This document shows positions 1-64,000 of a stretch of DNA of 64,000 nucleotides, piece after piece. This DNA comes from Kineosporia succinea (GTDB lineage: Bacteria; Actinomycetota; Actinomycetes; Actinomycetales; Kineosporiaceae). Under the pieces are notes generated by a model, which was not told the DNA's origin, ran no database searches, and was given only the letters and a program-made list of their open reading frames with translations. Where the stretch lies: contig NZ_JAUSQZ010000001.1 of assembly GCF_030811555.1 (NCBI RefSeq), forward strand, positions 2,170,001 through 2,234,000, given 5' to 3'. Each line of letters starts with the position of its first letter. Within the stretch, counting starts at the first letter, position 1. Position numbers and translations under genes: made by a program.

Positions 1-74
1 CGCCGGCCAAGTACGCCGAGATGGAGGTGCGCTCACTCACCGGGGCCGGGGCCGAGAAGGCCGTGGATCACTAG
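1..74 (+). CDS. C-terminal end of an unidentified protein (partial)
   Basis: The frame beginning at base 3 is open from the window edge to a TAG at 72-74. It encodes a 23-residue tail that includes AKYAEMEVRSLTGAG and ends EKAVDH. Third positions are mostly G/C, as in real genes here. The stop lies 4 bp from the stop of the convergent GntR gene, so the two are tail to tail. The piece is too short to assign a family. Confidence 0.55.
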   Translation, partial: PAKYAEMEVRSLTGAGAEKAVDH

Positions 75-78
75 GAAC

Positions 79-822
79 TCATCCGAAACGCCAGGTGTGC
101 GTGACCTCGGAGCGGCGGCGGTCGGTGACGATGCGCAGTCGTTCGTCGAGGATCGTGGCGGTGTCCACCACGTAGGCCCGGCCGGTTCCGTCGAAGGTCG
201 TCCGGCGCATCACCAGCGCCGGGCGACCTTGCGCCGTCTGCCCCAGGGTGGCCAGGCCGGCGTCGAGAGCCTCGGCGGTGAGCGCCTCTTCGGCTCGCTC
301 GGGGGTGGTGCCGGTGGCCTCGGCGATCGCCGCGTACAACGGGGAGCCCCGGAAGTCGATCTCCGCCACCGCATCGGCCCAGGGCTGCGGCACCCACGAG
401 ACCTGGTGCAGCAGAGCGACTCCGCGCACCGACCGGAGTCGCTCGAGCCGCAGACCGGGTGACCCCGCGTCCACCCCCAGCTCCACCGCCACCTCGCGGG
501 GCAGCTTCTGCCGGTCGCGGCCGAGCACCTCGGTGCGCAGCGGCACGCCCTGGGCGTTCAGCTCGTCGGCCAGGCTGCGCAGGTTGGCCTGGTCGTGCGT
601 GACCACGGGCGGAACCACGAACGTGCCGCGACCGGGCCTCTGTTCGATCAGCCCCTCGCTCTCCACGAGCTGCAGGGCCGCCCGGAGCGTCATCAGCGTG
701 ACGTCGTACTCCTCGCTCAGCACCCGCTGCGAGGGCAGAGCCCCGTCCGCCCCGAAGTCCCCGGCCCGGACCCGCCCGGCGATCTCGGCGGCGATACGGC
801 GGTACTTGGGTTCGGCGGCCAC
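79..822 (-). CDS. GntR-family (HutC/UTRA type) transcriptional regulator
   Basis: A 247-residue DNA-binding repressor. Residues 1-70 form the winged helix-turn-helix typical of GntR proteins (KYRRIAAEIAGRVRAGDF, then LPSQRVLSEEYDVT and the wing GLIEQRPGRGTFV). Residues about 90-235 look like a UTRA ligand-binding domain (VRGVALLHQVSWVP, then RPALVMRRTTFDGTGRAYV). It follows trpA on the same strand after a 48-bp gap, so it is probably the third gene of the trpB-trpA transcript. Two perfect palindromes matching the GntR consensus GT-N2-TA-N2-AC lie in the trpB promoter, so autorepression of the whole unit is likely. The effector is unknown. The family call is firm; the target is inferred. Confidence 0.9.
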   Translation of the reverse strand: MAAEPKYRRIAAEIAGRVRAGDFGADGALPSQRVLSEEYDVTLMTLRAALQLVESEGLIEQRPGRGTFVVPPVVTHDQANLRSLADELNAQGVPLRTEVLGRDRQKLPREVAVELGVDAGSPGLRLERLRSVRGVALLHQVSWVPQPWADAVAEIDFRGSPLYAAIAEATGTTPERAEEALTAEALDAGLATLGQTAQGRPALVMRRTTFDGTGRAYVVDTATILDERLRIVTDRRRSEVTHTWRFG

Positions 823-870
823 GTCCTCACCCTAGAGCCTGTCCCGAGGTCGCAGGCGAGGGGCCGGAGG

Positions 871-1695
871 TCACCCCAGCGCGAGCCGCACCCGCGCGAC
901 CAGCCCGGCCACCGCGTCCACACTTTCGCCCTCCAGCACCCGCCGCATCAGGGCGGCCCCCATCACCACCCCGTCGGCGTGCTGCGCCGCCTCGGCCGCG
1001 GCGTCCGGCCCGGAGATCCCGAATCCCAGCAGCACCGGGCGATCGGTGACGCCCCGGACGCGGGCGGCCAGGTCCGCGGCCCGCCCGCCCAGCCCGGCCC
1101 GCTCCCCGGTCGTGCCCATCACCGTGGTCGCGTAGACGAACCCGCTGCCCAGAGCCGCGATCCGGGCGATGCGCCGGTCCGGGGTGGACGGCGCGACCAG
1201 AAGCACCGTCTCGACCGCGTGCGCCCGGGCGGCCTCGACCAGGGGCGGGGCCTCGTCGAGCGGCGTGTCCACCGGGATCAGCCCGCCGACGCCGGCCTCG
1301 GCCAGCGCGGCGCAGAACGCGTTCGCGCCCCGCCGCCGGATCAGGTTGCTGTAGGTCATCACCACGAGCGGCACGTCGACGTCGAGTCCCGCCACCGTCT
1401 CGAGCGCGCTCGCGCTGGTCGTGCCCCGTTCCAGCGCCCGCCGCGAGGCCTGCTGGATGGTGACGCCCTCGAGCATCGGGTCGGAGAACGGCAGGCCGAT
1501 CTCGATCGCGTCGGCGCCGGCCGCGGCGAAACCCTCGACCAGACGGGCCCAGTCGGGCGTGATCCCGGCGGTGACGTAGGGCACCACGAGTTTGCGGCCC
1601 TGGGAACGCCGCTCGCGCAGCCGGGTCTCCAACGAGGGTCCCCCTGGACCTTCGGCCTGGGGAGGCGACCCCGGCGTGGACGTCGCGACGGTCAT
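871..1695 (-). CDS. trpA: Tryptophan synthase alpha subunit, divergent
   Basis: A 274-residue TIM barrel that should cleave indole-3-glycerol phosphate and pass indole to TrpB. The start ATG overlaps the trpB stop (ATGA), showing translational coupling. The N-terminal catalytic Glu is present in AIEIGLPFSDP. The usual loop-2 motif, [AM]DGP[VT]IQ, reads LEGVTIQ instead: the catalytic Asp (Asp60 of the Salmonella enzyme) is Glu and the following Pro is Val. Loop 6 keeps a TG pair (MGTTGERAG). The length is normal. No other trp genes are adjacent, so this looks like a second, specialised trpBA pair rather than the housekeeping operon. Altered or reduced catalysis is possible. Confidence 0.9.
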   Translation of the reverse strand: MTVATSTPGSPPQAEGPGGPSLETRLRERRSQGRKLVVPYVTAGITPDWARLVEGFAAAGADAIEIGLPFSDPMLEGVTIQQASRRALERGTTSASALETVAGLDVDVPLVVMTYSNLIRRRGANAFCAALAEAGVGGLIPVDTPLDEAPPLVEAARAHAVETVLLVAPSTPDRRIARIAALGSGFVYATTVMGTTGERAGLGGRAADLAARVRGVTDRPVLLGFGISGPDAAAEAAQHADGVVMGAALMRRVLEGESVDAVAGLVARVRLALG

Positions 1696-2867
1696 TTCAG
1701 CAGCTCCCTCACCTGGGCGGCGTCCTTGTCGCCGCGGCCGGACAGCGTCACCAGAACCGTTGAACCGGCGGGCAGCTCGTCGGTGCCGGCGGCCCGCAGC
1801 ACCCAGGCCAGGGCGTGACAGCTCTCCAGCGCCCCCAGAATGCCCTCGGTGCGGGCCAGTTTCACCAGCGCCGCGAGCACCTCCGCGTCGGTGGCGGAGA
1901 CGTAGGTGGCCCGGCCCGACTCGGCCAGATGGGCGTGCTCCGGGCCGACGCCCGGGTAGTCCAGCCCGGCCGAGACCGAGTGCGCCTCGAGCACCTGGCC
2001 GTCGTCGTCCTGCAGCAGGTAGGACTCGAAACCGTGCAGGATGCCCGGGCTTCCGTGGCCGATCGCGGCACCCCCGGCCGCCTCCACGCCGACCAGCCGC
2101 GCGGAGGTGCCGACGAAGCCGGCGAAGGTTCCCGCCGCATTGGAACCGCCGCCCACACAGGCGACCACCACGTCCGGAATTCCCGACGGCAGCAGCCCCG
2201 CGCACTGACCGCGCGCCTCCTCGCCGATGACCCGCTGGAACTCGCGCACCATCCACGGGTACGGATGCGGCCCCATCACGGAACCCAGGCAGTAATGGGC
2301 GGTCTCGGACAGCCCGACCCAGTGCCGGAAGGCCTCGCCGGTGGCGTCGGCGAGCGTCTGGCTGCCGGTGGTGACGGGCACCACCTTCGCGCCGAGGAGC
2401 TCCATCCGGAACACGTTCAGCTCCTGACGCTCCACGTCCTTGGCACCCATGAACACGGTGACGTCCATGCCGAGCAGCGCACCGACGGTGGCCGTGGCCA
2501 CGCCGTGCTGCCCCGCGCCGGTCTCGGCGAGCAGCGTGGTGCGCCCCATGCGCCGGGCCAGAAGTGCCTGCCCCAGAACATTGTTGATCTTGTGCGAGCC
2601 GGTGTGGGCCAGGTCTTCGCGCTTCAGCAGAACGGTGACGCCGAGCTCGGCGGACAACCGGGTGGCGGGCGTGACCGGGGTCGGACGGCCGGCGTAGAGA
2701 CGGAGGGTGCGGTCGAGTTCGGCCCGGAAACCGGGATCCGCCCAGGCTTCCCGGAACTCGCGCTCGAGGGTGCGACAGGCCGGGATCAGGGCCTCGGGCA
2801 CGTAACGGCCGCCGAAAGCGCCGAACCGGCCGTCGGCGGCGGGTTCCGCCATGGTGGGTGCGGTCAT
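1692..2867 (-). CDS. trpB: Tryptophan synthase beta subunit
   Basis: A PLP enzyme that condenses indole with serine. The PLP lysine lies in HTGSHKINNVLGQ (about residue 93), ETGAGQHGVATAT is intact, the phosphate-binding GGGSN is present, and the C-terminal substrate region reads LDYPGVGPEHAHL. Several normally fixed positions differ: HTGSHKINNV for HTGAHKINNA, and GALESCHALA for PALESxHA. I chose ATG 2867 because a -10 box (TACGGT) ends 6 nt upstream, implying a leaderless mRNA. An in-frame GTG at 2873 is the alternative. It heads the trpB-trpA-gntR unit. The function call is secure; the physiological role is not. Confidence 0.92.
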   Translation of the reverse strand: MTAPTMAEPAADGRFGAFGGRYVPEALIPACRTLEREFREAWADPGFRAELDRTLRLYAGRPTPVTPATRLSAELGVTVLLKREDLAHTGSHKINNVLGQALLARRMGRTTLLAETGAGQHGVATATVGALLGMDVTVFMGAKDVERQELNVFRMELLGAKVVPVTTGSQTLADATGEAFRHWVGLSETAHYCLGSVMGPHPYPWMVREFQRVIGEEARGQCAGLLPSGIPDVVVACVGGGSNAAGTFAGFVGTSARLVGVEAAGGAAIGHGSPGILHGFESYLLQDDDGQVLEAHSVSAGLDYPGVGPEHAHLAESGRATYVSATDAEVLAALVKLARTEGILGALESCHALAWVLRAAGTDELPAGSTVLVTLSGRGDKDAAQVRELLK

Positions 2868-2873
2868 GGGCAC

Positions 2874-2902
2874 ACCGTATGAGTTCTAGAACTGTGAGTC
2901 AA
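2874..2902 (-). promoter_or_regulatory. trpBA-gntR promoter (leaderless)
   Basis: Read on the minus strand: -35 TTGACT (2902-2897), exactly 17 nt of spacer, -10 TACGGT (2879-2874), then 6 nt to ATG 2867. This is a near-consensus sigma-70 promoter whose transcript would start at the start codon. One operator palindrome fills most of the spacer. Confidence 0.75.
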
Positions 2903-2915
2903 GAGTTCTAGAACT
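2882..2915. promoter_or_regulatory. Tandem GntR-type operators
   Basis: Two identical perfect 12-bp palindromes, AGTTCTAGAACT, lie at 2882-2893 and 2904-2915, with centres 22 bp (about two helical turns) apart. Each contains GTTCTAGAAC, an exact match to the GntR consensus GT-Nx-TA-Nx-AC. One sits inside the promoter spacer and the other just upstream of the -35. The likely binder is the GntR protein encoded at the end of the same operon. Confidence 0.8.
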
Positions 2916-3060
2916 GCTGGATCCACCTGGCGGCCGGGTGAGGCAAAAGCCCTGCCCGCTTGGGCCGTTCGAGGTAAACGACGGAAACTTCTCTGCCCTG
3001 GCTCAAGTTGAGGTCAGCAGAGCCGTACCCGATAGCAAGGAAGTCTCCAAGGCCCAGCGA

Positions 3061-3459
3061 ATGGCGGTGAGCACCATGAGCACGATGACCATCTCCCCGG
3101 TCGCGAACCAGCACCTGACCGCGAGCGGATACGCACCCGTTCTGCAGCACAACTCCCGAACCGATCTCCGTGCTCTGGTGAGGTCCGACGGAACGCCCGA
3201 CACCGCCCGCCAGATCGCCGGGGCCGCGATGGCCCGCACCGGCGCCGAGGCCGCGTTCTCGGTGCCCGCGACCGCCACCGAGAACAACATGCGGCGTTTC
3301 GAGGAGCGCTCGACCACGGGCAACTCGACCGCCTCGGGCAACGCCAAGGGTGCCCGCGGCTCGAGCACCCTGGAGCCCGACGCCGGGGCGAGCACCGCGC
3401 CGGAGCAGGCCCGCGCGGACCTGCCCCAGCTCGGGGCCGTGCTGGACGTCTACCTCTAG
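3061..3459 (+). CDS. Hypothetical protein, about 132 aa
   Basis: I do not recognise a family. Third codon positions are almost all G/C from 3061 onward, supporting a real gene. Upstream in-frame codons back to 2938 look less coding, so I place the start at ATG 3061; ATG 3076 is possible. The protein has no signal peptide or membrane segment. Its middle is Ala-rich (ARQIAGAAMARTGAEAAF) and its C-terminal half is low-complexity (Thr/Ser/Ala/Gly). It is divergent from trpB, so the operators at 2882-2915 could also affect it, though the distance (about 145 bp) makes that uncertain. It converges on the sigma-factor gene. Confidence 0.6.
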   Translation: MAVSTMSTMTISPVANQHLTASGYAPVLQHNSRTDLRALVRSDGTPDTARQIAGAAMARTGAEAAFSVPATATENNMRRFEERSTTGNSTASGNAKGARGSSTLEPDAGASTAPEQARADLPQLGAVLDVYL

Positions 3460-3496
3460 AAGGCCGTCCCGGCCTGTAGGGCCGTCCCGCGGGACG

Positions 3497-4087
3497 TCAC
3501 CGCACCAGCCGGCGGCGCACTTCCTGCCGGGCCTGGTTCAGCCGGGACTTCACGGTTCCCAGCGGCAGGTTCAGACGCCGGGCGATCTCCTCGTACTCCA
3601 GATCGGCGAGATCGCGGTAGACGAAGGGCAGCACCAGCTGGGGGTGCGAACTCTCCAGCGACTCCAGGGCTTCGAGCAGGTCGATGCGTGACCCGGCGAT
3701 CACACTGGTGCGCCGGGGGTCGGGGCGGATCTGCTCCTGCACGGTGAGTGGCTGCTCAGACGCTCTGCGTTTCAGCTCGCGGTAGGTCTGCCGGGCGGCG
3801 TTCGTCACCACCACGTACAACCAGGTGCGGAACGAGCTGCGGCCCTCGAAGCTGCTGATGCGCCGGGCCACCTGGAGCAGGGCGTCCTGCGCGGCCTCCT
3901 CGGCGTCTTCCCGATGGGGCAGCATCTTTCCGGTCCGGCGCAGTACTTCGGGCTGGATCAGGGCGAGCAACTCGTTCAGAGCGGCGTCATCACCGGTGGC
4001 GGCGGCCCGCGCCAACATATCGATCCGGTCACTACCGGCCTGACGGGCGCCCTGAGGGGCAGCGGGCTCTTCGGGTACGTCGGTCAT
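3497..4087 (-). CDS. ECF-type RNA polymerase sigma factor
   Basis: A 196-residue group-4 sigma factor. The region 2 helix is visible (HREDAEEAAQDALLQVARRI, then SSFRTWLYVVVTNAARQTYR), followed by region 4 with its helix-turn-helix (DLEYEEIARRLNLPLGTVKS). It has an N-terminal extension of about 30 residues. No anti-sigma factor is adjacent. Instead the gene is divergent from a transmembrane Ser/Thr kinase, with 17 bp between start codons. ECF groups controlled by a partner kinase are known, and this arrangement fits. The acidic region 2.2 is retained, unlike ECF43 proteins. The start ATG 4087 has no clear ribosome site but has a -10-like CATCAT 6 nt upstream. Confidence 0.88.
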   Translation of the reverse strand: MTDVPEEPAAPQGARQAGSDRIDMLARAAATGDDAALNELLALIQPEVLRRTGKMLPHREDAEEAAQDALLQVARRISSFEGRSSFRTWLYVVVTNAARQTYRELKRRASEQPLTVQEQIRPDPRRTSVIAGSRIDLLEALESLESSHPQLVLPFVYRDLADLEYEEIARRLNLPLGTVKSRLNQARQEVRRRLVR

Positions 4088-4092
4088 AGCGG

Positions 4093-4099
4093 CATGATG
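4093..4099. promoter_or_regulatory. Overlapping divergent -10 elements (sigma factor / kinase)
   Basis: Plus strand: CATGAT (4093-4098), then 6 nt, then kinase ATG 4105. Minus strand: CATCAT (4099-4094), then 6 nt, then sigma ATG 4087. Each matches TATAAT at 4 of 6 positions and sits at leaderless spacing. They share five base pairs, so polymerase could not occupy both at once. No convincing -35 is seen for either. Confidence 0.4.
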
Positions 4100-4104
4100 C
4101 TGCC

Positions 4105-5895
4105 ATGCCTCTGCCCGAGCTGATCGGTCGCTACCGGCCTGTCCGCCGCCTCGGTGCCGGTGGCTTCGCCGTCGTGTGGCTCGCCCACGACGAGTCACTG
4201 GATGCCGAAGTTGCCGTCAAGGTCATGGCCGACAACTGGGCCGACCGCCTCGACCTGCGTGAACGCTTCCTGCGGGAGGCGCGCATGCTGCGTCAGGCGT
4301 CGTCGTACCGGATCGTCCAGGTCTTCGACATCGGCGAGCTGACCGACGGCCGCCCCTATCTGGTGATGGAGTACGCCGACCGCGGAACCCTCGCCGAGCG
4401 GGTCAAGGACAACGGCGCCTATCCCCTGGCCACGGCCCTCCGGCTGACCGCCGAGGTGGCCCGCGGCGTGGCCGAGCTGCATTCCGCCGGCGTCGTGCAC
4501 CGCGACCTGAAGCCGTCGAACGTGCTGATCACCTCGGTGCGCGGCGGCGGCGAGCGGCTGCTGGTGGCCGATCTGGGGGTGGCCAAGAGCCTGGCCCACG
4601 GCTCCGGGGTGACGATGTCGGTCGGCTCGGCCGGCTACATGGCGCCGGAGCAGATGGAGCCCCAGATCGGGGTGGACGTGCGCGCCGACGTCTACAGCCT
4701 GGGCGCGTTCGCCTACCACCTGATGACGGCCGAGAAGCCGGCGATCTCGCTGGTGCTGCGCGAGCGGCTGCCCGCGAACCTGCCCCCGGCCGTGCGCGAC
4801 ACGCTGCTCTCGACGCTGCAGGGTGAGCGGGAGAACCGCTGGCCCGACGCGGCGAGCCTGGCCGAGCGCTTCGACGAGCTGGCCTCACAGATCGACGACG
4901 ACGTGACCGTGGCCGCGAGCGCCCCCCGGGCCGACCTGGCGTCCGGCAGCCTGCCCGCTGCAGGTGCCTCGGCGTATCCGGTACCGCCGGTGAGCCCGGT
5001 CAGTCCCACGCCCGGCTGGCAGTACCAGGGCCCCGAGACGCCGCAGCCCGCGTCGTCGTGGGCCCGGAACAGCCACACGAGCAACCAGCCGCAGAACAGC
5101 TACGACGCGTCCGTCCCGGCGCCCCCGGCCCAGTTCCACCAGCAGCCATGGGCGCCGCAGGGCTACCAGGACACCCCGGCGTCGGCCGTGCACCCGGCGG
5201 ACAGCTATCAGCAGGCCCCTCAGGGCCATCAGCAGGGCCCGCAGCACTACGGGCAGCCCCAGGGCGCACCCGAGCGTTCTCCGGGCTTCCAGTCGTCGGA
5301 GACGGGCCCGGTGTCCGCTTCCGGACGGGGCCGCTGGATCGCGACGATGCTGGCCGTCGTGGTGCTGGCGGCCGGCACCGGCGTCGGCGGCGTCAAGCTC
5401 TGGCAGCAGTACCGCGACCGGGAGACCTACGCCGCCGACGACACGAGCACGGTGTCCCTGACCGCTCCCCGGGTCTACGGCACCAACCAGGTCGGCACCG
5501 GCTGGAACCCGGCCGCGATCGGGCTCGACGGTGAGGACGACCAGCCCGGTCTGCTGCTGTCCGACAACGTGCCCGGCTGGTACGACCTGAACGCCGACGT
5601 GAACGGGGTGTTCATCGGGGTCAGCCCGTCGAGGAGCCTGCCCGCCAAGGTGAAGGCGATCACGCACGACAACTGCGAGGACGTGGCCACCGCCCCGGTC
5701 AGCGGCTCGACCGTCTGGTCCGGCGAGGTGCACACCTGGGGCGACTGCGCGGACGGCAGCTGGGTCAAGGAGGTGTACCTGAAGCCGGCCGACGGTGGCT
5801 CCGACTACGTCTACATGCAGGTGCGCCAGACCGCCGACAACGACCGCAGCGTCGATGAGCTGGTCAGCACGCTGGGTGTGACGCGCGACCAGTAG
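4105..5895 (+). CDS. Transmembrane Ser/Thr protein kinase (PknB-like)
   Basis: A 596-residue receptor kinase. The N-terminal catalytic domain (about 8-270) has the glycine loop GAGGFAVVW, Lys39 (VAVKVM), HRDLKPSN with catalytic Asp134, and APEQ. The metal-binding DFG is DLG (Asp156-Gly158). A Pro/Gln-rich cytoplasmic linker (about 280-405) leads to one membrane helix (about 411-430) and an extracellular domain of about 165 residues with two Cys (DNCEDVAT and WGDCADGSW). No PASTA repeats are present. It is the probable partner of the divergent ECF sigma factor. Low-complexity content is typical of kinase linkers. The extracellular ligand is unknown. Confidence 0.92.
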   Translation: MPLPELIGRYRPVRRLGAGGFAVVWLAHDESLDAEVAVKVMADNWADRLDLRERFLREARMLRQASSYRIVQVFDIGELTDGRPYLVMEYADRGTLAERVKDNGAYPLATALRLTAEVARGVAELHSAGVVHRDLKPSNVLITSVRGGGERLLVADLGVAKSLAHGSGVTMSVGSAGYMAPEQMEPQIGVDVRADVYSLGAFAYHLMTAEKPAISLVLRERLPANLPPAVRDTLLSTLQGERENRWPDAASLAERFDELASQIDDDVTVAASAPRADLASGSLPAAGASAYPVPPVSPVSPTPGWQYQGPETPQPASSWARNSHTSNQPQNSYDASVPAPPAQFHQQPWAPQGYQDTPASAVHPADSYQQAPQGHQQGPQHYGQPQGAPERSPGFQSSETGPVSASGRGRWIATMLAVVVLAAGTGVGGVKLWQQYRDRETYAADDTSTVSLTAPRVYGTNQVGTGWNPAAIGLDGEDDQPGLLLSDNVPGWYDLNADVNGVFIGVSPSRSLPAKVKAITHDNCEDVATAPVSGSTVWSGEVHTWGDCADGSWVKEVYLKPADGGSDYVYMQVRQTADNDRSVDELVSTLGVTRDQ

Positions 5896-5971
5896 GCGAA
5901 CTTTTCCGCGGTCCGCCGCATCCAAGCTCCTGGCGCCCACCACGGGCGTACGTGATCCGGAAGGACCGACC

Positions 5972-6832
5972 ATGCTTTCCACGCGCGCCGCCCGCCCCGG
6001 GCGCCGCCGGGCTCTCCCGGCGCTGGCCCTCGTTCCCGCGACCCTTCTCGCCCTGGCGGCCTGCGGCTCCGCCGAACCGACCGCCGTGACCGACGCCACG
6101 GCCGGCCCGGCCGGGGTCGCCTCGGCCACCGCGTCCGGGGCCGCCGGGGACAGCGGTTCCGACGACCCGGCCACCAGCGCCCCGGACACGACCAGGTCGT
6201 CCGCGAGCACCACCGGCAGTTCGTCGGGCGGTTCCGGCCCGGCCTGCGAGAGCGACGGCTCGAAGGTGCCCTCGGACGCCGGGATGGCGAAGGCCGGCGA
6301 CCTGGACGGCGACGGCAAGAACGACCAGATCTGGCTCGCGGACGACGGGGACGACCGTCTGCTCGGCGTGAAGACCGCGTCCGGGGCCGTGTTCCACACC
6401 ACGTTCAGCAGCGCGAGCCCGCAGGCCGCGACCGCGGTGGGGAACCGGCTCGGCGACGGCTCCGCGATCATCCTGCTCAGCACCGGGCGCAGCGCCCCGC
6501 TCTACGCCGTGATCGACTGCAAGATCGTGCCGACCAAGAACAAGGACGGCAACCAGTACTCGTTCGACCTCGGGTTCGGCGGCTACGGCACCGGCGTCGC
6601 CTGCCCGGCGGTGAAGGGCGCGCTCTACCTGGCCGGCTACGACACCGACGAGGCGAGCTCGGGCGAGTACACCGTCACCCGCACCCGCATCGACCTCGCC
6701 GACGGTGGGGCGAGCGCCGCCAACGGCACCCGCAGCGAGCTCGGTGACCATGCGCAGGGCTCGGCCACCTACGAGATCGCCACCGGGGTCTCGTGCGGCG
6801 ACATGCCGAAGGCGGCCGAGCCGGAGAGCTGA
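5972..6832 (+). CDS. Secreted lipoprotein with FG-GAP/VCBS-like repeat
   Basis: A 286-residue protein with a twin-Arg-rich N-terminus, a hydrophobic segment and a lipobox LAACG (Cys about 31), so it is probably lipid-anchored outside the membrane. A Ser/Thr/Ala-rich tether (32-80) precedes a globular domain containing GDLDGDGKNDQIW, a calcium-binding-like motif typical of FG-GAP/VCBS repeats. Cys residues in ACESDG, VIDCKI, VACPA and VSCGD may form disulfides. A ribosome site (GGAAGGA) precedes the ATG. It lies 76 bp after the kinase gene on the same strand and may share its transcript. The function is unknown; an extracellular partner of the kinase is a guess. Confidence 0.75.
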   Translation: MLSTRAARPGRRRALPALALVPATLLALAACGSAEPTAVTDATAGPAGVASATASGAAGDSGSDDPATSAPDTTRSSASTTGSSSGGSGPACESDGSKVPSDAGMAKAGDLDGDGKNDQIWLADDGDDRLLGVKTASGAVFHTTFSSASPQAATAVGNRLGDGSAIILLSTGRSAPLYAVIDCKIVPTKNKDGNQYSFDLGFGGYGTGVACPAVKGALYLAGYDTDEASSGEYTVTRTRIDLADGGASAANGTRSELGDHAQGSATYEIATGVSCGDMPKAAEPES

Positions 6833-6860
6833 CGCCGGGGGTCGGCCGGTCGCTTCCTGA

Positions 6861-9680
6861 TCAGTCGACCCGTTTCAGCGTGCCCAGCGCCGTGTTGGTG
6901 CTGTGGTCCCGATCGGTCCAGGTGTAGCTCAGGGTGTCGGTGCCGGACTCCAGCAGGATCAGCTCACCGCGCCGGGCGCAGGTGTCCTGCGGGTCGTCCG
7001 CCTTCTTCACCGGGGCGTTGAGCTTGGCCGTGGTGGCGCCGGCCGAGATCACCGTCAGGTTCGAGACGCAGCCCATGTCGATCATCGTCATGGTGCCGGG
7101 CCGCTTCTCGCCGCCGGTCAGTTCCAGCCGCACGGTGAAGGTGGGGGTGCTGCCGTTCGGCTGCTGGACCTTGCCCTCCCAGGTGCCCTCGAGCGGGTAG
7201 GGCAACGTGCCGATGGGGGCGAGCTCGGCGTCGTCCTCGTCATCGCTGCCGGACTCCGACGAGCTGGACGACGCCGCGCCGCTCGGACGGGTGCTTCCGC
7301 CCGAGACGCAGGCCGAGTCGTCGCCCTGGTCGGCCCCGGCGTTGAGGCGACCGCCGCACTGGTCCGGGTCGACGGGGTTCTTCGAGCCGTTCGGGGTGGT
7401 GTCGCTGTCGTCCGAGCTGGTGGACGAGCGTCGGCCGCCGGTCGAGGAGTCGTCGAGGAGGGCGTTCCAGACCACGCCCGCGGCCACCAGCGCGACCACG
7501 GCGACCGCGGCCAGGAGCAGGGCGGAGCGCCCAGGGCCCCCGTTGCGGGCACCGTTCGAGCCTGCCGGACCGCCTGGGCTCCTCGAGCCGCTGAGGCCAC
7601 TCGGGCCTGAGCCCCAGCCCGAGGTCGCCTGCGGGCCGTGGGGGTTCCAGCCCTGGCCGCCCGGCTGCGGGGTGTGGGGTGCTTGCCCGTTCGAGGCCGA
7701 TGGAGGCTGCGGGGCCCAGGTGCCCCAGCCCTGGTGATTCTGAGGGGCTTGCGGACGCGTCGGCACCGGTGCGTTGTGCACCTGGCCCCCGCTGTGCGCC
7801 TGACTGTTGCGCATCTGGCCGCTGTGCCCCTGCCCGCCGTTCGGCCGACCACCGAGAGCCTGGCCGTTGCGGGGCTGGCCGTTGTGAAACGAGCCGTTGT
7901 GAAGCTGGCCGGCGGAGGGCTGGCTGCCGGAGACCTGACCGCCGGAGACCTGGCCGCCGGAGACCTGGCCGCCGGAGACCTGGCCGCCGGAGACCTGGCC
8001 GCCGGAGACCTGGCTGTGTCCCGGCCCGGCGGAAGGGTTCTGAGCCGGTTGCCAGGACGACTGCGACGGGTTCGGCCGAGCGCTCTGCGGCGGAGGATAG
8101 GCAGCGGGCCGGGGGTTCCAGCCCGATGACTGACCCGATCCCGGCTGCGACGCCGGGCCGGACCTCCCCGGCTGCCCCGGCTGCCCCGGCTGCCCCGGCT
8201 GCCCCGGCTGCCCCGGCTGCCCCGGCTGCCCCGGCTGCCCCGTCTGCCCCGGCTGCCCCGGCTGCCCCGCCTGCCCCGCCTGCCCGGGCTGCCCCGCCTG
8301 CCCGGGCCGCCCGGACTGCGACGAGTTCCCCCGCCCCGCAGGCTGACCCGACCCCGCTGACGACGAAGCGCTCGGCGTGTAGGTGCCCCAGACCGGCGCG
8401 TCCGCCGAGCCGGACCCCGGCACCGGCCCCGACGAACCCGGCGGCATCCCCGGGCTCACCGGCCCGGTCGTCCCGGTGCGGGCCGCACCGCGCACACCAC
8501 CCGAAACTCCCGAAGCCGCCCCCGAAGCCACCCCCGGAACCGACCCTCGAACGGACCCTCGAACCGACCCGGAACCCGTCCCTGAACCTGACCCGGAACC
8601 CGCTCCCGAACCCGCACCTGCCCCCGCGAACCCGGCCGACGCGTTTCCACCCGAGAACCCGGGGTGGGACGGGAGACCGGGGTGGGCCGACGCGTCCTCC
8701 AGCGACGACTCGACCCGGGTCTCACCGAGCGACGACCGGTGCACCATCGTGAGCCGCGCGTCCGGAGCCGAAACCGTGCGCCCGTCGGGATGATTCACGG
8801 TCGGGCCGGTCGACGACGCCTCGACCAGCTGGGTGGCCTCGGCCAGCACGACCGTGGAGTTCTCGGCGTTGGCCGGGTCGGCGGGCCGGCCCAGCAGCAT
8901 CGACAGCGACTGCTGCGCCGAGGGCCGGAAGGCCGGGTCCTTGCTGAAGCACCGGCGCAGCACCGACAGCAGCTCCGGCGGGACCCCGGTGAGATCCGGC
9001 TCCTCGTTGGCGATCTTGTTGATGGCGGCCATCATGTGCGGCGCCTCGAACGGCGCCCGGCCGGTGGCGGCGAAGACCATCACGGAACCCCAGGCGAACA
9101 TGTCCGTCGCCGGGCCGACACGCTCGGCGCGCAGCTGTTCCGGGGACATGTAGGCCGGGGTGCCGAAGAGCTTGCTGACCTTGGTGGTGTCTTGCGAAAG
9201 GTCGCGCGCGATGCCGAAGTCGATGACCCGCGGGCCCTCCGGCGACATCATCACGTTGGCCGGCTTCAGGTCACGGTGCACCACACCGGCCTGGTGGATC
9301 GCCGCGAGGGCGGTGGAGGTACCGATGGCCAGGCGCTGCAGACGAGTGCCGGTGAGAGGGCCGCGCTCGGCGATGTACTGCTGCAGCGACGGGCCCTCGA
9401 TGAACTCGCTGATGACGTACGGCGACGGGCCGTCCATCTCGTAGGCGAGGATCTGCGCGGTGCAGAAGGGCGCCACCCGGCGGGCGGCGACGACCTCCTT
9501 GGCGAACTGCTCGCGCGAGCGGTCGTCTTCGACGCGCAGCATCTTCACCGCGGCGAGCTCACCGTCAGGGGAAACACCCAGGTAGACCACGCCCTGGCCG
9601 CCGGCCCCGAGGCGGCCGGTGAGCCGGTACCCGGCCACCTGCTCGGGGTCTGCGGCAAGCAGGGGAGCGACGTCAGGCAC
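6861..9680 (-). CDS. Transmembrane Ser/Thr protein kinase with collagen-like linker
   Basis: A 939-residue kinase. The catalytic domain (about 15-265) contains GAGGQGVVYLG, AAVKML, HRDLKPANV, VIDFGIAR and SPEQ. A very long cytoplasmic linker follows, with a Gly-Ser block (about 345-400), collagen-like GQP/GQA triplets (about 453-505) and six VSGGQ-type pentapeptides (about 555-585). One membrane helix lies near 716-736. The extracellular C-terminus ends in a domain (about 845-939) with WEGKVQQPNG and two Cys (MGCVSN, DTCARRG). That domain is homologous to the end of the neighbouring kinase. It starts with GTG; a -10-like CAGACT lies 6 nt upstream. Confidence 0.9.
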   Translation of the reverse strand: MPDVAPLLAADPEQVAGYRLTGRLGAGGQGVVYLGVSPDGELAAVKMLRVEDDRSREQFAKEVVAARRVAPFCTAQILAYEMDGPSPYVISEFIEGPSLQQYIAERGPLTGTRLQRLAIGTSTALAAIHQAGVVHRDLKPANVMMSPEGPRVIDFGIARDLSQDTTKVSKLFGTPAYMSPEQLRAERVGPATDMFAWGSVMVFAATGRAPFEAPHMMAAINKIANEEPDLTGVPPELLSVLRRCFSKDPAFRPSAQQSLSMLLGRPADPANAENSTVVLAEATQLVEASSTGPTVNHPDGRTVSAPDARLTMVHRSSLGETRVESSLEDASAHPGLPSHPGFSGGNASAGFAGAGAGSGAGSGSGSGTGSGSVRGSVRGSVPGVASGAASGVSGGVRGAARTGTTGPVSPGMPPGSSGPVPGSGSADAPVWGTYTPSASSSAGSGQPAGRGNSSQSGRPGQAGQPGQAGQAGQPGQPGQTGQPGQPGQPGQPGQPGQPGQPGQPGRSGPASQPGSGQSSGWNPRPAAYPPPQSARPNPSQSSWQPAQNPSAGPGHSQVSGGQVSGGQVSGGQVSGGQVSGGQVSGSQPSAGQLHNGSFHNGQPRNGQALGGRPNGGQGHSGQMRNSQAHSGGQVHNAPVPTRPQAPQNHQGWGTWAPQPPSASNGQAPHTPQPGGQGWNPHGPQATSGWGSGPSGLSGSRSPGGPAGSNGARNGGPGRSALLLAAVAVVALVAAGVVWNALLDDSSTGGRRSSTSSDDSDTTPNGSKNPVDPDQCGGRLNAGADQGDDSACVSGGSTRPSGAASSSSSESGSDDEDDAELAPIGTLPYPLEGTWEGKVQQPNGSTPTFTVRLELTGGEKRPGTMTMIDMGCVSNLTVISAGATTAKLNAPVKKADDPQDTCARRGELILLESGTDTLSYTWTDRDHSTNTALGTLKRVD
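7926..8014 (-). repeat. 15-bp coding repeat (VSGGQ pentapeptides)
   Basis: About six tandem, nearly identical 15-bp units based on GCCGGAGACCTGGCC (plus strand) encode repeated Val-Ser-Gly-Gly-Gln in the kinase linker. The units keep the reading frame, so this is protein repeat expansion and not a regulatory array. Confidence 0.9.
8169..8325 (-). repeat. 9-bp coding repeat (collagen-like Gly-Gln-Pro)
   Basis: About seventeen units of a 9-bp motif (CTGCCCCGG on the plus strand, with a few Ala/Thr variants) encode Gly-X-Y triplets of the form GQP, GQA and GQT in the kinase linker. All changes are in frame. The tract is prone to slippage, so length may vary between strains. Confidence 0.9.
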
Positions 9681-9775
9681 CGTTGCAGTCTGCCACCCGA
9701 AGCGCGCGATTCAGTAGCACTCAGGGTGAACAGGCATGCTTGGGCCGGTTGATATCACTCTGCGCTGAACGAATG

Positions 9776-12220
<2,445 letters not shown>

Positions 12221-12268
12221 GGCGGCCATAGTGCCAGTCCGCACTGACCAACCCCCAGAAATCGCCAC

Positions 12269-12290
12269 ATTGTGATCCGTGAATCACGAT
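12269..12290. promoter_or_regulatory. Inverted repeat upstream of kinase gene
   Basis: ATTGTGAT, 6-nt gap, ATCACGAT: arms match at 7 of 8 positions. It lies 49 bp upstream of the kinase start in the divergent region shared with the PAP2 gene. A transcription factor site is possible. It does not have CRP spacing. Confidence 0.35.
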
Positions 12291-12427
12291 GGGTCAGTAC
12301 GGGACCTGACCGAGCCGGGTCAGGGAGAACCCTGATGCTCACGCGCGATTACCCGTGGTTGACTCGTGACGGAGGCCGGGGCGGGTGGGGACCCGTGGAT
12401 GCCGGTCCGGGCCGAGGGGGCAGTTGC

Positions 12428-13201
12428 ATGATGCGCGGAGTGCGGGAACTCGTTCTGCTGGGCGCACTCTGGGGCGTCTACTCGCTGTCCCGGCTGATCG
12501 CGTCGGCCGAGCCCCAACCCGCTCTCGCCCGGGCCCGGGCCCTGCTGTCGTTCGAGCAGAACACCGGCCTCGACCTGGAGCGGGGCCTCAACCGGTTCGT
12601 CGTGCAGCACGAATGGCTCGGTGTGGCGGCGAGTTTCTACTACGCGGCCGCGCACTACCTGGTCACGGCGGCGGTGCTGGTGGCGCTCTGGGCCGCCGGG
12701 CGCCCGGCCTACCGGAGGGCCCGCAACGCTCTGGTGCTGGCGACGGTGATCGCCCTGTCCGTCTACCTGACGCTGCCCACGGCTCCGCCGCGCTTCCTGC
12801 CCGGCTACACCGACGTCCTCGCCTCGAGCGCCCGTCTGGGCTGGTGGAGCCACGGCGACTCACTGCCCGGGGGCCTGGGCCGGATGACCAACGAGCTCGC
12901 CGCCATGCCCTCGATGCACGCCGGCTGGGCGTTGTGGGTGGCACTGGCGCTGCACCTGGTCACCACCAACCGCCTGCTGCGCGGGCTGGGCTGGCTGCAC
13001 GCGGTGCTGACCGCCGCGGTCGTGGTCGGCACGGCGAACCACTGGTTGGCGGACGTGGCGGCCGGGTGGCTCGTGGTCGCGGCGGCCTGGGTGGTGGTCG
13101 GGTACGTGGTCAGAACGGTCGGCGCCCGGAGCGCGGCCGGCAGCCCGGCCCCGGGCGACGGTCCCGTCAGTCGAGCTGAGGCTGGTAACCGGCGGCCCTG
13201 A
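12428..13201 (+). CDS. PAP2-superfamily membrane protein
   Basis: A 257-residue polytopic membrane protein with about six hydrophobic segments. It carries the PAP2 catalytic motifs SMHAGW (C2 His) and NHWLADVAAGW (C3 His and Asp), as in phosphatidic-acid phosphatase and inositol-phosphotransferase-like (AUR1/Ipt) enzymes. The substrate is probably a lipid phosphate in the envelope. ATG 12428 follows a GAGGGGG ribosome site; reading further upstream adds a poorly coding N-terminus. Its 3' end overlaps the 3' end of the convergent threonine dehydratase gene by 35 bp. Confidence 0.82.
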   Translation: MMRGVRELVLLGALWGVYSLSRLIASAEPQPALARARALLSFEQNTGLDLERGLNRFVVQHEWLGVAASFYYAAAHYLVTAAVLVALWAAGRPAYRRARNALVLATVIALSVYLTLPTAPPRFLPGYTDVLASSARLGWWSHGDSLPGGLGRMTNELAAMPSMHAGWALWVALALHLVTTNRLLRGLGWLHAVLTAAVVVGTANHWLADVAAGWLVVAAAWVVVGYVVRTVGARSAAGSPAPGDGPVSRAEAGNRRP

Positions 13202-14381
13202 GGTCGTTCACGACCTGCTCGCAGTGCGCCGGGCCCCGGGTCTCGAGCCAGAGCGCGACCTCCACCTCGTTCACCGGGGTGTGCGGGCCGGTGCGCACGT
13301 GCTCGACCTCCATCACGTTGGCGTCGGTGTCGGCCAGGCACATGAGCAGCGCGGCGAGCGAGCCCGGGCTGTCGGGCACCCGCACCTGCAGCCGCAGGTA
13401 GCGCCCGGCCGAGGCCAGGCCGTGCCGGATCAGCCGCATGAGCAGCAGCGGGTCGACGTTGCCGCCGGAAAGCACGGCCAGCGCCGGGGTCTCGATCTCG
13501 AGCCCACCGCCGAGCAGGGCCGCGACGGCGACCGCCCCGGCCGGCTCGATCAGCAGCTTCTGCCGTTCGAGCATCAGGATCAGGGCCCGCGAGATGGTCT
13601 CCTCGTCGACCGTGACCACCTGGTCGACCAGGTTCTCGACGATCGCGAAGGGCACGTCCCCGGGCCGGCCGACCGCGATGCCGTCGGCCATCGTGCTCAT
13701 CGAGGGCAGCGACTCGGGCCGGCCCGCGGCCAGCGAGGGAGGGTAGGCGGCGGCGGTCTGGGCCTGCACGCCGATCACCCGGATGTCGGGACGGCGTGCC
13801 TTGAGCACCGTCGCCACCCCGGCCAGCAGCCCTCCGCCCCCGGTGCTGACCAGAACCGTCTTCACCTCGGGGCACTGCTCGAGGAACTCCAGCGCGATCG
13901 TGCCCTGCCCGGCCACCACGTCGGGATGGTCGAACGGGTGGATCATCACCGAGCCACTGGTCTCGGCGTGCTCGAGCGCACTGGCGAGACACTGGTCCAC
14001 CGTGCTGCCCGTGAGCACCACCTCGGCGCCGTAACCGCGGGTGGCGTCGAGCTTGGGCAGCGGCGCCCCGACCGGCATGTAGACCCGGGCCTCGATGCCG
14101 AGCAGCCGGGCGGCCAGGGCCACCCCCTGCGCGTGGTTGCCGGCGCTGGCCGCGACCACCCCGCGGGCCTTCTCCTCGTCGGAGAGCCGGGCCATTCGCG
14201 TGTAGGCGCCGCGGATCTTGAACGACCCGGCGCGCTGCTGGTTCTCGCACTTCAGGTACACCGGGCCACCGAGCAGGTCGGACAGCGCGCGGCTGCGCAC
14301 CACCGGCGTGCGCCGGATCACCGGCTCGAGCAGCTGGGCGGCGGCCTCGACATCGGCCTCGGTCACGGGCAGTGCGGACAT
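13167..14381 (-). CDS. ilvA: Threonine dehydratase with C-terminal ACT domain
   Basis: A 404-residue PLP enzyme that deaminates threonine to 2-oxobutanoate, the first step of isoleucine synthesis. The PLP Lys55 lies in GSFKIRGA, with SAGNHAQGVA and the glycine loop STGGGGLLAG. The last 80 residues form a single ACT domain (LRLQVRVPDSPGSLAALL), giving the short TdcB-like architecture seen in actinobacteria rather than the two-ACT 510-residue form. It may be biosynthetic or catabolic; context does not decide. It overlaps the convergent PAP2 gene. Confidence 0.92.
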   Translation of the reverse strand: MSALPVTEADVEAAAQLLEPVIRRTPVVRSRALSDLLGGPVYLKCENQQRAGSFKIRGAYTRMARLSDEEKARGVVAASAGNHAQGVALAARLLGIEARVYMPVGAPLPKLDATRGYGAEVVLTGSTVDQCLASALEHAETSGSVMIHPFDHPDVVAGQGTIALEFLEQCPEVKTVLVSTGGGGLLAGVATVLKARRPDIRVIGVQAQTAAAYPPSLAAGRPESLPSMSTMADGIAVGRPGDVPFAIVENLVDQVVTVDEETISRALILMLERQKLLIEPAGAVAVAALLGGGLEIETPALAVLSGGNVDPLLLMRLIRHGLASAGRYLRLQVRVPDSPGSLAALLMCLADTDANVMEVEHVRTGPHTPVNEVEVALWLETRGPAHCEQVVNDLRAAGYQPQLD

Positions 14382-14523
14382 GACCCGAATCTTTCCACGC
14401 CGTTGAAACGACCCGCACGAGGTGGGCTTAGCCCTACCCTCACCGGCTCCCCAGACCCCTCGAGCGGTCCGCGCGTCCCTCGCAGGATCGAAGGGTCAAC
14501 CGACGACGCGAGGGGGATCCACC

Positions 14524-15291
14524 ATGGAACACGCACTGGATGTCAGCGGCCTGAGCATGACCTACGGCAGTGGGCCGGGGGCGGTCGAGGCGCTCAGCGA
14601 GGTCGGCCTGCGCCTGGCCCGGGGCAGTTTCACCGCACTGATGGGCCCGTCCGGCTCGGGCAAGAGCACCTTCCTGAACTGCGTCGCCGGGCTGGAGCGA
14701 CCGCGGGCGGGAACGATCACGATCGGCGGACGCCCACTGCCCACCGACGAGGCGGAGGCCACGGTGTTCCGGCGGGAGCGGATCGGCATCGTCTTCCAGG
14801 GCCTCAACCTGCTGCCCTACCTGACGGCCGGGCAGAACGTGGAGCTGCCGCTGCGCCTGGCCGGGGGCCGGGTGCCGCGCGACCTGGCCCGGGACCTGCT
14901 CGAGGAGGTCGGGCTCGGCGACCGCCTGCACTCGCTGCCGAGCGAGCTGTCCGGCGGTCAGCGGCAGCGCGTGGCGATCGCCCGGGGCCTGGTCACCCGG
15001 CCCGACGTGCTGTTCGCCGACGAGCCGACCGGCGCGCTCGACAGCCGTAGCGCCCGCAACGTGCTGGGAATCCTGCGGGGCTCGGCCGACCGGCTGGGTC
15101 AGACGATCGTGATGGTCACCCATGACCCGGTCGCCGCCGCCTATGCCGACCAGGTGGTGTTCCTGGCCGACGGCCGGATCGCCGGGCAGATGAGCAACCC
15201 GACCCCCGAGGCGGTGGCGGCCCAGATGACGCACCTCGACCAGCTCGTCCCCGCGTCCGCCGTCCCGACCACCACGAAGGCCGGTGCCTGA
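14524..15291 (+). CDS. ABC transporter ATP-binding protein (MacB/LolD type)
   Basis: A 255-residue ATPase. Walker A GPSGSGKST, Q-loop FQGLNLLPYLT, signature LSGGQRQRVAIARG, Walker B VLFADEPTGALD and H-loop VTHDP are intact. This class (LolCDE/MacB/BceA) pairs with FtsX-like permeases. A strong GAGGGGG ribosome site precedes ATG 14524. The stop overlaps the permease start (TGATG), so the two are coupled. It is the first gene of an apparent four-gene operon: ATPase, permease, sensor kinase, response regulator. Confidence 0.93.
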   Translation: MEHALDVSGLSMTYGSGPGAVEALSEVGLRLARGSFTALMGPSGSGKSTFLNCVAGLERPRAGTITIGGRPLPTDEAEATVFRRERIGIVFQGLNLLPYLTAGQNVELPLRLAGGRVPRDLARDLLEEVGLGDRLHSLPSELSGGQRQRVAIARGLVTRPDVLFADEPTGALDSRSARNVLGILRGSADRLGQTIVMVTHDPVAAAYADQVVFLADGRIAGQMSNPTPEAVAAQMTHLDQLVPASAVPTTTKAGA

Positions 15292-16607
15292 TGCGGACTC
15301 TCGCCGTCGCGTCCCTCCGCACCCGGATCCCGGCCTTCACCGCCCACTTCCTCTCGGTCTTCTGCGGCGCCGTGCTGATCGGCGCGTTCGCCACCCTGGT
15401 GAGCGCCGCCGGCGGCGACATCCCGGACGCCGACTCCCAGCGGCTGATCACGATGGGTGCCGTGATGGGCGGGTGGGGCACCCTGATCGTGCTGTTCAGT
15501 GTGGCGTCCACGCTCACCTTGGTCATCGGCCAGAGGACGCACGAGAGCGCGCTTCTGCGGTCGGTCGGCGCCACCGGGCAGCAGATCCGGCGGCTGGTGC
15601 TGATCGAGGCCTCGCTGGTCACGGTCACCGCCGTGCTGCTGGCCCTCGTCCCGGCCGGACTGGTCGGCGACCGCATCCTGGCGCTGATGCGTGACGTCGG
15701 CATGCTCTCCGCCGGCGTCACCGGGCACGGGCAGCTTCCCGCGCTGCTGGCCGGGTCGGCCGTGATCGTGGTGGTCGGCTACCTGGCCGGGCGTCTGGCC
15801 ACCCGCCGTTCGCCGGGAACGAGCCCTCGCAGGGTCGGCCGTCTGCGCGTCGCGGCCGGAATCCTGCTGGTGCTGGCCGGGATCCAGGCGTCGGTGGTCA
15901 CGGTGACGGTGATGGCCGACGACCCCGACCCGCTGGCCCCGATGAGCACGGCCGGACCGGGCGGGGTGCTCGCCTGCCTCGGCCTGGCGGTGCTCTCACC
16001 GGTGCTGCTGCGGCTGGCCACGGCCGGTTTCGGCTGGGTGCTGCGGCCTTTCGGGGTGGCCGGTCACCTGGCCCGGCACGACCTGCGGGCCCGGGCGCAC
16101 GTGCTCGGTGCGGCTCTGGCCCCGATCACCGTGTTCGCCGGGATCAGCACCGGCACGGTCTATCTGGTGGCGATCGAGAACCGGGCGAGCGCCGGGCTGG
16201 TGGCCACCCGGGAGGCCGAGGACGTCGAGCTGCTCAACTACGTGGTGGTCGGGATGATCGCGCTGTTCGCCGCGATCATGGTGGTGAACACGCTGGCCGC
16301 GGCGATCGCCGACCGGCGGCGCGAGTTCGGCCAGCAGCGGCTGGCCGGGGCCACCCGGCGGCAGATCCGGCAGACCATGACGCTGGAGGCCCTGTTCCTG
16401 GCGGTGACCGGCATCGTGATCGGCACCGCGGGGGCGCTGGCGACGGTCCCGGCCTTCAGCTGGGCCCGGCTCGACCGGGTGTGGCCCGGCGTGGGCCCCG
16501 GGTATTTCCTGGCGGTCGCCGCTCTGGCTCTGCTGGTGACGCTGGGAGCGACCTCGGTGCTCACCCGGCGGGCGCTGCGTGGTTCGGCCCTGGAAGCCGT
16601 GGCGTGA
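15291..16607 (+). CDS. FtsX-like ABC transporter permease
   Basis: A 438-residue membrane protein: an N-terminal helix, then three-helix FtsX bundles (about 60-175 and 300-435) with the conserved coupling segments HESALLRSVGATGQQIRRL and FGQQRLAGATRRQIRQT. With the preceding ATPase it probably exports or extracts a lipid, peptide or antibiotic across the membrane. Its stop overlaps the GTG start of the sensor kinase by 4 bp, which suggests that the kinase senses the same compound (as in BceAB-type modules, though those normally use a different kinase class). Confidence 0.9.
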   Translation: MRTLAVASLRTRIPAFTAHFLSVFCGAVLIGAFATLVSAAGGDIPDADSQRLITMGAVMGGWGTLIVLFSVASTLTLVIGQRTHESALLRSVGATGQQIRRLVLIEASLVTVTAVLLALVPAGLVGDRILALMRDVGMLSAGVTGHGQLPALLAGSAVIVVVGYLAGRLATRRSPGTSPRRVGRLRVAAGILLVLAGIQASVVTVTVMADDPDPLAPMSTAGPGGVLACLGLAVLSPVLLRLATAGFGWVLRPFGVAGHLARHDLRARAHVLGAALAPITVFAGISTGTVYLVAIENRASAGLVATREAEDVELLNYVVVGMIALFAAIMVVNTLAAAIADRRREFGQQRLAGATRRQIRQTMTLEALFLAVTGIVIGTAGALATVPAFSWARLDRVWPGVGPGYFLAVAALALLVTLGATSVLTRRALRGSALEAVA

Positions 16608-17968
16608 GCGACGTGAGCAGGATCGGGACGGTCCCGGTGCGTCCTCCATGCTCTGGACGCCGGGACGTGACCGAGGTGAGCGGGACCGGGACGGTGCCAC
16701 CCCGTCCACCCTCGGGACTGACAGACTGGGTGATTATGTGGGGCGACCGCGGCCTGCGCCGGATACCGCTGCTGCGGTTCGACGAGGCCGGGCTGATCGA
16801 CCGAGCCCGGGTCTGGCTGCTCGAGCTCATGCACGTGCTGCTCTGGGCGCCCGGTCTGTGCTTCCTGATCCTGCTCCTCGTCGGCTGGCCCACCGCGACC
16901 GTGGGCGTGGGGTTCCTGCTGCTGTGGGCGGCCGTGCCGGTGACCGGCCAGCTCGGCCGCCTGCACCGCCATCTGGCCGGGAGCGCGCTGAAGCAGCCGG
17001 TCGAGATCCGTGACTACAAGCGCTCGGACGTCACGGGTCTGGCCGCGGTGTGGGCGCATCCGTTCCTCTGGCTGCAAGACCCGCGGCGCTGGCTCGACCT
17101 GGCCTTCATCGCGTTCGCGACCACCGGCGGGTTCGTGATGTCGGTGGTCGCGGTGGCCCTTCCGGGTCTCGCGATCACCCATCTCGTGCTCACACTGGTG
17201 TTCCACAGCGGGTGGTGGCTGCTGCCGATCCCGCTCGACCTGGTGCTCTTCTGGATCCTCGCGCCGTTGCTGTCGAAGGTGCGGGCGATCACCACGCTGG
17301 CCATGTACGGCAGTTCGCTCACCGCCCAGCTGGAGCGCCGGGTGGCGGCGGTGTCGGAGTCGAGGGCCGAGAGCATCGATCACTCGGCCGCCGAGATCCG
17401 CCGGATCGAGCGCGACCTGCACGACGGGGCACAGGCCCGGATCGTGTCGCTGGGCATGAACATCGGCCTGGCGGAACAGCTTCTGCGGCGCGATCCGGAG
17501 GCCGCGGCCGCGTTGCTGGCCGAGGCCCGGCAGGCCACCACCGACGCGCTCGAGGACATTCGCGGGGTGGTGCGCAGCATCCATCCGCCGGTGCTGGCCG
17601 ACCGGGGGCTGGCAGGGGCGGTCGAGGCGCTGGCGGTGCAGATCTCGCTGCCGGTCACCACGTCCTCGGCGCTGGGTGGGCGGATCCCGGCGCCGATCGA
17701 GACCGCGGTGTACTTCGCCGTGGCCGAGGCCCTGGCGAACGTGGTGAAACATTCGTCGGCGTCGCGCGCCTGGGTGGTGCTGCAGCTCTCCGGCGGGTTG
17801 TTGCGAGCCGAGATCGGGGACGACGGGACCGGCGGAGCGTCGCTGGGTTCCGGTTCCGGTCTGGCGGGGGTGGCGCGCCGGCTGCGCGCGTTCGACGGCA
17901 CACTGATCATCGACAGCCCCGTCGGAGGGCCGACCCGGATCGTCGTGGAGGTGCCGTGCGCGTCGTGA
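16604..17968 (+). CDS. NarL-class sensor histidine kinase
   Basis: 454 residues from GTG 16604 (GTGA overlap with the permease stop), or about 410 from ATG 16736. Several hydrophobic segments (about 70-260) form the sensor region, then a HisKA_3 dimerisation domain with the phospho-His in IERDLHDGAQARIVS (His273), and a HATPase_c domain (VAEALANVVKHSSASRA, GDDGTGGAS). The extra N-terminus contains a repeated peptide (IGTVPVRPP / TGTVPPRPP) encoded by two 20-bp repeats 63 bp apart. The frame and overlap favour the long form, but this is unproven. It pairs with the overlapping response regulator. Confidence 0.88.
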   Translation: MSDVSRIGTVPVRPPCSGRRDVTEVSGTGTVPPRPPSGLTDWVIMWGDRGLRRIPLLRFDEAGLIDRARVWLLELMHVLLWAPGLCFLILLLVGWPTATVGVGFLLLWAAVPVTGQLGRLHRHLAGSALKQPVEIRDYKRSDVTGLAAVWAHPFLWLQDPRRWLDLAFIAFATTGGFVMSVVAVALPGLAITHLVLTLVFHSGWWLLPIPLDLVLFWILAPLLSKVRAITTLAMYGSSLTAQLERRVAAVSESRAESIDHSAAEIRRIERDLHDGAQARIVSLGMNIGLAEQLLRRDPEAAAALLAEARQATTDALEDIRGVVRSIHPPVLADRGLAGAVEALAVQISLPVTTSSALGGRIPAPIETAVYFAVAEALANVVKHSSASRAWVVLQLSGGLLRAEIGDDGTGGASLGSGSGLAGVARRLRAFDGTLIIDSPVGGPTRIVVEVPCAS

Positions 17969-18603
17969 TCGCCGAGGATCTGGCCCTGCTGCGGGACGGG
18001 CTGGTGCGACTGTTCGAGGCGCACGACTTCGAGGTCGTGGCCGCCGTCGACAACGCCACGTCACTGCTGCACGAGCTCGACGCGCAGGGTGCGGACATCG
18101 CCGTGCTCGACGTGCGACTGCCGCCCAGCTTCACCAACGAGGGGCTCATGGCGGCGGTCGAGATCCGGCGCCGGCGGCCGTCGTTCCCGGTGCTCGTGCT
18201 CAGCCAGTACGTGGAGCAGCTCTACGCCAAGGAGCTCCTGGCGTCCGGGCAGGGGGCGATCGGCTACCTGCTGAAAGACCGCATCACCGACGTCCGTGCG
18301 TTCGTCGAGGCGGTGCAGCAGGTGGCGGGCGGGGGCACCGTGCTCGACCCGCAGGTGGTCTCAAGCATCCTCACCCGGGCGCAGCGCGAGGCCCCGATGG
18401 AGCGCCTGACCGAACGCGAGCGCGAGGTGCTGGCGCTGATGGCCCAGGGCCGGTCGAACGCGGCGATCGCGGCCCGGCTCTACGTCTCCGAGAAGGCCGT
18501 GGGCAAGCACACCAACAGCATCTTCACCAAGCTCGACCTGCCGCTGGCGGCCGACGACAACCGCCGGGTGCTGGCGGTTCTGGCCTACCTGCACTCGGAC
18601 TAG
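17956..18603 (+). CDS. NarL/FixJ-family response regulator
   Basis: 215 residues. The receiver domain has the acidic pair ED (7-8), phospho-Asp52 (AVLDVRLPP) and Lys in GYLLKDR. The C-terminal LuxR helix-turn-helix is LTEREREVLALMAQGRSNAA, with SEKAVGKHTNSIFTKLDL. The start is GTG 17956 behind GGAGGTGCC, inside the end of the kinase gene (13-bp overlap). The probable targets are the ABC exporter and its own operon. It ends tail to tail with the FMN reductase gene, sharing the stop region. Confidence 0.93.
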   Translation: MRVVIAEDLALLRDGLVRLFEAHDFEVVAAVDNATSLLHELDAQGADIAVLDVRLPPSFTNEGLMAAVEIRRRRPSFPVLVLSQYVEQLYAKELLASGQGAIGYLLKDRITDVRAFVEAVQQVAGGGTVLDPQVVSSILTRAQREAPMERLTEREREVLALMAQGRSNAAIAARLYVSEKAVGKHTNSIFTKLDLPLAADDNRRVLAVLAYLHSD

Positions 18604-19175
18604 GACTTCTTCCGAAGCGGTTTGAGAGTGTGGGCGAGCACTTCGAGCTCGACCATCAGGGCCTGGGCGGCGGCGCTCATCACGTCGTTGGGCGCGATCG
18701 TGCGTTCCTCGGTGAGGAACTGCGTCACCAGCGGGATGTGCACATTGGCGCCGGCCGGGCGCAGTTTCACCGCGTTCAGCACCGGGTCGAGCGTGGTGAC
18801 CGCCCGGGTGCCGGCCGAGACGCCGCCGTAGCTGACGAGACCGACCGGCTTGTTCGCCCACTCCTGCGACAGATAGTCGATCGCGTTCTTCAGCGGGGCG
18901 GTGTAACCGTGGTTGTACTCCGGCATCACGAACACGAACGCGTCGGCCCGATCCACCTGGGCGCTCCAGCGCCGGGTGTGCTCGTGCACGTACTGACGCA
19001 GGCGCGGGTGGTTCGGCTCGTTCATCAGCGGCAGGTCGACCGCGGCCAGGTCGACCAACTCGACCGCGAAACCCGCGTGCTTGTCGGCCACCTTCTGGAA
19101 CCACTGCGCGACCGGGAGCCCGACGCGGCCGGGACGGGTGCTGGCGACGACGATCTGGAGCAGGGGTTTGGTCAC
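18600..19175 (-). CDS. NADPH-dependent FMN reductase (flavodoxin-like)
   Basis: A 191-residue flavoprotein of the NAD(P)H-dependent FMN reductase/azoreductase family. The FMN phosphate loop is ASTRPGRVGLPVAQW and the flavin-contact motif is PEYNHGYTAPLKNAIDYL. It probably reduces flavins, quinones or similar electrophiles in the cytoplasm. GTG 19175 is chosen because AGGAAAGG lies upstream at good spacing; a longer N-terminus would begin with non-family residues. It stands alone. Confidence 0.9.
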   Translation of the reverse strand: MTKPLLQIVVASTRPGRVGLPVAQWFQKVADKHAGFAVELVDLAAVDLPLMNEPNHPRLRQYVHEHTRRWSAQVDRADAFVFVMPEYNHGYTAPLKNAIDYLSQEWANKPVGLVSYGGVSAGTRAVTTLDPVLNAVKLRPAGANVHIPLVTQFLTEERTIAPNDVMSAAAQALMVELEVLAHTLKPLRKKS

Positions 19176-19227
19176 GGTGGATCCTTTCCTCGGCCGGGCG
19201 GGTTCCGCCGCCACCGTAAACCCGCTC

Positions 19228-20313
19228 TCAGACGGGCTGCTCCCCCACTCCCCCGGCTGGCGCAGGCAGCACCACCGGGGCGGTGATCTTCGGCAACCGG
19301 TCTTTCAGGCGCAGTGCGGGCCGCTCCACCAGGAACCAGGAGAAGACGGTCAGCGCCACGCTCAGGGTGATCTCGAGGACGTGCTGCACCAGGTGCGAGT
19401 AGCCCCGGCTCTGCACGGTCATGAAGACCGGGAAGTGGTACAGGTACAGGCCGTACGAGACGGTGCCCACCACCACGAACGGCTTCAGCGACAGCAGCCG
19501 AACCATCGGGCCCTGCGCGCAGGTGGCCAGGTGGTGCACGACCATCGCGCTGAACAGCGCAGCCAGCGGCAGGCGCCAGTGATAGGTGCCGGAGGCCTCG
19601 ATGTACGAGGTGGCGAACAGCCCGGCCAGGCCCAGGGCTCCCACCCAGGCCACCGCCTCGGAGATCCGCGGGCTGCGCACCAGGCTCTCGCGCTTCTCGA
19701 GCAGCACGGCCAGCAGGGCGCCGAGCAGCAGACCGTCGCAGTGCGAGGTGGTGGCGTAGTAGACCCACAGCGGGCTCTCACCCGAACCGGCGCTCACCCA
19801 CCGGGTCACCACGACCACCGCGATCACAACGGCCAGGCCCACCGCCGGGGACCGCCGGCGCCGGGCCAGCACCCAGATCAGCACCAGCGGCCAGATCAGG
19901 TAGAACTGCTCCTCGATCGACAGCGACCAGGTGTGCGTCCAGATCCCGGTGCCCACGTTCACGAAGACGTTGGCCCAGTTCGCCACGTAGAAGACCACAC
20001 TCAGCAGCGACACCACCGGATTGATGCGCATGTCACCGTGCATGATCGTGAGCACCACGGGCAGCGTGACCGCCAGCATGAACAGCAGCGGCGGCAGCAG
20101 CCGCAGGGCCCGGCGCACGTAGAACTGCCGCAGGTCGACGCGGCCGGTGCGCTCGTGCTCCCGCAACAGCAGCGCGGTGATGAGGAAACCGCTGACCACG
20201 AAGAAGACGTCCACGCCGAGAAAACCGCCGTGGGCCGCCGGTGAGGTGTGGAAAGCCATCACGGCCAGGACGGCGAAAGCCCGGAGGCCGTCGAGCGCGG
20301 GGCGACGCGTCAT
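19228..20313 (-). CDS. Acyltransferase 3 family integral membrane protein
   Basis: 361 residues with about ten membrane helices. The family opening LDGLRAFAVLAVMAFH carries the catalytic-type His, and the next motif GFLGVDVFFVVSGFLIT is intact, followed by RRALRLLPPL. Such proteins (OafA/YrhL type) O-acylate sugars, peptidoglycan or antibiotics at the membrane. No SGNH domain is fused, so a partner could act outside the cell. About 165 bp of lower-GC DNA upstream probably carries its promoter. The substrate is unknown. Confidence 0.9.
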   Translation of the reverse strand: MTRRPALDGLRAFAVLAVMAFHTSPAAHGGFLGVDVFFVVSGFLITALLLREHERTGRVDLRQFYVRRALRLLPPLLFMLAVTLPVVLTIMHGDMRINPVVSLLSVVFYVANWANVFVNVGTGIWTHTWSLSIEEQFYLIWPLVLIWVLARRRRSPAVGLAVVIAVVVVTRWVSAGSGESPLWVYYATTSHCDGLLLGALLAVLLEKRESLVRSPRISEAVAWVGALGLAGLFATSYIEASGTYHWRLPLAALFSAMVVHHLATCAQGPMVRLLSLKPFVVVGTVSYGLYLYHFPVFMTVQSRGYSHLVQHVLEITLSVALTVFSWFLVERPALRLKDRLPKITAPVVLPAPAGGVGEQPV

Positions 20314-20478
20314 CGGTTTGTCCTCGAGATCACTCGATGTGCGGGAACCATTCGGAACCCCGAAGATCTGTGTACCTCCCGGTGATCGGAATCAGAAGCA
20401 AATTCGAGGTTGTTTCGGCCGAGCTCACATATTCGGCTCAGCGTCTCCTCAGGAAGTTTCGGTCCGTGGCCGACTTCG

Positions 20479-22770
20479 TCACCGTTCGTGCATCTTCAGG
20501 CCCGGGGGCAGCTCGCCGTGGTGGATGACGGTGAGCCGCTGCGTGGGCCGGGTCAGGGCGACGTACAGGTCACTGGCCCCGCGCGGGGATGCCGCGATGA
20601 TGCCGACCGGGTCGACCACGGTGACCGCGTCGTACTCCAGGCCCTTCACGTCGTCGACGCTGAGCACCGACACCCGCTCCGCGAGGGACGGGTAGGTCAG
20701 GAGCTCTTTGCGGATGCGCTCGGAGACCTCACCGACGGCTCCGGCCCGCGACAGGATCACCGCGAACTGCCCACCGCCGAGGGCCTTGTCGTCGTTCGTG
20801 ACGGCCTCGAGCACGGCCTGGATCACGTTCTCGGGCTTGTTCGGCACCTGGGTGACAGCCGGTTCGAAGTCGCCCTCCCGGGCCGACTCGGGCAGCCGCA
20901 CGCTGATGCCCTGGGCCGTCAGCATCGCCGCGGCCGGGCGCATGATCTTGGCCGGGGTGCGGTAGTTGACGGTCAGCTCGGCCACCCGCCAGCGGTCTTT
21001 CGCGATCGTGTCGAGCGCCCCGGCCCAGGTGGTGGCCCCGGCCGCGGAGCTGGTCTGGGCCAGGTCACCGACCACCGTCATCGAGCGCGACGGCACCCGC
21101 CGGCCCAGCGTGCGCCACATCATCGGCGAGACCTCCTGGGCCTCGTCGACCACGATGTGCCCGTAGGTCCAGGTGCGGTCGTCGCGGGCGCGCTCGGCCA
21201 CGGTCAGGCTGCCGTTCGGCCCCTCGAACCGGTCGGCCAGCATGTCGGCCGTCATCATGGCCGACGCCTCGCCGGACATCTGCAGCACACCCTGGGCGTA
21301 GCGAACGGCCTCGGCGCGCTCGGCCGCGACCCGCGCCTTCTCCCGGGCGGCGGCCGCGCTGGCCGTCACGTCGGCGCCGATCAGCTCGGCCACCTCGTCG
21401 AGCAGCGGCACGTCGGCCTGGGTCCACGGGCTGCCGGCCTCACGCAGCAGCAGCCGCGACTCGGCCCGGGACAGCTTGTGCTCGGTGGCCGCGCGCAGCC
21501 GGGCCGGGGTGGAGAACAGCTTGTCGAGGAAGGCCTCGGCCGACAGCGGCATCCAGCGCAGGTTGATCTCGCGGCGCACGTCGACGCTGTCGCGCAGCTC
21601 GGCGGCCAGGTCGAGACGGTTCTCGGCGTCGTTCTCCAGGCGCCGCGACCGGGCCAGCTGCCCGGCCAGGTCGTCGAGGAGGTGCTTGACGAAGGTCGTG
21701 CGGGCCTCGTTGTGCGGCCGGCCGGTCTGCCGGGCCCGCGAGCGCGCCTCGGCCACCGCAGCTGGGCGCAGCACGATCTGCTCGCCGTCGATGCTGATCG
21801 GCACCGGCTTGGGCAGCAGCAGCTGACGCTGGCGCACCGCCTCCCGGATCACCCGGGCCATCCGGACGTCGCCCTTGAGCACGGCCACCTCGCCCGGCTC
21901 GGTGGCTCGGGCCTCGACGCCGGGGAAGATCTGGCCCGGCGTGGACAGCACCACACCGGTCTCACCGAGCGACGGCAGCACCCGCTCGATGTAGCGCAGG
22001 AAGACCGGCGAGGGCCCGACCACCAGCACGCCGCTCTTCGCGATGCGCTCGCGGTGGGTGTAGAGCAGGTAGGCGGCGCGGTGCAGGGCCACCGCGGTCT
22101 TGCCGGTGCCCGGCCCGCCCTGCACGACCAGCACACCGGTGAGCGGGGCGCGCACGATCTGGTCCTGCTCGGACTGCAGCGTGGCCACGATGTCGCGCAT
22201 CTTGCCGGTGCGGTGCTCGGTCAGGGCCGTCATCAGGGCGCCGTCACCGGTGACGGTGGTGAGGTCGTCGGCGTCGAGACCGGAGGCGTCGAGCAGCTCG
22301 TCGTCGATGCCGGTGACCGTGCGGCCCCGGGTGGCCAGGTGACGCCGTCGCGCCACGCCACCCGGGGAAGCGGCCGTGGCCTGGTAGAACGCGGCCGCGG
22401 CGGGAGCCCGCCAGTCGACCAGCATCTGCTGCTGGCCCTCGTCGGACAGGCCGATGCGGCCCACGTAACGCCGCTCGCCGCCGGACATGTCGAGCCGCCC
22501 GAACACCAGCCGGTCTTCGACCGCGCCGAGCTGGGCCACCCGTTCGGTGTGCAGCGCGTCGAAGGCGTCTCTCTCGGCCCGGCCGGCCGGGGTGTTCGAC
22601 GATGACGTGCGGCGCAGGTCGTCGAGGGTCTTCTCGGCCCGGGAGCGGATGTCGTCGAGGCGCCCGTAGAGCACGTCCACGTAGTCCTGCTCCAGTGACA
22701 CCTCACGATCGGTGGCGTTCTGCGTTCCACCGGCGGCCTCGCCCACGCCGTCGCCTCCCATGCTGGTCAT
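20479..22770 (-). CDS. HelD-like superfamily 1 helicase/RNA polymerase recycling ATPase
   Basis: About 763 residues. The N-terminal coiled coil (EQDYVDVLYGRLDDIRSRAE) resembles the arm that HelD inserts into RNA polymerase. Walker A is GGPGTGKTAVAL, followed by a large insertion, then IVVDEAQEVSPMMWRTLG (motif II) and VTVVDPVGI / YVALTRPTQRLT near the C-terminus. Actinobacterial HelD/HelR proteins release stalled polymerase and some displace rifamycins. The start ATG 22770 follows GGGTGGA; upstream in-frame sequence looks non-coding. It is monocistronic, with about 260 bp upstream. Confidence 0.87.
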   Translation of the reverse strand: MTSMGGDGVGEAAGGTQNATDREVSLEQDYVDVLYGRLDDIRSRAEKTLDDLRRTSSSNTPAGRAERDAFDALHTERVAQLGAVEDRLVFGRLDMSGGERRYVGRIGLSDEGQQQMLVDWRAPAAAAFYQATAASPGGVARRRHLATRGRTVTGIDDELLDASGLDADDLTTVTGDGALMTALTEHRTGKMRDIVATLQSEQDQIVRAPLTGVLVVQGGPGTGKTAVALHRAAYLLYTHRERIAKSGVLVVGPSPVFLRYIERVLPSLGETGVVLSTPGQIFPGVEARATEPGEVAVLKGDVRMARVIREAVRQRQLLLPKPVPISIDGEQIVLRPAAVAEARSRARQTGRPHNEARTTFVKHLLDDLAGQLARSRRLENDAENRLDLAAELRDSVDVRREINLRWMPLSAEAFLDKLFSTPARLRAATEHKLSRAESRLLLREAGSPWTQADVPLLDEVAELIGADVTASAAAAREKARVAAERAEAVRYAQGVLQMSGEASAMMTADMLADRFEGPNGSLTVAERARDDRTWTYGHIVVDEAQEVSPMMWRTLGRRVPSRSMTVVGDLAQTSSAAGATTWAGALDTIAKDRWRVAELTVNYRTPAKIMRPAAAMLTAQGISVRLPESAREGDFEPAVTQVPNKPENVIQAVLEAVTNDDKALGGGQFAVILSRAGAVGEVSERIRKELLTYPSLAERVSVLSVDDVKGLEYDAVTVVDPVGIIAASPRGASDLYVALTRPTQRLTVIHHGELPPGLKMHER

Positions 22771-23031
22771 TCCACCCTGCTCGTCACTGCTCGCCACGCG
22801 GGTGCCGGATCTGCCCGGCGGCGTGACGATTCCGTCGTCTGATGACTGCTGATGACTTCTGTTGCTGGTCGTGCCGCTGCGGGCCGTGTTCCGGGTCGAT
22901 CCCCGCCACGGCGAGGAACGTCGGCACATCACCGCAAGCCACCGGAATGCGCGCGCACCCCCACGTCACGAGCTCCGGCAACCACCTCCGCCACCCCGGC
23001 CGGGCAACAAAGGACTTACCAGTATGTCGTC

Positions 23032-24084
23032 TCAGGCGACCTCGCGCTGGCCCTCCGCCACCCGGTTCACCGTGATCCAGTCGTCGATCTCGCGCCACCA
23101 CTCGAACAGCCAGGCGATGCGCTCGTCGCGCCCCTCCGGCACGCTGCCCGCCGGGACCTGCCACCACCGCATCCTGACATCGAGATTCGTGGGCAGGGCA
23201 CCCCACACGTCGGCCACCGTGAGCAGGTGGTCGGTGCCGGTGTGGGCCACCCAGACCACGTCGGCCTCGGGCGCGTTCTCCAGCACCGAGAGCACCCCGC
23301 CCGGGCGCGGCGGGAGCACGTGCCGCATCGCCTCGGCCTTCGCCGCCTCGGCCATCAGCCCGCGCCGCCGCAGCCGGGCGATCGCCCGGGCGCGCCGCCG
23401 GGCGGTGAAGTTGCCGCCCTCCGGGAAGAGGACGAGCGCGTCGTTGTGGTCGAGCCGCCGGGCCAGTTCGCCGATCTGGGTCTCGGCGTCGGGCCGGCCC
23501 GCCTCGTCGACCGTGGCCCGGCCCGGGGCTCCGGACCGGATGAAGCGCGTGGGCAGGCGGTTCAGCACGATGTCGATCGCCGGATCCCACTGAAGGGTGT
23601 CTTTGAGAACGATGCGGGGTTCACGGTCGTACCAGTCCATCAGGGCGTGCACGAGCAGGAACGAGTCACCCGGACCGGCGTGGCGGCTGAACACGATCAG
23701 TGGCCGGTCGCGGTAGGCCTCCGGCACCGGCCCCTCGACGCGAACCCGCACGTGCAGCACGTGGTTGACCATCCAGAAGATCCACCGAAGCATCGTCTGG
23801 ACGCAGACGTAGTGCCGCCGCTCGTGCTTCGGCTCGCGCACCCGGCGGCCGAACCCGGCCGCCACCCACAGCCCGGCCAGCGCGAACAGCGCCACTCCCT
23901 CGGCCGCCAGGTAGCCGATCACCAGCACCGTGACCCGCACCGGACGGCTGCCCTGCCCGGGGATCACCAGCCCGGCGACCGCGGCCAGCAGCAGGGTGAC
24001 CGGTGAGGTGACGACCGCGAACAGGCTCACGGCGAGCATCAGCGGGATCAGGAACACCCGCCGGACCCAGTACGGAGGAAGCAC
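23032..24084 (-). CDS. 1-acylglycerol-3-phosphate acyltransferase-like protein (PlsC family)
   Basis: About 350 residues from GTG 24084, immediately after the patatin stop. Two or three N-terminal membrane segments (about 10-75) precede an acyltransferase domain with the HX4D motif in FSRHAGPGDSFLLVHAL and the FPEGGNFT motif. It is predicted to acylate a lysophospholipid at the inner membrane face. Coupling to the patatin-like phospholipase suggests deacylation/reacylation of the same lipid. Confidence 0.85.
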   Translation of the reverse strand: MLPPYWVRRVFLIPLMLAVSLFAVVTSPVTLLLAAVAGLVIPGQGSRPVRVTVLVIGYLAAEGVALFALAGLWVAAGFGRRVREPKHERRHYVCVQTMLRWIFWMVNHVLHVRVRVEGPVPEAYRDRPLIVFSRHAGPGDSFLLVHALMDWYDREPRIVLKDTLQWDPAIDIVLNRLPTRFIRSGAPGRATVDEAGRPDAETQIGELARRLDHNDALVLFPEGGNFTARRRARAIARLRRRGLMAEAAKAEAMRHVLPPRPGGVLSVLENAPEADVVWVAHTGTDHLLTVADVWGALPTNLDVRMRWWQVPAGSVPEGRDERIAWLFEWWREIDDWITVNRVAEGQREVA

Positions 24085-24085
24085 G

Positions 24086-24916
24086 TCAGGCCTGCCCCTC
24101 GCCCGGTAGCGACCGCAGGTAGGCGCACGAGGCCTCGTACGCCTCCTCGATGCGCATGCGGACCCGCTGGGTGTTGCGGTAGCGCAGGTTGGCACTCGGG
24201 CTCACCACCGCACCGGCCGGCATCACACGCACCGTGACCCCTTCGGGCACGGCGGCCATGTCGGCGGCGAACCGGTGCCGCCGGGCGATCTCGAACGCCA
24301 CGGTCGCGACCTCCCAGGGCCGGGTCGGAACTCTCAGCGGCTGCTCGATGCGGCCCACGTGGAGCACGAAGATCTCGGTGGCGCCGAGCTCGACGGCCCG
24401 GCCCACCGGAAGGCTGTTGACCAGGCCCCCGTCGAGATAGTGCTCGCCGTTGATCTGGACCGGGCCGAACATGCCCGGCACCGCGCAGGACGCCGCCACC
24501 GCGGAGGCCACCGGCCCCCGGGTGAACCAGGTCTCGGCGGCGCGCTCGATGCTGGCCGCGCAGCACTGGAAGGGCACGGCCAGGTCTTCGATGTCGACCG
24601 GGCCGAGCCGGCGCTCGATCAGTGCCCGCAGCGGCTCGATGGAGTGCAGGTGGGTGCCGGTGCTGGCGGCCACCCGCAGCCGCTGGAGCGGGCCGGAGAA
24701 CAGTTCCCGCCCGCCCAGCGACTCCCAGGTGGTGACCAGTTCGCCGACGCAGTCGAGGGTCGGCTCGGCGGCCAGCACGGCGCCGTTGATCGCGCCGACG
24801 CTGGTGCCGAGGACGAGGTCGGGCCGGTGCCCGGCCTCCATCACGGCGCGGAGCATGCCCACCTCGCTGGCCCCCAGCATGCCCCCGCCGCCGAACACGA
24901 ATGCGGTCCTGCCCAT
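24086..24916 (-). CDS. Patatin-like phospholipase
   Basis: 276 residues. The catalytic dyad of patatins is visible: Ser in GTSVG (LVLGTSVGAINGAV) and Asp in DGG (YLDGGLVNSLPVG). The oxyanion loop is GGGGMLGASEVG. It should hydrolyse acyl chains from membrane lipids. The stop is adjacent to the GTG of the PlsC-like gene (1-bp gap), so the two form an operon. Confidence 0.9.
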   Translation of the reverse strand: MGRTAFVFGGGGMLGASEVGMLRAVMEAGHRPDLVLGTSVGAINGAVLAAEPTLDCVGELVTTWESLGGRELFSGPLQRLRVAASTGTHLHSIEPLRALIERRLGPVDIEDLAVPFQCCAASIERAAETWFTRGPVASAVAASCAVPGMFGPVQINGEHYLDGGLVNSLPVGRAVELGATEIFVLHVGRIEQPLRVPTRPWEVATVAFEIARRHRFAADMAAVPEGVTVRVMPAGAVVSPSANLRYRNTQRVRMRIEEAYEASCAYLRSLPGEGQA

Positions 24917-24972
24917 ACCTGCCTGCTACTTCCCTCGGCCTGCCAGGACCCCGGAACCGTACGCCATTTGCC

Positions 24973-25389
24973 TCATTCCAGCGTGTTCAGGTCGGCCACC
25001 GGACGATGGTCGAGCTCGCTGACCCCGGCGATCACCCCGAAGGCCGGATGGTGGTGCAGGACCACCAGATCGTGTTCGAGAGCGGTCGCGGCCACGAGCA
25101 GGTCGCGCGGACGCACGCCGCCCCCTTCTGCCCGCCCCAGCCGGGACTGCAGCCCCAGCGCCCGCTCACCCACCGCCGGGCCGAACGGCACCGAGCGGTA
25201 GACCTGCTGCCGGTCGGCCCGCATCGACCGGTAGGCCGCAGGGGTGCCGGCCGTGGCCAGCGCCTCCAAGTCGAGCACCGGACAGGTGTAGAGCACCCCG
25301 GCCCGCAGCATCGGCCGCAGCCGGGCCGCCACCTCCTTGCGGTGCGCCAGCCCGATCGCACTGCTGTCGAGCAGCCAGCCCACGTTCAT
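24973..25389 (-). CDS. vapC: PIN-domain ribonuclease toxin (VapC-like)
   Basis: 138 residues. PIN acidic residues are visible: Asp8 (WLLDSSAI), Glu near 43 (VLDLEAL) and Asp in VRPRDLLVAATALEHDL, with the final HHPAFGVIAGVS segment. It is predicted to cleave a specific RNA (tRNA or rRNA) when free of antitoxin. Its ATG overlaps the antitoxin stop by 4 bp. Confidence 0.88.
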   Translation of the reverse strand: MNVGWLLDSSAIGLAHRKEVAARLRPMLRAGVLYTCPVLDLEALATAGTPAAYRSMRADRQQVYRSVPFGPAVGERALGLQSRLGRAEGGGVRPRDLLVAATALEHDLVVLHHHPAFGVIAGVSELDHRPVADLNTLE

Positions 25390-25649
25390 CGGATTCCCCC
25401 GTTCTGCCCGGCCAGCCCCGCGAACTGACCGGACTCGTACCGCTGGATCTCGGCGGCGACCGCGCGCCGCCGGTTGCGATCGCGGACGAGCTCGGCGAGG
25501 GCCTGATCGACCACCGCCGCCTCTTCCGCCCCGAGGAGCCGAGCGGCCTGCCGCAGCAGAGCCAGGTCGACACCCTCAACCGTGATTGCCGTTGCCAGCC
25601 GGGCCCCCTCGGGGACTGACGGCTGACCCCCCTCCCTCTCTCTGCTCAT
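25386..25649 (-). CDS. vapB: VapB-type antitoxin
   Basis: 87 residues from ATG 25649, which follows GTGGTGAC. The N-terminal half carries a beta-strand/helix pattern (ATAITVEGVDLALLRQAARL, EEAAVVDQALAELV) typical of VapB ribbon-helix-helix DNA-binding domains. The C-terminus (EIQRYESGQFAGLAGQNGGI) should wrap the toxin active site. It precedes and overlaps vapC, the usual order. Autoregulation is expected; I see no clear operator upstream. Confidence 0.8.
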   Translation of the reverse strand: MSREREGGQPSVPEGARLATAITVEGVDLALLRQAARLLGAEEAAVVDQALAELVRDRNRRRAVAAEIQRYESGQFAGLAGQNGGIR

Positions 25650-25790
25650 GTCACCACTATGCCGGGCACCACCGACAATTTGGACACTGACGTCTGGACC
25701 ATCGCCGCCCGAGAACCGTCCAGCCACCCCGCTTTCTGCCACTGATCGAAGCCATCGACCGAATCGCGCACCCAGCAACGGTTCCGGACG

Positions 25791-26648
25791 TCAGACCGGC
25801 GAGACCTCCCGCGCCCCGGTGCGTTCCGCCCCGATCCCGGCCACCACCACGCACGCCACCCCGAGCACCGCGAACACCCCCGGCACCTGCCCCAGCACCA
25901 GCAGCCCGATCACCGTGGCCACGGCCGGCTCCAGGCTCATCAGCGTGCCGAAGGCCGCCGTGGTCAGCCGCCGCAGCGCCAGCAGCTCCAGCGTGAACGG
26001 CAGCACCGGCACGAGCAACGCCAGGAACAGGCCGTGCACGAGCAGACCCGCGTCGAGGTGGTGAGCCCCACCCCCGGTCAGCCCGGTCAGCCCGGGCAGC
26101 GCGACCGCCGTGGCCACCAGCCCGGCCACGGGCATCGAGACCGCCAGCCCACCCAGCCCGGCCACCTCGTCCCCGATTCTCTGGGTGAGAAGGATGTAAC
26201 CCGCCCAGCACACCGCCGCGCAGAGGGCGAGCGCGACCCCGCCCGGATGCACCTGCCCGGTCCACGGCTCGGTCAGCAGCAGCACCCCGGCCAGTGCGGG
26301 CACCGGCAGCAGACGGGCCCGGCCCCGGCCGCGGAACACCGCCACCCCGAGCGGCCCGAGGAACTCCAGCGAACTGGCCGTTCCCAGCGGCAGGTACTGC
26401 AGCGAGGCCATGAACAGCATCGTCATCCCCGCGGTCACGACCCCGAGCAGCACGGCCCCGAGCAGTGCCGGGCGGGTCATCCCGGACGGCCGCACCAGCA
26501 CCGCGAAGAGCAGACCGGCCCAGACCAGGCGCAGCCAGGCGGTGGTCACCGCGCCGACGTCGTCGAGCAGGGGGACAGCGACGGCCAGGCCGAGCTGCAC
26601 GCTGACGATGGCGCCGACCGCCATCAGGGTTCCGGAACGAGTGCTCAC
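25791..26648 (-). CDS. EamA/DMT-family exporter (RhtA-like)
   Basis: 285 residues with ten predicted membrane helices in two EamA repeats (first: [16 protein letters not shown]; second: [20 protein letters not shown]). RhtA-type members export amino acids such as threonine or homoserine. It starts with GTG 26648 and is divergent from a LysR regulator 83 bp away, which probably controls it. The substrate is unknown. Confidence 0.87.
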
Positions 26649-26649
26649 G

Positions 26650-26690
26650 CCTCATGTGAACTCACCGGTACCGTCCACGTCCACGTGAGG
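26650..26690. promoter_or_regulatory. Inverted repeat between EamA and LysR genes
   Basis: CCTCATGTG (26650-26658) and CACGTGAGG (26682-26690) are inverted copies matching at 8 of 9 positions, in the 83-bp divergent region. This is a plausible binding region for the LysR protein. The arms are farther apart than a single LysR T-N11-A box. Confidence 0.35.
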
Positions 26691-26731
26691 ATCCCGAACG
26701 AACCGTCCGTGAATCCTGGACAATGGGCGTC

Positions 26732-27628
26732 ATGGAGACCCGGCGCCTCGAACTGCTGCTCGAGCTCTCCCGGCTCGGCTCGATGCGTGAGGTCGCCGGC
26801 GCTCTCGGCACCACCACGTCCACCGTCTCGCAGCAGATCGCCGTCCTGGCCCGCGAGGTCGGCACCCCGTTGCTCGAGCCGCACGGGCGCCGGGTGCGGC
26901 TCACCCCGGCCGGGAAACGCCTGGCCACCCACGCCGTCACCGTCCTGGCCGCGGTCGAGGCCGCCCGCGCCGACCTCGACCCGTCCGCCGAACCCACGGG
27001 CACCCTGCGGGCCGGCGCTTTCGCCACCGCGATCCGGCGCGCCCTGCTGCCGATCCTGGCCCGGCCCGCCGATTCCCACCCGGGCGTGCGCCTGCTGGTG
27101 CACGAGCTCGAGCCGGCCGAGGCGCTGGCCGCGCTCGGCGCCGACGACATCGACCTGGCCCTGGTCTACGACTACGACCTGGCTCCCCGCGCGAAAGACC
27201 CCTCACTGCACTGGGTTCCGTTGTGGACCACGCCGTGGGCGATCGGCGCGCCCGCGCACCGGGCCGACGCCCGGCGAGGGCGTTCCGCGCAGACCCTGGC
27301 CGCCCTGGCCGGCGAGTCGTGGATCGTGAACTCCCGCAACACCGCCGACGAGGACGTGGTGCGAACCCTGGCCGCGACGGCGGGCTTCGAGCCCCGCGTC
27401 GACCACCGGGCCGACAGCCTCGACCTGGTCGAGGACCTGATTCTCGCCGGACCGGGCGTGGGCCTGCTGCCCGCGGGCCGGCCGGTGCGCCCGGGTATCG
27501 TGCTGCTGCCTCTGCACGATCCCGGCGTGCGTCTGCGCGCCCACGCCGTCACCCGGGCCGGCCGGGCCGAATGGCCACCCCTGGCCGCGATTCTCGATCT
27601 CCTGCTTTCCGGGCAAAAGCCACAATGA
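26732..27628 (+). CDS. LysR-family transcriptional regulator
   Basis: 298 residues. The N-terminal winged helix (METRRLELLLELSRLGSMRE, TTSTVSQQIAVLAREVG) is followed by a periplasmic-binding-like effector domain (90-290). ATG 26732 is preferred over ATG 26723: GACAAT lies 7 nt upstream, a leaderless arrangement. It is divergent from the EamA exporter, the typical layout for a regulator and its target. The effector is unknown. Confidence 0.9.
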   Translation: METRRLELLLELSRLGSMREVAGALGTTTSTVSQQIAVLAREVGTPLLEPHGRRVRLTPAGKRLATHAVTVLAAVEAARADLDPSAEPTGTLRAGAFATAIRRALLPILARPADSHPGVRLLVHELEPAEALAALGADDIDLALVYDYDLAPRAKDPSLHWVPLWTTPWAIGAPAHRADARRGRSAQTLAALAGESWIVNSRNTADEDVVRTLAATAGFEPRVDHRADSLDLVEDLILAGPGVGLLPAGRPVRPGIVLLPLHDPGVRLRAHAVTRAGRAEWPPLAAILDLLLSGQKPQ

Positions 27629-27753
27629 CGACACCCGGCTGTTGCCAATGTTTCTGAAGTGACGGTCTCTCGCCAGTAACCGACAGATCGTGCAGACTGC
27701 CGGACCTGACCGGTTGACGCCGGGTAGCCTGATCCGTCATGGAGGGGGCGGGA

Positions 27754-28596
27754 ATGACGAAAAACGGGTGGCACGAGACGAGGTTGATCCCTACCACGGG
27801 CATCACCTCACAGGTGGAACAGGAGCGCCGGGCGACCGCCGCGCTGCTGGCCACCATGACCGCGGTGGCCCGGTTCGGCCGCGCGCTGACCGAACCGCTG
27901 GGGGCACCGGAAGGGCCGATCGAGACCTTCACCGAGGTCCCGTTCGCCCGGGGCGACCATGAATGCCTGCCGCACGGGGTGATCCGCGTGGGCGAGGAGT
28001 GGACGGCACTGGTCGAGGTGAGCACGGGTCCCCGTCCGCTGCGCCGTTCCCGGCTGGAGGCCTATCTCGACCTGGCCACCGAGCACGACATCGACGCCCT
28101 GCTGACGATCAGCAACGAGATCCCGCCGGTGGTCGGGCAGCACCCCACCCCGGTCGCGAAGGAGAAGCTCGGCACGGTGCCGATGCTGCACTTCCCGTGG
28201 AGCAAGATCGTGGCCGAGGCCGTGGTCGAGCGGGAGGACACCGAAGACCGTTCCGCCGTATGGCTTCTCGGCGAGCTCATCCACTACCTCGAGCACCCGC
28301 GGTCGGGGGCGCTGCTCTTCGAGGCCACCGACGACGCGCCGACGACGCACCTGCCCCGGCTCGTCCGCACGCCCGAGCCGGTGGCCGAGGTCCCGGCCCC
28401 GCGCCGGCCGGCCCGCCGCGAGATCCGCATCGCCCTGCGCGAAGACCCGGAGCCCGCGCCGCCCGACCAGCCCGGCTGGTACCGCGACGACCGGGTGGAG
28501 AGCCGCCTGCGCTGGTGGGACGGCGACACCTGGACCAATCACCTCTATGACCTGCCCCCGGCCCCCGAGGGAGCCGGCCAACCCGTCGAGAACTGA
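27754..28596 (+). CDS. PD-(D/E)XK-like protein with C-terminal DUF2510 domain
   Basis: 280 residues. The N-terminal 200 residues resemble an actinobacterial family that I recall as nuclease-like (WHETRLIPTTGITSQVEQER; GVIRVGEEWTALVEVSTG; LLTISNEIPP; ELIHYLEHPRSGALLF). As I remember the family, the core reads PDG...VEVKTG; here it is PHG...VEVSTG, so both the Asp and the Lys of the active site would be gone. The C-terminus (about 245-272: QPGWYRDD, LRWWDGDTWTNHLY) is a DUF2510 module. ATG 27754 follows a GGAGGGGGCGGG ribosome site. The function is unknown. Confidence 0.7.
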   Translation: MTKNGWHETRLIPTTGITSQVEQERRATAALLATMTAVARFGRALTEPLGAPEGPIETFTEVPFARGDHECLPHGVIRVGEEWTALVEVSTGPRPLRRSRLEAYLDLATEHDIDALLTISNEIPPVVGQHPTPVAKEKLGTVPMLHFPWSKIVAEAVVEREDTEDRSAVWLLGELIHYLEHPRSGALLFEATDDAPTTHLPRLVRTPEPVAEVPAPRRPARREIRIALREDPEPAPPDQPGWYRDDRVESRLRWWDGDTWTNHLYDLPPAPEGAGQPVEN

Positions 28597-28612
28597 GCCC
28601 GGTTCCGCCCCG

Positions 28613-28618
28613 TACGCT
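28613..28618 (+). promoter_or_regulatory. Predicted leaderless -10 for sensor kinase
   Basis: TACGCT followed by exactly 6 nt and then ATG 28625, with no ribosome site. This matches the TAnnnT spacing of leaderless actinobacterial mRNAs. The -35 (GAACTG) is poor. Confidence 0.45.
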
Positions 28619-28624
28619 GCCCGT

Positions 28625-29911
28625 ATGAGGGGCGGGACAGAACACGACGAGGCGGACTTCGCGCGAGCGGCGCCGACCGCACGCCAGCAGAAGTGGGACG
28701 TGGCCACCGGCGCGCTGGTGACGGTCGGCATGCTGCTCAGCGTCTTCCTCTACCGCAGCGTGGCCACGGTCGACAACGACGCGCTGCTGCGCATGCCGAT
28801 CACCGAGTCCGTGCTCTGGTCGCTGGCCGTCGCCCTGCCCCTGTGCCTGCGCCGCCGCTACCCGATCGTGGTGCTGCTGACGGTCTCGGCCATGTTCATC
28901 GGCATGCAGTCGCGGGTCGTCATCGAGGGCACGATGAGCTCGATCTCGCTGTTCTGCGCGCTGTACACGGCCGGGGCCTGGGGCCGCGACCGGCGTATCA
29001 CCAACGCCGCCCGGGTGATCGTGGTGGTGGTGATGTTCTGCTGGCTGGCCTACGCGATCAGCGCCACCGCCTGGGCCGAGGTGGGCGACGACCTGCAGGG
29101 TGACGGGCCGATCCCCGCGCACCTGGCCAACATCCTCTACCTGACCCTCTTCAACGTCCTCTTCTTCGCCGCCGCCTGGTATTTCGGCGATGCCTCGTGG
29201 CGGCAGGCCCGGCAGCAGGAGCAGCTTCGCGAACGCACCCTGGAGCTGGCGCGCGAGCGCGACGAGAGCGCGCGCCGGGCGGTGCTGGCCGAAAGAGTGC
29301 GCATCGCCAGGGAACTGCACGACGTGGTGGCCCACAACGTGAGCCTGATGGGTGTGCAGGCGGGAGCCGCGCGCCGGGTGCTCGACCGCGATCCGGAGCT
29401 CACCCGGCAGACGCTGGGCGTGATCGAGGAGGCCGGACGTTCGGCGGTCGAGGAGATGCGGCGCCTGCTGGTGGTGCTGCGGGACAGCGACGACCGCAGT
29501 CCCGACCAGCCCTCCCCCGGTGTCGACGCCCTTCCCCAGCTCCTGGAGCAGGCCTCGACCCCGGGCACGGCAACGCATTTCACGGTCGTGGGTGAGCCCG
29601 TGCCGCTGACCGTGGCGTTGTCGGTCTCGGTCTACCGCATCGCCCAGGAGGCACTGACGAACTCGCTCAAGCACGCCGGGGCGAGCCGGATCGACGCCCG
29701 GCTGCGGTATCTCGACGAGGCGGTGGAGCTCGAGATGGTGGACGACGGGCGCGGCAACGGGCACACGGGCAGCCGGGGTTCGGGTCTGGGTCAGGTGGGT
29801 ATGCGGGAACGGGTGGATCTGCACGGCGGCACGCTGGACCTCGGCCGTCGTCCGGAAGGCGGGTACCGGGTGCGAGCCCGGCTGCCCCTGGTGAGAACGG
29901 TGACGCAGTGA
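28625..29911 (+). CDS. NarL-class sensor histidine kinase
   Basis: 428 residues. About five membrane segments lie between residues 25 and 190, then a coiled coil (RQQEQLRERTLELARERDES), the HisKA_3 phospho-His232 (RIARELHDVVAHNVSLMG) and the ATPase domain (YRIAQEALTNSLKHAGASRI, GSRGSGLGQVGMRERV). The DesK/LiaS-like architecture suggests envelope or drug sensing. Its stop overlaps the response-regulator start (GTGA). An ABC exporter follows in the same direction and is the likely output. Confidence 0.92.
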   Translation: MRGGTEHDEADFARAAPTARQQKWDVATGALVTVGMLLSVFLYRSVATVDNDALLRMPITESVLWSLAVALPLCLRRRYPIVVLLTVSAMFIGMQSRVVIEGTMSSISLFCALYTAGAWGRDRRITNAARVIVVVVMFCWLAYAISATAWAEVGDDLQGDGPIPAHLANILYLTLFNVLFFAAAWYFGDASWRQARQQEQLRERTLELARERDESARRAVLAERVRIARELHDVVAHNVSLMGVQAGAARRVLDRDPELTRQTLGVIEEAGRSAVEEMRRLLVVLRDSDDRSPDQPSPGVDALPQLLEQASTPGTATHFTVVGEPVPLTVALSVSVYRIAQEALTNSLKHAGASRIDARLRYLDEAVELEMVDDGRGNGHTGSRGSGLGQVGMRERVDLHGGTLDLGRRPEGGYRVRARLPLVRTVTQ

Positions 29912-30621
29912 CGAACGAAGGCCCGGCGACGAACGGTGACGCCGCAGCAGACGAGAGCTCGGCGCCGATCCGGGTCATGCTGGCCGACGACCAGCAGCTG
30001 ATGCGGGCAGGATTCCGGATGATCCTGTCCACCGAGCCGGGTCTGGAGGTGGTGGCGGAGGCCTCGAACGGCGCCGAGGCGATCACCCGGGCCCGGCGGC
30101 ACACGCCCGACGTGATCCTGATGGACGTGCAGATGCCCGGCACCGACGGCATCACCGCCACCCGGGAGATCACGGCGGGTTCGGGGTCGAAGGTCGTCAT
30201 CCTCACCACCTTCGACCGTGACGACTACCTGTTCGAGGCGCTGCAGGCGGGGGCGGCCGGGTTCCTCCTGAAGAACTCCTCGCCGGAAGACCTGATCAGC
30301 GCCGTGCGCATCGTGGCCCGGGGCGACGCGATGCTCGCCCCCGAACTGACCCGGCGGGTGCTCGACCGGTTCACCACGCGCACCGGCACCGTCCGGCGTC
30401 CCGAACAACTCGACCAGCTCACCGAACGGGAGTGGGACATCCTGCGGCTGCTGGCGGCCGGGTCGAGCAACGCCGAGATCGCCGCGAAGCTGTTCGTGGG
30501 CGAGGCGACGGTGAAGACGCACGTCTCCCGGGTGCTGGCCAAGCTCGGGCTGCGCGACCGGGTGCAGGCGGTCGTCTACGCGTACGAGAGCGGAGTGGTC
30601 ACGCCCGGGGATCATTCCTGA
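29908..30621 (+). CDS. NarL/FixJ-family response regulator
   Basis: 237 residues. Receiver: DD at 27-28, phospho-Asp73 (VILMDVQMPG), Lys in GFLLKNSSPE. LuxR helix-turn-helix: LTEREWDILRLLAAGSSNAE then GEATVKTHVSRVLAKLGLRD. It starts with GTG inside the kinase stop codon, and has a 20-residue acidic N-terminal extension. The ABC exporter begins 96 bp downstream. Confidence 0.93.
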   Translation: MTNEGPATNGDAAADESSAPIRVMLADDQQLMRAGFRMILSTEPGLEVVAEASNGAEAITRARRHTPDVILMDVQMPGTDGITATREITAGSGSKVVILTTFDRDDYLFEALQAGAAGFLLKNSSPEDLISAVRIVARGDAMLAPELTRRVLDRFTTRTGTVRRPEQLDQLTEREWDILRLLAAGSSNAEIAAKLFVGEATVKTHVSRVLAKLGLRDRVQAVVYAYESGVVTPGDHS

Positions 30622-30717
30622 GGGGGACGCGCCGGTCCGTCTCGCGCCGGACGACGCAAAGGGTGCTCAAGCCATAGCTTCGGTGGTGTAAGCAGACGAC
30701 CACGCAGGGAGCGGATC

Positions 30718-31602
30718 ATGCTTGAGCTGGACGGCATCAGTCGTTCGTTCGACGGCCGCCGGGTTCTGGACGGCATCTCGTTCAACGTCGAGCCGGGCCG
30801 GCTCACCGGTTTCGTCGGCTCGAACGGCGCCGGCAAGACCACCACGATGCGGATCATCCTGGGCATCCTGGCCCCGGACGGCGGCCGGGTGAGCTGGAAG
30901 GGGCAGCTCATCGACCGAGAGGCCCGCCGCCAGTTCGGCTACATGCCGGAGGAGCGCGGCCTCTACCCCAAGATGAACCTGATCGACCAGCTGATCTTCC
31001 TGGCCCGGCTGCACGGCGTCGACGCGGCTGCGGCTCGCCGCAAGGCCGCCGGCCTGCTCGAGGAGCTCGGCCTGGGCGAGCGCATGACCGACAAGCTGGA
31101 GACCCTCTCGCTCGGCAACCAGCAGCGGGTGCAGGTCGCCGCCGCGCTGATCCACGACCCGGTGCTGCTGGTGCTCGACGAGCCGTTCAGCGGCCTCGAC
31201 CCGATCACCGTCGACACCATGACGTCCATCCTGCGCACCAGCGCGGCGAGCGGCGTGCCGGTGCTGTTCTCCAGCCACCAGCTCGACCTGGTCGAGCGGA
31301 TCTGTGACGACCTGGTCATCATCTCCGGCGGTGGCGTGGTGGCCCGTGGCACGGTCGCGGAGCTGCGGCACGAGCGCGCGGGTGCGCGTTTCCGTCTGGT
31401 TCTGGGTGAGGACGCGGGGTGGCTGCGGGACGTCGACGGCATCCAGGTGCTCGACGTCGACGGCCCGAAGGCGCTGGTGGAGCTGCCCGACGTGTCGCAC
31501 GACCAGCAGCTGCTGTCCGTGGCGATGGGCCGCGGGCCGGTGCACGAGTTCAGCCGGGTGATCCCGGCCCTGGCCGACATCTACCGGGAGGTGTCCAAGT
31601 GA
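30718..31602 (+). CDS. ABC transporter ATP-binding protein (NatA-like)
   Basis: 294 residues. Walker A GSNGAGKTTT, Q-loop MPEERGLYPKM, signature LSLGNQQRVQVAAALIHDP (LSLGNQQ is the drug/Na-exporter variant), Walker B LLVLDEPFSGLDP and switch His in SSHQLDLVE. The C-terminal extension resembles the DUF4162 domain of NatA/daunorubicin-type ATPases. The stop overlaps the permease GTG by 4 bp. Confidence 0.93.
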   Translation: MLELDGISRSFDGRRVLDGISFNVEPGRLTGFVGSNGAGKTTTMRIILGILAPDGGRVSWKGQLIDREARRQFGYMPEERGLYPKMNLIDQLIFLARLHGVDAAAARRKAAGLLEELGLGERMTDKLETLSLGNQQRVQVAAALIHDPVLLVLDEPFSGLDPITVDTMTSILRTSAASGVPVLFSSHQLDLVERICDDLVIISGGGVVARGTVAELRHERAGARFRLVLGEDAGWLRDVDGIQVLDVDGPKALVELPDVSHDQQLLSVAMGRGPVHEFSRVIPALADIYREVSK

Positions 31603-32870
31603 AGACGTCCGAGACGATCCGGCTGATCGCGGGCCGGGAGATGTCGACGAAGCTGCGCGACAAGGCGTTCGTCATCTCCAGCATCGTGATGCTGGTGCTG
31701 GTGGCACTGGGCATCCTGATCCCGGCTCTGCTGTCCGGCGACGACCACGACGAGTACCGCCTGGCCGTGAGTGGCCAGACCGCGGTCTCCGTCGGCGAGG
31801 TGGCCCGCACGACCGGTGCCGCCGCGGTGAAGAGCGACGAGGCGAACGACAACGACGACGACGTGACCGGATTCGCCGACACCGGCGTCCCGGCCGCCGA
31901 GATCACCCTCGTACCGGGCGATTCCGCCGAGGCGGCCACCGAGCTGGTGCGCACCGAGGACGTGGACGCCGCCCTGGTCGAGAAGACCGACGGCACCCTG
32001 GAGATCGTCGGTGCCGAGGACGTGGACGGCGACCTCAGCACGCTGATCTCGCTGGCCGCCACGGCCGAGCAGACCCGGGCACTGCTCGCGCAGGCCGGGG
32101 TGGACGAGGCCACCATCACGCAACTGCAGACCATGCAGCCGCCGTCGGAGCGCCTGCTGGAGAGCGGGATCCCGAACGAGAGCGTGGCGCTGGTGCTCGG
32201 TTTCGCGTTCGCCTTCCTGTTCTACTTCACCGCGATCACCTTCGGCATGACGATCGCCCAGAGCGTGGTGGAGGAGAAGCAGAGCCGGGTGATCGAGATC
32301 CTGGTCGCGGCCACGCCGGTGCGGCTGCTGCTGGCCGGCAAGATCCTGGGCAACGCGACGCTGGCCCTGGGGCAGGTGGCCCTGCTGCTGGCGATCGGCC
32401 TGGCCGCGGCCAGCGCGACCGGCCAGAGCGCGGCGGTGAGCCTGCTGCTCCACTCCGGCGGCTGGTTCCTGCTCTTCTTCGCCTTCGGGTTCATCATGCT
32501 GAGCTGCCTCTGGGCCGCCGCCGGGGCCCTGTCCGCCCGGCAGGAAGACCTGCAGTCCACCACGGTGCCGATGCAGATCCTGCTGTTCGCCCCGTTCCTG
32601 TGCGCCTTCTACGTGAACCAGCCCGGCCTGGGCCTGAAAATCCTTTCCTACGTGCCCTTCACGTCACCGCTCAGCATGCCCCGCCGGCTGCTCATCGAAG
32701 ACGCGGCGTGGTGGGAGGCGCTGATCTCGCTGGGGATCATCGCGGCCACCGGGGTGCTGCTGATCGCGTTCGCCGCCCGCCTCTACGAGGGCTCGCTGCT
32801 GCGCACCAGCACGAAGACCTCGATCGCGACGGCCTGGAAGAGGGAGAAGCAGCCCGCCCTGGAGGGCTGA
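31599..32870 (+). CDS. ABC-2 type permease (NatB-like)
   Basis: 423 residues. One N-terminal helix (FVISSIVMLVLVALGILIPA), a large extracellular loop of about 170 residues, rich in Asp/Glu, then a C-terminal bundle of about six helices with the coupling helix EEKQSRVIEILVAATPVRLL. NatB-type permeases export sodium or drugs with their NatA ATPase. It starts with GTG 31599 overlapping the ATPase stop. Probably controlled by the two-component system just upstream. A strong hairpin follows the stop. Confidence 0.92.
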   Translation: MKTSETIRLIAGREMSTKLRDKAFVISSIVMLVLVALGILIPALLSGDDHDEYRLAVSGQTAVSVGEVARTTGAAAVKSDEANDNDDDVTGFADTGVPAAEITLVPGDSAEAATELVRTEDVDAALVEKTDGTLEIVGAEDVDGDLSTLISLAATAEQTRALLAQAGVDEATITQLQTMQPPSERLLESGIPNESVALVLGFAFAFLFYFTAITFGMTIAQSVVEEKQSRVIEILVAATPVRLLLAGKILGNATLALGQVALLLAIGLAAASATGQSAAVSLLLHSGGWFLLFFAFGFIMLSCLWAAAGALSARQEDLQSTTVPMQILLFAPFLCAFYVNQPGLGLKILSYVPFTSPLSMPRRLLIEDAAWWEALISLGIIAATGVLLIAFAARLYEGSLLRTSTKTSIATAWKREKQPALEG

Positions 32871-32880
32871 TCCGTTCGCG

Positions 32881-32923
32881 AACCCCGTCACTGAATGCTT
32901 TCAGCACTCGGTGGCGGGGTTCA
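32881..32923 (+). terminator. Terminator hairpin after NatAB-like operon
   Basis: Arms 32881-32894 and 32910-32923 pair over 14 bp (G-U allowed), with an inner TGCT/AGCA stem around a TTC loop. It starts 10 bp after the permease stop. It has no T-run, as is common in actinobacteria. Confidence 0.7.
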
Positions 32924-33023
32924 CTGCTGTCACCGGTCCTGCAAGTTCCTGCAGCATCCACGAAAGGCCTTGCACAAGGGTTTGCGCACGTCAGGGGCAT
33001 GTGAAGAGCGTCACCGATTCCTA

Positions 33024-33064
33024 TGTCCGGACAGGTTCACAACACCTGTCCGGACAGGTAACGT
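33024..33064 (+). promoter_or_regulatory. pckG promoter with paired palindromic operators
   Basis: The 308-bp gap between the permease and pckG genes holds this site. -35 TTCACA (33036-33041), 17-nt spacer, -10 TAACGT (33059-33064). The spacer contains the perfect 16-bp palindrome ACCTGTCCGGACAGGT (33044-33059). A second core, TGTCCGGACA (33024-33033, extended on the right with GGT), lies just upstream of the -35. Centres are 23 bp apart. Predicted 5' leader of about 108 nt. The binding protein is unknown. Confidence 0.7.
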
Positions 33065-33178
33065 GAAGAAAAACCCGCGGACAACGACGTTCCGATTACC
33101 GCCCGTAGCATCTCTCCCGTGCTGCCGGGGCGGACCGGACGCTGTCTGAAATCACCCCCACGAGGAAAGGGCAGCCCC

Positions 33179-35002
33179 GTGACGACGCTCGAGAACGATG
33201 CACCGACCCTGATCGACGCTCCCACCACCCACCCGCGCATGCTGGCCTGGGTGGCCGAGACGGCGGCCCTGACCACCCCCGACCGCGTGGTGTGGATCGA
33301 CGGTTCCGCGCAGCAGCACCAGTCGCTGATCGACGACCTCGTCGCCGCAGGTACTTTCGTCAAACTGGCGAAAAAGAAGGACTCGTACTGGTGCGCGTCC
33401 GACCCGACCGACGTGGCCCGGGTGGAGGACCGCACCTTCATCTGCTCGGTCGACGAGGCCGACTGCGGCCCGACCAACAACTGGATGGACCCGGGCGAGA
33501 TGCGGGCCGTCATGAAGGATCTGTACCGCGGTTGCATGAAGGGCCGCACGATGTACGTGATCCCCTTCGTGATGGGGCATCTCGAGGCCGAGAAGCCGAT
33601 GTTCGGCGTGGAGATCACCGACTCGCCCTACGTCGTGGTCTCGATGAACGTGATGGCCAAGACGGGCACCAGAGTGCTCGAGAAGATGGGCGAGACAGCC
33701 GACTACGTGCCGGCCATGCACTCGATCGGCGCCCCGCTCAAGCCCGGTCAGGTCGACGTGGCCTGGCCCTGCAACGACACCAAGTACATCGTGCAGTTCC
33801 CGGAGAGCCGCGAGATCCAGTCGTTCGGATCCGGTTACGGCGGAAACGCCCTGCTCGGCAAGAAGTGCTACTCGCTGCGCATCGCCTCGGTGATGGCGCG
33901 CGACGAGGGCTGGCTGGCCGAGCACATGCTGATCCTCAAGCTCACGTCGCCGGAAGGAACGGTGAAGTACATCGCGGCGGCGTTCCCGAGCGCCTGCGGC
34001 AAGACCAACCTGGCCATGCTCGAACCGACGATCCCGGGCTGGAAGGTCGAGACCCTGGGCGACGACATCGCCTGGATGCGCTTCGGCGACGACGGCCGGC
34101 TGTGGGCCACCAACCCCGAGAACGGCCTGTTCGGCGTTGCTCCCGGTACCGGCTGGGACACCAACCCCAACGCCATGCGGGCGATCGACGCGGGCGGCTC
34201 GGTGTTCACCAACGTGGCGCTGACCGACGACGGTGACATCTGGTGGGAGGGCATGACGCCTTCACCGCCGGCTCATCTGACCGACTGGCACGGCAACGAC
34301 TGGACGCCGGAGTCGGGAACGCTCTCGTCGCACCCGAACTCGCGGTTCTGCACGCCGATCCGCAACTGCCCGATCCTGGCCGACGAGTACGACGACCCGC
34401 GGGGAGTGCCGATCTCGGCCATCCTGTTCGGGGGCCGCCGCAAGACCACGATCCCGCTCGTCACCGAGTCCCGCGACTGGACGCACGGCACCTTCATGGG
34501 CGCCACGCTCAGCTCCGAGACCACCGCCGCGGCCACGGGTGCCGTGGGTGTGGTGCGCCGCGACCCGATGGCCATGCTCCCGTTCATCGGCTACCACGCC
34601 GGTGACTACTTCCAGCACTGGATCGACGTGGCCAAGGGCGCCGACGCCGACAAGCTGCCGAAGATCTTCTACGTCAACTGGTTCCGCCGCGACGACGAGG
34701 GCGGCTTCCTCTGGCCCGGCTACGGCGAGAACGGCCGGGTGCTCAAGTGGGTCGTCGACCGGCTCGAGGGCCGGGTCGCTGCCGTGGAGACGCCGATCGG
34801 GCACGTACCGGCGCCGGGTTCGCTCGACGTGAGCGGGCTTTCGCTGACCGACGACCAACTGGCCCAGGCCGTGCGGGTCGACGTCGACGAGTGGAAGGCC
34901 GAGATCCCGCTCATCCAGGAGTGGTTCGACAAGATCGGTGACAAGACGCCGATCACGCTGCTCACCGAGCTGGACGGCCTCAAGGCGCGACTGGGCCTGT
35001 AG
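33179..35002 (+). CDS. pckG: Phosphoenolpyruvate carboxykinase (GTP)
   Basis: 607 residues, normal length for the GTP-dependent enzyme, which converts oxaloacetate and GTP to PEP, CO2 and GDP, the first committed gluconeogenic step. The P-loop [13 protein letters not shown] and metal-site segment [17 protein letters not shown] are present, as are the substrate motifs [15 protein letters not shown] and [22 protein letters not shown] 33179 follows AGGAAAGG. Transcribed alone from a promoter with two palindromic operators, so carbon-source control is expected. A bidirectional hairpin follows. Confidence 0.96.
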
Positions 35003-35008
35003 TGCGGG

Positions 35009-35033
35009 GGGGCGGACCCGACGGGTCCGCCCC
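35009..35033. terminator. Bidirectional terminator
   Basis: A perfect 11-bp G/C stem (GGGGCGGACCC / GGGTCCGCCCC) with a GAC loop lies between the convergent pckG and lipoprotein stops. Confidence 0.75.
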
Positions 35034-35041
35034 TCGAAAGA

Positions 35042-36184
35042 TCATTCGTAGAGCACGTACTCGGGACGCGGTTTCAGTTTCAGCACCTGCGCGGGCGTCA
35101 TCAGATCGCCGTGCTCCCGGTCTTCCTCGAAGAACAGCTTGAACCCGGTGTGCACGGAGTCCGGAAGCGGCTTCACCAGCGTGCGCCAGGTCTTCTCCTT
35201 GTCCGAGCGGGCCCCGATGCCGTCGACGCTGAGGATCACCTGAACGCCGGTGCGCTCCCGCATCTCGTCGACGTCGCTGATGATGCGCGGCGCGAGTTGG
35301 TGCACCACGAGTGCCTTCTCGGGCAGTCCACGCTCGGTCGTGAATCTCGAGAGCCAGAGTGAGACCTCGTTGAGCTCGGCGGCCGTGGTGTGACCGTAGA
35401 CCCGGCCCGGCGTCTGTTTCGGGCCGACCGCCCATTCCGGGTCGAGGGCCAGACCCACGTCCGGCTCCTCGAGCCACCGGCTCATCGCCTTGACCTCGGT
35501 GAGGAAGTCGGCCCGGCCGGGCTGGATGTTGAGCAGCAGCAACGCCTTGTTCCGGCGCGCCACCTTCAGGTAGCGCTCGATCTGGGCGTCGCCGGTGCGG
35601 GCCCGGTGCATCTTGTCCTGGCCCGGAGAAGCCTGCACCACGGTCGCGATGAGCTCCATCACCGGCAGCGGCTCGCGTCCGTCACCGTCGTACTTCTTGC
35701 CCAGTCTCTCGATCTCGTCGACTCGGGCCTGCAGGTCACCGATGCCGAGCCGGCCGAACGACTTCGCGGCGCCGCCCGAGTAGCCCACCAGGCGATAGCG
35801 CGGGAACAGCTCGGTGCCGCCACGCGGCAGCTCCTTGACAGCCGGGGCATCAGCGCTGCCCGAAGGTGCGGGTGTGGTCGTCGATCCGTCGGGGGCGGTG
35901 GTGGCCGCCGGGTCACCGGCACTGCTTGAGGACGTTTCGGCACCTCCCGGCGCCTGCGGGCTCTCCGGAACGGTGGCCGTGAGCGACGGGTCGGCCGAGC
36001 CCGACGGGGCGACGGAGGGGCTGACCGAGGAAGAGGCGGAGGCGGTGGGGAACGATGCCGCCGCGGCCGGGGAATCGGCCTCGGCGGAGCCCGAGCCACA
36101 TCCGGCGACCACCAGCGAGGCCAGCGACACCAGTCCTGCCCCGACGGCAACGTTCCTGCGCAACAGGGGCCGAACGGGACGCAT
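35042..36184 (-). CDS. Hypothetical lipoprotein, about 380 aa
   Basis: Lipobox VVAGC (Cys about 29) after a basic N-terminus and a hydrophobic stretch, so it is membrane-anchored outside. A Ser/Ala/Thr/Pro tether of about 85 residues leads to a conserved-looking domain (RYRLVGYSGG, VMELIATVVQASPGQD, LLLNIQPGR, DVGLALDPEWAVG, VIISVDGIG-like segment). The alternating strands and helices with DPEW and NIQPGR resemble a TIM-barrel hydrolase fold, but I cannot name a family. ATG 36184 follows GGAGGTG; the frame stays open far upstream through the minisatellite, but that part is not coding. Confidence 0.75.
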   Translation of the reverse strand: MRPVRPLLRRNVAVGAGLVSLASLVVAGCGSGSAEADSPAAAASFPTASASSSVSPSVAPSGSADPSLTATVPESPQAPGGAETSSSSAGDPAATTAPDGSTTTPAPSGSADAPAVKELPRGGTELFPRYRLVGYSGGAAKSFGRLGIGDLQARVDEIERLGKKYDGDGREPLPVMELIATVVQASPGQDKMHRARTGDAQIERYLKVARRNKALLLLNIQPGRADFLTEVKAMSRWLEEPDVGLALDPEWAVGPKQTPGRVYGHTTAAELNEVSLWLSRFTTERGLPEKALVVHQLAPRIISDVDEMRERTGVQVILSVDGIGARSDKEKTWRTLVKPLPDSVHTGFKLFFEEDREHGDLMTPAQVLKLKPRPEYVLYE

Positions 36185-36737
36185 AGAAGCACCTCCGGTG
36201 CTGTGGGTCTGATGTGACTTCCGTGCCTTGAGGCCTATCCGACCACGATCGGGACGAAGCCCGCATCCCGCCATCCGTAAGACCGGGTCAAGGGTGGGGC
36301 AGGCCGGGCCGAGGCGGGGTCCGAGGGCGGGACCGGAGCCAGCGAACCGAGGTAGGGAACCGGGGCGCGGGCAGGCCGGGGCGGACAGGCCGGAGGCGGG
36401 TAGGCCGGAGGCAGGGAACCGAGGCGCAGACAGGCCGGGATGGCAGACCGGGATGGGCAGGCCGAGGCGGGCAGGCCGGAGGCGGGTAGGCCGGAGGCAG
36501 GGAACCGAGGCGCAGACAGGCCGGGATGGCAGACCGGGATGGGCAGGCCGAGGCGGGCAGACCGGAGGTAGGCAGACCGGAGGTAGGCAGACCGGAGGTA
36601 GGGAACCGAGGCACGAACGGGCCGAGGCGGGGCAGGCCGAGGCGGGGCAGGCCAGGTGGACTGAGCCGAGGTGGCCGGAGCAGCGGCGCGGTAGGCGGAT
36701 CGCGCCGGCCCAGGTTGAGCCCGCGGGCCGCAAAAGC
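36185..36737. other. Non-coding region with G/A-rich minisatellite
   Basis: About 550 bp between the lipoprotein start and the tRNA terminator. Its plus strand is strongly purine-rich (GGCAGGCCGGAGGCGGG-like units). Frames on both strands stay open only because stop codons are rare in this composition. The 86-bp repeat unit is not a multiple of three, so no protein repeat is maintained. The lipoprotein promoter should lie at its left end. Confidence 0.7.
36386..36601. repeat. 86-bp perfect tandem duplication plus 15-bp minisatellite
   Basis: Bases 36386-36471 and 36472-36557 are identical by eye, head to tail. They are followed by three copies of GGCAGACCGGAGGTA, ending near 36601. Smaller GGCAGGCCGAGGCGG-like units flank them. 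This looks like recent slippage or unequal recombination in non-coding DNA. Confidence 0.9.
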
Positions 36738-36773
36738 GAGAGGGTCTGCAGTCAGCTGACTGCAGACCCTCTC
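36738..36773 (-). terminator. Intrinsic terminator of tRNA-Ser
   Basis: A perfect 36-bp palindrome (16-bp stem around AGCT) starts 5 nt after the tRNA 3' end on the minus strand, and TTTT follows it in the transcript direction. Confidence 0.85.
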
Positions 36774-36778
36774 AGGCG

Positions 36779-36869
36779 CGGAGGCGGCGAGATTTGAACT
36801 CGCGATGGGGAATAACCCCCAAACCCGCTTAGCAGGCGGGCGCCATAGACCGGACTAGGCGACGCCTCC
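36779..36869 (-). tRNA. tRNA-Ser (anticodon GCU)
   Basis: 91 nt. Acceptor stem GGAGGCG/CGCCTCC with discriminator G; D arm CCTAGTCCGGTCTATGG; anticodon loop CTGCTAA giving GCU, which reads AGC/AGU; a long variable arm (GGGGGTTATTCCCC) typical of serine tRNA; T loop GTTCAAATC. No CCA is encoded. Confidence 0.95.
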
Positions 36870-36881
36870 CCGTGATTCAGA

Positions 36882-36911
36882 AGGCTACCGGTCGAGTAGC
36901 CCTCGCGGCAA
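36882..36911 (-). promoter_or_regulatory. Predicted tRNA-Ser promoter
   Basis: On the minus strand: -35 TTGCCG (36911-36906), 18-nt spacer, -10 TAGCCT (36887-36882), ending 12 nt before the mature tRNA 5' end. Confidence 0.5.
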
Positions 36912-37231
36912 AGCAGATGTCCCGGCGAGCCGCGGACGGATCGATCCGAAGGGGCCACACAGGCAGAGAACAGGTGCAGAACCGGCCGTACAGGTAGCCA
37001 ACACAGCCAGGACCCCTATTGTTAGCCCCAGGGCAGATGCGTGCATATCGAGTCATCACGGTACGAATCAGCCCCTGTCTCCTCGGTAACAATTTGCTCT
37101 TGTGACCCGGGACACGGCAGTGATGCTGTAACGAATTACCTATCTGCAGCGAGGCAGTGGGTTGGAACCGGTAGTGCATCCTGTACCGGTCACACGTTCA
37201 TCAGGCACCACCGATACGGCAGGAGACGTGG
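36912..37231. other. Intergenic region upstream of the LCP genes
   Basis: About 320 bp of lower-GC DNA between the tRNA promoter and the first LCP gene. It contains AT-richer stretches (for example GGTAACAATTTGCTCTTGTGA) and a distant GGTAA/TTACC inverted pair. The LCP promoter is probably here, but I could not pick -35/-10 boxes with confidence. I saw no c-di-AMP riboswitch motifs. Confidence 0.5.
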
Positions 37232-39316
37232 GTGACGCAGGTCGAGCCCTTCTCGCGGCGCCCTCGTCGATCCGATGCCGACACGCGTTACGGGGAGCAG
37301 TCGCGCAACGACGCTCCGCCGCGCTCTGACCAAGCGTCACGAGCCGATCGCGGGTCCAGGGCCAGGTTCGACGACCAGAACGGTTACGACAACCGGTACG
37401 ACGAGACCCGTCGTCCGCCGTCGCGCTACGACGAGACCCGCCGCGCCCCCGACCAGAACCGCCCTCCGGCGGGCCGTTACGACGAGGCCCGCTACGGCGA
37501 AGGCCGTTACGACAGGGCCCGGCCGGACGAGCGCAGCGACCCGCACGGTCGCCGCGACCCGCGCGAGACCACTGAGCCGCGCTCCGAACGCACCTCGAGC
37601 CGTTCCGCCGCCCGTTCCCAGGGCCGCCCCGAGGCCCGATCCGGCGCCGGCCCGGCCGGCTTCGAGGGTCCAGGCGGATTCGACGGCGGTCTCGACGGCC
37701 CGGGCGGCTCCGGCCCCGAGGGTCCCCGCCGCCAGTCCTCGCCGCTGCCGCCCCCCGGTGACGACAACGACCGCCGCGGCAGCCACGCCACCACCTACGG
37801 CCAGGGCTTCTCCTGGGTCATGGCCTGGACCATCCTCGGCGCGCTGATCCCTGGTCTGGGTCTGATCGCCGCCGGCTGGCGCCGTCTCGGCGCCGGCATC
37901 CTGGCCGGTATCGCGCTGACCGGAGCCGGCGTGGCCGTCTGGGCGCTCACCGGCAACGTGATGAAGAAGGGTGTCTCCTTCGCCTTCGACCCGCAGAAGC
38001 TGCTGATCCTGGCGATCGTCGCGGTGCTGGTCGGGATGCTCTGGGCCCTCGTCATCCTGCTCACCAACAGCCAGCTGCGCCGTTACGCCACCCTCGACAC
38101 CAGCCAGAAGGTGTTCAGCGGCATCGTCGTGGCCGCCCTGATCGTGGGCGTGGGCGTGCCCACCTACACCGTCGGCGACTACGCCCTGGTGCAGCGCGAC
38201 CTGGTGAAGTCGCTGTTCGGCGACGGCAGCGACTCCGAGGACGGCGACAAGAAGCCCGACAGCGAGGCCGCCGACCCGTGGGCCGGCACCGAGCGCATCA
38301 ACGTGCTGCTCATCGGTTCCGACGCGGGCGCCACCCGTGAGGGCATCCGCCCCGACACGATGATCCTGGCCAGCATCCAGCCCAGCACCGGCAACACCGT
38401 GCTCTTCAGCATCCCCCGCAGCCTGCAGCGAGTGCCCTTCAAGGAGGGCACCCCGGGCGCGGAGGCCTGGCCCAACGGCTACTACTGCCCCGAGGCCGGC
38501 CCCGGCAACGAGTGCATGATCAACGCGATCTGGCGCTGGGCCGAGGGTGACGGGGCGTCGTACTACCCCAAGAGCAAGTACAAGAACCCCGGTCTGAAGG
38601 CCACCGAAGACGCCGTCACCGGCGCCACCGGCCTCGAGATCGACACCTACGCGATGCTCAACCTCAAGGGTTTCGCCGACTTCATCGACGCCATCGGCGG
38701 CCTGACGCTGAACGTCACCGAGCGCCTCCCGATCGGCGGCAACTCCTCGAACCCCGTCGCCAAGGAGTGGATCGAGGTCGGGCAGAACCAGAACATGAAC
38801 GGGTACTACTCACTCTGGTACGCCCGGTCCCGCTGGAGCACCAACGACTACGACCGCATGCGCCGTCAGCGCTGTGTGATCGCGGCGGTGACCGAGCAGG
38901 CCGACCCCGTGACCATCGCCTCGAACTGGACCAAGATCGCCAAGGCCCTGAAGAACAACATGGCCACGGGCATCCCGCAGTCCGACATCCAGGCCTGGGT
39001 CGAGCTCGCCACCCGGGTCAAGGGCGGCAAGGTCACCAGCCTCTCCTTCACCAACGAGGCCGTCGGTGGCACCACCGTCGACCCCGACTTCGACCTGATG
39101 CACACCAAGGTGCAGACGGCGATCAAGAAGTCGGAGAAGGCCAAGAAGAAGAAGTCGACGGCCACCGCCGCGGCCAGCCCGAGCGCCTCGGCCGACGCGG
39201 GCACCGGCACGACGACCGACAAGACCACCGACAAGACGAAGACCGAGACCGCCGAGGAGAAGGCCGCCAAGGCCGACGACCCGGAGAACGCCCAGGACGT
39301 CACCGAGATCTGCTGA
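37232..39316 (+). CDS. LytR-CpsA-Psr (LCP) family protein 1
   Basis: 694 residues. LCP enzymes transfer lipid-linked glycopolymers to peptidoglycan. A charged Arg/Asp/Tyr-rich cytoplasmic N-terminus of about 185 residues (repeats such as RYDETRR) precedes four membrane helices (about 190-320). The extracellular LCP domain (about 355-560) carries NVLLIGSDAG, RPDTMILASI, FSIPRSLQ and the basic motif WYARSRWSTNDYDRMRRQR. A Lys/Ala/Thr-rich tail ends AQDVTEIC, with Cys as the last residue. GTG 37232 follows AGGAG. A paralogue lies immediately downstream. A hairpin after the stop suggests separate ends. Confidence 0.92.
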   Translation: MTQVEPFSRRPRRSDADTRYGEQSRNDAPPRSDQASRADRGSRARFDDQNGYDNRYDETRRPPSRYDETRRAPDQNRPPAGRYDEARYGEGRYDRARPDERSDPHGRRDPRETTEPRSERTSSRSAARSQGRPEARSGAGPAGFEGPGGFDGGLDGPGGSGPEGPRRQSSPLPPPGDDNDRRGSHATTYGQGFSWVMAWTILGALIPGLGLIAAGWRRLGAGILAGIALTGAGVAVWALTGNVMKKGVSFAFDPQKLLILAIVAVLVGMLWALVILLTNSQLRRYATLDTSQKVFSGIVVAALIVGVGVPTYTVGDYALVQRDLVKSLFGDGSDSEDGDKKPDSEAADPWAGTERINVLLIGSDAGATREGIRPDTMILASIQPSTGNTVLFSIPRSLQRVPFKEGTPGAEAWPNGYYCPEAGPGNECMINAIWRWAEGDGASYYPKSKYKNPGLKATEDAVTGATGLEIDTYAMLNLKGFADFIDAIGGLTLNVTERLPIGGNSSNPVAKEWIEVGQNQNMNGYYSLWYARSRWSTNDYDRMRRQRCVIAAVTEQADPVTIASNWTKIAKALKNNMATGIPQSDIQAWVELATRVKGGKVTSLSFTNEAVGGTTVDPDFDLMHTKVQTAIKKSEKAKKKKSTATAAASPSASADAGTGTTTDKTTDKTKTETAEEKAAKADDPENAQDVTEIC

Positions 39317-39383
39317 TTCGTCAGCTTCTCGAAAGACGTCCGGGCGGTCTCGGCACCGCACTCGGGCAGCACCAGGCGACATC

Positions 39384-39419
39384 CACCGGTCGGCCGATCC
39401 CGTCATCGGCCGGCCGGTG
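39384..39419 (+). terminator. Hairpin terminator after LCP gene 1
   Basis: 15-bp arms (CACCGGTCGGCCGAT / ATCGGCCGGCCGGTG, one T-G pair) with a 6-nt loop, 68 bp after the stop. No T-run. Confidence 0.6.
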
Positions 39420-39564
39420 CGTCATTGGTCCCCCACTCGCACACAAGTAGCCCGCTTGTCCGTTTCCGTCCCGTGAATGGGCTCGAGACACGCTGGCGTG
39501 CAGGCATACTCACCGCTCAGTGCGCGAAGCGCGGCCGTCCGTGCCACCCGCGCCGAGGGGTGGA

Positions 39565-41178
39565 ATGTCCGACCTGCGCCAGCCGACGGCCCGGCACGAT
39601 TCCGGCAGTCCGGCGCGATCGCACACCGACGCCCCGGGAGCCCCCGTCGTCTCCACCGGACGGCGCGGCAGCCACGCGACGCGTCGCGGTCAGGGCTTCT
39701 CCTGGGTGATCGGCTGGACTCTCCTCGGATCACTCCTGCCCGGGGCCGGGCTGCTCGCGGCCGGACGCCGTCGCGCGGGTGGCTTCCTGCTCGGCCTGGT
39801 CGGTGCGGGTGTGCTCGCGGTCGGCCGGCTGGCCCTCGACGGCAGCCTGGCCGAACGGCTGCAGGCCCTGGTGATCCAGCCGGAGCGCCTGGTCACCGTG
39901 ACGGTCGCGATCGGTGCGGTGGCCGTGCTGTGGGTGCTCTCGATCGTGGTCACCCACGCCCAGCTGCGCCGCTACGCCGAGCTCGGCACCGGGCAGCGGC
40001 TGTTCTCCACCCTGGTCGTGCTCGCCCTCGTGGTCGCCGTGGCGATGCCCGCCTACCAGGCCGGGCGGTACGCGCTGATCGGCCGTGACCTGGTGGACAC
40101 CGTGTTCCAGGAGAACGTGGACGCGGAGACCAGCACGGCCCTCGCCAGCAGCGAGAAGGCCGACCCGTGGGCCGGGGTGTCGCGGGTGAACGTCCTGCTG
40201 ATCGGCTCGGACGCGGGTGAGGACCGGATCGGCATCCGGCCGGACACGATGATCGTCGCCAGCGTGGACACCACCACCGGCAACACCGTGCTGTTCAGCC
40301 TGCCGCGCAACCTCGAGAACGTGCCCTTCCCCTCCGGCACCCCCGGCCGCAACAAGTGGCCCGACGGGTTCAACTGCGGTGACGAGTGCCTGCTCAACGC
40401 CATCTGGACCTGGGCCGAGCAGGAGGGCTCGGGCTACGACAAGTTCCGGAACCCGGGCCTGGCCGCCACCGAGGACGCGATCGAGGGTGCGATCGGCCTG
40501 AAGATCGACACCTACGCCATGCTCAACCTCAAGGGCTTCGCCGAGTTCGTCAACGCGATCGGCGGTCTCACGGTCAACGTGCGCGAGCGCCTGCCGATCG
40601 GCGGCGACAGCAACCCGCTCTCGCCGATCTACCACGTGGCCACCGGCGGCTGGATCGAGATCGGCGAGAACCAGCACCTCGACGGCTATCACGCGCTCTG
40701 GTTCGCCCGTTCCCGCTGGGCCAGCGACGACTACCACCGCATGCAGCGCCAGCGGTGCGTGATCGCCGCGTTCGTCGACCAGGTCGACCCGGTGACGGTG
40801 GCCCTGCAGTTCCCGGCCCTGGCCAAGGCGGCCAAGCGCAACATCACCACCGGCATCCCGATCGGCGACCTGGACGCCTGGGTGGAGCTGAGCAAGCGCG
40901 TGCAGGGTGGCAAGGTGACGAGCCTGCCCTTCACCCGGGAGGTCGTCGACGTCGCCCGCCCCGACTTCGACAAGGTGCACGAGCTGGTCGAGCGGGCCCT
41001 GGCCGCTTCCGAGCGCACCACCCCGGCCGGTGAGGCGACCGCCTCCCCGCGCCCCGACGCGTCCTCAAGCCCGAACGGCCCGAAGAGCACCCCGAAGGCC
41101 GGCTCGACACCGAAGACGGAGCCGAGCGCCAAGCCGGCCAACCCGAACAAGGCCCAGGACGTGAACGCGGTCTGCTGA
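39565..41178 (+). CDS. LytR-CpsA-Psr (LCP) family protein 2
   Basis: 537 residues, paralogous to the upstream gene over the membrane and LCP parts. The cytoplasmic N-terminus is short (about 45 residues; SHATRRGQGFSWVIGWTLLG matches the paralogue). Four helices, then the LCP domain (about 205-410) with NVLLIGSDAG, RPDTMIVAS, FSLPRNLENVPF and WFARSRWASDDYHRMQRQR. The Pro/Ser/Lys tail ends AQDVNAVC, again with a terminal Cys. ATG 39565 follows GAGGGG. Two LCP enzymes side by side suggest different glycopolymer substrates. Confidence 0.92.
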   Translation: MSDLRQPTARHDSGSPARSHTDAPGAPVVSTGRRGSHATRRGQGFSWVIGWTLLGSLLPGAGLLAAGRRRAGGFLLGLVGAGVLAVGRLALDGSLAERLQALVIQPERLVTVTVAIGAVAVLWVLSIVVTHAQLRRYAELGTGQRLFSTLVVLALVVAVAMPAYQAGRYALIGRDLVDTVFQENVDAETSTALASSEKADPWAGVSRVNVLLIGSDAGEDRIGIRPDTMIVASVDTTTGNTVLFSLPRNLENVPFPSGTPGRNKWPDGFNCGDECLLNAIWTWAEQEGSGYDKFRNPGLAATEDAIEGAIGLKIDTYAMLNLKGFAEFVNAIGGLTVNVRERLPIGGDSNPLSPIYHVATGGWIEIGENQHLDGYHALWFARSRWASDDYHRMQRQRCVIAAFVDQVDPVTVALQFPALAKAAKRNITTGIPIGDLDAWVELSKRVQGGKVTSLPFTREVVDVARPDFDKVHELVERALAASERTTPAGEATASPRPDASSSPNGPKSTPKAGSTPKTEPSAKPANPNKAQDVNAVC

Positions 41179-41201
41179 CTCCCCAGGAGGCCCCGGAACG
41201 C

Positions 41202-42857
41202 CTACGAGGCCTTCGGTGACTCCACCGGCAGTGCACCCTCGGCGTACTGAGCGCGCAGCACCTTCTTGTCGAACTTGCCCACACTGGTCTTGGGCACCTC
41301 GGTGACGAAGGCCCAGCGTTCGGGCACCTGCCAGCGCGCCACCTTCGTCAGCAGGAACTCCCGCAACTCCTCGACCCCGGGGACGTCGTCGGGAACCCCG
41401 ACCACCACAGCCAGCGGACGTTCGCCCCACTTGTCGTCGGGCACCCCGACCACGCTGGCCTCGTGCACCTTCGGGTGCCCCATCAGGGCGTTCTCCAGGT
41501 CGATCGAGCTGATCCACTCACCGCCGGACTTGATCACGTCTTTCGCCCGGTCGCTGATCGTCAGGTAGCCGTCGGGGGTGAGGCTGCCGATGTCGCCGGT
41601 GCGCAGCCAGCCGTCGTCGAACTTCTCCAGCGACGCGGCGTCGTCGTCGCGGTAGTACGAGGCGGTGATCCAGGGGCCGCGGACCTCGACCTCGCCCACC
41701 GAGGTGCCGTCCCAGGGCTGCTCGGAACCGTCGGCACCGACCAGCCGGGCCTCCACGTGGAGCGCCAGGCGGCCCTGGGTGTGGCGGTAACGCCAGTGCT
41801 CCTCCTCGTCGAGCCCCACCGGCGGAATGGCGACCGTGCCCAGCGGCGAGGTCTCGGTCATGCCCCAGCCGTGCAGCAGGGTGACGCCGTGGCGCTCGTG
41901 AAAAGCGTGCATCAGGGCGGGAGGACAGGCCGAGCCGCCCACGATCACGTCTTTCATGCTGCTGACGTCGGCCTCGGGATGGGCGTCGAGGTACTCCAGC
42001 ACGCCGGTCATGATCGTGGGCACCGCACCGCCGCAGGTGACCTTCTCCGAGGAGATCATCTTCACCAGCGGCTCGGGCTGCAGGAAGCGGTCGGGCATGA
42101 TCACGCTGGCGCCCGACATCATCGAGGCGTAGGCCAGACCCCACGAATTGGCGTGGAAGAGAGGCACGATCGCCAGTGCCCGGGCCGACTGACTGAGGCT
42201 CAGCGCCCCGGCCCCGGCACAGAAGGTGGCGTGCAGCAGGTTGGAACGGTGCGAGTAGACAACACCTTTCGGGTTGCCCGTGGTGCCGGAGGTGTAACAC
42301 ATGAGGGCGCCGTCGTTCTCGTCGAGCACCGGCCAGTCGAAGGTGTCGCTCTGGGCGTCGAGAAGCTCGCGGTAGTCGTGCACCTCGCGTTCGCCGTCGC
42401 CGGCCAGGGCCTGCCGGACCTCGGGCGGGACCGGCCCGTTGACCACCACGTGCTTCACCAGCGGGGTGTGGGCCAGCAGCGCCGAGAACGGCTGGGCCAG
42501 CGAGTTGTCGACGAAGATCACCCGGTCCTCGGCGTGGTTCACCACGTAGACCATCTGCTGCGGGAACAGCCGGATGTTGATGGTGTGCAGCACCGCGCCG
42601 CTGGCCGGCACCCCAAGATACAGCTCCAGGTGTTCCGCGTTGTTCCACATGAACGTGCCGACGCGCTGGTCGCCCTCCACCCCGAGGACGCGGAGCGCGT
42701 TGGCCAGCCGGCGGCAGTCGTTCGCGATGTCGGCGAACGAGGTGCGACGGGGGCCGTCGGCACCCCACGTCACCACCTCGGACCCCGGATAGACCCTTCC
42801 CGCGTACTCGATGATGCGGGAAGTCAGGAGTGGAACGTTCTGCATGGTGCTGCGCAT
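41202..42857 (-). CDS. Long-chain acyl-CoA synthetase/AMP-dependent ligase
   Basis: 551 residues of the ANL adenylating superfamily. The P-loop-like A3 motif YTSGTTGNPKGV is intact, then GWGMTETSPLG, WLRTGDIGSLTPDGYL and the C-terminal catalytic Lys near TSVGKFDKKVLR. It should activate a medium or long-chain fatty acid to the CoA ester for beta-oxidation or lipid synthesis. ATG 42857 follows GAGGTG. Monocistronic. Confidence 0.93.
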   Translation of the reverse strand: MRSTMQNVPLLTSRIIEYAGRVYPGSEVVTWGADGPRRTSFADIANDCRRLANALRVLGVEGDQRVGTFMWNNAEHLELYLGVPASGAVLHTINIRLFPQQMVYVVNHAEDRVIFVDNSLAQPFSALLAHTPLVKHVVVNGPVPPEVRQALAGDGEREVHDYRELLDAQSDTFDWPVLDENDGALMCYTSGTTGNPKGVVYSHRSNLLHATFCAGAGALSLSQSARALAIVPLFHANSWGLAYASMMSGASVIMPDRFLQPEPLVKMISSEKVTCGGAVPTIMTGVLEYLDAHPEADVSSMKDVIVGGSACPPALMHAFHERHGVTLLHGWGMTETSPLGTVAIPPVGLDEEEHWRYRHTQGRLALHVEARLVGADGSEQPWDGTSVGEVEVRGPWITASYYRDDDAASLEKFDDGWLRTGDIGSLTPDGYLTISDRAKDVIKSGGEWISSIDLENALMGHPKVHEASVVGVPDDKWGERPLAVVVGVPDDVPGVEELREFLLTKVARWQVPERWAFVTEVPKTSVGKFDKKVLRAQYAEGALPVESPKAS

Positions 42858-42947
42858 GCGAAATCACCTCGTCGTGACGCCGAACACATCGCCCGTAGAA
42901 CGCCTACGTTAAGCGGCTGGTTTCCGCCGTGGGGCCGAACGGGTGGA

Positions 42948-43517
42948 TCAACCGTTCCAGCGGTCGATCACCGGGGTCCCGCGGTCCCAGCCGAGCACGC
43001 TCAGGGTGGACGTGTGCAGGGCCAGGTGCGCCGCGAGATGCGGTTCCTGCCCGATCCAGCGCGAGGCCAGCACCCGCAGGAAGTGGGCGTGGGCCACCAC
43101 GACCGCCCGGTCGGGGGCCTGCGCCCGCACCCGTGCGATCACCGCGTCGGCCCGGGCCGCCACCTGCTCGACCGTCTCCCCGCCCGGCACCGGCGAGGTC
43201 CAGATCGACCAGCCCGGCACCTTCTCCTGGATCTGGGCGGTGGTGATGCCCTCGTAGTCGCCGTAGTCCCACTCCAGGGCGTCGGGCTCGGCCTTGGGGT
43301 CGAGGCCGGCCAGCTCGGCGGTGCGCCAGGCGCGCTGCAGCGGACTGGCCAGCTGGAGGTCGAAGTGCACCCCGGCCAGGCGCGGGGCGAGGGCCGAGGC
43401 CCCCTCCTCACCCTCGGGCAGCAGGGGGATGTCGGAACGGCCGGTGTGGCGTCGGTCGCGGGCCCACTCGGTGAGGCCGTGACGGATCAGCCAGAGCTCA
43501 GGTTCGTACGAGGTCAC
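42948..43517 (-). CDS. Histidine phosphatase family protein
   Basis: 189 residues. The phospho-His motif LIRHGLTEW (RHG) lies at residues 12-14, the second catalytic His is in VVVAHAHFLRVLA, and Glu is in DYGDYEGIT. It belongs to the cofactor-independent phosphoglycerate-mutase-like group, most of which are phosphatases. The substrate cannot be inferred. It lies 10 bp after the ACT-domain gene on the same strand and may be cotranscribed. Confidence 0.9.
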   Translation of the reverse strand: MTSYEPELWLIRHGLTEWARDRRHTGRSDIPLLPEGEEGASALAPRLAGVHFDLQLASPLQRAWRTAELAGLDPKAEPDALEWDYGDYEGITTAQIQEKVPGWSIWTSPVPGGETVEQVAARADAVIARVRAQAPDRAVVVAHAHFLRVLASRWIGQEPHLAAHLALHTSTLSVLGWDRGTPVIDRWNG

Positions 43518-43527
43518 CGGCTGATCT

Positions 43528-44175
43528 TCACACGGGGGCGAGAACCGTTCCCACGATCTGGCCCACCTGGCCCAGCCGCCACAGCTCGGAGCGGTGGAAG
43601 TCGAGATCGGCCGAGCGCACCAGCACCAGGCCGAGAGCGCCGGAGCCGATCGGCACCAGCGCGGTGCCGCTGAACGGGCCGGGGGCGCCCGGGGCGGTCA
43701 TCCGCACCGTGGCCAGGCGCAGCGGCGAGGTCAGGACGACGTGCTCGGGGCCCGGGCTGGCGGCGCTGACGGTGAGCACGCCGGAGAGGGTGGCGGTGTC
43801 GGCGGCGTACTCGACGAGGGCGGCCCAGTCGGCGCCGAACGCGTGCGGGGCCCCGTCGACCAGGGTCTGCAGACCGCGCTCGGGACGGGAGAGCACCTGG
43901 TCGATCAGCTCGAGGTCGGCGTGGCCGGTGACCGGCGGGGCGTGGTGCTGCAGGCCGGTGACGGTGACCCCGGCCAGCGCGCCGATCGCGGCGGCGACCC
44001 GGTCGAGGTGGGGCACGTCCCGCACGCGCACGAACACGTCGTCGAGGGCGCGGCCGGACTCGCTCTCCAGCACGTCGATCTCGGCGATGTCGGCGCCCAC
44101 CGAGCCGATGGCCGAGGTGACGCGGCCCAGGGTGCCGGGGCGGTCCGGGATGCTGAAGCGAACGCGAGCGAGCAA
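43528..44175 (-). CDS. ACT-domain regulatory protein
   Basis: 215 residues from TTG 44175, which follows GGAGGTCC at good spacing. The N-terminal 75 residues form an ACT domain (RVRFSIPDRPGTLGRVTSAI, GADIAEIDVLE), a small-molecule (amino acid) sensor. The remainder (about 100-215) is a GAF-like alpha/beta region (AALVEYAADTATLSGVL, TALVPIGSGALGLVLVR). No catalytic motif is visible. A regulatory role in amino-acid sensing is inferred only from ACT. The frame upstream of the TTG is non-coding. Confidence 0.75.
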   Translation of the reverse strand: MLARVRFSIPDRPGTLGRVTSAIGSVGADIAEIDVLESESGRALDDVFVRVRDVPHLDRVAAAIGALAGVTVTGLQHHAPPVTGHADLELIDQVLSRPERGLQTLVDGAPHAFGADWAALVEYAADTATLSGVLTVSAASPGPEHVVLTSPLRLATVRMTAPGAPGPFSGTALVPIGSGALGLVLVRSADLDFHRSELWRLGQVGQIVGTVLAPV

Positions 44176-44285
44176 GCCGGACCTCCGGGGGCGATGGGAC
44201 GAACAGGATTCCACACCGTTGTCACGCGCACACGACGTGTACGTCACGGTGAGCGCAGAAGCCCCAGGCATCCCAGAATGTGGCA

Positions 44286-44792
44286 ATGGACGCGCACCGA
44301 TCCGACGAGACCGTCGACGAACGCGCGGACCGGAACTTCGGTGATCTTCTGCAGGAACTCCGGGTGACCCAGACCGGGGTGCAGATCCTGTTCGCCTTCC
44401 TGCTCACGCTGCCGCTGCAGAGCCGGTTCGAGACGCTGGACACCTGGGACCGGGGGGTCTATGTCTGCGCGCTGATGCTGTCGGCGCTGGCCACGGTGTG
44501 CCTGATCGCCCCGGTCGCCTACCACCGGGCGATGTTCGCCCGCCGCAAGAAGCCGCAGGTCGTGGCGGTCGCGTCGCGTTTCGCGGTGGGCGGGCTGTTC
44601 TTCCTGGCCCTGGCCATCTGCTGCGCGGTGGACCTGGTGCTCGACCTGGTGCTGGGCCGCGGTATCGCCCTGGCGGCGTCGTGCGGACTGGCCCTGGTGC
44701 TGCTCGTCGCGTGGGCGATCTTCCCGCTCGCGCAGCGCACCGGTGAGCCCTGGGGTGACGGCGATGAGAAGACTGTCGCCCGGGACCACTAA
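44286..44792 (+). CDS. DUF6328 family membrane protein
   Basis: 168 residues. The opening DLLQELRVTQTGVQILFAFLL matches the DUF6328 signature as I recall it. Four hydrophobic helices (about 30-150) follow and the tail is acidic. Function unknown. ATG 44286 has CAGAAT 6 nt upstream and no ribosome site, so it may be leaderless. It is divergent from the ACT-domain gene. Confidence 0.8.
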   Translation: MDAHRSDETVDERADRNFGDLLQELRVTQTGVQILFAFLLTLPLQSRFETLDTWDRGVYVCALMLSALATVCLIAPVAYHRAMFARRKKPQVVAVASRFAVGGLFFLALAICCAVDLVLDLVLGRGIALAASCGLALVLLVAWAIFPLAQRTGEPWGDGDEKTVARDH

Positions 44793-44839
44793 GCTACTGC
44801 TGAAGATACAAATGCGCGTGCAGTCGGCTTGAGGTCGGC

Positions 44840-45655
44840 ATGGAGGAGGTCACCGTGACGGGGCCGGACGAGGTCCATGCCCTCGATCGCTCGAGCCCGA
44901 TGCCGCTCTGGGCGCAGCTCCAGCAGGAGCTGACCAGAAGGCTTCAGGCCGGAGCGTTCGACCAGGAGTTCCCGGGCGAGCTCGAGCTGGTCGAGGCCTA
45001 TGCGGTCTCCCGCTACACCGTGCGCGAGGCGTTGCGGCGTCTGCGTGAGTCCCGCCTGATCGACTCGGCCAAGGGCCGGGGTTCGTGGGTGCGGCGCGGT
45101 GGCGACACCAATCCGCCGCTGGGCAGCCTGTACTCGCTGTTCCGCGAGGTCGACGCGCAGGGCATCCTGCAGCGCAGCATCGTGATCGCCCAGGAGATCG
45201 TGACCTGGGCGGCCGCCGCCGAGGAGCTCGGTCTCGAACCCGGCACGCCGCTCTTCCACCTCGAGCGCATGCGTCTGGCCGACGAGCTGCCGATGGCTCA
45301 CGACCGGGTCTGGATCCCGGCCGAGATCGCCAGCCCGCTGCTCGAGGTCGACTTCACCGTGTCCGGTCTGTACGACGAACTGGCCGCGCGCTGCGGGGTC
45401 TCCATGGCCGGCGGGCGCGAGCGCATCGGGGCGATCATGCCCACCCAGCGCGACCGCGATCTGCTCGCGGTGCCGCCCGACGTGGCCTGCTTCCAGATCG
45501 AGCGGGTCAGCACGGTGCAGCAGCGCCGCATGGAATACCGCCACACCGTGGTGCGGGCCGACCGTTACTCGGTGCTGGCCGAGTGGTCGCCGCAGGGGTA
45601 CACGGTTGCCGCCGAGCCGCTCGACGGGCCGCCGAAGGCGTCCTCCGAGGCCTGA
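44840..45655 (+). CDS. GntR-family (UTRA) transcriptional regulator
   Basis: 271 residues (266 from GTG 44855; both have ribosome sites). Winged helix: PLWAQLQQELTRRLQAGAF, LVEAYAVSRYTVREALRRL, wing SAKGRGSWV. UTRA effector domain about 95-255 (FHLERMRLADELPMAHDRVW, YRHTVVRADRYSV). A second member of the GntR class in this window, not close to the one at 79-822. The gene downstream may be its target. No GT-N-TA-N-AC palindrome is visible upstream. Confidence 0.9.
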   Translation: MEEVTVTGPDEVHALDRSSPMPLWAQLQQELTRRLQAGAFDQEFPGELELVEAYAVSRYTVREALRRLRESRLIDSAKGRGSWVRRGGDTNPPLGSLYSLFREVDAQGILQRSIVIAQEIVTWAAAAEELGLEPGTPLFHLERMRLADELPMAHDRVWIPAEIASPLLEVDFTVSGLYDELAARCGVSMAGGRERIGAIMPTQRDRDLLAVPPDVACFQIERVSTVQQRRMEYRHTVVRADRYSVLAEWSPQGYTVAAEPLDGPPKASSEA

Positions 45656-45780
45656 GACCGTCACCTCCGGGTCGTGGCGGGCAACGGCTCTGCGTCCTGT
45701 TCTCGGGTCGTGGTGCGCGATGGTGGACGCTCCGGGCGTCCTCGCGTCATGCGTCCCCTTTTGTTCTGTGGAGGTTTTCG

Positions 45781-46344
45781 ATGCCCCTCGCCTACACGTT
45801 CTGGCACCGGCCGCAGGCCGGGATCTCGCCCGAGGGCTACGAGCGTGACCTCGCGCTCTTCCACGAGCGCCTGGCCATGCTCGGCACCGGCCAGATCCCC
45901 GGCTACCTGGGCTCGTACACGCTGCGGGTGCCGTCCGTGCCCTGGCGCAGCGGCGACGGTTACGAAGACTGGTACCTCGTCGACGACTGGTCGGCGCTCG
46001 GGGTGCTGGCCGAGGCCGCCGTCGACACCTCGCGGCTGGAACGGCACGACGCACTGGCCGGAGCGGTGCTCGACGGCACCGGTGGGGTCTACGGCCTGAG
46101 GTTCGGCACGGCCCCGGCGCTCGAGGGGGCGTGGGTGGGCTGGGGCACCAAGCGACCGGGCGTGAGCTACGCGGAACTGTTCTCCGACCTGGCCTCCCGG
46201 GTGGAGACCGGCTCGCTGCGGGCGGTCTGGCAGCGTCAGCTGGTGCTGGGCCCGGCACCGGAGTTCCGGCTCGAGGGGCCCGAGCCGGTCATGGTGCCGG
46301 GCCTGGACCTGACGTTCGCCACCGTCGTCACTCCGGCTTCGTGA
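45781..46344 (+). CDS. Hypothetical protein, 187 aa
   Basis: I do not recognise a family with confidence. There is no signal peptide or membrane segment. The sequence is rich in Tyr/Trp/Leu; AYTFWHRPQAGISPEGYERDL and a second, similar-sized half (TKRPGVSYAELFSDLASRV) suggest a duplicated ferredoxin-like (dimeric alpha-beta barrel) fold, as in small heme-binding or monooxygenase-like proteins. ATG 45781 follows GGAGG. It lies 125 bp after the GntR gene. It overlaps the end of the convergent G6PDH gene by 17 bp. Confidence 0.7.
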   Translation: MPLAYTFWHRPQAGISPEGYERDLALFHERLAMLGTGQIPGYLGSYTLRVPSVPWRSGDGYEDWYLVDDWSALGVLAEAAVDTSRLERHDALAGAVLDGTGGVYGLRFGTAPALEGAWVGWGTKRPGVSYAELFSDLASRVETGSLRAVWQRQLVLGPAPEFRLEGPEPVMVPGLDLTFATVVTPAS

Positions 46345-47725
46345 CCAGCCAGCCGTAGGGGGCGGCCAGCTCGTCGGCGGCCTCCGGCCCCATGCTGCCC
46401 GGCTCGTAGGGCAGCGGCTCGGGCTTGTCGCCGAGCACCGGGTTCACCACGCGCCAGGCGTTTTCCAGACCGGCGCTACCGGTGAAGAGCGAACGGTCGC
46501 CGGTGAGCACGTCGTAGAGCAGGGCCACGTAGGGCGGCAGCGGGTCTGCGTCGTCCACGCTGTCGAGCTCGAGGGTCTGGCGCACCTTCGCCAGCTCGAT
46601 CCCCTCCCCCGGCTTCTTCAGCACGAAATCGGCCTCCAGTTCACCGGATCCGGCCAGCGACAGGCTGATCGCGCTGTTCTGGGCCGGCAGTGGGCCTTCG
46701 ACGGGCTTCAGGATGAGACTGACCCGCTGCTCGCTGACCCCCAGCTTCTTGCCGGTGCGCAGCAGGAACGGCACGTCCCGCCAGCGGTCGGTGTCGATCC
46801 ACAGGCGCACGGCGCAGAACGTGTCGGTCCGCGAGTCGTCGGCGATGCCCTCGATGTCGCGGTAGCCGTCGAACTGGCCGAGCACCACGTCCTGGGCGGC
46901 GAGAGGGCGGAACGCCGCGATCACGGATTCCCTTGCGAACTGCAGGTCTTCGGCACCCAGGCTGACCGGCGGCTCCATCGCGACCTCGGCCGCGACCTGC
47001 ATCAGGTGCGTCACCACCATGTCCATCATCGCGCCGGTGGCATCGTAGAACCCGGCCCGGTTGGCCACGTCGAGCGTTTCCGGCACATCGATCTGCACGG
47101 CCGCGACGTGCTCCCGGTTCCAGATGCCGGCGAACGTCTGGTTGGCGAACCGCATCACGTGCAGGTTCTGCGTGGCCTCCTTGCCGAGGAAGTGGTCGAT
47201 GCGGAAGACCTGCTCCTCGTCGAGGGTTTCGTGCACCACGGCGTCGAGCCGGTGGAAACCCTCGGGGGAGGTGCCGTAGGGCTTCTCGAACACCACGCGG
47301 GCACGGTCGGTGAGGCCGTGCTGCTTCAGGGCTTTCGCGGTCTGCTCGAAGGCGACCGGCGGAATGGCCAGGTAGTGAACGAAGTTCGGATCGGTCTCGT
47401 CGTCGAGCTCGTCCTCGACGTCGCGGATCACGTCGAGCAGGCTGCCGGGGCCGTTCTCGTCGAAACCCCCGCCCGCGAACAACAGGTTCTTCGCGAACGC
47501 GTCCCACTCGGCGTCGTCCACGTCGTCGCCCAGGGCGGCCCGCACGTCTTTGCGGAAGTCTTCGTGGGCCACGTCGCCGCGCCCGTTGCCGATGAGCCTC
47601 CAGACCGGCGGCAGCAGTTGCTTGCGGGCCAGCTGGTAGAAGGCCGGCAGCACCATCCGGGCGGCGAGATCGCCGGTGGCGCCGAACAGCACGAAGATCG
47701 TCGGGGGCTGCGGGGTATCGGGCAC
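46328..47725 (-). CDS. zwf: Glucose-6-phosphate 1-dehydrogenase
   Basis: 465 residues. The NADP-binding loop is LFGATGDLAARM, the substrate lysines lie in EKPYGTS and the catalytic motif is RIDHFLGKE. It oxidises glucose-6-phosphate to the lactone, producing NADPH. It is shorter than typical zwf products (about 490-510) and stands alone, away from opcA, tal, tkt or gnd, so it may be a secondary copy. Confidence 0.92.
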   Translation of the reverse strand: MPDTPQPPTIFVLFGATGDLAARMVLPAFYQLARKQLLPPVWRLIGNGRGDVAHEDFRKDVRAALGDDVDDAEWDAFAKNLLFAGGGFDENGPGSLLDVIRDVEDELDDETDPNFVHYLAIPPVAFEQTAKALKQHGLTDRARVVFEKPYGTSPEGFHRLDAVVHETLDEEQVFRIDHFLGKEATQNLHVMRFANQTFAGIWNREHVAAVQIDVPETLDVANRAGFYDATGAMMDMVVTHLMQVAAEVAMEPPVSLGAEDLQFARESVIAAFRPLAAQDVVLGQFDGYRDIEGIADDSRTDTFCAVRLWIDTDRWRDVPFLLRTGKKLGVSEQRVSLILKPVEGPLPAQNSAISLSLAGSGELEADFVLKKPGEGIELAKVRQTLELDSVDDADPLPPYVALLYDVLTGDRSLFTGSAGLENAWRVVNPVLGDKPEPLPYEPGSMGPEAADELAAPYGWLVTKPE

Positions 47726-47848
47726 GGACCGATCTTCACCCCGAACCGCCCGGGCCGCATTCTTAACCTGCCTGACCCCTGCCGGGCGACCGGGCCGGAT
47801 AGCGTCACCCCGCTCCGACCAGTTTCAGCAGACAGGTACGAACGCTCC

Positions 47849-48571
47849 ATGGCAACAGAACAGATCGAGACCGCGGCCGACGGACGGGTGAACGCGGGCC
47901 GGGCCCGGGACCGGGCGGCGGTGGCCCTGGCCTTCGTCAGCGGGGCGACCGACGCGACCGGTCTTCTCGCCCTCGGCGGCACCTTCACCAGCGTCATGAC
48001 CGGCAACCTGGTGCTGTTCGGGTCGGGGCTGGCGCAGTCCGACCGCGACCTCTACCTGCACGCCGCGGCGGCCATCGCGGCGTTCGTGATCGGCGCGGCC
48101 GTCGGCACCCGGGTGGCGGGCACCTCCACGTCCACCGATCCGGTCTGGCCGGTGGCCGTGAACCGGGCGCTGCTGGTCGAGTTCGTGGTCTTCGCGGTCT
48201 ATGCCGGGTTCTACTGGGGCACGGGCAACCACCCGGTGGGCACCCTGATGGCGGTGCTGCTGGCCCTGAACGCCTTCGCCCTGGGCATGCAGAGCAGCGC
48301 GATCCAGCGGTTCGGGGTGTCCGGGCTGTCGACGACCTACATGACCGGCACATTGACCACACTGGTGATCCGGCTGGCCTCGGGCAAGCCGCTGCGCGAC
48401 GTCGCGCACAGCGGCACGCTGCTGATCTCGCTGGTGGTCGGGGCCGCGGCGGCCGCGGCGGCGTTGCGCTGGGCCGAGGGCCTGGTGCCCGCGATACAGC
48501 TGCTCGGCGTCGGGTTCGCGCTCGGGCTGGGTATGTGGAGCACGCGACGGCACGGTCAGGCGCCCCGATGA
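47849..48571 (+). CDS. DUF1275 (YoaK-like) membrane protein
   Basis: 240 residues with about six helices. The family motifs SGATDATGLLALGGTFTSVMTGN and SSAIQRFGVSGLSTTYMTGT are visible. The function of this family is unknown. Divergent from zwf with about 120 bp between. Confidence 0.9.
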   Translation: MATEQIETAADGRVNAGRARDRAAVALAFVSGATDATGLLALGGTFTSVMTGNLVLFGSGLAQSDRDLYLHAAAAIAAFVIGAAVGTRVAGTSTSTDPVWPVAVNRALLVEFVVFAVYAGFYWGTGNHPVGTLMAVLLALNAFALGMQSSAIQRFGVSGLSTTYMTGTLTTLVIRLASGKPLRDVAHSGTLLISLVVGAAAAAAALRWAEGLVPAIQLLGVGFALGLGMWSTRRHGQAPR

Positions 48572-48672
48572 CGGCACGGTCAAGAACCCCGATGCCAGCA
48601 CGGGCGAGCACCCGATGACGCGCGGTCAGACACCCCGCTGACCTCGGTCGGGCCCCCGATAGCCTGGTGACC

Positions 48673-48903
48673 ATGGCCGACTTCAAGCTGACCCCACGGG
48701 CGCGCGTCTGGATCGCGGTCTGGCTCACCGGCCTGCTCGTGCTCGTGCTCGTGGCAGTGCTCGCCGAGGTGAACGACACCGTGATCAGCGGGGCCCTGGG
48801 CGCCTGGTGCGGCATCGCGATCGCCGCGGTGATGGTGCAGCGTGAGCGGGCCAAGAAGCAGCCGCCGACCAAGCTGGCGCGCGAGCGCTACGGCAAGAGG
48901 TAA
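48673..48903 (+). CDS. Small two-helix membrane protein
   Basis: 76 residues with two hydrophobic helices (WIAVWLTGLLVLVLVAVLA and AWCGIAIAAVMV) and a basic tail. No family recognised. ATG 48673 has TAGCCT 7 nt upstream and no ribosome site, consistent with a leaderless transcript; GTG 48667 is possible. Confidence 0.7.
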   Translation: MADFKLTPRARVWIAVWLTGLLVLVLVAVLAEVNDTVISGALGAWCGIAIAAVMVQRERAKKQPPTKLARERYGKR

Positions 48904-48950
48904 TCCGATCGTAACGGCGGGGCCCCGGCCCGGCCGTTAGATTGTGCGGC

Positions 48951-49184
48951 ATGACCAAGGCACAGCGGTTCCAGCTCATCGCCTGGTCCGTCTTCGGGTT
49001 CCTCGGCCTGGTGCGGGCGGTGTACGCCGTCACGACCGGCTACGAGTTCGGCATCCTGCTCGGCGTGCTGTGGTGCGCGTTCGGGGCCTACAAGGCCTGG
49101 CAGATCGCCAAGCTCATCGACGAGCAGGCCCTGGCCGGCGGCCCGCAGCGCAAGCAGCCCGACCGTCCCCGCAAGAGCCGTTAA
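48951..49184 (+). CDS. Small two-helix membrane protein
   Basis: 77 residues with two hydrophobic stretches (AWSVFGFLGLVRAVYAV and GILLGVLWCAFGAYKAW) and a basic Pro-rich tail. No family recognised. ATG 48951 has TAGATT 7 nt upstream, a leaderless arrangement. It ends tail to tail with the GDPD gene (4-bp overlap). Confidence 0.7.
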   Translation: MTKAQRFQLIAWSVFGFLGLVRAVYAVTTGYEFGILLGVLWCAFGAYKAWQIAKLIDEQALAGGPQRKQPDRPRKSR

Positions 49185-49879
49185 CCCTCCCGGGCGACCT
49201 GCTCGCGCAGGTCGACCACCACGTCCCCCATCGGTGCCCTGATCGCCGAGAACACCTCGGGCAGGTCGGACGTGACGCCGTCGACGCCCATCTCGACCAG
49301 CTCGACCGCGCGTTGCGGGTCGTTCACGGTCCAGGCCATCACCCGGCCGAGCTGCTGCAGGCGCTCGAGCGTGCCCGGGGTGAGCAGCGGGTGCCGAACC
49401 GTGGTGGCGTAGGTGGACTTGCCGTCGTCGAGCAGACCGCGCAGGGCCCAGGGGTGGGCCACGCTGCGCCAGGTGCGGAAACCCTCGCGCTCCAGCTCTT
49501 CCAGTGAACGCCAGTTCTTGCTGCTGACGTAGCAGCGCGACGGGTCGAGGCCCAGCGTGAGCACCTTGCGCACCAGCCGGAAGGCCTCGGTCCCCCGGTC
49601 GCACTTCAGGTCGAGCATGATCTCGACCTGCTTCGGGAGCAGGTCGACGACGGCTTCCACGGGCGGGCCCAGCGGGTGCCGGGAGAGCGACAGGCGCAGG
49701 CCGTCGTGGCGGAACCAGGGCAGGGTGACGAGGAACGGGATGTCGTGCGAGATCACGATCTCGTCGTCGGCGGCCAGCATGACGTCGACCTCGAACACGT
49801 TCGCACCGGATGACACCAGGGCCTCGCAACTGCCCCGGTCGGCCGGTGTGCGGTGGGCGATCATCAGGTGATTCGGCAC
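49181..49879 (-). CDS. Glycerophosphodiester phosphodiesterase
   Basis: 232 residues, GDPD TIM barrel. Catalytic and metal residues are visible: HR (residues 9-10), EVD (VFEVDVML), HD (ISHDIPF), and later DLK (EIMLDLKCD) and WTVND. It releases glycerol-3-phosphate from glycerophosphodiesters. No signal peptide, so it is cytoplasmic. Confidence 0.9.
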   Translation of the reverse strand: MPNHLMIAHRTPADRGSCEALVSSGANVFEVDVMLAADDEIVISHDIPFLVTLPWFRHDGLRLSLSRHPLGPPVEAVVDLLPKQVEIMLDLKCDRGTEAFRLVRKVLTLGLDPSRCYVSSKNWRSLEELEREGFRTWRSVAHPWALRGLLDDGKSTYATTVRHPLLTPGTLERLQQLGRVMAWTVNDPQRAVELVEMGVDGVTSDLPEVFSAIRAPMGDVVVDLREQVAREG

Positions 49880-49995
49880 ATCTCGATTATCAGCGACTTC
49901 CTACCGAAGGGTCAGGGCGCATGCGGGTTACCAGTACCCAAAGGTTGTCGGTATGAGAGCTTGACTGCCGCACCCCGGGCGCCGAAACCCTCGAC

Positions 49996-52347
49996 ATGCT
50001 CCTTCCCCTGCGCCGCGACCGGCCCGCGCGGCCGGAACAGGTGCGCAGGTACACCCGCGCGGCGGTCTGTGCCCTGCTGGTCCTGATCGTCCTGATGACG
50101 GCGAGCGTGATGCTCAAGCGGGCCGCCGAGCGCGGGGCGCGGGCGCAGCGTGACCTGGCGGCGGTCAACAGCGACCTGAACGCACAGGACGCGGTGGTCT
50201 GGCGGGCGGTCAGCAGCCGGATGGACGACGTCACGGCACTGGTCTGGCTCAACGAGAGCCGGGGCGGCACCCTGAGCCGGATCACGGGGACGAGTGCGCC
50301 CGGGTTGTCCGGGGACGAACGGGCCGGCCTGCTGCGGGACTACGAGGCCTACGCCCGCGCAGTGGATCGCGAGCTCCAGATGCGCAACAGCAACGAGGGG
50401 CTGTCGGCCGACGCGTACAGCCGGAACACGGTCGAGCCGGCCTTCGAGACGGTCACCCGGACGGTGCGGACGATCGCCGGCGAGGTGGACCGGGACGCGT
50501 ACCGGATGCGGGTCGCGGCGTACGTGGCGCTGATCGCGACCTTCGGGACGGCGGCGCTGATGATCATGCTGCTGGCGGGTGGACGCCGGCTGGGCCGGGT
50601 GCTCGAGGAGGCCCGGAACCGGGCGATCGAGCGGTACCGGACGCTCGCCGGGGAGTCGTCGGTGATGGTCGTGGTGATGCGGCGCGACGGCCTGGCCACC
50701 TTCCTGAGCCCCGCGGCGGAGCGGATGCTGCAGCTGCCGCCCTCCGACGGCGAACTGCCCGAGGGCAGCGACGTGCTGCTCACCCGGGTGCACCCGGCCG
50801 ACCGGAACCTGCTGATGACGAGCCTGGCCAGTGTGCGCCCGGACTCCGGGGCGCTGCAGACCGACCTGCGCCTGCGGGCCGGGACGGACGAGACCGGCGA
50901 GGAGGACGAGGAAGGGCTCTGGCGCACCTACGAGGTGTCGTTCCGCGACCACACCGGCCGGACCGGCGTCGACGGGATCCTGCTGACCGGCCACGACATC
51001 ACCCGCCAGCGGGAACTGCAGAACGAGATCCAGCGGCGCACGCTGCACGACGACCTGACCGGGCTGCCCAACCGCGCGCTGCTCACGGACCGGATCCAGC
51101 AGGCGCTGAGGGACGGCAGCCGGCACGGCATGCCGATCGGGCTGCTGATCATCGACCTGGACCGGTTCAAGGAGATCAACGACACCCTCGGCCATCACTA
51201 CGGCGACGAGCTGCTGGTGCTGGTCGGGCAGGCGCTGCAGCGGGCGCTGCGCGGCGTGGACACCGTGGCCCGGCTCGGCGGCGACGAGTTCGCCGTGCTG
51301 CTGCCGCAGGTCAGCGACCTGAACGGGGCCTGCGCGGTGGCCTGGAAACTGCATGACGCGCTGGAGGACTCGTTCGTGGTCGAGGGCGTCGAGCTCGACG
51401 TGGAGGCCAGCATCGGGGTGGCGGTGTCGTCGCTGACCGAGGACGACTCGGCGGCCGGCCTGCTGCAGCGGGCCGACGTGGCGATGTACGTGGCCAAGGG
51501 ACGCAGCGTCGGGGTGGTCGGTTACGACCCGCGCGACGACGTGAACACGATCGAGCGCCTGGCCCTGCTCGGCGATCTGCGCCGGGCGCTCAGCAACGAC
51601 GAGCTGTACCTGGTCTATCAGCCCAAGATCTCGCTCGTGGACGGGCATCTCGGCTCGGTCGAGGCCCTGCTGCGCTGGCAGCACCCCGAACGGGGCCTGG
51701 TGCCCCCGGACGCCTTCATCCCGCTGGCCGAGAACACCGGCCTGATCGGGGCTCTCACCCGGCACGTGCTGGACACCGCCCTGGCCCAGGGCCGGGCCTG
51801 GCTGGACGCCGGGGTGCCGTTGCGCATCGCGGTGAACACCTCGGCGCGCAACCTGCACGACGACGAGTTCGACCGCACGGTGCGCTCTTTGCTGGTCAAG
51901 CACGGCGTCGAGCCCTCGATGCTGATCCTGGAGGTCACCGAGAGCGCACTGATGGCCGACCCCGTGCGGGCCCGTCAGCTGCTGCAACGCCTGGCCGCGC
52001 AGGGTATCTCGATCTCGATCGACGACTTCGGGGCGGGCTACACGAGCATCAAGCAGCTGCGGTCGCTGCCGATCCACGAGCTGAAGGTGGACCGGTCGTT
52101 CGTGCAGGCGATGGAGCAGGACCCGGGCGAGGAACTGATCGTGCGCAGCGTGATCGAACTGGGCCGCAACCTGGGCCTGACGACGGTGGCCGAGGGCGTC
52201 GAGACCCCCGAGGCCCTGGTCAAACTCGCCTCGTTCGGGTGCGACACGGCGCAGGGTTACGTGCTGGCCAAGCCGATGCCGGCGACGGAGTTCGACCGCT
52301 GGCGGGCGCAATGGCGGGGCCTGGCCGCGGTGACGGCGTCTACCTGA
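49996..52347 (+). CDS. Membrane-bound GGDEF-EAL c-di-GMP protein
   Basis: 783 residues. A helix at about 18-38, an extracellular four-helix-type region (40-170), a second helix (about 175-195), a PAS domain (210-335), GGDEF (about 345-505) with [12 protein letters not shown] and an RxxD inhibitory site (RGVD), then EAL (515-775) with EALLRWQH, DDFGAGYTS and AEGVET. Both cyclase and phosphodiesterase signatures are intact. Its 3' end overlaps the convergent tetR gene by 8 bp. Confidence 0.93.
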   Translation: MLLPLRRDRPARPEQVRRYTRAAVCALLVLIVLMTASVMLKRAAERGARAQRDLAAVNSDLNAQDAVVWRAVSSRMDDVTALVWLNESRGGTLSRITGTSAPGLSGDERAGLLRDYEAYARAVDRELQMRNSNEGLSADAYSRNTVEPAFETVTRTVRTIAGEVDRDAYRMRVAAYVALIATFGTAALMIMLLAGGRRLGRVLEEARNRAIERYRTLAGESSVMVVVMRRDGLATFLSPAAERMLQLPPSDGELPEGSDVLLTRVHPADRNLLMTSLASVRPDSGALQTDLRLRAGTDETGEEDEEGLWRTYEVSFRDHTGRTGVDGILLTGHDITRQRELQNEIQRRTLHDDLTGLPNRALLTDRIQQALRDGSRHGMPIGLLIIDLDRFKEINDTLGHHYGDELLVLVGQALQRALRGVDTVARLGGDEFAVLLPQVSDLNGACAVAWKLHDALEDSFVVEGVELDVEASIGVAVSSLTEDDSAAGLLQRADVAMYVAKGRSVGVVGYDPRDDVNTIERLALLGDLRRALSNDELYLVYQPKISLVDGHLGSVEALLRWQHPERGLVPPDAFIPLAENTGLIGALTRHVLDTALAQGRAWLDAGVPLRIAVNTSARNLHDDEFDRTVRSLLVKHGVEPSMLILEVTESALMADPVRARQLLQRLAAQGISISIDDFGAGYTSIKQLRSLPIHELKVDRSFVQAMEQDPGEELIVRSVIELGRNLGLTTVAEGVETPEALVKLASFGCDTAQGYVLAKPMPATEFDRWRAQWRGLAAVTAST

Positions 52348-52942
52348 TCGCGCTCAGGGCCTGGTCGAGAATCTCGGCCAGCGGCCGGGGATCGGCCGAG
52401 GCGGCCCAGGCTCGCAGAGCGGCGTCCAGACACCCCAGGGCGGCGGCAACCAGGGCGAGGGACGCGGGGTCGGACGGGTCGTCCGGCTCACCTCCCAGCC
52501 GGCGGGCCAGCTCCGGGCCGAGCACGGCGTGCCACTCGGACAGCTTGTTCTGCTGCTGATGCGCCGCCAGCACCGGGGTGGCCGTGAGGAGCCGGTGCAG
52601 ACTCAGGCGGCGTTCCGACCCGTCGTCGTACTGCTCGATCGCCGGTTTCATGGCCTGGCGCAGGGCGTTCCAGGCCGATTCGTCGTCGGGTCGCTCCTTC
52701 AGCGCCACCAGCACCCGATCCACCGTGTTGGTGCCCTGGGAGAGCAGCACGTCTTCTTTGGTGGGGAAGTAGCGAAAGAACGTGCTGCGCGAGATCCCGG
52801 CGACCTCGCAGATGTCGTCGACGGTGGTCTCCTCGTAGCCGCGATCGACGAACAGGTCGAACGCCATCTGCGAGACCTGCGCCTTCATCGCCCTGCGGGC
52901 CAGCTCCCGGGCACCGGGACGTTTCTCCACCACGCCGTTCAT
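52340..52942 (-). CDS. TetR-family transcriptional regulator
   Basis: About 200 residues from ATG 52942. Helix-turn-helix: FDLFVDRGYEETTVDDICEVAGISRSTFFRYFPTK (in two parts). The C-terminal ligand domain is not diagnostic. A longer frame would start upstream but would read through the palindrome at 52943-52954, so the shorter start is preferred. GATACT lies 6 nt upstream. It is divergent from an SDR gene, a common repressor/target layout. Confidence 0.9.
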   Translation of the reverse strand: MNGVVEKRPGARELARRAMKAQVSQMAFDLFVDRGYEETTVDDICEVAGISRSTFFRYFPTKEDVLLSQGTNTVDRVLVALKERPDDESAWNALRQAMKPAIEQYDDGSERRLSLHRLLTATPVLAAHQQQNKLSEWHAVLGPELARRLGGEPDDPSDPASLALVAAALGCLDAALRAWAASADPRPLAEILDQALSAIR

Positions 52943-52954
52943 GATACTAGTATC
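52943..52954. promoter_or_regulatory. Predicted TetR operator
   Basis: Perfect 12-bp palindrome GATACTAGTATC directly next to the tetR start, in the 51-bp gap before the SDR gene. It overlaps the candidate tetR -10. Downstream, AGTCTCACGAA and AGTCTCATGAA form a direct repeat that runs into the SDR start. Confidence 0.6.
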
Positions 52955-52993
52955 CACATCTGACACTGAGTCTCACGAACGGAACCAAGTCTC

Positions 52994-53827
52994 ATGAAAC
53001 TCGCCAGGACGATCGTCATCACCGGAGCCAGCGACGGGGTGGGCGCCGCGGCGGCCCGCGAGCTCAGCCGGCAAGGACACCAGTTGGTCCTGGTCGGAAG
53101 GTCGCCGGAGAAAACGGACCGGGTGGCCGACGAACTCGGCGCCGAACGTCACGTGGCCGACTTCAGCGACCTCGGCGCGGTGCGCGACCTCGCGGCCACT
53201 CTCCTGGACCGGCACGACCGCATCGATGTGCTGGCGAACAACGCCGGAGGCGTCTTCGGCAACGACCGGGTGATGACCCGCGACGGCCACGAGCTCACGT
53301 TCCAGGTGAACTACCTGGCCCCGTTCCTGCTGACCCACCTGTTGCTCGACCGGCTGGTCTCCTCGCGGGCCACCGTCGTGAACACCTCCAGCTCGGGCAA
53401 CCGCCTGGGCCGGGTCGACCTCGAGAACCTCTCCGGGGAAAAGCGTTTCAGCGGGACGGCGGCCTACTCGAACGCCAAGCTGATGCAGATCCTGCACGCC
53501 CGCGAACTCGACCGCCGCTACGGCGCGGCCGGTCTACGCGCGGCCGGCCTGAACCCGGGCAACATCCGCTCCAACTTCGCCCAGCAGCCGGGCTCCGCCC
53601 TGGCCTGGGTCGCGCAGAACCGGCTGATCCGCCGGTTCCTGCTGAAAACCCCGGAGCAGGGCGCCGACACGCTGGTCTTCCTCGCCGCCGGGGCCTCGGA
53701 GTTCCCCAGCGGCGAGTACTTCGTGAAACGAAAGGTGACGCGGACCAACAAGCAGGCCTACGACGCCGAGCTGTGCCGGCGACTCTGGGAGCGATCGGAA
53801 CAGCTGGTGACGCCGGCTGCGGGCTGA
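52994..53827 (+). CDS. Short-chain dehydrogenase/reductase
   Basis: 277 residues. A Rossmann NAD(P) loop (TGASDGVGAAAARELS), NNAGG, catalytic Ser (NTSSSG) and YxxxK (AAYSNAKLM) are present; the lysine and tyrosine are in the normal positions. It resembles retinol-dehydrogenase/WW-oxidoreductase-like SDRs. Probably repressed by the adjacent TetR. The substrate is unknown. Confidence 0.9.
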   Translation: MKLARTIVITGASDGVGAAAARELSRQGHQLVLVGRSPEKTDRVADELGAERHVADFSDLGAVRDLAATLLDRHDRIDVLANNAGGVFGNDRVMTRDGHELTFQVNYLAPFLLTHLLLDRLVSSRATVVNTSSSGNRLGRVDLENLSGEKRFSGTAAYSNAKLMQILHARELDRRYGAAGLRAAGLNPGNIRSNFAQQPGSALAWVAQNRLIRRFLLKTPEQGADTLVFLAAGASEFPSGEYFVKRKVTRTNKQAYDAELCRRLWERSEQLVTPAAG

Positions 53828-53948
53828 CCGGTTCGAGGCGGCTGAACGGATGGTGCCCGGTGAGCGAGACCAGTGCCGACCAGAACCAGTTCGCGAGGCA
53901 CAACTGACAGGCGCCCCAGGCGTCCGTCATTCACCGCCACCCGAAACC

Positions 53949-56672
53949 TCAGGCCGGCAGCGGACTCACCGCCGCCGATGCCTCGACCACCAGCTTCGAC
54001 ACCGTGTCAGCCGGCCCCGGGCGCCCGAAGTGGTAGCCCTGGGCCATGGTGCACCCCAGGCGGCGCAGGGCCTGGAGCTGACTGTGCTCCTCGATACCCT
54101 CCGCGATCGTCTCCAGCTGCAGTGTGTGGCCGAGCTGCACGATGCTCTGCACCAGGCTGTCCTCGGCGTCCACCCCGGAGAGCCGGTCCACGAACGACCG
54201 GTCGATCTTCAGGATGTCCACCGGGAATCGGTGCAGGTAGGACAGTGACGAGTAGCCGGTGCCGAAGTCGTCGATCGCGACCCGCACCCCCATCGCCTTG
54301 AGCGACTTCAGCGTCGCCATCGTGCTGTCGGTGTCGTTCATCAGCACGCTCTCGGTCATCTCGAGCACGAGCTGATCGGCGGGCAGGCCACTTTCGGCCA
54401 GGGCCTCGCTCACCTCGTCGGCGAAGTCACGGCGCTGGAGCTGCTTGCCCGACACGTTCACGCCGATGCTGAGCGGCACCGACGGGGCCAGTCGGGCCCA
54501 CTCGTTGCCCTGGAAACAGGCTTCCCGCAACACGAACCGGCCGATCTCGTGGATCAGGCCGGTCTGCTCGGCGATCGGGATGAACAGGTCGGGCCGCACC
54601 ATGCCGCGTTCGGCGTGGGGCCAGCGCACCAGGGCCTCGACCCCGACCAGGTCGCCGGTCTCCAGCACGTAGGTCGGCTGGTAGTGCACCTGAAGATGAT
54701 GGTCGGCGATGGCCTTGCGCAGCTCGGCCTCCAGCGCCAGGCGCTCCACCAGGCTGCTGTGCATGCTTGGGTCGTACAGGGCGGGCTCGCCGTCCTGCCG
54801 TTCCTTGGCCCGGTACATCGCCAGGTCGGCGTTGCGGATGAGCTGGTCGGCCGTCACCGAGCCGACCTCGGCGCTGGCGATGCCGATGCTGGCGCGGATG
54901 AACAGGTCCCGGCCGTCGATGACGATCGCGGCCTCCAGGCAGTCGCTGATCCGCGAGGCCACCGACAGGAACTCGCTGCTGGTCAGCGCACCTTCGACGA
55001 GGATGGCGAACTCGTCGCCGCCGAGCCGGGCGATGGTGTCACCGGGCCGCAGGCAGCTGGTCAGCCGGCGGGCCACGTCCACCAGCAGGGCGTCACCGGT
55101 CGCGTGGCCCAGGCTGTCGTTGACCTCCTTGAACCCGTCCAGGTCGAGGAACAGCACGCCCACGGTCTCCGGTCCCAGGACCCGGCGCCGCATGGCGTGG
55201 CGGACCCGGTCCATGAACAGCGCCCGGTTCGCCAACCCGGTCAGGGAATCGTGAAACGCCTGGTGCACCAACTCGTCCTCAAGCTGGCGACGCTCACTGA
55301 TATCGCGTGAGTTGACCACGATGGCCCGCACCGCGGGATCGTCGAGGAGGTTGGTCACGGTGTTCTCGATGGTGACCCGGCGGCCGTCGGGGAACACGGC
55401 CAGGGCCTCGAGGGTGGCCGTGCCCAGCGGCTGTGCGGCGGTCGTGGCCAGGGCCTCGTTCATCTTCTGGGTCGACGCGTCATCGAGCCACTCACGAATG
55501 TTGCTGTCCAGCCAGATGTCCGGGCGTACCCCGAACACTCGCGCCACGGAATCACTCACATACAGGATGCGCCCCTCGCGGTCCACCATCATCACCACGT
55601 CGGAGCTGTTCTCGATCAGGGCCTGGAACCGCTTGTGGCTGACCTCGAGCTCCTGCGTGCGCTCGGTGACGCGGTGCTCCAGACCCGTTGCCAGAGTCTG
55701 GTTCTCCTGCATGCTGAAGAGCTGGCGCACCACCATGAGCAGGATCAGGCCGGCCTGGATCCAGCGGGTGGTCTCGTCGCGGATACCGGTGATCTCGGGA
55801 ACGACCAGCGACACGGTGATCGCGACCACGATGAAGAAGTAGGGCAGCAGCAGCCCGATCTGGCGGGGAACCACCTCGCTCTCGGGCCCTCGGCGATGCT
55901 GCGGCATCACCGCTGCTATCAGCAGCAGGGTGTAGGCGGAGAGCCAGCCGGCATCGACGACGTGCCCCGACCGGTACTCGCCGATCAGCTCGAGATAGGC
56001 GAAGGCACAATCGGCCACCCCGAAAACCACCACGGCGGCGGCGATCGGCTCGACCGGCAGCACCGCTTTCAGCCCGTCCCCCCGGGTCCGCAGCACCAGG
56101 TACGTGGCCAGGGTGATCAGGGCGATGTCACCGGAGGGGTAGACGAGCAGCATCATCTTGTCGCCGAACCCGGTCTCGTTCAGCCGCACCGTCGGCCCGA
56201 GCACGCTCACCCATCCCACGAGCAGCACCGCCGCGCTGATCAGCAACCCGTCGACGACCGCCCGCGCCCGCGCCGCATTGTTCCGCTCGGGCATGGTCAT
56301 CCGCAGCAGCCCGGCCACGAGAAGCGCCCCGGCGACCAGGAAGCCGACGTCGGCCAGCGAGAACGGGGGCGGCTCCCGGCGCAGCAGCACGTCGTACGCC
56401 GCAGCCGAGAACTCAGCGAAGCCCCAGGCCAGGGCGGTGCCGCCGAAACAGAGCCAGGTGATGCGGCTGCGGGTGTCGTCCTTGACCCGGATCGCCCGGA
56501 CGCCGCAGGCCAGCCCGGCCAGTGTCGCGGTGCCGCTCAGGGCGACACCCGACAGCCAGGCCTGGGCCGACGGCGATCCCGGGCGAACGATGAAGGCCAC
56601 GGTCACGGCGAGGCAACCGAGCACGGCAGAGACCACCAGGAAGGTGCGCAGGCCGGGTCGGATCATGCTCAT
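53949..56672 (-). CDS. Multi-TM GGDEF-EAL c-di-GMP protein with PAS domain
   Basis: 907 residues. About nine membrane helices (10-310) form a MASE-like sensor, followed by a PAS domain (about 345-465), GGDEF (about 475-640) with [12 protein letters not shown] and an intact I-site RPGD, and EAL (650-900) with [18 protein letters not shown] and AEGIEE. Both enzyme motifs are intact, so the net activity cannot be called. ATG 56672 is chosen over an upstream TTG. Confidence 0.93.
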
Positions 56673-56801
56673 ACCCAACGTAGTCGACTCATCACTATGG
56701 GGTATTGATGGTCCGTTGGAGTAGCCCTGGGTGTTTGGACGCGTGGTGCGGCTCTCGTGGGGTTGGCCCGGTCGAGTGCCGATAGGGGTGAAACCCTTGG
56801 G

Positions 56802-57581
56802 TTACTGGTTCCGCCAGTCGGAGATCGACGTCAGCATGAATCCGGCACCTCCCGGGTCGGCGACGCCGGCCAGTCGCCCGAAGGGCGTGTCCTCGGGCTC
56901 CATGTTGATGCTGCCGCCGTGCTTGCGGATCAGCTCGACCGTCGCGTCGACGTCGTCGCAGCCCACGTAGAAGTGCCAGTTGGAGGGGACGCCCGGAGGC
57001 AGGAAGGTGGCGTCCATGACCCCGGCGACCTGCTGGCCGTCGGCGATCTGCATCGTGTAGCGGAACTCGTCGCTGTCACCGGTGACCTGGGTGTCCCAGC
57101 CGAAGACCTCGACGTAGAAGGCCACGGCCCGGTTGAACTCGGTGGCGTGCAGCTCGACCCAGAACGGGGCCCCGGCCTCGTTCCAGATCTGCGTGCCCTT
57201 GTGCAGCTTGGGCTCCCAGACACCGACGAACGCACCGGCCGGGTCCTGCACGAAGGCCATGTTGCCGATGCCGTTGACGTCCATCGACGGCATGATCACG
57301 GTGCCACCCGCCGCCCGGACCTTGTTGACCGTGGCCTCGGCGTCGTCGCTCTGCAGGTAGATGTTCCAGGCGTCGGGCATGGCCTCGTCGGGCTTGCGCA
57401 TCAGCCCGGCCACGTCCTGCCCCTGGTGCCGGAACATCACGTAGTGCTCGAACTCCTTGCCGGTGACCTCGTAGGTCCAGCCGAAGACCGAGGCGTAGAA
57501 CTCGCTCATCCGGTCCGGGTCGGAGCTGCTCAGGTCGAACCAGATCGGGGCGCCGGACGGGGCGATCTCACGGATGGGCAT
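56802..57581 (-). CDS. Tandem VOC (glyoxalase/dioxygenase-like) protein
   Basis: 259 residues with two VOC modules (about 10-120 and 135-255): FDLSSSDPDRMSEFYASVFGW and VELHATEFNRAVAFYVEVFGW are the equivalent openings. Metal-ligand residues are not obvious. The same architecture occurs in actinobacterial proteins annotated as glyoxalase or resistance-like; the substrate is unknown. ATG 57581 follows GAGGAG. Confidence 0.85.
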   Translation of the reverse strand: MPIREIAPSGAPIWFDLSSSDPDRMSEFYASVFGWTYEVTGKEFEHYVMFRHQGQDVAGLMRKPDEAMPDAWNIYLQSDDAEATVNKVRAAGGTVIMPSMDVNGIGNMAFVQDPAGAFVGVWEPKLHKGTQIWNEAGAPFWVELHATEFNRAVAFYVEVFGWDTQVTGDSDEFRYTMQIADGQQVAGVMDATFLPPGVPSNWHFYVGCDDVDATVELIRKHGGSINMEPEDTPFGRLAGVADPGGAGFMLTSISDWRNQ

Positions 57582-57698
57582 GACGGTTCTCCTCGGGCTC
57601 TCGGGCAAGGCGGCCACAGCGTAGTGTGATCACGCCCTCACGCTGCGGCTTTGACCTCAGGTGTTGCCGGACGTTTGACGCCGGTGCACCGGCCGTGA

Positions 57699-58418
57699 AT
57701 GGTTGGGGCGGTGGAGCGGATCTGGCTGGACGTGCCCTTCGAGGAGAAAGACCAGGCGAAGAAGGCAGGCGCTCGCTGGGACGCCACCGCCAAGCGCTGG
57801 TACGCACCCCGCGCCGACAACGAAGATCTCCGACGATGGACGTCGAAGCCGCCCCTTCCCGAGCTGCTCCCCGGCGAGGACCGCACCCTCGGCCGCGGTC
57901 TCTTCATCGACATGGTGCCGAGCACCTGCTGGTTCACGAACGTGCGCTCGTGCGTGGCCCCGCGGGACTGGGAGCGGATCCGGCGCATGGTGACGGCCCG
58001 CGCCGGCCAGCGGTGCGAGACCTGCGGCGCCCCGGAGGACCGAGCCCGCCGCCGCTGGCTCGAGGTGCACGAGCGCTGGGCCTACGACGACAAGTCCCGC
58101 GTCCAGAAACTCGGCCGCCTGATCTGCCTGTGCACCGACTGCCACGCCACCACGCACTACGGCCTGGCCGGCATCCGCGGTCGCGCCGGCGAGGTCCGCG
58201 CGCATCTGCAGAAGGTGACCGGCCTGAGCGCGGCCGACGTGGGCATCCTGATCGAGGTGGCCACGGAGGACTACTACCGCCGCTCCAGCCACGCGTGGGA
58301 ACTGGACCTCTCGATCCTCACCGACACCGGTGTCGAGGTGACCCCACCGCCCAGTGCGCAGGAACGTCCGTCCGCTGCCCGAGAGGGTCTGTACCGGGCC
58401 TCACACAAACGGTGGTGA
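57699..58418 (+). CDS. DUF5710-HNH-like zinc-finger protein
   Basis: 239 residues. The N-terminus (ERIWLDVPFEEKDQAKKAGA, then RWDATAKRWYAP) is the DUF5710 motif found next to primase/helicase-like domains of mobile or repair proteins. The central part holds CETCGAP, LEVHERWAY and CLCTDCHATTHYG, a two-CxxC HNH-type finger with the conserved His. It may be a DNA-binding or nicking protein. A start at GTG 57711 is possible. Confidence 0.75.
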   Translation: MVGAVERIWLDVPFEEKDQAKKAGARWDATAKRWYAPRADNEDLRRWTSKPPLPELLPGEDRTLGRGLFIDMVPSTCWFTNVRSCVAPRDWERIRRMVTARAGQRCETCGAPEDRARRRWLEVHERWAYDDKSRVQKLGRLICLCTDCHATTHYGLAGIRGRAGEVRAHLQKVTGLSAADVGILIEVATEDYYRRSSHAWELDLSILTDTGVEVTPPPSAQERPSAAREGLYRASHKRW

Positions 58419-58489
58419 CGCGCGCTCCCGATCACGGCGCGACGATATAGCCTGTTTCGAGGCTTTCGACGGCGGACGAGGAGGCACCC

Positions 58490-59089
58490 GTGGCCAGCGA
58501 CTGGACGCCGCTGTGGGTCTGTGCGTTCGGCATCATGACGTTCCTGCCGGTGCTGGGCCTGCATCTGCGGGCCCTGATCAGCACGACCGGACGTGACCAG
58601 CTCTGGCACGGAGCCCAGGTGCTCATCGCCCTGGGCCTGATCGACATCTTCTGGCCCTACCCACCGATCCCGGTGTCGGCCCTGACCGCCGAGCTGGTGT
58701 TCACCGGGGCGGCCTTCGTGGCGGCGGTGACACTGGCCCGAATGATGCGGATCGAACCCACGAACGGTGAGATCCGGCGCTGGCAGATACTTCTCGTCAA
58801 CCTGCTGGTGATGATCTACCTGTTCACGGTGCCCTCCAGCGACGGTTTCGTGCTGGACGTGCTCGGGGGCTGCTTCATCGTGCAGGCCCTGGTCTGGCTG
58901 CCCGGTGTCGCCCCCCGGCTCTTCTCAACGAAAGACCGGGCACTGAGCGGTCTCTCACTCAGTCTCGGGCCGGCGGCGCTCAGCGTGGCCATGGCCTATC
59001 TCCTGCTGACCGTGCACCTCGGGCCGGAGACGGCCCAGATCCCGATCGTGCCCGAGGATCCGGGGATGCCGAACATGCATCACATGTGA
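58490..59089 (+). CDS. Integral membrane protein (DUF5134-like)
   Basis: 199 residues with about six helices. The tail ends in Met/His residues (GMPNMHHM) and the early segment has HGAQVLIALGLI. Similar proteins (DUF5134, uncertain) occur next to copper-handling genes. GTG 58490 follows GAGGAGG. The stop is next to the end of the convergent ycnI-like gene. Confidence 0.6.
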   Translation: MASDWTPLWVCAFGIMTFLPVLGLHLRALISTTGRDQLWHGAQVLIALGLIDIFWPYPPIPVSALTAELVFTGAAFVAAVTLARMMRIEPTNGEIRRWQILLVNLLVMIYLFTVPSSDGFVLDVLGGCFIVQALVWLPGVAPRLFSTKDRALSGLSLSLGPAALSVAMAYLLLTVHLGPETAQIPIVPEDPGMPNMHHM

Positions 59090-59800
59090 TCAGTCGCCAC
59101 CTCGCACGTCACGGGCCCGCCGCAGAAGGGTCAGCCCCAGACTCAGCCACGCCATGAGAAACGCGGCGCCACTGAACCAGAGGGTCCAGCGGCTCGCGTC
59201 CGCGTTCTCGGCCGCGACCCGCACCGCACCCGCCGTGGCCGCGTTGTCGTGGTGCGAACCAGAAGCGGCGGCGGTCGTCGACGGGGTGCCGAGCACCAGA
59301 ACGGGCGCCGGGCGATCAAGTTCGGCTGTGTCCCCCGGCGCCTGGGTCTGGGTCCACTCGACGGTCGACCCGTCGTCGTAGATCTGCACGGCCCGGAACG
59401 TCAGTTCGGTGGTGTCGGGCAGCCGGCCGGCGATCACGGTGAAAGCGCCGTATTCACCGGGGCGCAGACCCTTCCCGGGCTCGGCGGCCCAGGAGATCTC
59501 GGTGACCACCTCGCCCTCCGGCCCTGGATCCGATCTGGTCTCCTCGTGGGTCCAGCCCGGAACCGGCCGAACCGCGATCTCACCGATCGGCGCGTCGGCG
59601 GGCAGGGCCACCCGCAGGCCGACCGTGGCGCCGTCTTGCTCCACCGGCACCCGGAACGTGATCTCCTGGTCGGTGCCGCCCGGCACGGCTCCCGGGGCAA
59701 CGACGGTGACATCGGCCGAGGCCGACGCCGCGGTGGCGACGACGGCCAGAAGTCCGGCACCGGCGGTGAGGCAGACCCTCCGGAGACCTTTGACGATCAT
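59090..59800 (-). CDS. YcnI-like (DUF1775) secreted protein
   Basis: 236 residues. A cleavable signal peptide (about 1-30), then a DUF1775 beta-sandwich (EITFRVPVEQDGATVGLRV, PVPGWTHEE), a Ser/Ala/Thr stretch and a C-terminal membrane helix (about 205-225). In YcnI the mature protein begins with His, the first ligand of a monohistidine brace for copper. Here the signal ends ASASADVTV, with Asp in place of that His. The usual Trp near WTQTQAP may remain. It precedes the copD-like gene in the chromosome and lies downstream of it on the same strand. Confidence 0.85.
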   Translation of the reverse strand: MIVKGLRRVCLTAGAGLLAVVATAASASADVTVVAPGAVPGGTDQEITFRVPVEQDGATVGLRVALPADAPIGEIAVRPVPGWTHEETRSDPGPEGEVVTEISWAAEPGKGLRPGEYGAFTVIAGRLPDTTELTFRAVQIYDDGSTVEWTQTQAPGDTAELDRPAPVLVLGTPSTTAAASGSHHDNAATAGAVRVAAENADASRWTLWFSGAAFLMAWLSLGLTLLRRARDVRGGD

Positions 59801-59825
59801 GAAACACCCTTCGTCGGGAGGTTTC

Positions 59826-61712
59826 TCATGCGATGCGCACGGTGACGGCGGCGGTCGGGGAGTCGAACTCGGATGTGCGGACGACCACCGTGAAGACCCA
59901 GTCCCCGGCGGCGGGCAGCGTGACGTCGGCGGCGACGTAGCGATTCTCGCCGGCCTCGCGCAGCTCGATCGGGACCGGAGCGAGCTGGGCCGAGGGCAGT
60001 GTGGCGGTGACGTGGACGTCTGTCGGCCGGGGGCCCTCGCTGAGAACGGCCTCCAGCCGCACGATGCCGGGCCGGGCGGGATCCACGTCGAGCCGCACGG
60101 TTCGCCCCGACCCGAGCGGCGCGACGGTGCCCTGGCCATGGGTGCCCTGACCGTGAACCTGCTGGGCCCGGGCCTCCTGGCTGTGCGGCTGGGCGACGAG
60201 CACCGAGGCGAGCCCGATCACCACCACGCCGATGCCGAGTTCCGCCAGCACGCCGCGACGGACGGTTGCCCGGCCGGGCGGCGGGCGGCGAACTCGCCCG
60301 CCGATGACACGACGGCCGGAGTTCGCCACCAGCAGGGCGGCGACGACGAGCCCGGCCTTGGCCAGAACCAGCAGTCCGTAGCTGGTTCCGAAGGCTGCCG
60401 GAGAAGCGAGTGCGCGTGCCCCGGCGTAGAAACCAGTGATCGCGAGCGTTGCCACGGCGATCAGCGCCACTCGGGAGAAGCGCGGCAGGACCGAGCCCAG
60501 CTCGTCCGGAGCGAGGCGGGGCAGCACGACGGCCAGCAGGACGACGAGGCCACCGACCCAGACCGCCATGGCCAGCAGGTGCAGCATGTCGGCGGAGACG
60601 GACAACCAGGCCGGGGACGTGACGCGAGGACTCCCGAGAGCCGAGAAGGTCCAGGCCAGTGAGGCTCCCAGCGCCACGAACGTGATCAACCGGGCCCTGG
60701 CCACAGCTCTGCCCGCCGGGGCGGCAGTTGCGGTTGCGACTGGGGGCGGGCCCGAGGACGTGACCGCGGAGGTGACCGGGAGCGGGTGAACGGGAGGGTC
60801 GACGAACAGGTCGAGCACGAAGGCGAGCACCACCAGGAGGCCCAGCCGGGCGAGCACCACCTGCCCGAACCCGGACGCCAGGACATCGGCCAGCAGGTTG
60901 CCCCGGCCCACCGCGAGCAGGTTCGCCCCCGCCACGTACGGCCCCTGCAGCAACAGCTGCCCGACCGCACCGGCCGCACACAGCGCCCACCCCGTCCAGA
61001 AGATGTGCCGAGCCCGCGACCGGTCGGCGACCGGCCACAGCATCAACGGAACCCAGAGACCGCCCAGCAGGCCGAAACCCACGAACCCGGCCCAGCGGGC
61101 CAGGACAAGGGCAACGCCGACGGCCGGGTCACGCGCATCGACCGAATCGGCCGCACCTGCCGCACCTGATGCACCTGATGCACCTGATGCACCTGATGCA
61201 CCTGCCTCATCGGCTACATCGGTAGCCGCCCCCGTCGTGGCGGCCTCGGCCCGAGCGTCGGCGGCAGAGGCGGCCTCCCTGAAAACCCCGCCGCCGGGGA
61301 TCCCCTGGGCAGAGGCGTCTTCGGCCGGGACGGAATCGACGAGGGCATCACCGGCAGGAGCCTTCGCGACGGACACCCGGAACACGGACGGCAGAACCCG
61401 GCGGCCGACATCGGGGGCATCGGCCCCCGGCTCTGCCCGCAGATCCATGACGGTGCCGGACGAGACGTGGATGGCCTCACCCGTGGGGATCATCGTCGGC
61501 CCGGCCCCGAACCAGCTGGCCGCCAGCATGATCAACAGAGCGGCGATCATCCAGCCACCCTCTCGCGAACGCAGGACGGAACTCACTTCCGCGCTACGTT
61601 GCCGTATCAGGGGGAGGGTCAGGCGCTTCACTTCTGGGGAACCGCGACGGGAGACGATTCCGGTCTGAGCAATTTCAAGATCTCCTTGCCGGGTCCGGAT
61701 AGCCCGAATCAT
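59826..61712 (-). CDS. CopD-like membrane protein with C-terminal YtkA/FixH-like domain
   Basis: 628 residues. About eight or nine helices between residues 200 and 480 form the CopD copper-import domain, then a C-terminal extracellular beta domain (about 510-628). The N-terminal part between a first helix and the CopD domain (about 75-185) sits where CopC is fused in many actinobacteria. Here CopC's His-Ala start and SADGHP motif are missing; the segment is an Ala-rich, Asp/Glu-rich stretch with five GAS repeats coded by nine-base repeats. Whether it still carries copper is unclear. Confidence 0.8.
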   Translation of the reverse strand: MIRAIRTRQGDLEIAQTGIVSRRGSPEVKRLTLPLIRQRSAEVSSVLRSREGGWMIAALLIMLAASWFGAGPTMIPTGEAIHVSSGTVMDLRAEPGADAPDVGRRVLPSVFRVSVAKAPAGDALVDSVPAEDASAQGIPGGGVFREAASAADARAEAATTGAATDVADEAGASGASGASGASGAAGAADSVDARDPAVGVALVLARWAGFVGFGLLGGLWVPLMLWPVADRSRARHIFWTGWALCAAGAVGQLLLQGPYVAGANLLAVGRGNLLADVLASGFGQVVLARLGLLVVLAFVLDLFVDPPVHPLPVTSAVTSSGPPPVATATAAPAGRAVARARLITFVALGASLAWTFSALGSPRVTSPAWLSVSADMLHLLAMAVWVGGLVVLLAVVLPRLAPDELGSVLPRFSRVALIAVATLAITGFYAGARALASPAAFGTSYGLLVLAKAGLVVAALLVANSGRRVIGGRVRRPPPGRATVRRGVLAELGIGVVVIGLASVLVAQPHSQEARAQQVHGQGTHGQGTVAPLGSGRTVRLDVDPARPGIVRLEAVLSEGPRPTDVHVTATLPSAQLAPVPIELREAGENRYVAADVTLPAAGDWVFTVVVRTSEFDSPTAAVTVRIA

Positions 61713-61812
61713 AACAAATCTGGTGATTGCCGGTTTTGGGTCTAATTGTTACTCTTCCGTAGGCCAAGGGGGGCGGAGTCCCACTACCCACAACTAGCGC
61801 GGACCCGAAGCC

Positions 61813-61842
61813 GCTCCCGACAGAAGCGGCCAATCCTTTGGC
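61813..61842 (+). promoter_or_regulatory. Leader hairpins of the STAND gene
   Basis: GCCGCT/AGCGGC stem, then GCCAA-TCCT-TTGGC, which ends just before the ribosome site GGAGGGGG. They could influence ribosome access or be chance pairing. The rest of 61713-61854 shows no clear promoter. Confidence 0.3.
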
Positions 61843-61854
61843 GGAGGGGGCCTT

Positions 61855-63510
61855 TTGGGACGACCGGAGAGACCCGTCGAAAGCTCTCGGAAGGAGATCT
61901 CGGAGTTTGCCCGGGATCTTCGGACGCTACGTGCGTCGGCCGGGAGTCCTACCTATCGGCAGATGGCGGCTACCGCGCTGTTCTCGTCGTCGGTACTCTC
62001 CAGTGCCGCCAGCGGCTATCGTCTGCCGACGCTTCAGGTGACTCTGGCCTTCGTCAGCGCCTGTCACGGAGACACCGCCGAGTGGGAAGAACGGTGGCGG
62101 CGTCTGGCTGAGCCGGAGCGGCAGCCGGCTCCACCCGTCATCGCCGCAGACACCGTTCGCACCGTTCCCACCGTTCCCACATCGCCCTGGACCCCGGCCA
62201 GCGGTCTGGGCGGACTGCTGCCGGGCTCTTTGCCGGGCGTCGTGCCGGGCGTCGTGCCGGGCGTCGTGCCGGGCGTCGTGCCGGGCGTCGTGCCGGGCGT
62301 CGTGCCGGGCTCGCTGCCAGGCGTCGTGCCGGGCTCGCTGTCGGGTTCGCTGTCGGGTTCGCTGTCGGGGTTGGTGCCGGGGTTGGTGCCGGGGTTGGTG
62401 CCGGGCTTGTTGCCGCCCGAGCCGGTGCCCGGTCCGGACCTGGCCCTGACCGCCCCGGCCCAGCTGCCGCGTCGCCCACGCGGGGTGGCCGACCTGCACC
62501 ACGAGGCCCTGCTGGCCGGACGGCAGGCGGCCAGCGAAGCCCTCCCGATGCTGATCAACGGCCCGATCGGGATCGGCAAGACCTCGCTGTCGCTCCGTCT
62601 GGCACATGACCTGCGGGACGCCACGCCCGACGGGCAGCTGTACGCCGACTTCGGCGGGCCGAGGGAGCCGGCGGTGACGCCCGAGAGCGTGATGGCCGGA
62701 TTCCTGGCCACCCTGATCGGCGCCCAGAACGTGCCCGAAGATCCGGGTCACCAGGTGGCGCTGTACCGGTCGCTGCTGGCCCGGCGCCGCATCCTGGTAC
62801 TGCTTGACAACGTGCGGCAGGAACAGCAGGTCCGTCCCTTCCTCACCGACAGCCCGGGCTGTGTGCTGATCGTGGTCAGCTGCAACCCGTTGCTGGGTCT
62901 GAGCGACGTGCGACGGCTCGGGCTCGCACCACTTCACCGCCGCGAGTCGCTCGAACTGCTGGCCGATCTGCTGGGAGAACGAGCTCTGGCCAACCCCCAG
63001 GCCTGCGAGCGCCTGGCCGCGGCCTGCGGTGATCTTCCGCTGGCCCTGGACGTGGCCGCTCGCCGTCTGCTGGCCCGGCCGCGCGGGTCGATCGCCGCGA
63101 TCCCGAGTCAGATCGGTGACGGCGCCCGGCTTCTGAACTGGCTGCGGATCGGCGATGTCAGCGTGCGACAGCGACTGGCCGCCGCGTACGAGAGCCTGGG
63201 GGCACCGGCCCGGCAGGCGCTGCACTGCCTGGCGGGTTGTGAGGTGACCGCCGACGACTCGATCGGGCCGGCCCAGTTGCCGCACCTCGACGCCCAGGCC
63301 GCCGACGAACTGCTCGAGGAGCTGAGCAGGGCCGGTCTGCTGCGCTGGGGCCACGGTTACCACCTCGATCTGCTGACCCAGAAATTCGTTCAGCAGTACC
63401 AGTTCTCGACGACCTCCGGTGCGATGCCGATCCGGATCACCTCGGGGGGCCTCCTCGACGGTCCGACCCTGACCGTCCGGGAGGGGATCGGCGGAACAAA
63501 CGTCTGCTGA
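61855..63510 (+). CDS. XRE-type helix-turn-helix STAND ATPase (AfsR/NB-ARC-like)
   Basis: 551 residues from a TTG start with a good ribosome site (GGAGGGGG). Residues about 10-75 form a helix-turn-helix region (EFARDLRTLRASAGSPTYRQ, ALFSSSVLSSAASGYRLPT). A hydrophobic linker (about 120-187) has repeats of PGVV and SGSL, similar to elastin. The NB-ARC/STAND ATPase starts near 236 with GPIGIGKTS, and its Walker B is ILVLLDN. A winged-helix region follows (about 430-530). No TPR repeats are seen. Probably a regulator; its target is unknown. Confidence 0.85.
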   Translation: MGRPERPVESSRKEISEFARDLRTLRASAGSPTYRQMAATALFSSSVLSSAASGYRLPTLQVTLAFVSACHGDTAEWEERWRRLAEPERQPAPPVIAADTVRTVPTVPTSPWTPASGLGGLLPGSLPGVVPGVVPGVVPGVVPGVVPGVVPGSLPGVVPGSLSGSLSGSLSGLVPGLVPGLVPGLLPPEPVPGPDLALTAPAQLPRRPRGVADLHHEALLAGRQAASEALPMLINGPIGIGKTSLSLRLAHDLRDATPDGQLYADFGGPREPAVTPESVMAGFLATLIGAQNVPEDPGHQVALYRSLLARRRILVLLDNVRQEQQVRPFLTDSPGCVLIVVSCNPLLGLSDVRRLGLAPLHRRESLELLADLLGERALANPQACERLAAACGDLPLALDVAARRLLARPRGSIAAIPSQIGDGARLLNWLRIGDVSVRQRLAAAYESLGAPARQALHCLAGCEVTADDSIGPAQLPHLDAQAADELLEELSRAGLLRWGHGYHLDLLTQKFVQQYQFSTTSGAMPIRITSGGLLDGPTLTVREGIGGTNVC

Positions 63511-63519
63511 CCCGGGTTG

Positions 63520-63551
63520 CCGGAAGTCCCCACCGAGGTGGGGACTTCCGG
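63520..63551. terminator. Bidirectional terminator
   Basis: 15-bp perfect arms (CCGGAAGTCCCCACC / GGTGGGGACTTCCGG) around a 2-nt GA centre lie between two convergent stop codons. Confidence 0.8.
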
Positions 63552-63554
63552 TTC

Positions 63555-64000
63555 CTAGGCCAGGGTCAGCGCCGTACAGCGCACGCCCCCGCCGCCCTTG
63601 GCCAGTTCGGTGGTGGCGAGCTCCACCACCCGCAGACCCCGCTCACGCAGGATCCCGGCCAGACGAGGCGCCCCCTGCGCCATGGTCACCGTGCGGCCGT
63701 CGCTCACGAGGTTCAGCGCGAACCGGTCCGCCTCCTCGAGCGACACCTCGATCAGGTCCAGCCCGAGGCCCCGTAGCCGGTCGGCGCTGGGGGTGTCCAG
63801 CGCCTCCGGGCAGTAGGCCACGGTCTGCGCGTCCACCACACCGATGGCCAGATCGAGGTCGTACCAGCGGGGCCCGGAGGTCTGCAGGGGTACCACCGCG
63901 CATCCCAGCTCGGCCTCCAGCACCGGCAGCATCCGCCGGTCGGTGCGCTGCCCGTGGCCGGCCAGCAGCAGGTCACCCACCGCCAGCGCGTCACCCTGCC
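63555..64000 (-). CDS. Dimethylargininase/arginine-deiminase family protein (partial, 5' end outside window)
   Basis: The frame is open to the window edge; 148 residues are visible. Motifs: GDLLLAGHGQRTDRRML, DLAIGVVD, FALNLVSDG, and the catalytic Cys in AKGGGGVRCTALTLA near the C-terminus. This set matches DDAH-like enzymes, which convert N-methylated arginine to citrulline, or an amidinotransferase relative. The substrate needs the missing N-terminus. Confidence 0.8.
   Translation of the reverse strand, partial: QGDALAVGDLLLAGHGQRTDRRMLPVLEAELGCAVVPLQTSGPRWYDLDLAIGVVDAQTVAYCPEALDTPSADRLRGLGLDLIEVSLEEADRFALNLVSDGRTVTMAQGAPRLAGILRERGLRVVELATTELAKGGGGVRCTALTLA

Follow-up and report, generated by a model that had tools for sequence, protein, structure and literature searches.

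The closest described gene arrangement is the trpRBA unit of Chlamydia trachomatis, in which, according to PMC7755916, a trpB–trpA pair and its own repressor gene are joined in one unit. The chlamydial regulator is TrpR and depends on tryptophan, whereas the regulator of the Kineosporia locus described here is of the GntR/UTRA type, and the likeness is one of layout only. Furthermore, set against the chlamydial case, the Kineosporia genome differs in the presence of a second trpC–trpB–trpA run. At the level of the regulator, the nearest systems are NagR (YvoA) and DasR with its dre sites (consensus ACTGGTCTAGACCAGT), which share with the Kineosporia module the GntR and UTRA domain pair, a guanine at operator position −5 and an arginine at the place of Arg38 of NagR. 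In contrast to NagR and DasR, the module has a thymine at −4 and a leucine (methionine in two relatives) at the place of Arg48. The targets of NagR and DasR are amino-sugar genes, while the linked target of the Kineosporia GntR is one trpBA pair. A GntR regulator of trpBA was not found among the matches listed in the open-access literature, and no open-access paper was found that combines trpBA, GntR and an operator. The present locus connects one regulator, its candidate operator and a single target operon in no fewer than three actinobacterial families, and suggests a residue-level reason for the DNA preference of the regulator.

Architecture of the trpB–trpA–gntR locus

The window, that is, the whole analysed stretch of 64,000 nucleotides from Kineosporia succinea, contains the following features at this locus:

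79–822, minus strand: gntR, HutC-type GntR regulator (Pfam PF00392 and PF07702), proposed repressor of trpBA
871–1695, minus strand: trpA, tryptophan synthase alpha (TIGR00262, 197 bits)
1692–2867, minus strand: trpB, tryptophan synthase beta of a second (module) clade (TIGR00263, 530 bits)
2874–2879, minus strand: −10-like TACGGT, six bases ahead of the ATG (2867)
2882–2893, no strand assigned: candidate operator 1, AGTTCTAGAACT, in the −35/−10 spacer
2897–2902, minus strand: −35-like TTGACT, from the sequence and alignment columns
2904–2915, no strand assigned: candidate operator 2, AGTTCTAGAACT, one base upstream of the −35

Profile matches confirm the gene order proposed earlier from the sequence alone, a trpBA pair followed by a GntR regulator. 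On the minus strand, trpB (2867–1692) and trpA (1695–871) overlap by 4 bases, and 48 bases lie between the end of trpA (871) and gntR (822–79). Both tryptophan synthase matches, TIGR00263 for TrpB and TIGR00262 for TrpA, are above the equivalog cut-off. The gntR product consists of an N-terminal GntR winged helix-turn-helix (PF00392, 58.5 bits) and a C-terminal UTRA domain (PF07702, 83 bits), both above cut-off, and its nearest solved chains, by PDB sequence matches, are 2ra5, NagR/YvoA and DasR. None of the 21 named HutC-type NCBIfam regulator families (PhnR, HutC, PhnF and others) is above cut-off for this protein; the best is PhnR, with 105.3 bits against a cut-off of 296.75. We class the protein as HutC-type on its predicted domains only.

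The trpB promoter and its candidate operators

Read along the minus strand, the promoter consists of the site at 2915–2904, one base, TTGACT, a 17-base gap that holds the site at 2893–2882, TACGGT, six bases and the ATG. The two candidate operators are both exact copies of AGTTCTAGAACT with a centre-to-centre distance of 22 bp; the sequence-only reading had described two identical palindromes, one in the spacer and one abutting the −35, and every element of that description matches the sequence. Allowing up to two mismatches, AGTTCTAGAACT is found 3 times in the window, compared with a mean of 0.20 in shuffled sequences. The 8.07-Mb genome contains 6 copies of the core GTTCTAGAAC; two belong to the trpB promoter, and only these two have the 12-base form AGTTCTAGAACT. 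Another of the six (L008:5996–6005) is located about 33 bases before the start of a gene that reads, by eye, as GroEL-like.

A sigma-70 consensus scan of positions 1–3500 called no promoter, the −10 matching the consensus at 3/6 bases. The assignment was retained because the −35/−10 block is conserved across Kineosporia species. For this comparison, the genus is represented by the window's genome (G000) and five others (G001–G005), which include K. rhizophila JCM 9960 (G001), K. mesophila JCM 16902 (G002) and K. babensis JCM 31032 (G004). A TANNNT −10 block is in register in five Kineosporia genomes, one of which, G001, is off by one base (by hand). Operators 1 and 2 each keep their place in five of six Kineosporia genomes; in G001 an outer base of operator 1 is changed, and operator 2 has one core change in both G001 and G004. 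In an ungapped comparison of five Kineosporia promoters, mean identity is 0.26–0.32 between −150 and −51, which is the background level, 0.75–0.92 between −50 and −11, and 0.60 between −10 and −1. With the −10-like block only six bases before the ATG, the trpB transcript is likely leaderless.

As given in PMC4494728, HutC operators have the form NyGTMTAKACNy, and most members, not all, have GT and AC separated by 4 nt. The earlier description of the palindromes as exact matches to the GntR consensus holds for the general form NyGTNxACNy and fails for the strict HutC form, GTTCTAGAAC having 6 nt from GT to AC. The strict HutC consensus was dropped as proof, the sites not fitting NyGTMTAKACNy (PMC4494728).

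The module recurs outside Kineosporia

In a comparison of the window TrpB with 148 genomes of the class, four copies outside Kineosporia were found at 71–73% identity, and each of the genomes concerned also encodes another TrpB. All four have a 40–44% identical GntR alongside and two sites upstream of trpB, which are degenerate in G093. A GntR profile of ten rows, searched against 394 genomes of the class, matched 25 of them at E ≤ 1e-35, with 26 matches in all, 12 of which are strong (E < 1e-90). Five of the strong matches (G000, G072, G093, G109 and G182) were already rows of the profile, and seven (G202, G211, G305, G321, G351, G359 and G412) were new to it. The surroundings were viewed for all matches save the weak one in G416.

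A second trpBA adjoins gntR in all 12 strong genomes, and sites are present upstream of trpB in 12/12: ten close pairs, one exact single site (G202) and one degenerate pair 53 bp apart (G093). Among the close pairs, the second site of G359 is one mismatch off. Across genomes, the centres of the candidate sites are 22, 20, 17 or 53 bp apart. At ten of the 11 weak GntR loci (nine genomes), neither a match to TrpA or TrpB nor a pair of sites was found within 11–14 kb; a single one-mismatch site is present at four of the ten. Of the intermediate matches, the one in G401 has a trpB 3.4 kb from the GntR gene and no site. In G248 and G162 (L221:4670–4990 and L222:7315–7570), also intermediate, the GntR gene is divergent from a different TrpB, 53–54% identical, and the two loci share a GACTTCTAGAAGAC palindrome between the genes.

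Ten of the eleven relatives outside Kineosporia fall into one family (f35), which is probably Streptosporangiaceae because the GntR of G072 matches a place in Nonomuraea gerenzanensis at 88% identity. Between the trpA stop and the aligned gntR start there are 8–44 bases in eight of these ten; in G321 and G202 the same rough measure gives negative values. The GntR of G093 forms a long branch in the tree, and the sites of this genome are poor. The module, its recurrence, its predicted sites and the link between these sites and trpBA are features of the sequences themselves.

The paired pattern TAGAACN{6,16}GTTMTAGAAC is present in 9 of the 394 genomes, at one place in each and always upstream of a module trpB. 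The three strong genomes in which it is not present are G359, G202 and G093. Chance matches of such patterns do occur, since the reversed control pattern has matches in 8 of the 394 genomes. In each of the 17 module promoters (six from Kineosporia, eleven from other genomes), the upstream 300 bp contain one site or more with no more than one mismatch. Of 30,882 pieces of 300 bases taken at random from the same loci (two of these loci contain the dispersed repeats), 160 have at least one site and 79 of these at least two. A scan of GTDB r220, which may omit near relatives of the window, gave 9 records with the Kineosporia-type pair, three of them Kineosporia at trpB. The six others (Bacteroidota, Shewanella) have no GntR or Trp match to the queries and were taken as chance.

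Residues predicted to face the operator

In the NagR–DNA complex, as reported in PMC4333415, Arg38 reads G−5 and Arg48 reads G−4. By alignment, the window GntR has Arg33 at the place of Arg38 and Leu43 at the place of Arg48. Among 64 half-sites from 32 sites, G is found at −5 in 61 and T at −4 in 62, counts that describe the motif and are no test of it because the sites were picked by likeness (up to 2 mismatches). The candidate operator lacks exactly the guanine whose reading arginine is absent. At the Arg48 place, G321 and G202 have methionine. The Arg38 place is occupied by alanine in G093, whose sites are the most degenerate, and in G248 and G162 the Arg38 and Arg48 places hold Gln and Val and the GACTTCTAGAAGAC palindrome has C at −5. 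These differences fit the proposed reading, on rows that are related and few. The window GntR was not filed as a NagR/DasR orthologue, in view of Leu43 at the Arg48 place and T−4 instead of G−4 in the operator.

An additional tryptophan synthase

The window's genome, 8.07 Mb in one contig, contains a single match for IGPS (trpC), which adjoins a second TrpB (8057079–8058221, about 60% identical to the window TrpB), followed by a TrpA match. The gene starts around this run read, by eye, like hisI, trpE, small genes and lgt. The window trpBA is an extra copy, in addition to the trpC–trpB–trpA run near 8.06 Mb. The sequence-only reading had noted a trpBA pair with no other trp genes; in the genome, trpC, trpB and trpA are found together. 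The 8.06-Mb run encodes the same two subunits as the window trpBA and differs in that its TrpB belongs to another clade and that none of the six genomic GTTCTAGAAC copies is located there.

In a TrpB tree of 30 rows, the window copy belongs to a module clade of 17 rows with support 100/98, and the canonical rows fall outside this clade. The motifs HTGSHKIN, ETGAGQHG and LSGRGDKD are intact in all 17 module copies. In TrpA, one catalytic acid is kept, while the other is Glu in five of the six Kineosporia module copies, including that of the window, and Asp in canonical TrpA, in G003 and in 11 other module copies. We take this position to be Asp60 of the enteric enzyme, and likewise assume the catalytic roles of these residues.

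The module within Kineosporia

A gntR match at 80–82% identity is present in all five other Kineosporia genomes, and trpBA with two sites 22 bp apart is found at the equivalent of the window locus in five of six, the window's included. In G001 and G004, gntR is about 6 kb from trpA and on the opposite strand. These two genomes, K. rhizophila and K. babensis, have an inversion, relative to trpBA, of the segment that runs from a histidine-kinase-like gene to gntR (L076:2589–9325 and L077:2736–9464; names by eye).

G003 retains gntR (80–81% identical), and trpBA is missing from the fetched locus. A TrpB 75% identical to that of the window is present on another contig of G003; in the tree it is separate from the remaining Kineosporia rows, which group with G093 at moderate support (94/92). 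No exact GTTCTAGAAC exists in the G003 genome, and only a half-degenerate site was found, at this distant and differently branching trpBA; the sole 16-base site of the genome (up to 2 mismatches) is the one upstream of that trpB. In the same 16-base scan, matches away from trpB are 1/1 in G001, 2/3 in G004 and 1/3 in G000.

A CTAATCTG block adjoins the gntR start in five of the six Kineosporia genomes, the window's genome being the exception, and a palindrome of the trpB type is found at the gntR start in none of the six. Because of this block and the lack of a palindrome there, gntR probably has its own start in most Kineosporia. The proposal of a self-regulated unit is in keeping with eight other genomes, where gntR follows trpA by 8–44 bases, and fails in the two sister species in which the genes are uncoupled. 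The term self-regulated operon is rejected for the genus as a whole and fits the other genomes better; control of gntR through the trpB sites is likely only where gntR stands behind trpA in a shared operon.

In all six Kineosporia genomes, gntR constantly has next to it a convergent block whose genes read, by eye, like a symporter operon. A CRP-like sequence, GTGACCCGSCTCACAG, is conserved upstream of the DUF485/ActP-like genes (names by eye) in four Kineosporia genomes (L011 upstream of 8081, with counterparts in L046, L048 and L076).

Proposed control of trpBA

The GntR encoded at 79–822 very probably acts on trpBA through the predicted sites of the trpB promoter. Control of trpBA by the neighbouring GntR, as put forward in the sequence-only reading, is favoured by the linkage of GntR, trpBA and sites in 12 of 12 genomes with a close homologue among 394; the self-regulatory part of that proposal stands only partly, and cooperativity, also put forward there, would have to operate at centre spacings of 22, 20, 17 or 53 bp. 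This uneven spacing counts against control by GntR, as do the departure of the sites from the strict HutC form, the matches away from trpB in the 16-base scan, the symporter-like neighbour of gntR throughout Kineosporia, the half-degenerate site of G003, a genome that retains gntR, and the Ala, poor sites and long branch of G093. In the trpB–trpA–gntR module, an additional pair of tryptophan synthase genes would be controlled by a HutC-type GntR repressor of its own. Presumably dimeric, this regulator would bind palindromes with the half-site ASWGTTMT upstream of trpB, of which there are usually two. Since the sites are located in the spacer and next to the −35, bound GntR should shut out RNA polymerase from the probably leaderless Kineosporia promoter. 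The overlap of the sites with the core promoter, worked out for Kineosporia only, makes repression likely rather than activation. A small molecule bound at the UTRA domain should release GntR from the DNA. Our best guess for this effector, a tentative one, is indole or a related precursor; otherwise tryptophan or another compound may serve. From these sequence patterns, we infer binding by the window GntR, repression, a ligand and a physiological role. The module would then provide a spare tryptophan synthase with a switch separate from that of the main pathway, and one may ask which signal calls for it.

An improbable alternative is that a different DNA-binding protein, encoded elsewhere, reads the palindromes while gntR controls the neighbouring symporter-like genes. 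The constancy of the convergent block beside gntR in 6/6 Kineosporia, also where trpBA is gone (G003) or separated by inversion (G001 and G004), speaks for this explanation. However, outside Kineosporia, gntR, a second trpBA and the sites occur together in 11/11 genomes with a close homologue, and the symporter-like block was not seen, by eye, in the four of these genomes for which genes were listed. The 180 bp ahead of the genes for HK (3 genomes), SSS (6 genomes) and DUF485 (4 usable genomes) contain no GT..TA..AC palindrome, and the symporter-like operon was rejected as the main GntR target on the lack of such a palindrome in the upstream stretches inspected. The residue–base fit between the window GntR and NagR also counts against another binder.

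Attenuation is known for actinobacterial trp genes, and the two palindromes of the trpB promoter are able to pair with each other, as would be needed if they acted as RNA, in an attenuator-like hairpin of a trpB leader, rather than as protein sites. We regard this as very unlikely, in that the −10-like block six bases before the ATG implies that the palindromes should not be transcribed. In eight relatives, moreover, the site copies are direct repeats of GTTATAGAAC (seven exact, one changed), for which perfect mutual pairing is impossible. The trpB upstream region has no Rfam match at gathering thresholds, and an attenuator or other RNA element was rejected on this result together with the direct-repeat sites of the relatives. 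Least probable of all is a chance or repeat-derived origin of functionless palindromes at trpB. The site pair does sit in many dispersed repeats in two sister genomes, but the pair at trpB is also present in repeat-free genomes and in other families, and the exact paired pattern, in 9 of 394 genomes, is found only at the module trpB promoter. GntR control through the trpB sites is the reading that we prefer.

Dispersed hairpin repeats carrying the site pair

Exact GTTCTAGAAC counts are 205 in K. mesophila and 188 in G005, compared with 6 in G000, 1 in G001, 0 in G003 and 2 in G004. A repeat arm, TGATCATGCAAAACCTCCCC (up to 2 mismatches, both strands summed), is found 296 times in K. mesophila, 228 times in G005, once in the window's genome, and not at all in G001, G003 and G004. 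From the site and arm counts, we estimate about 100 dispersed hairpins in each of the two genomes, located as follows:

K. mesophila repeats, L046:1737–1769, L051 and L080–L099: core often a GTTCTAGAAC pair with 23-bp spacing
G005 repeats, L048:3020–3052, L100–L107 and L126–L145: core often a GTTCTAGAAC pair with 23-bp spacing

The sequence-only reading had held that a palindrome widespread away from gntR genes would speak against it; such spread is absent from the window's genome and is met with in these repeats of K. mesophila and G005. Some repeats are empty, others have a single site, and an alternative arm contains CCTTCGGCCGGGAGGTGCCCCCACTCCCC.

An unselected 400-kb stretch of G005 has 16 GTTCTAGAAC copies, of which 14 form perfect pairs 23 bp apart. 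The stretch has 22 arm entries (up to 4 mismatches), 15 of them with both arms; four of these 15 cores are empty or almost empty, eight hold a pair (in one case with a mutated second site), one holds a single site and two are of other kinds. A scan by spacing only gave 7 perfect pairs, one pair with one mismatch and one with four, and six of the seven perfect pairs are intergenic according to a simple gene caller.

We compared 32 repeat pairs, 25 from stretches chosen for the site and 7 from the unselected 400-kb stretch. Their spacers are all different, and the central seven bases are on average 30% shared. In most, the spacer ends are T(C/G)T and A(C/G)A, which match the inner flanks of the trpB operators in G000, G002 and G005. 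The repeats are taken as holding the same candidate binding site, copied into the repeat. Hairpin pairing was rejected as the cause of the conserved repeat palindromes, since Watson–Crick pairing of the flanks in the 32 elements is not above expectation. The two variable flank pairs are matched in 4/32 (14.7 expected if independent) and 6/32 (13.0 expected), and the other four give 30 against 30.0, 22 against 23.4, 8 against 9.7 and 30 against 30.0. With pairing below or near expectation, we read the pairs as one element in two orientations.

The hairpins, mostly intergenic in the stretch examined, share with REP/MITE-like repeats the character of short inverted-repeat elements; they differ in that many of their cores hold the paired trpB operator with 23-bp spacing. 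It is conceivable, if rather doubtful, that in the K. mesophila lineage the trpBA operator pair was built into a dispersed hairpin, giving up to about 200 extra repressor sites, so that GntR would be a chromosome-wide binder, be held by a sponge, or be used for the spread of the repeat. Such a sponge would set the threshold for trpBA in this lineage. Repeat-borne site pairs in two species would also provide a natural experiment on how a genome tolerates or exploits a mass-copied repressor site. As a single strand, the whole repeat element folds very well (z −9.8 for one element), and the repeat arms may have a structural role.
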